From: a virus
Reading direction: 5' to 3' (one strand)
Virus record (IMG/VR): IMGVR_UViG_3300046724_000350
Span: 1 to 26,056 of that record
DNA length: 26,056 bases
Shown here: piece after piece, positions 1 through 26,056 of the stretch
Position numbering within the stretch: the stretch's first letter is position 1
How the letters are laid out: each line of letters begins with the position of its first letter
Notes under the pieces: generated by a model
The model's database searches: none
What the model was told of the DNA's origin: nothing
Seen by the model: the letters and a program-made list of their open reading frames with translations, nothing else
Position numbers and translations under genes: made by a program

Positions 1-158
1 GCCGGAGTGTTCGGGGTGAGGAGTACGGCGGCGGCGGTGAGCACGGCGATGACGGGCGGTGCCCAGCTGGCCGAGCCGAATGCGAGCGGGATGACCTCCA
101 GCGCCGCGCCGATGACGGCGACGATCGCCTTGCGGTACCTGCCGAGCTTGCCCATCAC
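1..158 (-). CDS. Holin-like small membrane protein (C-terminus cut by window edge)
   Basis: The first 52 residues are visible; the C-terminus lies beyond the left edge. The reading begins MMGKLGRYRKAIVAVIG, a short basic N-terminus followed by two hydrophobic stretches (about residues 12-28 and 33-49), and ends at LLTPNTP. Actinophage holins are often small proteins of this kind: basic start, two membrane segments, and a PNTP-like motif after the last segment. A role in permeabilising the host membrane at lysis is therefore inferred, not shown. GTG at 158 overlaps the upstream stop by four bases (GTGA), the habit of this operon; ATG at 155 is the alternative. It is the last visible gene of the leftward early operon, and an endolysin could follow outside the window. 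Confidence 0.55.
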   Translation of the reverse strand, partial: MMGKLGRYRKAIVAVIGAALEVIPLAFGSASWAPPVIAVLTAAAVLLTPNTP

Positions 159-511
159 ATGCCCCGGTCGGGGTCGACGGCCGGGAGCTGCGGCTGCGGG
201 CCGCTGCCCTGCTTGCGGTCGGCGGCGCCGTCGATCAGGTCCATGGCGGCGTGGAAGATCGCCGCCTCGACGCCGAGTCCGTCCGCCCGCAGCGCCTTCT
301 CGATCAGCTGGTCAACCTCCGGGGACATGACGACGGGCCGCAGGTGGGAGACGGCGGCGCCGCCTGCGTGCAGGACGGTGACGAACCACCGGGGCACCCA
401 CGCGTGATGGGACGGGACAGGCGGCAGGACGGCCGGCGCGGGCTGCTGGGGCGCGGCGTGCGCCCCGGCGCGGGCGGTTACGGTCTCGTCAAAGGCGGGC
501 AGGCTGCTCAT
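155..511 (-). CDS. Unknown small phage protein with Pro/Ala-rich N-terminus
   Basis: A protein of 118 residues that I do not recognise. The first 35 residues are rich in Ala and Pro and look disordered. Residues about 38-60 are hydrophobic and aromatic (WVPRWFVTVLHAGG), and residues about 63-100 look helical (SPEVDQLIEKALRADGLGVE). The last 15 residues are Gln/Pro rich. The ATG start overlaps the previous stop as ATGA, so translation is probably coupled. No catalytic motif is visible. It lies just upstream of the holin-like gene, which does not by itself imply a lysis role. Confidence 0.6.
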   Translation of the reverse strand: MSSLPAFDETVTARAGAHAAPQQPAPAVLPPVPSHHAWVPRWFVTVLHAGGAAVSHLRPVVMSPEVDQLIEKALRADGLGVEAAIFHAAMDLIDGAADRKQGSGPQPQLPAVDPDRGM

Positions 512-702
512 GATGGTGCTCCGTTCGGTTGCGGTGGGTTAGCGGCGGAGGCCATGGCGCCGAGCGCGCCGAGGATGAGGCGGGCGGCCTGCTGGTCACT
601 GACGCGCGTCCAGCCGTGGCCGCGCAGGCGGTGCTCATGGTCGTAGCGCTGGGCGGCGTTGACGAGCCTGCCTAGTTCCTCTTCGGTGAGGGTCACGGTC
701 AC
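508..702 (-). CDS. Unknown 64-residue early protein
   Basis: A short, mainly helical protein starting MTVTLTEEELGRLVNAAQ, with a charged middle (RYDHEHRLRGHGW) and a Pro/Asn-rich tail. The start is GTG inside a GTGA overlap with the preceding stop. This is preferred over the longer upstream reading, which would run deep into the preceding gene. No family is recognised. The charged amphipathic helices could suit a small nucleic-acid or protein binding factor, but nothing specific supports that. Confidence 0.55.
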   Translation of the reverse strand: MTVTLTEEELGRLVNAAQRYDHEHRLRGHGWTRVSDQQAARLILGALGAMASAANPPQPNGAPS

Positions 703-968
703 TCCTCGGGCAGCGACGGGACGGTGAATCCGGCCGCGCCGGCGGCGCGGGCGGCGTCGCTGATGGCGGGGACGATGTCGGACAGGTACGGCCCCGGGTC
801 CAGCTCCAGCGCCCGGCACAGCACCTGCAGCGCCCTCTCCTGCCGCATGGTGTAGGCGAGGATGAGGGCCTGGTGGCCGTTGGTGACGGGCGTGTAGGTG
901 ACGAGCCTTTCGCGGATCGCGTCGGCGACGGTGCCGGCGATGATCGCGGCGGCCTGGGAGCGGTTCAT
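699..968 (-). CDS. Unknown helical early protein (89 aa)
   Basis: Starts MNRSQAAAIIAGTVADAIRER at an ATG overlapping the upstream stop (ATGA). The protein is largely alpha-helical, with a middle stretch NGHQALILAYTMRQERALQVL and no cysteines beyond one. It has no recognisable domain and no membrane segment. It is one of a run of small translationally coupled genes downstream of the replication genes. In temperate actinophages such genes often encode host-takeover or accessory factors, but no function can be assigned here. Confidence 0.58.
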   Translation of the reverse strand: MNRSQAAAIIAGTVADAIRERLVTYTPVTNGHQALILAYTMRQERALQVLCRALELDPGPYLSDIVPAISDAARAAGAAGFTVPSLPEE

Positions 969-1243
969 GGTTCCTCCGGTTGGGATGGGCCGGTCAGGCC
1001 GGGCAGGAGGCCGGTCGGCTTCCAGTTGCCCAGGTCGCCGAGGAAGTGGCGCTCCACCGCGTCGGCCGGGTCGTCGCAGCAGTCGCAGCCTGGGGTGACG
1101 CAGTAGCCGGGCCCCTCTGGGTAGCCATCGTCGCCCCATGGCTCGCCTAGGCCGATGTCGGCGAGGAACTGGTTCTCTTCCTCGCAGGTGGGCGACATCG
1201 GGCAGGTGTCGCAGCAGATGACGCGCGGCGTCGCGTTACCCAC
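965..1243 (-). CDS. Cysteine-rich small protein, putative metal binder
   Basis: A 92-residue acidic protein with eight cysteines in two clusters: C10, C11, C14 and C20 (ICCDTCPMSPTC) and C48, C53, C55 and C56 (CVTPGCDCCDD). The two clusters are separated by an acidic linker and followed by a Pro-rich tail. The spacing suits coordination of zinc or an iron-sulfur cluster, but the protein does not carry the canonical WhiB signature, which needs C, CXXC, C followed by a Gly-Trp motif. The GTG start at 1243 overlaps the upstream stop by eight bases. Function unknown. Confidence 0.6.
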   Translation of the reverse strand: MGNATPRVICCDTCPMSPTCEEENQFLADIGLGEPWGDDGYPEGPGYCVTPGCDCCDDPADAVERHFLGDLGNWKPTGLLPGLTGPSQPEEP

Positions 1244-1811
1244 GGCCGCCGTCCAGCGCCTCGCGGGCGAGGGCCCGGAGCGTGTGCGCGTTCGCCGCCG
1301 GGCTGGCGTCGATGTCCTCCAGCGCGCCCCGGTAGCGGGCGCGCTCGGCGCCGGGATGGTGCGCCTCGATCGCGGCGACATCATCGGCGATGACGATATT
1401 CACGCCGGGCGCGAGGCGGCGGAAGCGCTCGTAAGCGTCATGTCCCTGCTGCGCGGTCAGCCGGCGGCCGAACGCGATGACGACCGTGTCGCCTGGCGCG
1501 GCGGTGGCGACAAGCTGCCCGCGCGCCTCCTCCAGCTCTGCGGTGAGCTGCGCGGCCCGCGTGTCGTGCGCCTGCCGGGCCTGCGCCAGCTCGGCGGCCA
1601 TGGCGGCGTGCGCGGGGGCGAGCCGCTCGATCGCCATGCTGGCAGCGGCGAGGATGACAGCCGCCATGTCCTGCCCGCCGGGCATCTCCAGCTCATCGCG
1701 GTGGCCCCACAGGTCCTCCCATTCGGGCAGGTGCCACTGATCGCCGGCTGCGGGGCGGATGGCGTCGTCCCACATGGCGGCGGCGAGCGCCTCCGGCGTG
1801 AGGTCAGCCAC
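1236..1811 (-). CDS. Unknown coiled-coil protein with alpha/beta C-terminal domain
   Basis: A protein of 191 residues. The N-terminus (MADLTPEALAAAMWDD) is followed by a long helical, heptad-like segment at about residues 50-100 (AHAAMAAELAQARQAHDTRA). A beta-alpha-beta section then starts with GDTVVIAFGRRLTAQQ and includes APGVNIVIADDVAAIE. The last part resembles small domains seen in actinophage structural-accessory or early genes, in which a strand pair flanks one helix. I cannot name the family. The GTG start overlaps the previous stop by eight bases. Confidence 0.6.
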   Translation of the reverse strand: MADLTPEALAAAMWDDAIRPAAGDQWHLPEWEDLWGHRDELEMPGGQDMAAVILAAASMAIERLAPAHAAMAAELAQARQAHDTRAAQLTAELEEARGQLVATAAPGDTVVIAFGRRLTAQQGHDAYERFRRLAPGVNIVIADDVAAIEAHHPGAERARYRGALEDIDASPAANAHTLRALAREALDGGRG

Positions 1812-2523
1812 CGTCGCCGTCCAGCCCGGCGCGCTTGCGCCACCCGGCGATGCGGGCCAGGTCCTCGCCGACGATGGTCCACTCAGCGACCTCGCGGAGG
1901 ATCTCGGCGGCCAGCTCGCGGAGAGCGCCAGTCTCGGCGGCCTCATAGGCGACCGCGCCAAGCTCGGGCGGCCGGACGGCGCGCTGGCTCGCCGCGCTGC
2001 GCGGCAGCTCGGCCAGCCCGGCGCGCGCCAGGTGCCGGTTCAGCGACGTCAGCGAGATGCGGGCGGACCAGCCGGACTGGGCGGACGGCCCGAACTCCCC
2101 GCACAGCTGCTGGTAGCCGTCGCGGACGGCGCGGGTCTCGGCCATGGCGGCGGCCAGCTCCGGGGCGGCCTGCTCGCCGAGCACCTCGGCGATGAGGGCG
2201 CGGGCGTCGACCGGGTCGCGGCCGTTCAGCTCGACGTAGCGGGCGACGGCCGCCTGCGCGGCGGCGTCCCACTGGGCGCGGAGGTCCTCGTGCAGCCCGT
2301 TCCACGGCGTGCCGGGATACCAGTCCGCCCCGAGCTCGCCGAACGCCTGCCGGGCGGCCTGCCCTGGCGTGGCCGTCGCGGGCGCCGGGGCGCTGGCGTA
2401 CCAGCCGAGCCTGGCCACCACGGGGTCAGTGCAGGTGCCCTGCTGGTGGTAGGTGATGCCGCCCTGCTCCGGGCAGCCGCATGGCGGCGGGGACGGCGGC
2501 GACTCCGGGAACACCTCGCTCAC
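1804..2523 (-). CDS. Unknown helical protein with N-terminal Cys cluster
   Basis: A 239-residue protein starting MSEVFPESPPSPPPCGCPEQ. An early Cys-Gly-Cys and a third cysteine about 15 residues later could form a small metal site. From residue about 45 onward it is strongly helical and Ala/Glu/Arg rich, for example WDAAAQAAVARYVELNGRD and ELAAEILREVAEWTIVG. The GTG start sits in a GTGA overlap with the upstream stop; the longer in-frame reading is rejected because it would overlap the whole preceding gene. No enzyme motif is visible. Confidence 0.6.
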   Translation of the reverse strand: MSEVFPESPPSPPPCGCPEQGGITYHQQGTCTDPVVARLGWYASAPAPATATPGQAARQAFGELGADWYPGTPWNGLHEDLRAQWDAAAQAAVARYVELNGRDPVDARALIAEVLGEQAAPELAAAMAETRAVRDGYQQLCGEFGPSAQSGWSARISLTSLNRHLARAGLAELPRSAASQRAVRPPELGAVAYEAAETGALRELAAEILREVAEWTIVGEDLARIAGWRKRAGLDGDGG

Positions 2524-2711
2524 GTGCCCCGCACCGCCTTCAGGACCCGGGCGAACTCCTCGCCTAGCGGGTCGGCGACCAGCACCAGCCACGCGGCGTG
2601 GCGCAGCGCCTCAGCGCGGGTCATGCGGGCCTTCGGGGCCATGACGACGATGAGGCCGTCGCCGCGGCCGCCGACGAACTGGTCATTGGCGGCCTCGATG
2701 CCGGCGCTCAT
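2520..2711 (-). CDS. Unknown 63-residue early protein
   Basis: Starts MSAGIEAANDQFVGGRGDGL at an ATG that overlaps the previous stop (ATGA). A short beta-like stretch (LIVVMAPKARMT) is followed by a helix (RAEALRHAAWLVLVADPL). The pattern recalls small actinophage proteins in which a short strand and a helix form a single compact fold. No known function and no catalytic residues are evident. Both flanking genes overlap it by four bases, so it is translated as part of a coupled chain. Confidence 0.58.
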   Translation of the reverse strand: MSAGIEAANDQFVGGRGDGLIVVMAPKARMTRAEALRHAAWLVLVADPLGEEFARVLKAVRGT

Positions 2712-3004
2712 GCGAGCGTGATCTTCTGGCCGCCGAAGCGGGCCGACAGCAGCTGCTCGTACCGGGCATGCTCGGCCTCGGCGGCGTCCGCGAGGGCGTC
2801 CATGTACTCGTCCCGGGTGATGATCCCCTTGGCGATGAGCAGCGTGGCCAGCGCGGCGTCGTTGACGAGCGCCGAGTTGACGCCGACCCGCAGCTGCTTG
2901 GGCGTCGTCGCACCCCTGCTGCCGGACGGGTCGCTTTCCATGTCGGTGGCGATGCCGGATTGCATGGCGTGCATCGCGGCGACGTAGCGCTCTTGCGGTG
3001 TCAT
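2708..3004 (-). CDS. Conserved-type actinophage early protein (98 aa)
   Basis: Begins MTPQERYVAAMHAMQSG. A core TTPKQLRVGVNSALVND leads into LATLLIAKGIITRDEYMDAL, and the end is FGGQKITLA. The arrangement in which a protein 'learns' a TPKxLRVGVN block, then an AKGxIT-DEY helix, then a terminal ITL is one I associate with small conserved proteins in many phage early regions whose role is not known. The ATG overlaps the stop of the zinc-knuckle gene (ATGA), and the next gene overlaps its own stop in the same way. Probably a cytoplasmic helical protein. Confidence 0.68.
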   Translation of the reverse strand: MTPQERYVAAMHAMQSGIATDMESDPSGSRGATTPKQLRVGVNSALVNDAALATLLIAKGIITRDEYMDALADAAEAEHARYEQLLSARFGGQKITLA

Positions 3005-3231
3005 TTCGCTTTCTCCTTCGCTTTCGCGGTGGCTTTCTTCCACCTGGCGTTCTCCGCCTCGATCAATTTCCGCTTCTGGGATGGCGTTATCCGCCATTCC
3101 CACATCCATTCCACGTACTTCGCTATCCGCGCCTCGTGCCCGGCCTTCGTCGTGACCGGGGCCAGCTCGGGGCAGTTGCCCGCCCAGTGGTCCGCGCCGC
3201 TGCAGTCGAAGCAGCCGAACGGGGACGTCAC
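3001..3231 (-). CDS. CCHC zinc-knuckle protein with Lys-rich tail
   Basis: A 76-residue protein. Residues 7-20 (CFDCSGADHWAGNC) match the zinc knuckle C-X2-C-X4-H-X4-C exactly (C7, C10, H15, C20). The C-terminal 30 residues are strongly basic (RKLIEAENARWKKATAKAKE). Zinc knuckles of this spacing bind single-stranded nucleic acid in retroviral nucleocapsid and related proteins, so an ssDNA- or RNA-binding accessory to replication is a reasonable inference. It lies directly after the loader-like gene. The GTG at 3231 overlaps that gene's stop by four bases (GTGA), which decides the start against a longer, Arg/Ala-rich upstream reading. Confidence 0.72.
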   Translation of the reverse strand: MTSPFGCFDCSGADHWAGNCPELAPVTTKAGHEARIAKYVEWMWEWRITPSQKRKLIEAENARWKKATAKAKEKAK

Positions 3232-3782
3232 CCCGGGGCCTCCGCAGGCTGGCGGGCGAGCCAGGCGCGCAGCTCGGGCGGGTCGCCGGGCAGCTGCTGC
3301 CAGCGGGGCAGCGCGCGGGCACCGTCGGCTAGGCCGAGCGGCTCCTCGGCGGGCTGGCGCCCCCGGATGGCCCCGTTGAGCCATGCTGCAGCCTTGCGCT
3401 CGGCGACATGGTCAGCGACGTAGGCGGCCTCGTCGCGGGCCTGCATCCGCTCCAGCATCACGGTCTTGGCCTTGAGGAACTCCTCAGTTGCCGGCGTCCC
3501 GCCAGCGGGGTCCAGCTCGCGGCGGTTCGCGAACTCCAGGGCTTCGGTGAGCGTGCGGCTCGACGGGTGGGATGCCGCCGAGCGGCGGGCCTGGGCCACG
3601 ATGTCGGCGACGTCGATGAACTTCTGCGAGTGCTTCAGCGCGATCACGGCGGCCTGCGCGGCGCTGAACTCCAGCTCCCTGAGGACCGCGTGCCAGGCGA
3701 TGGGCGTCTTGCGGTCAATCGCCTGGTGCGGGCAGAGCGCGTGGACGAACTCCACCAATTTCACCGTTTCCGTTGGCGTCAT
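3228..3782 (-). CDS. Putative replicative helicase loader-like protein
   Basis: A 184-residue protein. The N-terminal 70 residues (TVKLVEFVHALCPHQ, then TPIAWHAVLRELEFS, then VADIVAQARR) match the layout of small actinophage proteins found right after a replication initiator. Such proteins are usually taken to be helicase-loader or primosomal accessory factors: a helical core that asks whether a site is occupied, then a charged linker. The remainder is charged and low in structure, ending Pro/Ala rich. The ATG at 3782 has GAGG upstream and lies inside the initiator gene, giving an unusually long 68-base overlap. The assignment rests on position and pattern, not on a catalytic motif. Confidence 0.6.
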   Translation of the reverse strand: MTPTETVKLVEFVHALCPHQAIDRKTPIAWHAVLRELEFSAAQAAVIALKHSQKFIDVADIVAQARRSAASHPSSRTLTEALEFANRRELDPAGGTPATEEFLKAKTVMLERMQARDEAAYVADHVAERKAAAWLNGAIRGRQPAEEPLGLADGARALPRWQQLPGDPPELRAWLARQPAEAPG

Positions 3783-4602
3783 TTGCGGCCTCCCATTCCT
3801 CGATCTGCGCTGCCATCCGGTAGTTGTCGTCGAATATCCCGGCTACTTCCTCAGTGCGGGACTGCCGCGAACTGCCATTCGGCTGCCTGCCGATGCCGTT
3901 GTCGGCGTTTCGCATCCAGGTGCGCCATGCGGCGGTCCAGTCGAGTTTCCTGGCCTTCGCGCCGCTGGCGGCATTCCAGTGGTCGGTGAATTGCTCGGTC
4001 TCGCGCTTGCCGTCGACGCGGGGCACGTTGGCCCTGGCCCAGGCGACCATGTCGGGCGTGACGGTGAAATCGGCAGGCAGTCGCGTGGCGGTCGTCGGGC
4101 GGTTTCGCCCCCCGGGGGGCACCGACGGCGAAGCCGGCGGTGGGGGGCGGTCTTTAAGTGCCTCTGCCTCTGCCTCTGCCTCTGGCATCGGATCGCATGC
4201 CGTTCGCATAGCGTCGTCGGTGCGCGGTTGATGCGATTTGGTATCGCGATCGCTTCCCCATCGTGCTGCCGCCGCACGCTTGCCCGATTCCGACCGTCGT
4301 ACGGACAGTTCCTCGATCTCCGCCTTGGACCGCTGATGGCCGTCCGGTCCGATGAAGTCGTGCATCTGGTAGCCGCCGCTGACCTTCTCGGCCAGTCCGC
4401 GCTCTACCAGCTTGCGGTGGTCGGCCGGCGGCCCGGTCTCACCCCACACGTCGTCGCTGATGAAGCCGTCGGTGTGGTAGCGCCCGGCGAAGCACCACAG
4501 CTCAACCAGCGTCCAGCGCGCCGAGCGGGGCAGCCCGGCGAGCTTGGGGTGACCGGGCAGGAGTACGTCTACGCGGATGTACTCCCAGTTAGGGCGGGCC
4601 AC
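3715..4602 (-). CDS. Phage replication initiator (replisome organiser type)
   Basis: A 295-residue protein. Residues about 1-110 (MARPNWEYIRVDVLLPGHP, LWCFAGRYHTDGFISDDVW) form the N-terminal winged-helix type domain of phage replication initiators. A low-complexity linker follows, holding an Asp/Arg/Ser-rich stretch and an (Glu-Ala)4 run at about residues 139-147. The C-terminal domain has the FTDHWNAASGAKARKLDW and AAWRTWMRNAD signatures typical of these proteins. The expected role is to bind the phage origin and recruit host helicase with the overlapping downstream protein. The GTG start has GAAGGTG at a good distance. It is the first gene after the control region carrying the 26-bp palindrome. 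The linker DNA may hold the origin itself. Confidence 0.75.
   Translation of the reverse strand: MARPNWEYIRVDVLLPGHPKLAGLPRSARWTLVELWCFAGRYHTDGFISDDVWGETGPPADHRKLVERGLAEKVSGGYQMHDFIGPDGHQRSKAEIEELSVRRSESGKRAAAARWGSDRDTKSHQPRTDDAMRTACDPMPEAEAEAEALKDRPPPPASPSVPPGGRNRPTTATRLPADFTVTPDMVAWARANVPRVDGKRETEQFTDHWNAASGAKARKLDWTAAWRTWMRNADNGIGRQPNGSSRQSRTEEVAGIFDDNYRMAAQIEEWEAANDANGNGEIGGVRPRALPAPGD
4161..4184. repeat. Four tandem CCTCTG hexamers inside the initiator gene
   Basis: Four exact copies of CCTCTG. On the coding strand they give a Glu-Ala repeat in the linker between the two domains of the initiator. Such hexamer arrays can change copy number without breaking the frame. They also mark the non-conserved part of the gene, where lambda-type phages keep origin repeats. 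Confidence 0.85.
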
Positions 4603-4641
4603 GCATCACCTTCTTTCACTCTGTTCAATCGGCCGCCTCAG

Positions 4642-4670
4642 ACTATGCCACGTGTCATGTGGCTACGCAA
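4642..4670 (-). promoter_or_regulatory. Leftward promoter for the replication operon
   Basis: On the minus strand, TTGCGT (-35) is separated by 17 bases from CATAGT (-10), each matching four of six consensus positions. The predicted transcript would start about 30 bases upstream of the initiator GTG. The -35 lies wholly inside the 26-bp palindrome, so a protein bound there would block this promoter. Confidence 0.5.
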
Positions 4671-4685
4671 CATGTTGCGTAGCCA
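4660..4685. promoter_or_regulatory. Perfect 26-bp palindrome, likely operator
   Basis: The half-site TGGCTACGCAACA is followed immediately by its exact reverse complement, with no loop, so each arm is 13 bp. It sits between divergent genes, covers the -35 of the leftward promoter, and ends 17 bp before the -35 of the rightward promoter. The symmetry and position fit a dimeric repressor or activator site. A replication origin or cruciform site is the alternative. Confidence 0.75.
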
Positions 4686-4702
4686 TGTATGATGTCGCCA
4701 AG

Positions 4703-4730
4703 TTGACATAGGCCACACGGATGTGACAAT
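4703..4730 (+). promoter_or_regulatory. Rightward promoter for the small HTH gene
   Basis: A perfect TTGACA (-35) is followed after 16 bases by GACAAT, preceded by an extended -10 element (TGT). Transcription would begin six or seven bases later, at the GTG at 4737, so the message would be leaderless. Confidence 0.6.
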
Positions 4731-4736
4731 GCGAAG

Positions 4737-4952
4737 GTGGATGATGCACCGATGACCGCGATCACCAGCGCGCGTGACGCCTACCTCGCGGCGCGCCAGG
4801 CCGTCACTGAGGCGCGCCTGGCGCTGGGTCGTGCCATCGCGGATGCCCGCGCGAAGGGCGTCGAGCAGGTTGACATCGCCAGGAAGCTCGGCCTCACCCG
4901 CGAGCAGATCAGGCGCTATGAGGCCGAGTACCGCGAGTCGGCCGGCGGCTAG
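4737..4952 (+). CDS. Small helix-turn-helix regulator
   Basis: A 71-residue protein (66 if ATG 4752 is used). A long helix (TSARDAYLAARQAVTEARL) leads into EQVDIARKLGLTREQIRRYE, a clear helix-turn-helix of a kind seen in small actinobacterial phage and host proteins. It is the only plus-strand gene in the left 13 kb and diverges from the replication operon across the palindrome. This is the position of a regulator controlling both directions. GTG 4737 coincides with the predicted transcription start (leaderless); ATG 4752 has only a distant GGTGG. It ends 11 bases before the 3' end of the convergent neighbour, and the palindrome GCGGCTAGCCGC lies at its stop. Its operator is inferred, not shown. 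Confidence 0.68.
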   Translation: MDDAPMTAITSARDAYLAARQAVTEARLALGRAIADARAKGVEQVDIARKLGLTREQIRRYEAEYRESAGG

Positions 4953-4963
4953 CCGCGCGGCGG

Positions 4964-5242
4964 TCATGCGCCGCACTGCCAGCACGGCAGCGGCATCGCG
5001 GGCACGTCCGCCTGCGCGCAGCCGCAGCCGGGGCAGGCGCGCATCGCGATGGGCCGCAGGGGTGCCGTGGGGTACCAGCCGAACACGGCCGGGTCGGGCT
5101 GGCGGGGCGACGGGGCGCGGTCAAGTTCGCCCCAGGACATGGGCGGTGCCTCGGCCTGCCGGGCGGTGACGGGCTGGGCCGGCTCGGGGGCGTGCTGCGC
5201 CGGGGCATCCTGGCCCCGGCGCAGGCTGGTGAGGAGGCTCAT
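4964..5242 (-). CDS. Small protein with C-terminal zinc ribbon
   Basis: A 92-residue protein. The first 60 residues are Pro/Ala/Gln rich and probably disordered. The C-terminus carries ACPGCGCAQADVPAMPLPC and WQCG, that is two C-X2-C pairs 13-14 residues apart, a zinc-ribbon arrangement. It ends the early operon, 16 bases after the DUF2303 gene. No strong ribosome site is visible before the ATG, so low expression or coupling is likely. Function unknown. Confidence 0.6.
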   Translation of the reverse strand: MSLLTSLRRGQDAPAQHAPEPAQPVTARQAEAPPMSWGELDRAPSPRQPDPAVFGWYPTAPLRPIAMRACPGCGCAQADVPAMPLPCWQCGA

Positions 5243-5258
5243 CAGTCGCCGCTGATGC

Positions 5259-6086
5259 TCATGCCGGGCGTCCCTGCATGACGGTGGCGGCGCACGCCGC
5301 GGCGACCTGGTCCGCGATCTGGGCGACGGCGTCGCGGGCGGTGCGGGCCGGGTCGGCGAGGAAGTAGCCGAGCTTCAGGTCGCCGTTGGTGAGGCGGTAG
5401 CGGAACCGGGCCGGGACGAGCGCGGGCGCGCAGTCCTCGAACGGGACGATGGCGAGCGCGAACTCCGACGGGATGACGATCTCGCCGCGCTGGCCGGCGC
5501 TGGCCTCGACGTTCTCCACGTAGGTCAGCTGGGTCTGGCCGGTGGCGAGCCGGGTGCCCTTGGAGAAGTTAACCTTGGTGTGGGCGTGGAACTCCTGGGC
5601 GACCTCCAGCAGGTCGGCGGCCGACACGGGGCCGGCGGCGGCGACGTCGCGGGCGTTGTCCTCGAGGAACTCGGCGAACTCCTGCTGGCTGAGCCACCTG
5701 CGGTCGTTGGCCAGCCAGGTGCGCCACGGCAGCGACGTCTGCAGGGCCAGGACGAGGCGGTGCTGCTGCCAGCGTGCGCCGTCGGTCTTGTGCGCGTCCA
5801 GCACCGCCGTGAACGTCGCGGCGTCGAGGTCGGCGAAGACCTCGGTGCCGTCGTCGGCGTGCCGCTCGTAGTAGTGCGCGAACGAGGCAACGTCGCGGAC
5901 GGTGACGGTGCCGCGCTTGCGCTCGGGAAAATCGAGATAGGCGTCGCCGGTGAGGTCCAGCTTGTGGAGATTGCCGTTGGCCACGACGGCGTAGACGTAG
6001 CCGGGGTCGTACTGCGCCAGCCCGGCGGCCTCCTGGGCGAGGTCGCGGATGATTGCGGCGGCGTCGCCGGTGACTTGCTCGGTCAT
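5259..6086 (-). CDS. DUF2303 (YfdQ-like) protein
   Basis: A 275-residue protein. The middle segment, with TFTAVLDAHKTDGARW, then ALQTSLPWRTWLAND, QQEFAEFLEDNARDV and DLLEVAQEFHAHTKVNFSKG, is characteristic of the DUF2303 family (E. coli prophage YfdQ). The late strands REIVIPSEF-like and PARFRYRLTNGDLKLGYFL also fit, and the length is normal for the family. Its biochemical role is unknown; members sit beside phage recombination or replication genes, as here, three genes from RusA. The ATG follows the upstream stop by five bases. A cytoplasmic location is expected, as there is no signal or membrane segment. Confidence 0.85.
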   Translation of the reverse strand: MTEQVTGDAAAIIRDLAQEAAGLAQYDPGYVYAVVANGNLHKLDLTGDAYLDFPERKRGTVTVRDVASFAHYYERHADDGTEVFADLDAATFTAVLDAHKTDGARWQQHRLVLALQTSLPWRTWLANDRRWLSQQEFAEFLEDNARDVAAAGPVSAADLLEVAQEFHAHTKVNFSKGTRLATGQTQLTYVENVEASAGQRGEIVIPSEFALAIVPFEDCAPALVPARFRYRLTNGDLKLGYFLADPARTARDAVAQIADQVAAACAATVMQGRPA

Positions 6087-6091
6087 TGGCT

Positions 6092-6424
6092 TCAGTCCTG
6101 GGTCTCGAAGAGGGTGCCGTGGGAGCGGGGGTCGTTGCGGTTGAGGCCGCCGTGCTCGTCGTAGAAGAACAGCCCGGCGTGCGGGTCGCGGCTAGGTGAC
6201 TTGACGGACACGCGGCCGGATAGCTGGACGGTGTCGTTGTTGCCGGTGAACGGGGCGACCTCCAGCGTCAGGGTGAGGGTGCCCTTCTTGCCGACGGCGG
6301 TGACCTCCTGGACGAGGTCGGCGAGCATGGCGGCGGCCTCGTCGGCGAGCGCGCCGCGGTTGACCTGGGCGAGGACGTGCGCGAGCTGCGGCACTTCCTC
6401 CTTGGCGGCCTGCTGGTCGTTCAA
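6092..6424 (-). CDS. Unknown beta-rich protein with TTG start
   Basis: A 110-residue protein. It begins with a helix (QQAAKEEVPQLAHVLAQV) containing the acidic stretch EEV. A beta-strand block follows (GTLTLTLEVAPF, then DTVQLSGRVSVKSP). It ends with DPHAGLFFYDEHGGLNRND. The start is TTG, with AAGGGG at good spacing, in a TTGA overlap with the RusA stop. This is a conserved-type partner between RusA and DUF2303 proteins in actinophages as far as I can tell, but without a known function. The alternating strands suggest a small beta-sandwich. Confidence 0.65.
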   Translation of the reverse strand: MNDQQAAKEEVPQLAHVLAQVNRGALADEAAAMLADLVQEVTAVGKKGTLTLTLEVAPFTGNNDTVQLSGRVSVKSPSRDPHAGLFFYDEHGGLNRNDPRSHGTLFETQD

Positions 6425-6870
6425 GATTGCCCCTTATCGTTTTCTGTGATTGGCGGGTCATTGGGGACCTCGCGGACGTGGAGGACGATGCGGCCGCGCG
6501 GGTGCAGCGGGTACACCGGCCCGATCCGGTAGTGCACGGCGGTGACGTGCTTGCCGTCGTCGTCGGGCAGGACCCCGGCGGCGACCAGGCCGTCAATCAG
6601 CGGCTTGCCGGTGGCGGCGTAGTTGTCGGGGTCGCGGCGGCGCCGGTCGGGGGGCTGGTACTCGACGGTGATCTCGGCGCGCTGCAGGGCCGGGGCCTTG
6701 GCGGCGCGGGCCATGACGTGGGCGGCTGACTTGAGCTGCTGTGCGGCGCGGTTGCGCTCGGCCCAGTGCAGGCGGCCGTTCAGCGACAGGACCGGCAGCC
6801 CGGGGGGCAGGGCGATGCTGAGCTCGCGGGAGCCGGGTTCGCCGCTGGTGGTGACGGTGAACTCAGCCAC
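6421..6870 (-). CDS. rusA: RusA-family Holliday junction resolvase
   Basis: A 149-residue protein. The RusA catalytic block is clear: R79-D80-P-D82-N83, then K89, D93 and the DDD at 103-105 (GVLPDDDGKHV). These correspond to the metal-binding aspartates and the lysine of E. coli RusA, with the short insertion between the DN and the lysine that actinophage members often have. The N-terminal strand LPPGLPVLSLNGRLHW also fits the fold. RusA is a dimeric endonuclease that cuts four-way DNA junctions. Here it would resolve recombination or replication intermediates made with the RecT-like protein and the exonuclease. The GTG start overlaps the upstream stop by eight bases. Confidence 0.88.
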   Translation of the reverse strand: MAEFTVTTSGEPGSRELSIALPPGLPVLSLNGRLHWAERNRAAQQLKSAAHVMARAAKAPALQRAEITVEYQPPDRRRRDPDNYAATGKPLIDGLVAAGVLPDDDGKHVTAVHYRIGPVYPLHPRGRIVLHVREVPNDPPITENDKGQS

Positions 6871-7132
6871 CGTCGCTGTCGCCCTTCGCGCGCAGTTCCG
6901 CCTGGACGGTCCGCGCGGGGATCAGCTCGATCTCGGTGATGTCGCTGATGGTGGCGCGCCAGACGCGGACCGCGTGGTTCTTGCCGCGCTGGCGTGCCCT
7001 TTCCTCGACCTGGTAGGCGGCGTGGGGGCCGTCGGCGATGGCGGTGATGGGCCATTCGCCTGCGGCGGTGACGAGGTAGACGTATTGCAGGGGCGGCTTG
7101 TCGCGGCCCGCGTAGTTGCCGAGGTCAGCCAT
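6863..7132 (-). CDS. Unknown small alpha/beta protein
   Basis: An 89-residue protein with strands PLQYVYLVTAAGEWPI and HAVRVWRATISDITEIEL around a central helix AAYQVEERARQRGKN. The order, strand-helix-strand, is compact and well conserved in style, but I do not recognise a family. The ATG lies inside the end of the upstream gene (eight-base overlap), and the next gene (RusA) starts inside its own end. Co-translation with RusA suggests a part in recombination, but that is inference from position alone. Confidence 0.62.
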   Translation of the reverse strand: MADLGNYAGRDKPPLQYVYLVTAAGEWPITAIADGPHAAYQVEERARQRGKNHAVRVWRATISDITEIELIPARTVQAELRAKGDSDGG

Positions 7133-7427
7133 GCTCGCGCGCCTCCCCGGCGGCCGGGCCGCCGTCAGTACGGCGGCCGTCCGTTAGCTCGGCGTAGGCG
7201 ACGCGGATGGCCGGGACGTCGCCGGGGTAGTGGTGGATGACCTTGAGCGCCCCGGCGAGGGTCGGATGATAGGCCGGGGTGAGTAGCGCCTGATGCTTGC
7301 GGCAGTCGGCCAGGTAGGCGCGGACGTCGGCGGTGAGCCGGTCCTTGCCGGTGAGATGAGGGGCGGCGTGGCCGCGTGTCCATTCACGGTTCGCGATGCC
7401 ACCGGTCCACCGCTGGTCACTCGCCAC
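7125..7427 (-). CDS. Unknown protein between RecT-like and RusA modules
   Basis: A 100-residue protein. The core LTADVRAYLADCRKHQ, LLTPAYHPTLAGALKVIHHYPGD (shown in parts) and VAYAELTDG is helical with a conserved-looking His pair. The tail is Gly/Arg rich. It starts at GTG 7427, 11 bases inside the RecT-like gene. No motif identifies it. Another reading frame in the same place has the GTGA-overlap start used elsewhere, but its protein is Arg/Pro/Ser-rich shadow sequence, so this frame is preferred. Confidence 0.55.
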   Translation of the reverse strand: MASDQRWTGGIANREWTRGHAAPHLTGKDRLTADVRAYLADCRKHQALLTPAYHPTLAGALKVIHHYPGDVPAIRVAYAELTDGRRTDGGPAAGEAREHG

Positions 7428-8601
7428 CGCGCGCCTCCTCGGCCGCCGTCAGCATCTCGATCAGGTACGCCCGCGTGTCCTCCTGCTTCGCGGCGGCCTG
7501 CGCCTTCCAGTGGCCGAGCGTGTCAAGGATTCCCTTGGCCTCGTTGCGGGACAGGTCCTTGGTCGACGCGAGCTCGCGGCCGATGATCTGCCCGCACAGC
7601 CCGCGCGCCTGGTCCTTCTCGTCGGAGCCGAACTGGAACTCCTTGTTCAGCACGGTCCAGATGGCGGTGATCTGCGGCGTGGTGACGGTGCCGTGGGTGT
7701 CGTAGTCGCTGTCATCGGGGCTGCTCGCGGAGCCATCGGGCGAACTCGTTGATGGCGGCGACGTCCCCTCTGGTGAGCGGACCTGGCCCGCAGGCGATGA
7801 CGCCCGCGGGGAGCCGGTAGGGTCCGGCTCTTCCTCGCCCGGCAGCGGCGGCAGCGCGTCACCGGACGGGGCAGTCGGCCCGCTGGCAGGGGCGGGGGCT
7901 GGGGGCTTCCGCGGTGCCTGCGCGGAGGCGTCCGCAGGTCCCGCAGCGGTAGGGCGGCGGCTGGCGCGCTGCGCGGTGCGGGGCTTGTCCGCCGCCGGCG
8001 GCGGCGCGCTCGCGGTGCCCTCGGCGGCGATGGCCGCCGGGCTGTCCTCGTCCGCGATGCCGTCCTCGATCTCCTCCGCCGCGTACGGCATCCCGGCGAT
8101 GACGTCGGCGAACGCGCGCCGTGCCAGCCGGGCCGACGCGCGGGCGTACAGCTTGTCCTGCGGGTAGCCGCCGAGCTGTAGCTTGGCCGTCTGCGCGTCC
8201 GCCGTGCTGAACCCGGCGGTGGTCCACTCGGCCTGCCCCTTGCGCCGGCCCTTGACGATGACGCGGGTGTTGGTGACCTCGACGTCTACCCACTCGTGGC
8301 CCTGCGCCTGGATGAGCGCCCGCATGACCATGGCGGACAGGCCGGGCTTGCCGTGGATGACGTGGATGTTGGCCAGGCTGGTCATCGGCGGAAGCCCCAG
8401 CTCGCGGCCGGTGAGGATCGCGGCGGCGGTGGCGGGGGCGGAGCCGCGCAGTCCCTCGGGGACGAACGGGCTGCGGCAGATGACCTCGGCGAGGCGGACG
8501 ACCTGGTCGGCGACCTGGATCCAGTCGTCCAGCTCGCCGCGGGGCGACGCGGCGACGGGGATCAGCTCGCCGCGGGGCTGGTAGATGGCTACTTCACTCA
8601 T
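7417..8601 (-). CDS. RecT-like single-strand annealing protein with C-terminal extension
   Basis: A 394-residue protein. Residues about 20-180 carry the RecT-type pattern: TAAAILTGRELGLPPMTSL, NIHVIHGKPGLSAMVMRAL, then the strands EWVDVEVTNTRVIVKGRR and YARASARLARRAFADVIAGM. RecT-type proteins bind ssDNA and anneal complementary strands. A Pro/Ser/Ala-rich linker (about 190-300) follows, then an extra C-terminal domain of about 90 residues starting GTVTTPQITAIWTVL with IIGRELASTKDLSRNEAKG. The exonuclease two genes upstream would supply its single strands. The ATG start overlaps the upstream stop by one base (TGATG). Sure of the family type; exact subfamily uncertain. Confidence 0.82.
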   Translation of the reverse strand: MSEVAIYQPRGELIPVAASPRGELDDWIQVADQVVRLAEVICRSPFVPEGLRGSAPATAAAILTGRELGLPPMTSLANIHVIHGKPGLSAMVMRALIQAQGHEWVDVEVTNTRVIVKGRRKGQAEWTTAGFSTADAQTAKLQLGGYPQDKLYARASARLARRAFADVIAGMPYAAEEIEDGIADEDSPAAIAAEGTASAPPPAADKPRTAQRASRRPTAAGPADASAQAPRKPPAPAPASGPTAPSGDALPPLPGEEEPDPTGSPRASSPAGQVRSPEGTSPPSTSSPDGSASSPDDSDYDTHGTVTTPQITAIWTVLNKEFQFGSDEKDQARGLCGQIIGRELASTKDLSRNEAKGILDTLGHWKAQAAAKQEDTRAYLIEMLTAAEEARGGE

Positions 8602-9032
8602 CAGAACGGAACCTCATCTGCGTATTGGGGCTGGTCGCGCGCCACGCGCAGCCAGTGAGCGGCCTCGGCGCGCTCGTAGTGGGCCTTGCGGTCGGCCTTG
8701 TCCTGCCAGTAGCCGACGTGGATTGAGCGGGCGAGGATGCACGGCTGGCACTTGCACTGGGCGAACTCGTCGCGGCGGCCGTAGGAGTCGGCCGGGTAGG
8801 TGTTGTGGCCCTTGATGGCGGCGAGGATCGCCTCGTGCATCTGGCTGTTCTCGGCCATGTGCTCGGCGAACGCCTCGGCGATGTTCGCCTCGCGGCAAGG
8901 GCAGGCCGGGTGGTGATCGGCGCAGGCCTCGTAGCGGAGGTCGCGCGTGTCCCTCGGCAGGTCGTAGTAGCGCGGCCGGTGGCTGTCGTTGAACCAGATG
9001 CGGCGCAGCGGGCCGACCAGGCTGGCGCTCAC
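8601..9032 (-). CDS. Unknown protein with two Cys clusters
   Basis: A 143-residue protein. Two cysteine groups stand out: C37, C44 and C46 (CADHHPACPC) and C93, C95 and C98 (CKCQPC), with a helical spacer REANIAEAFAEHMAENSQ between them. Together with nearby histidines they could coordinate one or two metal ions. It is encoded between the exonuclease and the RecT-like protein and overlaps both, so it is made at the same time as them. The start is GTG in a GTGA overlap. I cannot assign a function; a DNA-binding cofactor of the recombination pair is possible. Confidence 0.65.
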   Translation of the reverse strand: MSASLVGPLRRIWFNDSHRPRYYDLPRDTRDLRYEACADHHPACPCREANIAEAFAEHMAENSQMHEAILAAIKGHNTYPADSYGRRDEFAQCKCQPCILARSIHVGYWQDKADRKAHYERAEAAHWLRVARDQPQYADEVPF

Positions 9033-9781
9033 GAGGTGCGCACCGGGGGCATCAGCGCGTCACCCTTGTAGTCGCGCGACTCGGCGGCAGCCTTGGCCAC
9101 CTGCTGGATATAGAGGAACTGCCGCCACACGTCCGGCCCGGCATCGTACGGGTACAGGTCATAGCCGTCAGCGCGCAGCCAGATCACCCCGCACTTGTCG
9201 ACGGGGATCATCGGCACCACCTCGCCGTTGCCGTCGATGTGGTGGGTGGCGTACCGGTAGGCGGCCAGCTGGAACGCCGTATCGCCATAGGCGCCGCTGG
9301 CTGAGGTTTTCCAGTCAAGTAGCCACGTCTCGCCGTCGATGCGGGCGAGCAGGTCCAGCGTCCCGGCGTACAGGTACTTCTCGTGGTAGACGGGCGTCTC
9401 GGCGGCGATGACGTCGGGGTCCCACTCGTTGAGGAACCTGACGCAGGACTCGACGTGCCCGGCGAGCTCGTCGGGGACCTGGACCTCGTCGCCGCGGGCG
9501 ATGGGGTCGGCGAGGGCGTGGATGCGGGTGCCCTTGACGGCGGCGGTGTTGCGGGCGGCGTCGGGTGCCTTGGCGAGCTTGGCGAGGCGGCTGCCGACGG
9601 GCAGCTGGGCGAGCGAGTCCCATTCGTTGACGGCCATCTCAGCCACCGTCTTGGCTGCCCAGTTGACGAGGGCTGGCTTGGGCAGTCCGGCGTTGATGAT
9701 GGTGGTGACGCCGTCTAGCTTTCGGTCGCCTAGGTAGTAGGCGTGGCCTCGGCCGTAGTTGCTGCGCTTGAAGTCGGTCAT
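9029..9781 (-). CDS. PD-(D/E)XK exonuclease, Cas4/RecB-type
   Basis: A 250-residue nuclease. The signature residues are all visible: H89 in GTRIHALAD, E128 in AAETPVYHE, D143 in AGTLDLLARI, D156-W-K158 in WLLDWKTS, and Q171 in AFQLAAYRYA. This is the order of RecB/Cas4-like nucleases of the PD-(D/E)XK superfamily. In phages the enzyme chews one strand of duplex ends to give the single strands used by a RecT-type annealing protein, encoded two genes downstream. I see no four-cysteine iron-sulfur set, so it is not a typical Cas4. ATG 9781 overlaps the upstream TAA by one base. Confidence 0.85.
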   Translation of the reverse strand: MTDFKRSNYGRGHAYYLGDRKLDGVTTIINAGLPKPALVNWAAKTVAEMAVNEWDSLAQLPVGSRLAKLAKAPDAARNTAAVKGTRIHALADPIARGDEVQVPDELAGHVESCVRFLNEWDPDVIAAETPVYHEKYLYAGTLDLLARIDGETWLLDWKTSASGAYGDTAFQLAAYRYATHHIDGNGEVVPMIPVDKCGVIWLRADGYDLYPYDAGPDVWRQFLYIQQVAKAAAESRDYKGDALMPPVRTS

Positions 9782-10299
9782 TAGTGCAGCCCTCCGTGGC
9801 AGTGGACCTCGAAGCAGTCGGTTCCGCAGGTGCACCGGAACGCCGTGGAGCCGGTGCGGCAGCGGTGGCAGGACTGCCTTGCGCTGGCCAGGTCGGCGCG
9901 GGTGGGGGCGACCATGCGCGGGGTGAGCGCGTCCTGGGCGGCGGCGAGCTGCCCGGTGACGACATGGTCGGGGCCGGTGAGGTCGCCGAGGTGCGGCCCG
10001 TGGATGGCGTCCAGCTCGGCGAGGCTCATGGCGCGGGTGACGGGCAGGTGCTCCCGGTCCACGTCGCCGGTGACCTTGCGCAGGTGGCCGTGGCCGGGGA
10101 TGCCGCCCTGGCCGTCGCCTGCGTCCATGAGGCCGCCGACCCGCCGTGCCATGCGGTGCGCCCTGGCCAGCAGCCACACGCCGGCGGCGGCGGGGGCGAC
10201 GACGGCGGTGCACCATCCGGCGATCCGCAGTGCCTCCATGCCGGCGTAGGGGAGCGCGGCGAGGACGTAGGCGCCGAAGTCAGCCGGGTACGGGGTCAT
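9781..10299 (-). CDS. Single-pass membrane protein with C-terminal Cys cluster
   Basis: A 172-residue protein. The N-terminal quarter is hydrophobic (AYVLAALPYAGMEALRI, then TAVVAPAAAGVWLLAR), giving one or two membrane segments before a basic stop (AHRMARR). The soluble part ends in a dense cysteine-histidine group: C-H-R-C, then FRCTCGTDCFEVHCHGG, suitable for zinc. A membrane protein inside the recombination operon is unusual; it may be a host-interaction factor. The ATG overlaps the upstream stop (ATGA). Function unknown. Confidence 0.62.
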   Translation of the reverse strand: MTPYPADFGAYVLAALPYAGMEALRIAGWCTAVVAPAAAGVWLLARAHRMARRVGGLMDAGDGQGGIPGHGHLRKVTGDVDREHLPVTRAMSLAELDAIHGPHLGDLTGPDHVVTGQLAAAQDALTPRMVAPTRADLASARQSCHRCRTGSTAFRCTCGTDCFEVHCHGGLH

Positions 10300-10511
10300 C
10301 CTGTCCTCCCGGCGATCTTGGCGTTGACGGCCCCGATGGCGGCGGCGCAGGCTGCGCGGTGCTCAGGTGATCCCGTGCCGGCGTCCTGGTAGGCAGCCCA
10401 CACGGCATCGCGCAGCTTCCTCGGTGCCATGTACCAGTGCCGGGGGCACATCAGCTTGCGTGGCGGCACGGCGGCCGCGCAGTCCCTGGCGGGGCACTTG
10501 TGGCCGGTCAC
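10296..10511 (-). CDS. Small zinc-finger-like protein
   Basis: A 71-residue protein with C6, C11, C22 and H25 (KCPARDCAAAVPPRKLMCP and RHW), a C-X4-C-X10-C-X2-H arrangement typical of a small treble-clef or HNH-like metal site. The helix APRKLRDAVWAAYQDAG follows. The pattern of a cysteine pair, PPRxLMC, then HW and an LRDAVW helix recurs in actinophage early proteins of unknown role. It lacks the catalytic Asn/His set of a full HNH nuclease. GTG start in a GTGA overlap. Confidence 0.68.
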   Translation of the reverse strand: MTGHKCPARDCAAAVPPRKLMCPRHWYMAPRKLRDAVWAAYQDAGTGSPEHRAACAAAIGAVNAKIAGRTG

Positions 10512-10759
10512 GTCGTCCTCCCCGTGCGCTCGGCGGTGGCCTGCTCCAGGCGCTGCCGGTGCTCGGCGGCGCTGGCCTCGGCACCGGCGAGGCGGCTGGC
10601 GCGGGCCGCGTTGGCCGCCTGCTCGGCGGCGAGCGCGTAGGCGTAGGAGTCGGCGGCGGCGAGGATGCGGTCGACGTCCTGCGCGCCGCGCTGGCGGTTG
10701 CCGCCGCGCTCGCGCCAGATGACGGATTCGAGTGCCTCGCGGGCGTCGGCGGCGGTCAC
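10508..10759 (-). CDS. Unknown Ala-rich helical protein (83 aa)
   Basis: Almost entirely helical, rich in Ala, Glu and Arg: MTAADAREALESVIWRERGG, then DVDRILAAADSYAYALAAEQ, ending in a charged coiled-coil-like tail (EHRQRLEQATAERTGR). No cysteine and no motif. GTG start in a GTGA overlap with the previous gene. It may oligomerise through the tail; nothing more can be said. Confidence 0.58.
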   Translation of the reverse strand: MTAADAREALESVIWRERGGNRQRGAQDVDRILAAADSYAYALAAEQAANAARASRLAGAEASAAEHRQRLEQATAERTGRTT

Positions 10760-11031
10760 GCTGCCGCCTTCCTCGCGGCGCGCCGGGCGGCCTGGTAGGC
10801 GCGGCTGTGCTCGTTGCCAGCCTCGGCGCAGTGGGCGCACGGCTCCTCGCGTGCGTACCGGTGCCGCTGGTAGCCCGCGTAGGTGCCGTGCGGCTGGGTG
10901 GCCTTGCGCCCGCGCTTCGCCAGCGGCGGCGGCGGCTCTTCGTCGTTCCGCAGCAGGCCGAGGGCTGTCATCTCGTCCTGCATGGCGAGGATGATCGCGG
11001 TGGCCTGGTCACCCGGGCGGACGGCGGTCAC
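10756..11031 (-). CDS. Small protein with HGTxAGYxxH and CxxC motif
   Basis: A 91-residue protein. The C-terminal half has PHGTYAGYQRHRYAREEPC followed by AHC, that is histidines H48 and H57 and cysteines C65 and C68 in a fixed order, then a basic helix (AYQAARRAARKAAA). I recognise this HGT-AGY-H-PC-x-x-C arrangement from many short actinobacterial phage proteins of unknown function. It probably binds one zinc and, given the basic tail, nucleic acid. The N-terminal 40 residues are helical. The GTG start overlaps the HTH gene's stop. Confidence 0.7.
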   Translation of the reverse strand: MTAVRPGDQATAIILAMQDEMTALGLLRNDEEPPPPLAKRGRKATQPHGTYAGYQRHRYAREEPCAHCAEAGNEHSRAYQAARRAARKAAA

Positions 11032-11270
11032 CAGGTCACCTCCGCGTGCCTCGCCAGCCCGGCGATGAACCGGCAGTACGCGGCCCCGGCTTCTCCTGAG
11101 GGTCGCCTGGCACCGGTCTCCCAGGTGGACACGGCCATCCTGCTGACGCCGAGCGCGTCAGCGATGGTCTGCTGGGTGATGCCGGCGGCGCGGCGGAGGG
11201 TGCCGGGGCTCATGGCGGCGAGCCGCCTGGCGTGGCCCCGGCTCTGCAGGCGCTGCCCTGCGGCCCTCAT
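11028..11270 (-). CDS. Small XRE-type helix-turn-helix protein
   Basis: An 80-residue protein. Residues about 22-60 (SPGTLRRAAGITQQTIADAL, then VSRMAVSTWETGARRP) form a clear XRE/Cro-type helix-turn-helix with the TWETGxRxP ending. It lacks any second domain, so it should act as a dimeric DNA binder or an antirepressor partner. It is embedded in the early operon, not next to a divergent promoter, so its target is elsewhere; the CGATAC repeats and the 26-bp palindrome are candidates. ATG 11270 overlaps the upstream stop (ATGA). A GTG nine bases earlier is the alternative. Confidence 0.72.
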   Translation of the reverse strand: MRAAGQRLQSRGHARRLAAMSPGTLRRAAGITQQTIADALGVSRMAVSTWETGARRPSGEAGAAYCRFIAGLARHAEVTW

Positions 11271-11854
11271 GCTGTCCACCTCGCCGTGGAGTCGCGCCAG
11301 CGCTCAAGCTCGGGATAGAAGGGCCGGAAGATGTTGCACGCCGCCGTCCCGCCGGCCGCCCGCATCGGCTGGGTGGGCCGGTAGTCGCCCCGGTAGCCGG
11401 GCATGGGGTGGTCGCCGGCGTAGGTGACCCACGCGGGCCGGCCGTCGTAGGGGTGCTGCCCCCGACCGGGATAATCCCTGGGCGGGGCGGTCGGGGGCAG
11501 CGTCGCCGCGCCACCGGGGGGGGTGGTGGCCACGGCGGCCGGAGGCGGGGCACCTCCGGCGTCAGTCCCGGTGCCGTCCGCAACGGCACCGGGAGCATGT
11601 GGTTGCCCCGGCCCGCACCGCGCCGCCCTCCACGACGGCGGGTCTGCGGGCCGGGGCACCGCCTGCACCGGTCGCCCGGCCGGGGCAGGGGCTGCCGCCG
11701 CCGCGCGGGGAAGCACGCGGCGGAAGATCACCGGGATCACCGGGATGAGCCGGATGAGCGTCCACGTATCGCGGGCGGCGGCGCGCAGGCGGCCCAGCCG
11801 GGCGCGGAGGGCGTCGCGGCGCTGCCCGTCGCGGCGGTGACGGCCGGCGGTCAC
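11267..11854 (-). CDS. Unknown protein with proline-rich middle
   Basis: A 195-residue protein. It starts with a basic helix (RRDALRARLGRLRAAARD) and a short hydrophobic stretch (WTLIRLIPVIPVIFRRVLP) that could lie in or on the membrane. About 100 residues of Pro/Ala/Gly-rich sequence follow, then a more ordered C-terminus (ACNIFRPFYPELERWRD). The DNA includes an eight-base G run (plus strand). The low-complexity middle makes family recognition impossible. GTG start in a GTGA overlap; the longer reading is rejected because it runs through the upstream gene. Confidence 0.52.
   Translation of the reverse strand: MTAGRHRRDGQRRDALRARLGRLRAAARDTWTLIRLIPVIPVIFRRVLPRAAAAAPAPAGRPVQAVPRPADPPSWRAARCGPGQPHAPGAVADGTGTDAGGAPPPAAVATTPPGGAATLPPTAPPRDYPGRGQHPYDGRPAWVTYAGDHPMPGYRGDYRPTQPMRAAGGTAACNIFRPFYPELERWRDSTARWTA
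11516..11523. repeat. G8 homopolymer inside the proline-rich gene
   Basis: Eight consecutive G on the plus strand (C on the coding strand). Tracts of this length can slip during replication and would shift the frame of the proline-rich protein. Confidence 0.6.
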
Positions 11855-12153
11855 GGCGTCACCAGCCGGGCGGTGAACGTGAACGGCTCTACCTGGCGCG
11901 CGGAGTCGAACGCCGCGATGAAGGCGGCTGCCGCAACGGGCATGCAGTAGGAGACCCAGATGCCGTTCTCGTCCGGGATGTCCGCGCTGACGGTGCTGAC
12001 GATGACAGTCGACTCTCCGTCGGCGTTTACGGGCGCGGTGCCGCGCAGCCGGGCGATGGCGCGGGCGATGGGGCACAGGCACAGGCTGCGCTTCTCGCCT
12101 AGCCGGATGTCGTCTGCGGTGACCTCGATCACCAGCTCAGCGGGGGCGCTCAC
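11851..12153 (-). CDS. Small actinophage protein with CPIARAIARL motif
   Basis: A 100-residue protein. It starts MSAPAELVIEVTADDIRLGE; the line SLCLCPIARAIARLRG follows, then beta strands (STVIVSTVSADIPDE) and a helix near the end (AAAFIAAFDSARQ). The layout of a strand, an acidic turn, then C-P-x-A-x-A-I-x-R is one I associate with short conserved proteins in many Streptomyces phages and prophages; their role is not known. GTG start in a GTGA overlap. Confidence 0.68.
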   Translation of the reverse strand: MSAPAELVIEVTADDIRLGEKRSLCLCPIARAIARLRGTAPVNADGESTVIVSTVSADIPDENGIWVSYCMPVAAAAFIAAFDSARQVEPFTFTARLVTP

Positions 12154-13007
12154 GACGCGGTCCCGTGGCCGTCCGCGTCCCACCCGGCGGGGACGGTGAC
12201 GGGGCGGCTGAGGTCGACTTGCGCGCCGAGCAGGACCGGCGCGGACGCCGACACGAACCCGATGCGGCTGACGGGCGCGTCACGGCGGGGCAGCCCGGCG
12301 GCGTCCTCCGGGTAGCCGGGGTCGGCGGCCTCGGCGGGGTCCGTCGCGGGCGGGAACGGCGCAGGCACGCCGTACTGGGCGTTGAAGGCGTCGGCGACCT
12401 CGGCCGCCGACGGCGCGGACGGGGCGGCCGTCGTGCGGGCGAACGGGCGCGGCGTCCCCTTGCACGACGGCAGCGGGTCATGCCCGGCGGGCAGCTCGCA
12501 CAGGCTGGTGTCGCCCCAGAGGCGCAGGCCGCACGGCGGCTCGTCCCCGGCGACGGTGAGCGGCTGCCCGGAGGCGATCGACGCGGCGAGCGCGTCAGCA
12601 TCCGTCCACATCCGGCGCATCCCGTCGTCATCCGGCCCGCAGTGGAACTGGTGCGCCCCGGCCTCGGTGCAGGCGTCGCCGTCGGGGGACACGGCGGGGC
12701 AGGCCACCGGGGCGCGCCAGGTGACCTCCTCGCCGTCGGCGCTGGTGTACGCGCAGGTGCCGGGGTGGCCGTAGTCCAGCTCGCAGTACTCGCCGGACTC
12801 ATGCCGCTCGAGGCAGTACTCCATCGGCCCGGCGGGCGCGGTCATCGCGAGGACGGCGGCCTTCGCCGCGCGGATCCCCGCGAGCGCCACGACGACGTCG
12901 CGCATCAGCCGTTCTCCGGCCGCCTCGTCGATGAGGAACTCGCGCGGCTTCGCGCCGGGGCGGACGGCGATGCTGAGCGGCATCAGCGGCTCTGGCGGTG
13001 CTGGCAC
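12150..13007 (-). CDS. Protein with three tandem CCHC metal-binding-like modules
   Basis: A 285-residue protein. Three segments follow one spacing rule, C-X9/10-C-X5-H-X3/5-C: C65, C75, H81, C85; C103, C113, H119, C123; and C159, C170, H176, C182. The first and third also share C-E-L-x-x-GH. This looks like three small zinc modules in a row, with an N-terminal helical segment (DEAAGERLMRDVVVALAG) and a Pro/Ala-rich C-terminal half. The start is GTG 13007, with AAGGAG six bases before it, which excludes the longer reading. It lies after a strong hairpin. The role is unknown; nucleic-acid or protein binding is plausible. Confidence 0.7.
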   Translation of the reverse strand: MPAPPEPLMPLSIAVRPGAKPREFLIDEAAGERLMRDVVVALAGIRAAKAAVLAMTAPAGPMEYCLERHESGEYCELDYGHPGTCAYTSADGEEVTWRAPVACPAVSPDGDACTEAGAHQFHCGPDDDGMRRMWTDADALAASIASGQPLTVAGDEPPCGLRLWGDTSLCELPAGHDPLPSCKGTPRPFARTTAAPSAPSAAEVADAFNAQYGVPAPFPPATDPAEAADPGYPEDAAGLPRRDAPVSRIGFVSASAPVLLGAQVDLSRPVTVPAGWDADGHGTAS

Positions 13008-13058
13008 TTCGGACTCCTTTACAGTTGAGCTGTCCGGCGAGTGGACTCCCGCCGGGCT

Positions 13059-13084
13059 GCCACCCCCGCGCAACCGGGGGTGGC
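13059..13084. terminator. Perfect 10-bp hairpin, possible terminator or attenuator
   Basis: GCCACCCCCG and its exact complement are separated by a six-base loop. On the plus strand a T-rich run (TTCGTTTT) follows, as in an intrinsic terminator. On the minus strand, where the early operon runs, there is no T run. It sits between the 53-residue gene and the three-module gene, so it may reduce leftward read-through or stop plus-strand antisense transcription. Confidence 0.55.
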
Positions 13085-13091
13085 TTCGTTT

Positions 13092-13253
13092 TCAGGCGGC
13101 GCGGGCGTCCGCGGGCTGCTGGCAGGCGGCGAGGATCGCCGCGCAGCGGTCGGCCTGCTCCTGGGTCAGCGGCCCGAGCTGGATGCCGCGGCGGGTCCCG
13201 GCGGCGTAGGTCGCGGCGAGGGCGCGCGGGGCGCGGGGCTGCGGCGCGGCCAT
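13092..13253 (-). CDS. Small conserved-type protein after the Cro-like gene (53 aa)
   Basis: Starts MAAPQPRAPRALAATYAAGT and continues RRGIQLGPLTQEQADRCAAI to ARAA. The ATG overlaps the stop of the XRE gene as ATGA, so both are translated from one message. The N-terminus is disordered. The core (ATYAAGTRRGIQLGPLTQEQ) ends in a helix with two cysteines. It is the first gene after the early regulator, and may therefore be made earliest; it could be an antirepressor-like or host-takeover peptide, but there is no sequence proof. Confidence 0.62.
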   Translation of the reverse strand: MAAPQPRAPRALAATYAAGTRRGIQLGPLTQEQADRCAAILAACQQPADARAA

Positions 13254-13519
13254 CAGGACGCCTGCGCGGGCAGCGGGGCGATGAGCGCGGCGACTTCCTC
13301 GCCGACGATCCTGGCAACGGGAACGCCGAGATGGCTGGCGATGGCCTGGCAGTGGTCGAGGCGGGGGCGTCGCTCGCCGCGCTCGATGTGCCGGATGTGC
13401 CCCGCGGTCACGCCGATCGCCTGGCCCAGCTCATCAGAGGTGAGGCCACGGGATTCGCGCAGCATGCGGATGATGTGGCCCGCTGCGCTCTCCCAGTCGT
13501 GCGATGGGGTTTCTGGCAT
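13253..13519 (-). CDS. XRE-family regulator, Cro-like position
   Basis: An 88-residue protein. Residues about 12-65 (AAGHIIRMLRESRGLTSDEL, then GVTAGHIRHIERGERRP) form a full XRE helix-turn-helix. A short helical tail (ARIVGEEVAALIAP) could dimerise. It heads the leftward early operon and diverges from a second XRE gene. ATG 13519 is chosen because a TTGCGC-N17-TACCGT promoter ends seven bases before it, so the message would start at the ATG. A longer start would lie inside the operator repeats. By position it resembles lambda Cro; which of the pair maintains lysogeny is inferred. Confidence 0.8.
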   Translation of the reverse strand: MPETPSHDWESAAGHIIRMLRESRGLTSDELGQAIGVTAGHIRHIERGERRPRLDHCQAIASHLGVPVARIVGEEVAALIAPLPAQAS

Positions 13520-13526
13520 GAGTGAG

Positions 13527-13555
13527 ACGGTACTCCGCGATACTTCGCAGCGCAA
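13527..13555 (-). promoter_or_regulatory. Leftward early promoter (leaderless)
   Basis: On the minus strand, TTGCGC is separated by 17 bases from TACCGT. The -10 ends seven bases before ATG 13519, so transcription would start at the first codon. One copy of the operator-like repeat lies in the spacer between -35 and -10. Confidence 0.55.
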
Positions 13556-13630
13556 GCTTAATCCTCGCGATACTTCAAATCACTTCAGATCGCTAGTCAT
13601 ATGCGATCCGTGCCGATACAATCCGATACA
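13536..13630. promoter_or_regulatory. Operator region with four CGATAC repeats
   Basis: Two exact 11-base copies of CGCGATACTTC start 30 bases apart (13536 and 13566). Two copies of CCGATACA start ten bases apart (13613 and 13623). All four have the same orientation and share CGATAC. The spacings are near whole helical turns, as for cooperatively bound repressor dimers. One copy lies within the leftward promoter and two cover the -10 and start of the rightward one. Confidence 0.72.
13594..13622 (+). promoter_or_regulatory. Rightward repressor promoter (leaderless)
   Basis: TAGTCA is followed after 17 bases by TACAAT, five of six matches to the consensus -10. The -10 ends seven bases before ATG 13630, so the message would begin with the start codon. 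The third repeat overlaps the -10 and the fourth the start site, so binding there would autoregulate the gene. Confidence 0.6.
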
Positions 13631-14082
13631 TGTCAGACCGGGGAACCCGCGCCCCAGCGCAAGACTGGTACGACCTCGTCATTCAGACGATCGCGCTCAA
13701 GAACATGACGAAGGCGCAGCTAGCGAGCCGCTCGGGCGTCTCGCGCGCCACCATTGACCGGTGGGGGAAGGGCGCGAGCCGCCCGGCTCAGGCCGCCTCC
13801 GTCAATGCCGTCGCCGACGTCCTCGGCATCCCCCGCGAGCGCGCATTGCGCCTGGCCGGGGTCATTGCCGCCGACCCGGCGGAGCCCGAGCGCTCCCCGC
13901 CGCGCGACGTCATTGACGAGGCGTTCGGTGATAAGGCCGGCGACTTCCGCGAGGCGGTGCGCCGCATCCACGGCCCCGACGCGGACCGCAAGCTCAGGCT
14001 CGTGGAAGAGGCCCTGAGTCAGCCGCCCGCCGCAGATGACGCCGCTCCCGGCACGCCTGCCGCTCGGCCAGCTCCGCGATGA
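13630..14082 (+). CDS. XRE-family repressor, CI-like position
   Basis: A 150-residue protein. Residues about 12-70 (WYDLVIQTIALKNMTKAQLA, then SGVSRATIDRWGKGASRP and AVADVLGIPRERAL) are an XRE-type helix-turn-helix domain. The C-terminal 80 residues (VIDEAFGDKAGDFREAVRRI onward) are helical and charged; there is no peptidase Ser/Lys pair, so no LexA/CI-type self-cleavage domain. Induction, if it occurs, must use another route. It diverges from the Cro-like gene and is followed by the integrase region, the usual place for a lysogeny repressor. The gene's last 89 bases overlap the 3' end of an opposite-strand gene. Confidence 0.78.
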   Translation: MSDRGTRAPAQDWYDLVIQTIALKNMTKAQLASRSGVSRATIDRWGKGASRPAQAASVNAVADVLGIPRERALRLAGVIAADPAEPERSPPRDVIDEAFGDKAGDFREAVRRIHGPDADRKLRLVEEALSQPPAADDAAPGTPAARPAPR

Positions 14083-14299
14083 CCCGCGCGTACACCTCAT
14101 CGCCCTGGCGGCGCAGCCCGAGCGCCAGCCAGCACAGCGCGGCGACGATGGTGACGGTGACCGCCCCGGACCGGTCCGCGGGCATCACCCGCGCAGGCAT
14201 GTCCCCCCACATGTCGGCGGCCGCGCCGCCCCACAGTGCGGCGGAGAAGGCAGTCAGGGCTATCGCCGTGATCTTGAGTGACCTGGTCGCTGTGCGCAC
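13994..14299 (-). CDS. Small two-segment membrane protein
   Basis: A 101-residue protein with two hydrophobic helices, ITAIALTAFSAALWGGAAAD (about 10-29) and VTVTIVAALCWLALGL (about 47-62), and a charged, Arg-rich cytoplasmic-type tail (YARVIAELAERQACRERRH). The start is GTG 14299, with GGGGAGG five bases before it, which rules out a longer upstream reading. It runs opposite to the repressor and shares 89 bases with its 3' end. A small membrane protein expressed from a lysogeny region might act in superinfection exclusion; that is conjecture. Confidence 0.62.
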   Translation of the reverse strand: MRTATRSLKITAIALTAFSAALWGGAAADMWGDMPARVMPADRSGAVTVTIVAALCWLALGLRRQGDEVYARVIAELAERQACRERRHLRRAADSGPLPRA

Positions 14300-14472
14300 G
14301 GGGACCTCCCCAGTCCGTTGTGACGCTGCGCGGGCGATTCTTATGCAATTGCACGGAATCTCTCTAGGACTCGTTAAGCTACTCCCGCTGTCTGCCGTTG
14401 ACAAGGCTTATCCGTTGTTATCCGTTGTTGTCTTTAACCCTCTGAACCGCATCTGTGACAAGGAGCAGCGCC
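14300..14472. promoter_or_regulatory. Intergenic control region before the integrase genes
   Basis: This stretch holds no gene. It contains the palindrome TGCAATTGCA (14344-14353) and a perfect TTGACA (14398-14403) facing the integrase genes; its -10 is weak. An overlapping minus-strand TTGTCA is placed 17 bases from TAGCTT (14376-14381), facing the membrane gene. Two tandem copies of TTATCCGTTG lie at 14408-14427. AAGGAG (14460-14465) serves the next gene. It is one of two places where attP might lie. Confidence 0.5.
14408..14427. repeat. Tandem 10-bp repeat TTATCCGTTG x2
   Basis: Two exact head-to-tail copies followed by a partial third (TTG). The 10-bp period equals about one helical turn. 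It lies just downstream of TTGACA and would overlap the core promoter of the integrase transcript. Confidence 0.75.
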
Positions 14473-14745
14473 ATGACCAGCGACCCCTACTCGCAGCAGC
14501 CGCCCCGGTACCCGCCGCAGCAACCCCCGTCACAGCCGTACCCGGGCCAGTGGTCCCGGCAGCCGCCCGGCTACCAGCCGCCGTACGGCTCCAGCCGCGA
14601 GGCCGTCTCCGTCCGCGGCGAGATGGGCCAGCCGGAGAAGATCGCCTGGGCGGTCGCCGTCATGTGCACGCTCGGCCTGGCGCTCCCGTTCTACCTGGCG
14701 AAGAAGCGGAAGCTGCGCCGCACGACGGTCACCCGCTACCGCTGA
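14473..14745 (+). CDS. Small membrane protein with Pro-rich N-terminus
   Basis: A 90-residue protein. The first 50 residues are Pro/Gln/Tyr rich (PPRYPPQQPPSQPYPGQW) and disordered. One hydrophobic helix, KIAWAVAVMCTLGLALPFYL, follows, then a short, very basic end (AKKRKLRRTTVTRYR). ATG 14473 has AAGGAG seven bases before it, so a start 18 bases earlier is less likely. It is nine bases from the integrase start, so the two are probably transcribed together. A role in integration direction is possible, as recombination directionality factors of serine integrases are diverse small proteins, but a membrane helix argues against it. Confidence 0.68.
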   Translation: MTSDPYSQQPPRYPPQQPPSQPYPGQWSRQPPGYQPPYGSSREAVSVRGEMGQPEKIAWAVAVMCTLGLALPFYLAKKRKLRRTTVTRYR

Positions 14746-14754
14746 GGCCGCCCC

Positions 14755-16140
14755 GTGGAAGACGCCGCCCCGAGGGCCGCGATCTACACCCGCATGTCGT
14801 ACGCGCTGGACGACGACCAGACCAAGGTCGCCGACCAGGAGCGCAGGTGCCGCGAGCTCGCCGCCGCGCGGGATATCGAGGTCGGCCCGGTCTACACCGA
14901 CAACAACCGCTCCGCGTGGCGGCGTGGCCGCAAGCGCCCCGGCTGGGACGCCATGCTGGCCGGCATCGAGGGCGGCCGCATCGCCACTATCGTCACCTAC
15001 CACGGCGACAGGCTGATGAGGCAGCCGCGCGACCTGGAGACCCTCATAGAACTGGCCGAGTCCAAGGGCATCCGGATCCTGTCGGTGGCCGGGACGCGCG
15101 ACCTGGACTCCGCCGATGACCGGTTCATCCTGCGGATCGAGGTGGCCCAGGCGTGCAAGGCGTCCGACGACTCGTCCCGCCGCAAGAAGGCGCAGCTGGA
15201 GCGGTGGCGGGCAGCGGGGCGCACGGTGACCGGCGGCCGCGGCGGCCGGCCGTACGGGTTCGCCACCGACGGGGTGAGCGCGGTCCCGGCCGAGCAGGAC
15301 GTCATCAGGGACGCCGCGCGGCGGGTGCTGGCCGGCCAGTCGGTCACGTCCGCGGCCCGTGAGCTCACCGCCGCGGGGCACCGCACCCCGGCTGGGAACG
15401 CGTGGACGCACGACAGCCTCCGCAAGATGCTCGCCCGGCCGCGGCTGGCCGGGCTGATGCCCGACGGCGAGAGCCGCGCCGCATGGGAGCCGGTGCTGGA
15501 CCGCGAGGAGTGGGAGCGGCTGCGCCTGGCGCTCGACGGCCGCGCGGCCGCCAACCCGAAGGCGACCAGCGCCCGCAGGTGGCTGCTGGCCGGCATCGCC
15601 CGCTGCGGCGCCCCGGGCGCCGACGGCGAGTGCGGCGGCCTGATGCGCTCATCCCGCGCGGGGGACAACAGGCCGGTCTACTCATGCTCGGCCTGCCGCC
15701 GCCTGGACCGGTCCGCCGTCCACCTGGACGCGTACGTGTCCGCGGCGGTCGCGGCCCGGCTCGGCGACGAGGCCAACCCGGTGCCCGCCGTGCCCGCCGT
15801 GCCAGCGCACGCGGCCGAGTGGGCGGCGCTGGGCAGGCAGCGCGCCGAGGTCGACGCCCTCCTCGGCGACTACCGGGCGAGCGCCGGGCGCACGCGGACG
15901 CTGATGCGGCAGCTGGACCAGATCGACGCCCGGATGGCCCAGCTGCGCGAGCAGGCGGGCGCGTCCGAGCGGGAGCGGCTGCTAAGCCAGTACCGCGGCA
16001 CCACGCTGGCGGAGTTCCTGGACCTCCCGCTGGACGTGCGCCGGGCGCTCACCCGGGCTACGGTGAAGGTGACGGTGCTGCCCGCCAGCAGGCGCGGGCC
16101 GGGATTCCGGGAGTGCGATGCCCGCGTGGAGACCGCGTGA
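14755..16140 (+). CDS. int: Large serine integrase
   Basis: A 461-residue site-specific recombinase. The catalytic domain (about 1-150) has R13 and nucleophile S15 in IYTRMSYALDDD, and D85-R86 with R89 in GDRLMRQPRDLE. A recombinase domain (about 165-260) follows. A zinc ribbon has C284, C293, C311 and C314. A coiled-coil segment (about 355-405) is rich in Gln, Leu and Asp. This is the full order of large serine integrases (the phiC31/Bxb1 class), at a normal length. It inserts phage DNA at a host attB by double-strand breaks with a covalent Ser-DNA intermediate. The GTG start has GAGG nearby. Both site and directionality factor are unidentified. Confidence 0.93.
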   Translation: MEDAAPRAAIYTRMSYALDDDQTKVADQERRCRELAAARDIEVGPVYTDNNRSAWRRGRKRPGWDAMLAGIEGGRIATIVTYHGDRLMRQPRDLETLIELAESKGIRILSVAGTRDLDSADDRFILRIEVAQACKASDDSSRRKKAQLERWRAAGRTVTGGRGGRPYGFATDGVSAVPAEQDVIRDAARRVLAGQSVTSAARELTAAGHRTPAGNAWTHDSLRKMLARPRLAGLMPDGESRAAWEPVLDREEWERLRLALDGRAAANPKATSARRWLLAGIARCGAPGADGECGGLMRSSRAGDNRPVYSCSACRRLDRSAVHLDAYVSAAVAARLGDEANPVPAVPAVPAHAAEWAALGRQRAEVDALLGDYRASAGRTRTLMRQLDQIDARMAQLREQAGASERERLLSQYRGTTLAEFLDLPLDVRRALTRATVKVTVLPASRRGPGFRECDARVETA

Positions 16141-16145
16141 CGCTG

Positions 16146-16169
16146 GCGACTTGAGCGGGATCAAGTCGC
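16146..16169. terminator. Perfect 9-bp inverted repeat between convergent genes
   Basis: GCGACTTGA, a six-base loop, then its exact complement. It occupies nearly all of the short gap between the integrase stop and the GntR-type gene's stop, so a two-way terminator is the likely role. Neither side has a T run, which is common in high-GC actinomycetes. An arm of the attP site is the alternative. Confidence 0.6.
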
Positions 16170-16174
16170 GGGAA

Positions 16175-16459
16175 TCACGCGGTCCCCGGCTGCCAGGTCA
16201 CGTAGGTGCCCTTCCCCCGGCGCACCTCCACCATGCCGCCCTCGACGAGCAGCGCGATGCCGGCGCGGACCGTCGTGCGGGACACCCCGTACCAGTCGGC
16301 GAGCGCGGGCTCGGACGGGATCGGCATGTGGAAGGCGAACTCGCCCGTGCGGATGCGGCGCTCCAGGCGGCGCGCGACCACCTGGTACGCGGTGTCGTAG
16401 CCGCGGGGATCGATGGGGTCCTGGTCGCCCTCGGCGGCCCGGCCGGCCTCTTCCGTCAT
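16175..16459 (-). CDS. Minimal GntR-type winged-helix regulator
   Basis: A 94-residue protein. Residues about 21-88 (YDTAYQVVARRLERRIRTGE, MPIPSEPALADWYGVSRTTV and MVEVRRGKGTYV) are a complete GntR winged-helix domain with the SEPxLAxxxGVSRTTV recognition helix. There is no effector domain after it, so it probably acts as a ligand-independent repressor. I chose ATG 16459 because TACGGT ends seven bases earlier and the palindrome GGTGATCACC covers the start; a reading from ATG 16537 would overlap the divergent promoter. It diverges from a four-gene cassette it likely controls. GntR-type regulators with short or no effector domains are common on actinobacterial mobile elements. Confidence 0.78.
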   Translation of the reverse strand: MTEEAGRAAEGDQDPIDPRGYDTAYQVVARRLERRIRTGEFAFHMPIPSEPALADWYGVSRTTVRAGIALLVEGGMVEVRRGKGTYVTWQPGTA

Positions 16460-16517
16460 GGTGATCACCGTAGACAGCATGTGACCAGCATAAACGTTGC
16501 CGTATGTCTCATGCTGG
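16460..16517. promoter_or_regulatory. Candidate GntR operator sequences
   Basis: The perfect palindrome GGTGATCACC (16460-16469) touches the regulator's start. A second inverted repeat, CCAGCAT at 16485-16491 and ATGCTGG at 16511-16517, lies further upstream. On the minus strand, TACGGT ends seven bases before the ATG, so the regulator's own message may be leaderless; no good -35 is visible. Confidence 0.45.
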
Positions 16518-16530
16518 CCGGTGTTGTCTG

Positions 16531-16559
16531 TGGACATCACCAGACCGTGCGGGTACGGT
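16531..16559 (+). promoter_or_regulatory. Promoter of the four-gene plus-strand cassette
   Basis: TGGACA (five of six consensus matches) is separated by 17 bases from TACGGT. Transcription would begin near 16566, giving a leader of about 56 bases that starts with a hairpin. Confidence 0.62.
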
Positions 16560-16567
16560 GGCCGGTA

Positions 16568-16598
16568 GCGCGCCGCTCGCATCTCGCCAGCGGCGCGC
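16568..16598 (+). other. 10-bp hairpin at the 5' end of the cassette mRNA
   Basis: GCGCGCCGCT and its exact complement are separated by 11 bases. It would fold at the extreme 5' end of the transcript and leave GGAGGGG before the first gene free. It may stabilise the mRNA or take part in control. Confidence 0.6.
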
Positions 16599-16621
16599 CC
16601 CGGACCCGGGACGGAGGGGCA

Positions 16622-16858
16622 ATGACAGGACAGCCAGCGGCGACGGCGCCGTTCAGCGACCGCGCGCACGAGGTGACGCCGGTTGAGGGGAGCGCGGTGC
16701 GCACCAAGCCGGGATTCGGGGCGGCGCCGGCGAACCTGCTGCGCGCCGAGGACTACCCGGTTGAGGCGATCGACCAGGCGTGCGGGGAGATCGTGCGGTC
16801 AGAGCACATCCGCGCGGGCTGGACGCACACGGGCCGCCGCCCGGGCGACCCGCGGTAA
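16622..16858 (+). CDS. Unknown 78-residue protein, first gene of the cassette
   Basis: Starts MTGQPAATAPFSDRAHEVTP at an ATG with GGAGGGG a few bases before it. The middle section (RTKPGFGAAPANLLRAEDYP) leads to a helix (VEAIDQACGEIVRSEHIRAG) and a charged end. The protein is soluble and has no recognisable family. It is the only cassette member without a membrane segment that is long enough to fold independently. A strong ribosome site and its own promoter suggest it is well expressed, possibly in the lysogen. Confidence 0.62.
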   Translation: MTGQPAATAPFSDRAHEVTPVEGSAVRTKPGFGAAPANLLRAEDYPVEAIDQACGEIVRSEHIRAGWTHTGRRPGDPR

Positions 16859-16873
16859 CGAAGGAGAAGGATC

Positions 16874-17005
16874 ATGGGCAAGGGAGTTCAGAACGCGCAG
16901 ATGCAGGGATCGCAGCACGGCGCGCCGCAGGGGCAGGAGTGGCCGCACATCCTGATGGCCGAGGGGCCGTCGGCGGCCAACTTCGATGGCCTGGCGCGGA
17001 TCTAG
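16874..17005 (+). CDS. 43-residue peptide gene
   Basis: Starts MGKGVQNAQMQGSQHG, continues through Gln/Gly-rich sequence to WPHILMAEGPSAANF and ends LARI. AAGGAGAAGG lies five bases before the ATG, an unusually strong ribosome site for so short a gene. There is no signal peptide, membrane helix or cysteine. No maturation enzyme is nearby, so there is no basis for calling it a modified peptide. The next gene starts five bases after its stop and contains a very stable hairpin near its start. Confidence 0.55.
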   Translation: MGKGVQNAQMQGSQHGAPQGQEWPHILMAEGPSAANFDGLARI

Positions 17006-17009
17006 CGTG

Positions 17010-17144
17010 ATGCCGGAGCGGCCCGCGGCGGGCTTCCCGCCGCGGGCCCGCCGTATCGCGCGGGGGCTGGCCAGCGTGGCCGTGGTGGTGGCCTTCGCCG
17101 TGGTGACCGCGGTGGCGCTGACGGCGCTGGGGCTGGTGCCGTGA
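17010..17144 (+). CDS. 44-residue single-pass membrane peptide
   Basis: MPERPAAGFPPRARRIARG is a basic, Pro-rich cytoplasmic-type tail, followed by one hydrophobic helix LASVAVVVAFAVVTAVALTA. The start is ATG 17010 or the GTG three bases earlier; no separate ribosome site is visible. Its end overlaps the next start by four bases (GTGA), which supports both being real. A 13-bp hairpin lies inside its first codons and might limit its translation. Confidence 0.5.
   Translation: MPERPAAGFPPRARRIARGLASVAVVVAFAVVTAVALTALGLVP
17020..17048 (+). terminator. Perfect 13-bp hairpin with 3-base loop
   Basis: GGCCCGCGGCGGG, a CTT loop, then the exact complement; all but two of the 26 arm bases are G or C beyond the first pairs. 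It starts 15 bases after the stop of the 43-residue gene and lies inside the next coding sequence. It may be a terminator without a T run, or a structure that blocks ribosome entry to the downstream membrane peptides. Confidence 0.6.
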
Positions 17145-17305
17145 GGGACCGGCTGGTTGACAGGCTGCTGTTCACCGTGTCGATGCTGGCCGCGATCGCG
17201 GTGACCACGGCGGTGATCCTGGCGGTGGTGAGCGCCGTCCGCCCGGTTCACGGGCGCCTGGTCGTGCGCCCGGCGGCCACCGCGTCACAAATTCCCGGCG
17301 GCTAG
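17141..17305 (+). CDS. 54-residue single-pass membrane peptide
   Basis: Starts MRDRLVDRLLFTVSMLAAIA at a GTG in a four-base overlap with the previous gene. One membrane helix (FTVSMLAAIAVTTAVILAVV) is followed by a basic, soluble end (VHGRLVVRPAATASQIPGG). The last 21 bases overlap the 3' end of the opposite-strand membrane gene. With the preceding gene it forms a pair of tiny coupled membrane proteins, a layout seen in superinfection-exclusion or holin/antiholin pairs; there is no direct proof of either. Confidence 0.52.
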   Translation: MRDRLVDRLLFTVSMLAAIAVTTAVILAVVSAVRPVHGRLVVRPAATASQIPGG

Positions 17306-17512
17306 CCTGCGCTCATGGTCACTGACCTTGCCGTCCAGCTTCACCAGCTGCGCCGTCAGGTCCTGCACCGCCCGCGTGTTGTCCCGGACGGCCGTGGTCT
17401 GCTCGGCGTCCTGCTGCCACTTCTTGCGCATCCCCCGCAGGATCTGGTTAGCCGCCAGCACGCACCCCAGCAGGGTGCCGCAGCTGGACAGGATCACCAC
17501 GAGCAGGTTCAC
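17285..17512 (-). CDS. Small membrane-anchored coiled-coil protein
   Basis: A 75-residue protein. The N-terminal helix MNLLVVILSSCGTLLGCVLA is hydrophobic. A charged helical part follows (RGMRKKWQQDAEQTTAVRD), then a heptad-like end (VQDLTAQLVKLDGKVSDHER). One membrane anchor plus a coiled coil resembles the small proteins often found after phage tail genes, some of which are holin accessories. GTG follows the upstream stop directly (TGAGTG). It is the last gene of the tail operon in this window. A holin role is possible; an anchor for virion or lysis partners is equally so. Confidence 0.62.
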   Translation of the reverse strand: MNLLVVILSSCGTLLGCVLAANQILRGMRKKWQQDAEQTTAVRDNTRAVQDLTAQLVKLDGKVSDHERRLAAGNL

Positions 17513-17782
17513 TCAGCAGCCGTCCTCATCGGCCCACAGCCGCAGCCCGAGGTACAGCTTGTAGTACTGCTCGCGGGACGGGTTGGCCGCCGGGTCCGCC
17601 GGGGGCCGCACCGGGGTCACGGTCAGCGCCTCCAGCGCCGAGCAGGCATGCCGGGCGTAGCTGGCCACGTACCAGGTGGCGTACCCGATCGGGATGCCGA
17701 CCGACAGCGCGAAGCACGCCACGAACGCCGCGACCCACAACCGCACCCGCGGCGGCCGGCCTGCCGCCTCATCCTCGCCCAT
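17513..17782 (-). CDS. Small single-pass membrane protein
   Basis: An 89-residue protein. A short charged N-terminus (GEDEAAGRPPRVRL) precedes one hydrophobic helix, WVAAFVACFALSVGIPIGYA, extending into WYVASYARHAC. The C-terminal half is soluble (PADPAANPSREQYYKLYLG). GAAGGTG lies at good spacing before the ATG. It follows the minor tail gene in the usual place for lysis-region genes, but its family is not recognised. Confidence 0.62.
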   Translation of the reverse strand: MGEDEAAGRPPRVRLWVAAFVACFALSVGIPIGYATWYVASYARHACSALEALTVTPVRPPADPAANPSREQYYKLYLGLRLWADEDGC

Positions 17783-17797
17783 CGCGGCACCTTCCTC

Positions 17798-20700
17798 TCA
17801 TGAGGCGAACGGGGCTTCCGGCACGCACGCCAGCGCGACGTCGAACCGGAACCCCGAGATCGTCCAGGTGAACCCGAACGCCAGCTGGTTGATGTCCGCC
17901 GACGTCAGGTCGGCGGGGCCGTTGACCACCCGCAGGTAGTCACCGGGGATCATCGCCACCACCTGCGCGTACAGCTCGGCCGCCGCGCTGCGGCTCAGCT
18001 GGAAGTTCACCGCCGGGTACCGGTCATCGTCGACGGTGCCCAGCTCCAGGATCCTCGCCGCCACGCCCGCCAGCTGGCTGTCAGCGTAGGCGTTGACGGT
18101 CAGCGGGAACGGGTACTGGCCTGCGCCGTCCGGCGGCGCAAGGTAGGACAGCGCCCCGGCAGACTGCCGCACGGTCACGCTCGACCCGTTGACCCGGCTC
18201 ACGGTGACGATGTTGCGGGTCAGCAGGTCATCCTCGGTCGGCAGGAACGGCGCGGACAGCTGCGCGAGCGAGTAGTCGGCGATCACCTTCGGGTGCTGGG
18301 CGGTCATGCTGGCCAGGGTGCGGTACGCCAGCCCGAACACGCTCGCCGGCTCGTACAGCAGGCCGCCGTCGAGGTCGGGGATCTGCTGCAGGACGTTGAT
18401 CAGCTTGTCATCGGGCTGCGGGCCCATCGCCGGGGTGGCATCGACGTTGCCCGGGATTGCGTACTGGACGCCCTCCTCGCTGCACAGGCGGATGAACCGG
18501 CGCCCGGCCCGCTCCTGGGCCCAGCCGGAGACCGGGCCGAGGCCATTGACGTTGCTGCCGGCCAGGCTGCTGAGCGCCTCGGAGGAGTACTGGACCAGGA
18601 GGTGCCCGAATGACGTGCTGGTCAGCGCGCCGCCGGGGTTGACGTCGACCTCGGGGACGCCGCCGATGCCCCCGGACGCTGACGCGGTCCCGCCCGTCGC
18701 GGTCTGGCTCGACGGGTTGTTGGCGGGCATCACCCGCAGCACGTAGCCGACCGTCGCGCCGGGGACGAGCTCCATGGACACCATGAAGGGGACGCCGTTG
18801 ACCCCGGTGATCCCGGCCGAGGTGAACAGCAGGCCGCCGCCGGCGTTCTTCCCGGTGAGGGTCAGCGTCCCCGATGACGCGGTGGTGTAGGTGAGGATGA
18901 CCGTGGCCACGACGCCGCCGGTCAGGTACTGGCACACGACCGCGTTGTTCGTGTCGCCGCCGGCCGGGACGTGCAGCAGGAACCGGGTGAAGTTCCCCGC
19001 CGGGGCGGCCAGCGGCGTCCAGGACAGCTTCACCTTCCCGGCGCCGCCGTTGCCGCCGCCGTGCGCGGCCTGGCTGCCGGCGTTCATGCCGCCGGACCCG
19101 CCGCCGGCGCCGGGCACCGCGCCCGCGGTGCCGCCCTGGTCGGCCGCTCCGCCGTTGCCGCCCTTGCCGCCCGCGCCGCCGCCGGTGACCGCCGCTCCCC
19201 CCGCCGCGCCGGTGTTGCTCGCGCCGCCGCCAGTGCCGTTGTTCCCGGCCGCGGCCGTGCCGCCGGACGACCCGCCGCCGGACCCCCCGTAGAACAGGCC
19301 GGAGTTCTTCCCGCCGTTGCCGCCGTTGTGATGGGTGGCGTTGGCGCTCCCGGTGCCGCCCTTCCCGGACCGGGTACCGGTGAACAGGCCTCCGCCGCCG
19401 CCGTGGGCGGTCACCGTCACCGCGTCGCCGGGGAAGGATGACGTGCCGCCGTTAGCGCCCTGCCGCTGCCGCAGGCCGGTGGCGATGGTGGCCAGCGGCC
19501 CGCCCGCCCCGCCCGCGCCGACCGTCACCGTGTACGCGGTCCCCGCGGTGACCGCCACCGCGGTTTCCTTCGCGTACTCGCCGCCGCCGCCCGCCGCGTC
19601 CATGTTGTTATTGGCCTGGTAGCCGTTCGTCCCGCCGCCGCCGCCGGCCCAGCACTCCGCCGCCGTCAGCGACGTCAGCCCGTCCCGCGGAACGAACGAG
19701 TGCGTCCCGGGGCTGGTGAACGTCGCCGAGCCGGGGTCGCCGAACGGGCCGGTCAGGCAGGTGATCACGGCCCCGTTCAGCGCCGGCAGCGGGTCCGACC
19801 CGCCGAAGCTGGCATCAGAGGCCAGCGTCGGCGTCCCGGTGAACGTCGCCGGCGACCCGGCGCCGGTCACCTCGGCCAGCGTCGCCGACGTGGACCCGTC
19901 CTCCATCGGCCAGTACGCCACCGGGTACAGCGGGTCGGACGGGTCCTTCTGCAGGTACCAGCGGGACAGCGCCGACCCCAGGTTCCCGGCCTGGTTCAGG
20001 CGGCGGCTGATCCCCGACGCGGTGATGTCGCACCACACGTCGTTCCCGCTGGTGTCCCGGGACTTCGGCCAGGAGGAGACCTCGCCGGAGAACGCGTACG
20101 CCAGCCCGGCGTCGGTGGAGTTCCACGACGCGGGCACGAGCACCCGGATCTGGGTGTTGCGGGTGATGTACGGGTAGAACGGGCTGGCCGTGTTCTTGCC
20201 GGTGAACGTGCCGCCGCGGTTGTTCAGCTGCAGCGTGCACTTCGCGGTGACCAGCTTGGACGACTCATCGGGCTGCCCGAACGTAATGCCGACGTTCACT
20301 GACCCGTCGCGCTGGTAGACGTAGCTTGTGATGTCGGTCCAGGTGCCGTTCAGCAGCAGGTCAACCTCCAGCTCCAGCGGCCCGGACCGCGGCCACGGGG
20401 TGCCGGTGAACTGCCCGTACAGTGAGCTGTAGGCGTCGGCGTAAAGGTCGGTGTACTCGCTCATGAGCGCGGTGGCGGCCATCGTCGCCGTGGAGCTCGG
20501 GGCCAGGTCGATTTCCAGCAGCGCGGGGAAGTCGCCGGCGTCCTCGTAGGCGCAGCTGAAGAACGGGCCGCCGCCGCCCGACGTGGTGGCCAGCACCGTC
20601 GGCCCGGGCGTGAGCCAGGTGGGGGCGGCGGAGGCGTTGACGGAGAACGCGATGACGTAGCCGTTCGCCGCCGAGGGCAGCGCCGGGACGGACAGCTGGA

Positions 20701-21085
20701 AGGACGCCGCGGCGACCGTGTCCGCCGCGGCGGTGAACTGGACCGGGACGAACAGCGTCCCCGGGCCGGCCACCCCGATGAAGTTGATCACCGCGCCGGA
20801 GGAGATCGTCACCGTCAGCGTGTCCGAGGTGGTCAGCGGCGTGGTCACCCATGCCTTGTAGATCCATGCGGGCTGGCCGGTGGTGGTGGCCTGATGGCCG
20901 GCCAGGGTGTACGCGTTGCCCTTGGAGTCCGCCACGGAGCTGATCGCCGGCGTGTCGGACGATACCGAGATCCCGATCACCAGCGGCGTCCCGGCGGCCA
21001 CCGCGGACGCGAAGGTTCCCGCCGTCGAGGTGACCGACCCGGCGGAGTTCTTGCTGACGACGACGGCCGGGACGGTGAACGGCAT
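17798..21085 (-). CDS. Minor tail protein with inserted glycine-rich domain
   Basis: A 1095-residue virion protein. An N-terminal beta-sandwich (about 1-110, ISSVADSKGNAYTLAGHQ) is followed by a tail-hub type part (about 225-380, ELEVDLLLNGTWTDITSYVY, FSGEVSSWPKSRD). A LamG-like domain begins near PVAYWPMEDGSTSATLAE. At about residues 460-690 it is interrupted by a glycine-rich domain whose start, TSLTAAECWAGGGGG, then GGGGEYAKETAVAVT and AYTVTVGAGGAGG, is that of phage adhesin Gly-rich domains. LamG-type and tail-hub sequence resumes at NFTRFLLHVPAGG and runs to the end. It probably sits at the tail tip and takes part in host binding. Overlaps the next gene's stop by one base. Confidence 0.82.
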   Translation of the reverse strand: MPFTVPAVVVSKNSAGSVTSTAGTFASAVAAGTPLVIGISVSSDTPAISSVADSKGNAYTLAGHQATTTGQPAWIYKAWVTTPLTTSDTLTVTISSGAVINFIGVAGPGTLFVPVQFTAAADTVAAASFQLSVPALPSAANGYVIAFSVNASAAPTWLTPGPTVLATTSGGGGPFFSCAYEDAGDFPALLEIDLAPSSTATMAATALMSEYTDLYADAYSSLYGQFTGTPWPRSGPLELEVDLLLNGTWTDITSYVYQRDGSVNVGITFGQPDESSKLVTAKCTLQLNNRGGTFTGKNTASPFYPYITRNTQIRVLVPASWNSTDAGLAYAFSGEVSSWPKSRDTSGNDVWCDITASGISRRLNQAGNLGSALSRWYLQKDPSDPLYPVAYWPMEDGSTSATLAEVTGAGSPATFTGTPTLASDASFGGSDPLPALNGAVITCLTGPFGDPGSATFTSPGTHSFVPRDGLTSLTAAECWAGGGGGTNGYQANNNMDAAGGGGEYAKETAVAVTAGTAYTVTVGAGGAGGPLATIATGLRQRQGANGGTSSFPGDAVTVTAHGGGGGLFTGTRSGKGGTGSANATHHNGGNGGKNSGLFYGGSGGGSSGGTAAAGNNGTGGGASNTGAAGGAAVTGGGAGGKGGNGGAADQGGTAGAVPGAGGGSGGMNAGSQAAHGGGNGGAGKVKLSWTPLAAPAGNFTRFLLHVPAGGDTNNAVVCQYLTGGVVATVILTYTTASSGTLTLTGKNAGGGLLFTSAGITGVNGVPFMVSMELVPGATVGYVLRVMPANNPSSQTATGGTASASGGIGGVPEVDVNPGGALTSTSFGHLLVQYSSEALSSLAGSNVNGLGPVSGWAQERAGRRFIRLCSEEGVQYAIPGNVDATPAMGPQPDDKLINVLQQIPDLDGGLLYEPASVFGLAYRTLASMTAQHPKVIADYSLAQLSAPFLPTEDDLLTRNIVTVSRVNGSSVTVRQSAGALSYLAPPDGAGQYPFPLTVNAYADSQLAGVAARILELGTVDDDRYPAVNFQLSRSAAAELYAQVVAMIPGDYLRVVNGPADLTSADINQLAFGFTWTISGFRFDVALACVPEAPFAS

Positions 21086-21840
21086 CAGGGGCCGATTCGC
21101 TCGAAGTAGCTGCCGTCACAGTGCGCCGTGGGCGCGCCGGTGGTCGACGCCCACTGGAGCATCAGCTGCAGCGTCGCGGACGCCGTCGTGTTGTAGCCGG
21201 TGCCGCCGTTGTTGCCCGCCAGCGCCTGCTGCTGGGTGCCGCCGTGCGCCTGGATCGACCCGGCCAGGTTGACGTTCGCCGTCCCGCCCGCCCCGGTGGT
21301 CACCACCTGCACGATGATCTCGATCATCCAGTCGAACGTCAGCGACAGCGTGATGACCGTCGCCAGCATCAGCGACGACGCCCGGTTGGCGGTGGTCAGG
21401 CCGTTCACGCTGAACGTGAGGTTCTGCGCCGTGCTCCCCTGGACGCCGCCGCCCCATGCCTTGATCTTGTAGATGGTGCCGACGGCCGCGTCATTGCCGG
21501 GGACCACCCATCCGTGGCTGGCCTGCGCGCCGCCCGCCGCCGCGGTGACCACCGTGAACACCTGGCCGTCGGAGGCCGTGTACGGCAGCGACCCGGACAT
21601 GCCCGTGTCGGACTTGGCCTGCGGCTGGCCGTTGCTGCTGGAGTACAGCACCGACTTGCCGCTGGCCGGGGTCGACGGCGTCGCGGTGTCGAGCAGCACG
21701 CCCGCGCCGAACTCGGAAATCGTGTCCGCCACACCGGTTGACAGCGCCGTGATCGCGTCCACGATCAGGTTGTGATCGCTGGTGTGCGCGGCGGTGCCCG
21801 GCGTCTTGGTGTCCGCCGGCACTGTAACCGTGACGCCCAT
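21085..21840 (-). CDS. Tail appendage or receptor-binding type protein
   Basis: A 251-residue protein. The N-terminus has the motif GTAAHTSDHNLIVDAITAL, typical of actinophage minor tail and fibre proteins, which probably attaches to the tail. A middle stalk is Ser/Thr/Gly rich. The C-terminal 130 residues (GTIYKIKAWGGGVQGSTAQ, NLTFSVNGLTTANRASSLML, ASATLQLMLQWASTTGA) look like a beta-jelly-roll head. It lies between tape measure and minor tail genes, as expected for a tip or fibre component. AGGAGGGC, which includes the tape-measure stop, is its ribosome site. Receptor binding is inferred. Confidence 0.7.
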   Translation of the reverse strand: MGVTVTVPADTKTPGTAAHTSDHNLIVDAITALSTGVADTISEFGAGVLLDTATPSTPASGKSVLYSSSNGQPQAKSDTGMSGSLPYTASDGQVFTVVTAAAGGAQASHGWVVPGNDAAVGTIYKIKAWGGGVQGSTAQNLTFSVNGLTTANRASSLMLATVITLSLTFDWMIEIIVQVVTTGAGGTANVNLAGSIQAHGGTQQQALAGNNGGTGYNTTASATLQLMLQWASTTGAPTAHCDGSYFERIGP

Positions 21841-21850
21841 CGTTGCCCTC

Positions 21851-23869
21851 CTAGTTCCCGAACGCCGCTTGGACGCTGCCGGGGTTGCCGCGGCCGCCGT
21901 TCACCCGCACGTACTGCTTGATCCACCACGCCATGAACCGGTCGAAGTCCGCCTGCCCGCTGCTGGCGATCACCAGCTCGATCACCTGCGGGCCGCCGCC
22001 GGCGGACAGCATCCGCTGGGTGTCGGGGTTGGAGTGGACCATCGCGCCGGGCGGCAGCGTCACCAGCTCCGCGCCGTGCTCCCCGACGAGGGTGAGGTTG
22101 GAGCGCATCCCGCCGGCGGCCGCAGCGCCGATGATGCCGCCGTGCGCGACCTTGCCGCCGGGGACGGTGCCGTGGCCGCCGAGCTGCTGGGTGACGACGT
22201 AGGTGGTGGCGACGGTGCCGTTGATGGCGTTCAGCTCGGCGCGGGCGCGGGCGATGGCCAGCTCCAGCTGCCCGATGTTGGCCTCGATCGCGGCGCGGCG
22301 GGTGGCGGTCAGGTGCGGGTCGGCCAGCTGCCGCTTCGCCGCGTTCAGCTTGTTAGTCAGGTCGGTGATGTTGCCCTCGATCGCCACCACCTTCGGCATG
22401 TTGGCCAGGTCGGTCTTCCAGCCCTCGATCTTGGCGTGGGCGGCATTGAACACGTTGTCGACGCCCTTGCTGAACTTGTCGAAGTTGGTCAGGGCGGTCT
22501 GGACGCTGTCGGCCATGTGGGTGCCCATGACGAAGTCGATGGCCTGGGCGATGGCCTTGGCTCCGACGAGGATGAAGTGGACCATGTCCAGGAAGCCGGC
22601 CGCGACGACGTGGTACTCGTTCAGCATCAGCTCCGCCCACGTCAGCACCGCCCGGCCGACGACGGAGAAGACCTCGGTCACGATGTTGCGGAACGTCTGG
22701 CTGGTCTGCCACAGGTGCACGATCCCCCCGACGACCAGCGCGATAGCGGGGATGATCAGGGTCAGGCCGCCGGACGCCAGCGCCACCGCCGCGCCGACGG
22801 CGATCAGCGCCGGGATCAGCAGGTGGTTCGCGTTCAGCCAGTTGAGCACCGACGCGACCACCTTGGTCACCAGCACCACCACCGGGATCAGCCCCGACGC
22901 CATGTCGACGATCGCCGGGAGCAGCTGGTTCAGCACCTGGACGGCGGCGGGCCCGGCCTGCATGAACATCTGCATGAACACGACCAGCAGCCGGGTCAGC
23001 TGCAGGCCCAGCATCGGGGCGACCTGGCTGGCCAGGGTGGTCATCTGGGCGATGAACGAGGCGAAGAACGGGGAGGCGAACAGCTTCTCCATCGGGGCCA
23101 GGACCGCCATGATGACCTTCGCCCCGGCCGGGATCAGCTTCTCCAGCGCCGGCATCAGCGCCGACAGTATCCCGACGCCCATCTGCGCCACGGCGGTCAC
23201 CACCGGGGTCATCTCGTCCTGCAGCCCGTTCCACGCGTTGCCCAGCTGCTCGACCTGGTCCATCAGCCCCTTCTGCTGGGTGGTCAGCCCGGCCGTCGCC
23301 GCCGCCTCGGCCTTCAGGGCCGCCGCCCGCTGGGACTTGGTGGCGGCGGCGGCGTAGGCCAGCTGGGCCTTGGTCAGCGCGTCGTTGGCTGTCTTGACCT
23401 TCGTCAGGATCGGGATCGCCACCGCCCCGAATGCCCCGGCGGCCAGCCCCGCGGCGGCGAACGGCCCGGCCAGCCCCAGGCCCAGCGCGCCGCCGGCGAC
23501 CCCTCCCAGGCCGCCGAGGACCTTGCCCATCCGGGACAGCGCACCGGACAGGCCGGAGCCGCCCACCTTCGCCTGCGCGGTGACCGCCTTCTCGCCGAGC
23601 TTGTCCAGGCCCAGGCCGACGGCCGCGATGTCGACCTCGGCGCGGGCCGCGCCCTCCAGGCCGATCCGCGGGGAGGACACCTTCCGGCCCAGCGCGGCGA
23701 GCTTCAGCGCCATCCGCTCGACGGCGACCTCGCCCTCCTTGTCCCCGGCGACGTTCACCCGGGCCGTCTCGATCATCCGGCCCATGTCCGTCAGCTTGCG
23801 CTTCAGTGAATCGAGGTCGAGCTTGGAGTTATCCTGCGACCCGACGACGATGGAGACCTTATTGTCCAC
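21851..23869 (-). CDS. Tail tape-measure protein
   Basis: A 672-residue protein. It begins with charged coiled-coil sequence (LDLDSLKRKLTDMGRMIETA). A first Gly/Ala-rich hydrophobic segment lies at about 120-155 (GGALGLGLAGPFAAAGLAAG) and a second at about 355-395 (LIPALIAVGAAVALASGGLT). The C-terminus has NLTLVGEHGAELVTLPPGAM, the usual end of actinophage tape measures. The protein sets tail length by spanning the tube. At about 0.15 nm per residue, the rule known for other siphoviruses, the tail would be near 100 nm. GTG 23869 has GGAGGGAGG nine bases before it and overlaps the frameshifted chaperone's end. Confidence 0.9.
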   Translation of the reverse strand: MDNKVSIVVGSQDNSKLDLDSLKRKLTDMGRMIETARVNVAGDKEGEVAVERMALKLAALGRKVSSPRIGLEGAARAEVDIAAVGLGLDKLGEKAVTAQAKVGGSGLSGALSRMGKVLGGLGGVAGGALGLGLAGPFAAAGLAAGAFGAVAIPILTKVKTANDALTKAQLAYAAAATKSQRAAALKAEAAATAGLTTQQKGLMDQVEQLGNAWNGLQDEMTPVVTAVAQMGVGILSALMPALEKLIPAGAKVIMAVLAPMEKLFASPFFASFIAQMTTLASQVAPMLGLQLTRLLVVFMQMFMQAGPAAVQVLNQLLPAIVDMASGLIPVVVLVTKVVASVLNWLNANHLLIPALIAVGAAVALASGGLTLIIPAIALVVGGIVHLWQTSQTFRNIVTEVFSVVGRAVLTWAELMLNEYHVVAAGFLDMVHFILVGAKAIAQAIDFVMGTHMADSVQTALTNFDKFSKGVDNVFNAAHAKIEGWKTDLANMPKVVAIEGNITDLTNKLNAAKRQLADPHLTATRRAAIEANIGQLELAIARARAELNAINGTVATTYVVTQQLGGHGTVPGGKVAHGGIIGAAAAGGMRSNLTLVGEHGAELVTLPPGAMVHSNPDTQRMLSAGGGPQVIELVIASSGQADFDRFMAWWIKQYVRVNGGRGNPGSVQAAFGN

Positions 23870-24436
23870 CCGGCTCAGCCTCCCTCCGTGCTAGCGCCTC
23901 GATCTTCAGCAGCCGCAGCACCCCGGCGCCCTCCGCGTACACCTCGCTCGGCAGCTTGTGCCAGCGGTCGCACAGGCCCAGGATTGTTTCCGCCTCGGTC
24001 AGCTCAGCTGGCTTGACGACAGGGTTTCCACCGGGATCAATGCCGCCATGTCCGGTCCCGTCTCCGAAGTCCCGCCAGGCGGCGACGTCAGCGGCAAAGG
24101 GATATCGACCGACGCGACAGCGTCCATCCACGCCATGACCAGGCCCATCATGAAGTCAAAGTCCTGGTCGGCCATCCCCATCAGGTCAGGCGGTACCGGG
24201 GTGCCGTCGTCCTCCTCCAGGTTCCAGCCGACTAGCCGCTCGGCGAAGCCGGCGAACAGCTCCTCCGCCAGGCCCACCTTGACCGCCACGTCGGCGTCGT
24301 CGTCCTGGAGCTGCCCGGCGAGGCTGGTCAGCTCGAACAGCTTCTTGACCGGCAGGCCCTTGGCCTCCACCTCAAGGCCGTGGAACTCGTGGCCCTGCGG
24401 CCATTTCAGGACGTAGACCTTCCGCTTGTAGCCCAT
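23859..24436 (-). CDS. Tail assembly chaperone, long form made by -1 frameshift
   Basis: The first 114 codons are those of the short form. At CCCTTTG the ribosome would slip back one base and continue in the -1 frame, adding 78 residues (AADVAAWRDFGDGTGHGG onward, ending ARREAEPGGQ). The fusion is 192 residues. This matches the lambda G/GT arrangement, where the minor fused product bridges tape measure and tube subunits. The extra part contains LTEAETILGLCDRWHKLPSE, typical of the T half. Its stop overlaps the tape-measure start. No independent ribosome site precedes the second frame, which supports a fusion. Confidence 0.82.
23999..24436 (-). CDS. Tail assembly chaperone, short form
   Basis: A 145-residue protein starting MGYKRKVYVLKWPQGHEFHG. 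A strand pair is followed by acidic helices (LTSLAGQLQDDDADVAVKVG, LAEELFAGFAERLVGW) and a DFMMGLVMAWMDAVASVD helix. This is the fold type of lambda-G-like chaperones, which keep the tape measure unpolymerised during tail assembly. ATG 24436 starts one base after the tail-tube-B stop, so translation is coupled. The upstream longer reading lies within that gene and is rejected. Codons past the slip site give a different, less ordered tail. Confidence 0.82.
   Translation of the reverse strand: MGYKRKVYVLKWPQGHEFHGLEVEAKGLPVKKLFELTSLAGQLQDDDADVAVKVGLAEELFAGFAERLVGWNLEEDDGTPVPPDLMGMADQDFDFMMGLVMAWMDAVASVDIPLPLTSPPGGTSETGPDMAALIPVETLSSSQLS
24069..24101 (-). promoter_or_regulatory. Programmed -1 frameshift signal
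   Basis: On the mRNA strand, C CCT TTG (24101-24095) is a perfect X XXY YYZ slippery heptamer in the frame of the short chaperone. After an eight-base spacer a hairpin can form (24086-24069): GTC, one bulged G, CCGC, a CTG loop, GCGG and GAC, seven pairs in all. Confidence 0.82.
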
Positions 24437-24437
24437 G

Positions 24438-24845
24438 TCAGGACCACAGGGGAACTGTGCCGTCGGCCAGGACGCCGGGGACCTGCGCGGTGAGCTCACC
24501 GGTCTGCGGGCGGGTCAGCTGGTAGTCGGTGTAGAGCACCTCGGGGGCCAGTGTCTTGCCGTTCGTCACCATCGTGGTCGTCCGGGCCACGCTTGTGGAC
24601 GGCACCGTCTTGAACACGTCGTGGGACGCGCCCGCGGCCGGGTTGAACACGAAGTTCAAGGTCACGGAGAAGTCGGCGAGGAGCAGCAGCCGCTCGATCG
24701 CGCTCTTGTTGATGCCGGTGACGTCCTGCACCCCGCGGGGAGTGGCGAACTGCAGGTTGGTGAAGTCGTTGACGTTCGCCTGCGGCGTGCCGCCGCTGTC
24801 ATCGACGCTCAGCGTTGTCCACGCCAGGCCGGTTACCTTGGCCAT
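24438..24845 (-). CDS. Tail-tube-like protein B
   Basis: A 135-residue protein. It starts MAKVTGLAWTTLSVDDSGG. The middle has DVTGINKSAIERLLLLADF followed by VTLNFVFNPAAGASHDVF. The end, LTRPQTGELTAQVPGVLADG, is a strand pair usual in phage tail-tube proteins. The DVTxINKSAxERL block also occurs in the partial gene at the right edge, so the two are related. It lies immediately before the chaperone genes, the classical place of the major tail protein. AGAAAGGGG serves the ATG. Confidence 0.75.
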   Translation of the reverse strand: MAKVTGLAWTTLSVDDSGGTPQANVNDFTNLQFATPRGVQDVTGINKSAIERLLLLADFSVTLNFVFNPAAGASHDVFKTVPSTSVARTTTMVTNGKTLAPEVLYTDYQLTRPQTGELTAQVPGVLADGTVPLWS

Positions 24846-24848
24846 GGT

Positions 24849-25310
24849 TCAGCCCCTTTCTATGACCGTCGCTATGCGGTCCTGGTGATTGGCGAAGCTG
24901 TCCTGCCAGTCCGCCGGGTTCAGCTCGCGGCGCTCGGCGCGCGGGTTGCCGCGCCAGTCGCCGCCCCGCTCGAAGAACCGCTGCGGCCGGCCGACCAGCG
25001 TGCGGTGGGTACTGGCGGCGAAGCACGGCTGCCCGGCCTCGAACACCAGCCACGACTCACCCTCGGCCACGTCCACCAGGGTGTGCCTCCGGCCGGAATG
25101 CGTCGCCGCGTGCAGCAGCTGCGGGGCCAGGCCCTCCACGCGGACCCGCCACCCGTTCAGCCAGTTCGGGCATTCCACCTCGGCGCAGGTGGCGGCGCGG
25201 AAGTGCGTGGCCAGCGGCTGCGCGACCTGGTACGTCTTCATGTCGTGCGCGCCCAGCGCCGGGGCCGCGCGCATCAGCCCGTCAGCGCCCCGGATCAGCT
25301 CGCCGGCCAC
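24849..25310 (-). CDS. Unknown protein between the two tube-like genes
   Basis: A 153-residue protein. The N-terminus has DMKTYQVAQPLATHFRAATC, then AEVECPNWLNGWRVRVEGL, followed by strands ending in GESWLVFEAGQPCFAAS and a basic Arg/Pro end (RRELNPADWQDSFANHQDR). Cysteine-containing CAEVECPNW and the GW that follows look like a conserved core. I do not recognise the family. Its location within the tail-tube cluster suggests a tail-completion or tube-associated protein. GTG follows the upstream TAG directly. Confidence 0.68.
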   Translation of the reverse strand: MAGELIRGADGLMRAAPALGAHDMKTYQVAQPLATHFRAATCAEVECPNWLNGWRVRVEGLAPQLLHAATHSGRRHTLVDVAEGESWLVFEAGQPCFAASTHRTLVGRPQRFFERGGDWRGNPRAERRELNPADWQDSFANHQDRIATVIERG

Positions 25311-26056
25311 CTAGAACACCTGCCCGGCGATCGCGTTGCGGACGAACACGACCGCGAACACCGCGTTAGTGAAGGTGCCGGTCGTGACGACCTTCAGGAA
25401 CTCGTTGATCGTCGTCACGTTGCTGACCGCCACCCGCTGCGCCCCCGGCACGGTCAGCGCCGACGACGTCAGGCCGGTTGTCGAGTAGGCGCCGCCCGAG
25501 GTGGTCGCCGACTGGATGTCGATCGTCACCGACGTGCCCGCGAACGCGATCAGGTGGAAGTACGCCTGCCCGCCGAACGCCGTGCCCGCGGACGGGTTCT
25601 CATCGATCGCCGCCCCGGTCGTCGCGGAGCCGTCCGTCCGCAGCTCAGTGGTGCCGTTGCCGGTGAGGTTCTTGCCCCACTCCAGCCCGAACGCGTTCGC
25701 CTGCGCGTCCACCGCGAACGTCAGCGCCCCGGCCTGGTCACGGGTCGGGTCGTAGTTGAGCTGCTTGGCGACCAGGGACGCCGCCGGGTTAAGCAGCGCC
25801 GTGCCCCGGAAGTAGCTGCACACGACGTCGGCAGTGGGCAGCGCGGACAGCTTCGGGTGCGCCCCGGTCGGGTTGAAGTAGCTGACCCAGGTGATGCCGC
25901 CGTCACGCAGGCCGCCGAGCCGCTCATAGGCGCTCTTGTTGATCGCGGTCACGTCGATGGGCGCCGGGCCGCCGTGGATGCTGCCCAGCGACGCCGTGTC
26001 CCCGGACAGGTCCGTGCCGTCGATGAGGAACTGGTCACCGAGTCCGGCCTGCTTCG
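25311..26056 (-). CDS. Tail-tube-like protein A (N-terminus outside window)
   Basis: The frame is open to the right edge; 247 residues are visible, starting KQAGLGDQFLIDGTDLSGDT. The tube-type block LGSIHGGPAPIDVTAINKSA leads into YERLGGLRDGGITWVSYFNP, and later ALTFAVDAQANAFGLEWG. An extra C-terminal beta domain (TSVTIDIQSATTSGGAYSTT) may decorate the tube surface, as do Ig-like ends of other tail tubes. I take it as the main tail-tube subunit, the smaller relative downstream being an accessory or second tube protein. An internal GTG (at the V of DVTAIN) is not the start: the conserved sequence continues before it. Confidence 0.78.
   Translation of the reverse strand, partial: KQAGLGDQFLIDGTDLSGDTASLGSIHGGPAPIDVTAINKSAYERLGGLRDGGITWVSYFNPTGAHPKLSALPTADVVCSYFRGTALLNPAASLVAKQLNYDPTRDQAGALTFAVDAQANAFGLEWGKNLTGNGTTELRTDGSATTGAAIDENPSAGTAFGGQAYFHLIAFAGTSVTIDIQSATTSGGAYSTTGLTSSALTVPGAQRVAVSNVTTINEFLKVVTTGTFTNAVFAVVFVRNAIAGQVF

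Follow-up and report, generated by a model that had tools for sequence, protein, structure and literature searches.

The stretch of DNA analysed here (the window) is a virus record of 26,056 bases with a GC content of 72%. Judging from its serine integrase, the HTH regulators of the switch region, the leftward operon, and a tape-measure-like gene, the record is that of a temperate tailed phage. The switch region is flanked by the two HTH regulators, and the leftward operon contains a DUF2303 gene as well as the genes for a RecT-like annealing protein and a RusA-like resolvase (Table 1). Based on the GC content and the relatives of the phage, the host is probably a high-GC actinobacterium. A scan of GTDB contigs with an integrase pattern, performed as a host search, gave 49 matching stretches, none of which was confirmed. 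No tRNA was found in the window. Two other minus-strand genes were observed. The gene at 10756-11031 encodes a small protein with GTYAGYQRHRYAREEPCAHC that matches a WhiB-like PHROG (6.8e-09), and the gene at 17798-21085, located near the tape-measure-like gene, encodes a protein of 1095 aa with a Gly_rich_2 domain and a match to phrog_5313.

Table 1 Features of the window. Residue numbers are those of P0001 (277 aa), which begins at an internal ATG (12983); numbers counted from the GTG start are higher by 8.
Feature	Position	Strand	Remarks
RusA-like resolvase	6421..6870	-	Leftward operon
RecT-like annealing protein	7417..8601	-	Downstream in early operon
Next operon gene, phrog_19191 (function unknown)	11851..12153	-	Probable GTG start
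Triple-module gene	12150..13007	-	285 aa, GTG at 13007 to TGA
Module 3	12462..12533	-	C151-x10-C162-ELPAG-H168-x5-C174
Module 2	12606..12701	-	C95-x9-C105-x5-H111-x3-C115 (or H114), then W126
Module 1	12717..12815	-	C57-x9-C67-x5-H73-x3-C77, then W89
HTH_3 regulator	13253..13555	-	Upstream of triple-module gene, leftward too
HTH repressor-like gene	13630..14082	+	Divergent
Large serine integrase	14755..16140	+	

The gene of interest encodes a protein with three Cys/His modules (triple-module protein), and translation confirmed the frame, coordinates, and spacings that an earlier note on this DNA had given for it. An aaaggag sequence (13020-13014) is located six bases 5' of its GTG, and at its other end a gtga (12153-12150) overlaps its stop codon with the probable GTG of the phrog_19191 gene. 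GC at the three codon positions of the frame is 0.75, 0.61, and 0.94, and this codon composition favours the frame over the overlapping ORFs. Long ORFs overlap here on both strands, as would be expected if the frame were open by chance in DNA of such high GC content and encoded no real protein. However, this reading is scarcely credible in view of the third-position GC, the aaaggag-GTG start, and the gtga overlap with the next gene, which is common to the related locus L013. All nine Cys of P0001 are located inside the modules. Since the gene lies in the leftward operon beside repressor-like HTH genes, it is presumed to be an early gene.

The three segments that had been described as obeying C-x9/10-C-x5-H-x3/5-C were confirmed in the translation, and so was CEL-xx-GH in two of them, modules 1 (CELDYGH) and 3 (CELPAGH). 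Additionally, modules 1 and 2 are each followed by a Trp (W89 and W126), which the earlier note had missed and which occupies the place of the Trp in the relatives described below. Module 3 has no following Trp and has x5 rather than x3 before its last Cys. Module 2 has neither L-P nor a Gly preceding the His, and its fourth ligand is ambiguous in that H114 adjoins C115. The linkers between the modules are 17 and 35 residues long. The classical zinc knuckle is C-x2-C-x4-H-x4-C, and the C2H2 finger is C-x2-4-C-x12-H-x3-5-H. The modules share the CCHC order and the short unit with the retroviral-type zinc knuckle but differ in spacing, and the C2H2 finger has an H-x3-H ending like that of the CCHH relatives, whereas the long first loop and the x5 of the window modules differ from it. 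The proposal that the spacing is unlike both was borne out by the module spacings and by the lack of a Pfam match above the cut-off for the protein.

The pattern of the earlier note occurs three times in the protein, while only 8 of 20,000 shuffled sequences contained one copy and none contained two. The looser pattern of the relatives, C-x8-18-C-x4-5-H-x3-5-[CH], also occurs three times; one copy was found in 235 of 20,000 shuffles and two copies in none. When the Trp was required in addition, two copies were observed; a single copy occurred in 26 of 20,000 shuffles and a pair in no shuffle. One copy of the pattern was present in the reversed protein. Of the window ORFs with 40 codons or more, only the triple-module ORF contained the pattern with Trp, in two copies. 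The repeated pattern is almost certainly real, beyond chance.

The whole protein gave no match in PHROGs, PDB, IMG/VR, plasmids, or GTDB contigs, and no catalytic domain was found in it. In the search against phages, nothing was obtained besides one match in Arthrobacter phage Bennie, which is antisense to gene 57 of the annotation and was discarded as a chance match; a close whole-length homologue was not found. A resemblance of the N-terminus to ORFs of L014, L013, and L006 was also rejected, with 17, 750, and 620 of 1000 shuffles, respectively, scoring equally well. These small early proteins (L013:9449-9826, L014:3464-3943 on the minus strand, and L006:422-727) form one related family of their own near the same operon slot. 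They share DCDRLI(R/A)AAA and a C-x2-C-G...H finger, and for each pair of them 0 of 1000 shuffles were equally good.

Searches with the module were more productive than those with the whole protein. Module 3 with its flank, used as a query in which the ending was altered, gave weak matches in Gordonia phages, where the module layout was found in the "hypothetical proteins" of Tangent gene 62 (two copies), Patio gene 09, and PrincePatrick gene 77. A match to a methylase of Mycobacterium phage DLane was rejected because its translation contains no module. We searched IMG/VR with a DNA pattern for C-x-L-P-x-G-H-x-G-x-H and found the motif in at least 120 viral stretches. The flanks were counted in the first 80 loci of these (82 matches). 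A Cys was present 7-18 residues upstream of the motif in 65 of the 82 matches compared with 13 of 67 in a control stretch, and a Trp 11-23 residues past the second Cys in 49 of 82 compared with 8 of 35; both residues lie outside the search pattern. An iterated module profile was run over 137 loci and retained 128 domains, which belong to 124 proteins, and the first loop was 6 to 18 residues long in the 104 modules with the upstream Cys. Profile alignment A6 consists of 88 of these 104 modules; its upstream Cys column is conserved by choice, the 104 having been preselected for that residue, and the search pattern itself fixes its C-LP-GH-G-H columns. Alignment A7 has 36 rows. The family consensus reads C-x(8-18)-C-x-L-P-x-G-H-x-G-x-H...W, and on this comparison the window modules appear as its divergent CCHC form.

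The module occurs in diverse contexts. Proteins bearing it match PHROGs 33110, 21374, 25654, and others; it stands nearly alone in frames of ~40-50 aa (L021, L047, and L093) and is present in two copies in L027, L029, L096, and L235. We scanned 113 of the 124 module-bearing ORFs, leaving out 11 that were duplicates, very short, or chance-like, and found one QueC-like and one methyltransferase-like protein in which the module stands next to another domain. Every Pfam or NCBIfam family that matched did so in two of the 113 at most, and the module is therefore not modelled in either library. A full-text search of PMC, motif text included, found no description of it among the papers listed. In L208:6196-6753 (+), the module is C-terminal to a putative HAD-type phosphatase segment with DFDGVIHSY. 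The L235 and L208 proteins had no PDB match by sequence.

In the Gordonia orthologues (seven fetched plus Tangent), all four ligands and the Trp were kept in both copies in 8 of 8, and the first-loop length varied. The loss of ligands in homologues, which had been named as an observation that would speak against a metal-binding repeat, was not seen in the family; it was CCHH sets that were kept in these eight. The description as a distinct small metal-binding repeat is supported but needs amendment in two respects: it is a widespread phage module and not private to this protein, and the metal can be named as very probably zinc. The family and the window modules are alike in spacing, the CxL..GH core, the Trp (modules 1 and 2), and the occurrence of tandem copies in several proteins. 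On the other hand, the usual fourth ligand of the family is His, whereas the window modules end in Cys, and the family proteins seen carry one or two copies, whereas the window protein carries three.

With a family profile built without the triple-module protein, module 3 scored 17.8 bits, compared to 10.0 for the best of 2000 shuffles, and no other window ORF of 40 codons or more than the triple-module ORF was above the inclusion threshold. Modules 1 and 2 scored 1.4 to 4.7 and about 0.1-0.2 bits, respectively, and neither is significant alone. These results strongly suggest that module 3 belongs to the phage mini-module family. Modules 1 and 2 likely belong to it as well, on account of their ligand spacing and Trp and not of the profile score.

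Two loci are relatives of this phage. In L013, an ORF bearing the module as C-x8-C-KLPP-H-x4-H is located in the operon slot that matches that of the triple-module gene, and, as in the window, a gtga overlap joins it to a phrog_19191 homologue. This ORF aligns to residues 33-157 of P0001, a modest similarity (2 of 1000 shuffles equally good) in which module 2 lies opposite the C-C-H of the module in L013; used as a query, the ORF matched only itself. L011 is 98.5% identical to the window over 6.4 kb and ends before the triple-module gene. In a region of L011 that differs from the window, a short early-operon ORF (878-1099, +) contains the module-like CDLPPGHPG followed by a Trp.

A complete scan for the Cys-ending form of the motif yielded 107 stretches, about 20 of which are one low-GC family without the first-ligand Cys and part of the rest of which are probably chance. 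An upstream Cys was present in 49 of the 107, compared with 10 of 80 in the control, and a Trp in only 9 of 107. Proteins of the low-GC family have ~240-335 aa and CVLPKGHSG(K/P)C and are encoded on viral contigs of ~40% GC (L141, L142, L147, L169, L211, and ~15 others). One protein, L235:2763-4211 (+), contains a CCHC copy and a CCHH copy with a probable coiled coil between them. These counts, together with the mixed copies of L235, indicate that the CCHC ending of the window modules is a natural variant of the module.

To relate the module to known structures, we compared the 88-module profile with PDB, and a single match was obtained, to residues 19-31 of DraIII (4l0k), with a weak E-value of 1.6. 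PDB searches with the L060 and L028 modules gave nothing useful. The matched segment of DraIII is PHKCQLPLGHSGK, followed by C32, and is in register with the module as C22-QLPLG-H28-SGK-C32. According to the structural report, the N-terminal zinc site of DraIII consists of C4, C22, H28, and C32 with tetrahedral zinc, and the enzyme loses its activity when any one of its eight zinc ligands is changed to Ala (PMC3996161). The profile contained no information on zinc, yet its one match covers three of the ligands, the remaining one lies on the side expected for it, and this outweighs the E-value. DraIII shares with the window protein the Cys-Cys-His-Cys order and C-x5-H, as well as the H-x3-C of modules 1 and 2; these two modules fit its x5/x3 spacing, while module 3 has x5 before its last Cys. 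The C-x-L-P-x-G-H core is common to CQLPLGH of DraIII and CELPAGH of module 3. In contrast, DraIII has a single copy, in which x17 separates the first two Cys, whereas the window protein has three with x9, x9, and x10, and the DraIII site is joined to an HNH nuclease domain. No HNH (beta-beta-alpha-metal) domain was matched in the triple-module protein in Pfam (above the cut-off), PHROG, or PDB.

The module is likely a structural zinc mini-domain, and the metal is very probably zinc because the crystallographic site of DraIII has the matching ligand layout and the C-x-L-P-x-G-H-x-G-x-C core. We consider it probable that the window encodes an early phage protein built on three zinc units, each of which would coordinate one Zn2+ by a Cys, Cys, His, and Cys set like that of the N-terminal DraIII site. 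The Trp that follows two of the three modules probably packs on the zinc site. More tentatively, the three units may form a small array binding nucleic acid or a partner protein, and the array protein would then be an accessory of the early, repressor-controlled set of recombination and replication genes. The operon place and the fact that DraIII is a DNA enzyme lead us to guess at such a nucleic-acid or partner-binding accessory role. AlphaFold2 gave low-confidence models both for the canonical module (88 rows, pLDDT 54) and for the three-module region (pLDDT 52).

The number of zinc ions could be one or two if only module 3, perhaps with module 1, were a zinc unit and module 2 were decayed or a chance occurrence. 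The profile scores of modules 3, 1, and 2 (17.8, 1.4, and 0.1 bits) and the departures of module 2 at L-P, Gly, and H114/C115 would agree with this. However, module 2 has all four ligand spacings and a Trp at the family position, it aligns to the C-C-H of the L013 module, and the pattern with Trp is confined in the window to the two copies in this ORF, so that a protein with fewer zinc ions is possible but on the unlikely side.

Proteins with Cys/His units in tandem often have compound zinc sites, and with linkers of 17 and 35 residues the ligands of neighbouring modules might combine as a cross-brace into fewer compound sites in one compact domain. The existence of the module alone in frames of ~40-50 aa and the formation of the DraIII site by one module make such a combination improbable. 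A role of the module Cys in redox or disulfide chemistry instead of metal binding, which the nine Cys in 277 aa might suggest, is very doubtful, as His and Trp are conserved with the Cys across the family and the DraIII equivalents bind zinc. Three separate zinc units are our preferred reading, and the window protein is the sole three-copy form seen here, with all copies CCHC.

It also seems rather likely that the module constitutes a zinc-domain family of its own that Pfam and NCBIfam lack. It would be a portable unit of ~25-45 residues in which His and Cys are interchangeable as the fourth ligand, inserted singly, as tandem copies, or next to other domains into phage proteins that are unrelated, and present also in bacterial DraIII. 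Small structural zinc units are already known; for this one a solved example exists, but no name was found in the libraries and literature searched. Many phage genes are unannotated, and with a short signature many of the proteins now called "hypothetical" would become predicted zinc proteins. One crystal structure anchors this signature, which gives a concrete route to annotate and test them. The comparison also ties a module of phages to a domain of the restriction enzyme DraIII, which is inactive once that domain is lost. If the role is common to both, one type of unit would serve the phage proteins as well as a phage-cutting enzyme to grip DNA or partners.

Follow-up and report, generated by a model that had tools for sequence, protein, structure and literature searches.

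The stretch of DNA analysed here (the window) comprises 26,056 bases of the IMG/VR virus record IMGVR_UViG_3300046724_000350 and probably contains a lysogeny switch in which a 150-aa XRE repressor and an 88-aa XRE Cro counterpart occupy one-turn, head-to-tail runs of operators placed over leaderless promoters. Six copies of one short word lie on a single strand between the two divergent genes, five of them at exact 10-bp steps, and the same geometry recurs, with different words, in switches of other actinophages.

The region is an immunity cassette, and the soil actinophage that carries it is temperate; the repressor lies on the same side as the integrase and Cro on that of the lytic genes. 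A compact lysogeny switch was also the view of an earlier note on this DNA, and it is borne out by the gene content: two divergent HTH_3 genes, with lytic-type recombination genes leftward and a repressor-like gene and a serine integrase rightward. The genes concerned are as follows.

6421..6870, minus strand: RusA-like resolvase of the leftward operon (PHROG 34, 7.1e-26)
7417..8601, minus strand: RecT-like annealing protein of the leftward operon (PHROG 4171, 1.3e-39)
9029..10216, minus strand: exonuclease of the leftward operon (PHROG 298, 2.9e-45)
13253..13519, minus strand: Cro-like gene P0001, 88 aa, first gene of the leftward, lytic-direction operon (Pfam HTH_3, 1.4e-14)
13630..14082, plus strand: repressor-like gene P0002, 150 aa (HTH_3, 6.2e-6; PHROG 3949 transcriptional repressor, 2.8e-9)
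14755..16140, plus strand: large serine integrase (Pfam Resolvase, 2.9e-20, and Recombinase, 9.2e-12; PHROG 95 integrase, 8.4e-70)

The leftward operon also includes a DUF2303 gene, and a strong intrinsic-terminator-like hairpin is found within the leftward operon region at 13059-13084 (plus strand). Elsewhere in the window, positions 17798-21085 encode a 1095-aa protein with a glycine-rich domain, similar to a PHROG annotated as phosphodiesterase, and a tape-measure-like gene is nearby.

The structure model of P0001 shows a confident five-helix HTH domain (pLDDT 86.5), whose nearest PDB fold is ClgR and which also resembles C-proteins and P22 c2; the protein can be aligned with Cro-family proteins of other switches. 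P0002 lies upstream of the serine integrase and is co-directional with it. Its HTH is well modelled and its C-terminal helices are of low confidence. Over 66 aa (residues 13-78) P0002 is 39% identical to an XRE protein encoded beside the pMLP1 integrase. That protein (L008, 2971-3393) is its closest named relative and is labelled excisionase in AY150027, a label that may be wrong.

The earlier note had described four copies of CGATAC between the two XRE genes, and these were found exactly where it placed them, on the plus strand at 13538, 13568, 13614 and 13624. The longer repeats CGCGATACTTC (13536-13546 and 13566-13576, 30 bp apart) and CCGATACA (13613-13620 and 13623-13630, 10 bp apart) all lie on the same strand, again as described. 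However, the account was incomplete, as two further copies with one mismatch each (13604-13609 and 13528-13533) lie exactly 10 bp from an exact copy. While the repeats are indeed same-strand, their division into two classes and four sites does not hold: the unit is the one-turn array and there are six sites. With up to one mismatch allowed, CGATAC occurs at 13528, 13538, 13568, 13604, 13614 and 13624, each reading GTATCG or its variant on the minus strand, and exact 10-bp steps join them into two runs, 13528/13538 and 13604/13614/13624. The spacings in the switch are thus 10, 10, 10 and 30 bp. The sites and the predicted promoters are listed here in order.

13527..13555, minus strand: predicted leftward (Cro) promoter, TTGCGC-17-TACCGT, its -10 ending 7 nt before the ATG at 13519
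13528..13533, minus strand: operator-like copy GTACCG (1 mismatch), over the leftward -10 and 10 bp from the next copy
13538..13543, minus strand: operator-like copy GTATCG, in the leftward -35/-10 spacer
13568..13573, minus strand: operator-like copy GTATCG, between the promoters and 30 bp from the copy at 13538
13572..13591, plus strand: second 10-bp tandem pair, ACTTCAAATC/ACTTCAGATC, overlapping the middle (13568) copy
13594..13622, plus strand: predicted rightward (repressor) promoter, TAGTCA-17-TACAAT, its -10 ending 7 nt before the ATG
13604..13609, minus strand: operator-like copy GGATCG (1 mismatch), in the rightward -35/-10 spacer
13614..13619, minus strand: operator-like copy GTATCG, overlapping the rightward -10
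13624..13629, minus strand: operator-like copy GTATCG, at the predicted rightward transcript start

Three 10-bp pairs were reached in none of 3000 shuffles, and four copies of any hexamer in the 110-bp region arose in 2 of 5000 dinucleotide shuffles (four copies of CGATAC itself never arose in 20,000). Self-identity over the whole switch region peaks at lag 10 among lags 4-60 (0.427, compared with a mean of 0.25; 0/3000 shuffles). The 30-bp spacing was dropped as a feature in its own right, since the lag-30 self-match of the whole region was matched in 22% of shuffles. A point against the proposed reading is that the two runs do not keep one helical phase throughout, 13568 and 13604 being 36 bp apart.

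The rightward promoter is the only promoter match in the 1.2 kb scanned, while its leftward counterpart was identified by position only and has a weak -35 (3/6). As the -10 lies seven bases before the start codon at both promoters, both transcripts are predicted to be leaderless. The placement of sites on the promoters agrees with the earlier note: 13538 is inside the leftward promoter, 13614 is over the rightward -10 and 13624 is at the predicted start. With all six sites considered, each promoter has one site in its -35/-10 spacer and one over its -10, and the right run adds a third at the predicted start.

XRE dimers normally bind palindromes, and the sites might accordingly be lambda-like operators, that is, degenerate palindromes of which only the half-site GTATCG is conserved, with the 10-bp steps reflecting dimers placed side by side. 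The usual binding mode of the family counts for this explanation, as does the resemblance of the predicted P0001 fold to ClgR, C-proteins and P22 c2, and there is a precedent in BPs gp33, for which the second half-site can be nearly unrecognisable (PMC4557955). However, no inverted repeat of ≥ 8 nt was found in the switch region, the region between the XRE genes holds no GTATCG-like copy (≤ 1 mismatch) in the opposite orientation, and the signal across the group of switches is same-strand at 10 bp. Palindromic operators were rejected on the first two of these grounds, and degenerate ones are unlikely.

Alternatively, asymmetric operators might be bound independently by monomers, as in L5, without head-to-tail contact, the one-turn spacing reflecting promoter packing only. 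Monomeric recognition of asymmetric operators is established for cluster A phages (PMC9283540; PMC1934351). L5-type sites, however, are scattered genome-wide, whereas CGATAC on both strands of the whole window is near chance outside the switch (9 found, 6.4 expected), and scattered sites of the L5 kind were rejected on this count. Furthermore, a strict 10-bp step is unexplained unless there is contact or a same-face constraint. Binding by independent monomers is unlikely, and head-to-tail runs remain the preferred reading.

Searches for close relatives covered viral contigs, genome contigs and plasmids. In these, no phage with both window proteins was found and no close relative of either protein was confirmed. 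A widened P0002 alignment gave one locus only, with the same 39% match (residues 13-78) as pMLP1; an integrase alignment found no relatives among genome contigs, and megablast against phages gave no match to the window. As no locus has both proteins, the word CGATAC itself is without comparative support.

The immunity block appears, from alignment with region L003, to have been exchanged as a unit. The L003 integrase is 79% identical to that of the window, and the two regions can be aligned at 77-85% identity over window positions 13204-13262 and from 14097 onward. Between these, window 13262-14097 and L003 4225-5128 are not alignable, and both HTH genes and the operators differ, which fits replacement of the immunity type in a single block. 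Unlike the switch, an element at 14399-14431 is kept in L003 (around 5425-5460); it consists of TTGACA followed by two tandem copies of TTATCCGTTG at a 10-bp step, upstream of a gene near 14473, and may be a further operator or else an attP element.

The geometry of the switch was compared with that of other phages by a test that is independent of the sequence of the repeats and takes, for every lag between 4 and 60, the strongest match of a region to itself on the same strand. A discovery set was made up of phages with related integrases, most of which have divergent HTH pairs near the integrase. In its 15 switches lag 10 ranked first (mean Z 1.72). As the idea had arisen from reading the discovery intergenic regions, two further independent sets were fetched. 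Among 27 loci fetched by repressor family, lag 10 had a mean Z of 2.21 (next best lag 0.78) and a score of ≥ 6 was reached in 19; in control windows of the same 27 loci, GC-matched although somewhat GC-richer (0.60 vs 0.54), the score averaged 1.6 with a maximum of 5, and the lag-10 mean Z was about 0. For 14 loci fetched by Cro family the lag-10 mean Z was 3.16 (next 1.42). It was 2.91 after removal of similar regions, and lag 10 then ranked first in 7 of 12. The repeated words differ among switches, and what they have in common is the 10-bp same-strand layout.

The signal has limits. In seven switches of non-actinobacterial phages there was no peak at lag 10 (mean Z 0.14), and the lag-10 mean Z was 0.35 for eight annotated immunity regions from actinophages with other types of repressor. 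Among these eight only Gordonia phage Lton was positive; its record has entries for both a Cro protein and an immunity repressor. A clear lag-10 pair is also missing from discovery regions L005, L008, L009 and L022, two of which peak at 11 bp, and from several regions of the test sets.

All sites facing one way, as the earlier note emphasized, is true of the window (best mirrored match 4/6, same-orientation match 5/6) but atypical, since relatives more often mirror their arrays between promoters: among the other switches, exact copies at the opposite promoter were mirrored in 12 cases and in the same orientation in 5.

Individual regions vary in further ways. Three-copy one-turn arrays are present on the repressor side in L095 (about 1815-1850) and at the matching place in L100 and L101; these read TAGGCACCGA TAGGCACCGA TAGGCAACAG and CGCAACGGCG CGCAACGATC GGCAACAGAG. 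Tandems of GTATCG in L096, L100 and L101 were considered as shared CGATAC operators and set aside, as they overlap the -10 of these regions and the match may owe part to the -10 (TATCGT). In L003, L013, L014, L026, L028 and L031 the divergent partner is a small Xis/BldC-like protein rather than an XRE Cro, and most of these regions still keep one-turn arrays.

The repeats are seated at the predicted leaderless promoters of Cro genes. TAnnnT ends 5-8 bases before the start codon in 33/34 Cro-family genes, a figure that may be inflated as some start codons were picked among in-frame candidates by homology; the background at ATG/GTG positions generally is 1.1%. When 31 Cro promoters were aligned on their -10, identity at lag 10 was 0.46, compared with 0.23-0.30 at lags 8, 9, 11 and 12. 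It reached its maximum within the spacer and immediately upstream of the -10; the first copy falls in the spacer and the second covers the -10. The window follows the same pattern, its Cro-gene -10 lying 5-8 nt before the start codon and tandem copies occupying the spacer and the -10. At leaderless-like starts in these loci, non-XRE genes, as classed by HMM, had a lag-10 identity of 0.291, compared with 0.468 for the Cro family (P = 8e-9, which is optimistic as some loci overlap). As the non-XRE starts lack the lag-10 signal, the feature belongs to the switch and not to leaderless promoters generally.

Several known systems share part of this arrangement. As in lambda CI/Cro, divergent repressor and Cro genes flank a shared operator region, but the window operators are not palindromic. 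The cassette of mycobacteriophage BPs is similar in that repressor and integrase are co-directional and Cro and early lytic genes divergent, with two promoters between; its operators, however, are 12-bp palindromic half-sites (PMC4557955), of which the switch region has none, with direct repeats instead. Immunity in BPs is integration-dependent, whereas the window integrase is a serine recombinase. P2 C binds cooperatively to direct non-palindromic repeats around a -10 (PMC4752584), as is predicted here, but in P2 the two 8-bp repeats are spaced by 22 bp (two turns) and the partner is Cox, while the window has one-turn runs of two and three, at both promoters, and an XRE partner.

Direct repeats one helix turn apart, bound head-to-tail and cooperatively, are known for 186 Apl and other recombination directionality factors (PMC7498355) and for the host regulator BldC (PMC5859096). 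Apl, too, sits between divergent phage promoters, but these proteins are Xis/MerR-like or otherwise unrelated, whereas both window proteins are XRE HTH_3. Lambda CII is likewise a phage regulator that recognises a direct repeat, through two same-facing subunits (PMC9986795), although it is a tetrameric activator and the window runs cover spacer and -10, as expected of repressors. Non-palindromic operators are also found in L5/Bxb1/L1, phi105 and P1 (PMC1934351); those of L5 are 13 bp long and genome-wide, in contrast to the short window sites, which are grouped in one-turn runs within the switch alone. Phage operators that are asymmetric or made of direct repeats are therefore already known, and the window layout is a variant. 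The earlier contrast between same-strand, non-palindromic operators and lambda-type switches consequently describes no new kind of operator, but the layout does recur, in the form of tandem repeats at one-turn steps, among the switches of related actinophages. In the open-access literature, no account was found of actinophage switches in which XRE pairs have one-turn arrays.

The proposed mechanism starts from six GTATCG-type sites, all read toward the Cro gene; the leftward promoter has two of them and the rightward promoter three, and the remaining site lies between. One HTH per protomer would read one site of roughly 8-10 bp, and neighbouring protomers would lie on the same face of the DNA, touching head-to-tail. 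A filled run would cover the -35/-10 spacer and the -10 of a leaderless promoter and shut it off. With the left run filled by repressor the phage would stay dormant, while Cro on the right run would shut off the repressor and integrase. Head-to-tail cooperative binding is suggested by the geometry only; repression, and the assignment of each protein to a run, are likewise inferred from the layout.

In a sub-variant, not exclusive of the head-to-tail reading, the arrays may serve one protein alone, such as the repressor acting at both promoters, while its counterpart may use other sites, for example ACTTCAAATC/ACTTCAGATC. The presence of this second 10-bp tandem in the window counts for it, and related switches keep one-turn arrays with an Xis/BldC-like partner (L003, L014, L026) as well as with an XRE partner, favouring the repressor as common user. 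However, similarity of operator words tracks repressor relatedness and Cro relatedness equally (co-variation), and use by a single protein is possible but less likely than not.

Few types of phage repressor are as common as those of the XRE family. Perhaps, although we hold this only tentatively, the window represents a widespread class of actinophage switch, in which XRE pairs bind head-to-tail on one-turn direct repeats that cover the spacer and -10 at leaderless promoters, the word varying and the geometry being fixed. If true, a same-strand layout that keeps its one-turn step while the words change, across dozens of actinophage switches, would provide a rule for finding operators and immunity groups from sequence, and such a rule would serve phages with uncharacterised immunity. 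The layout also raises the structural question of how direct repeats spaced by a single turn are recognised by an XRE protein.
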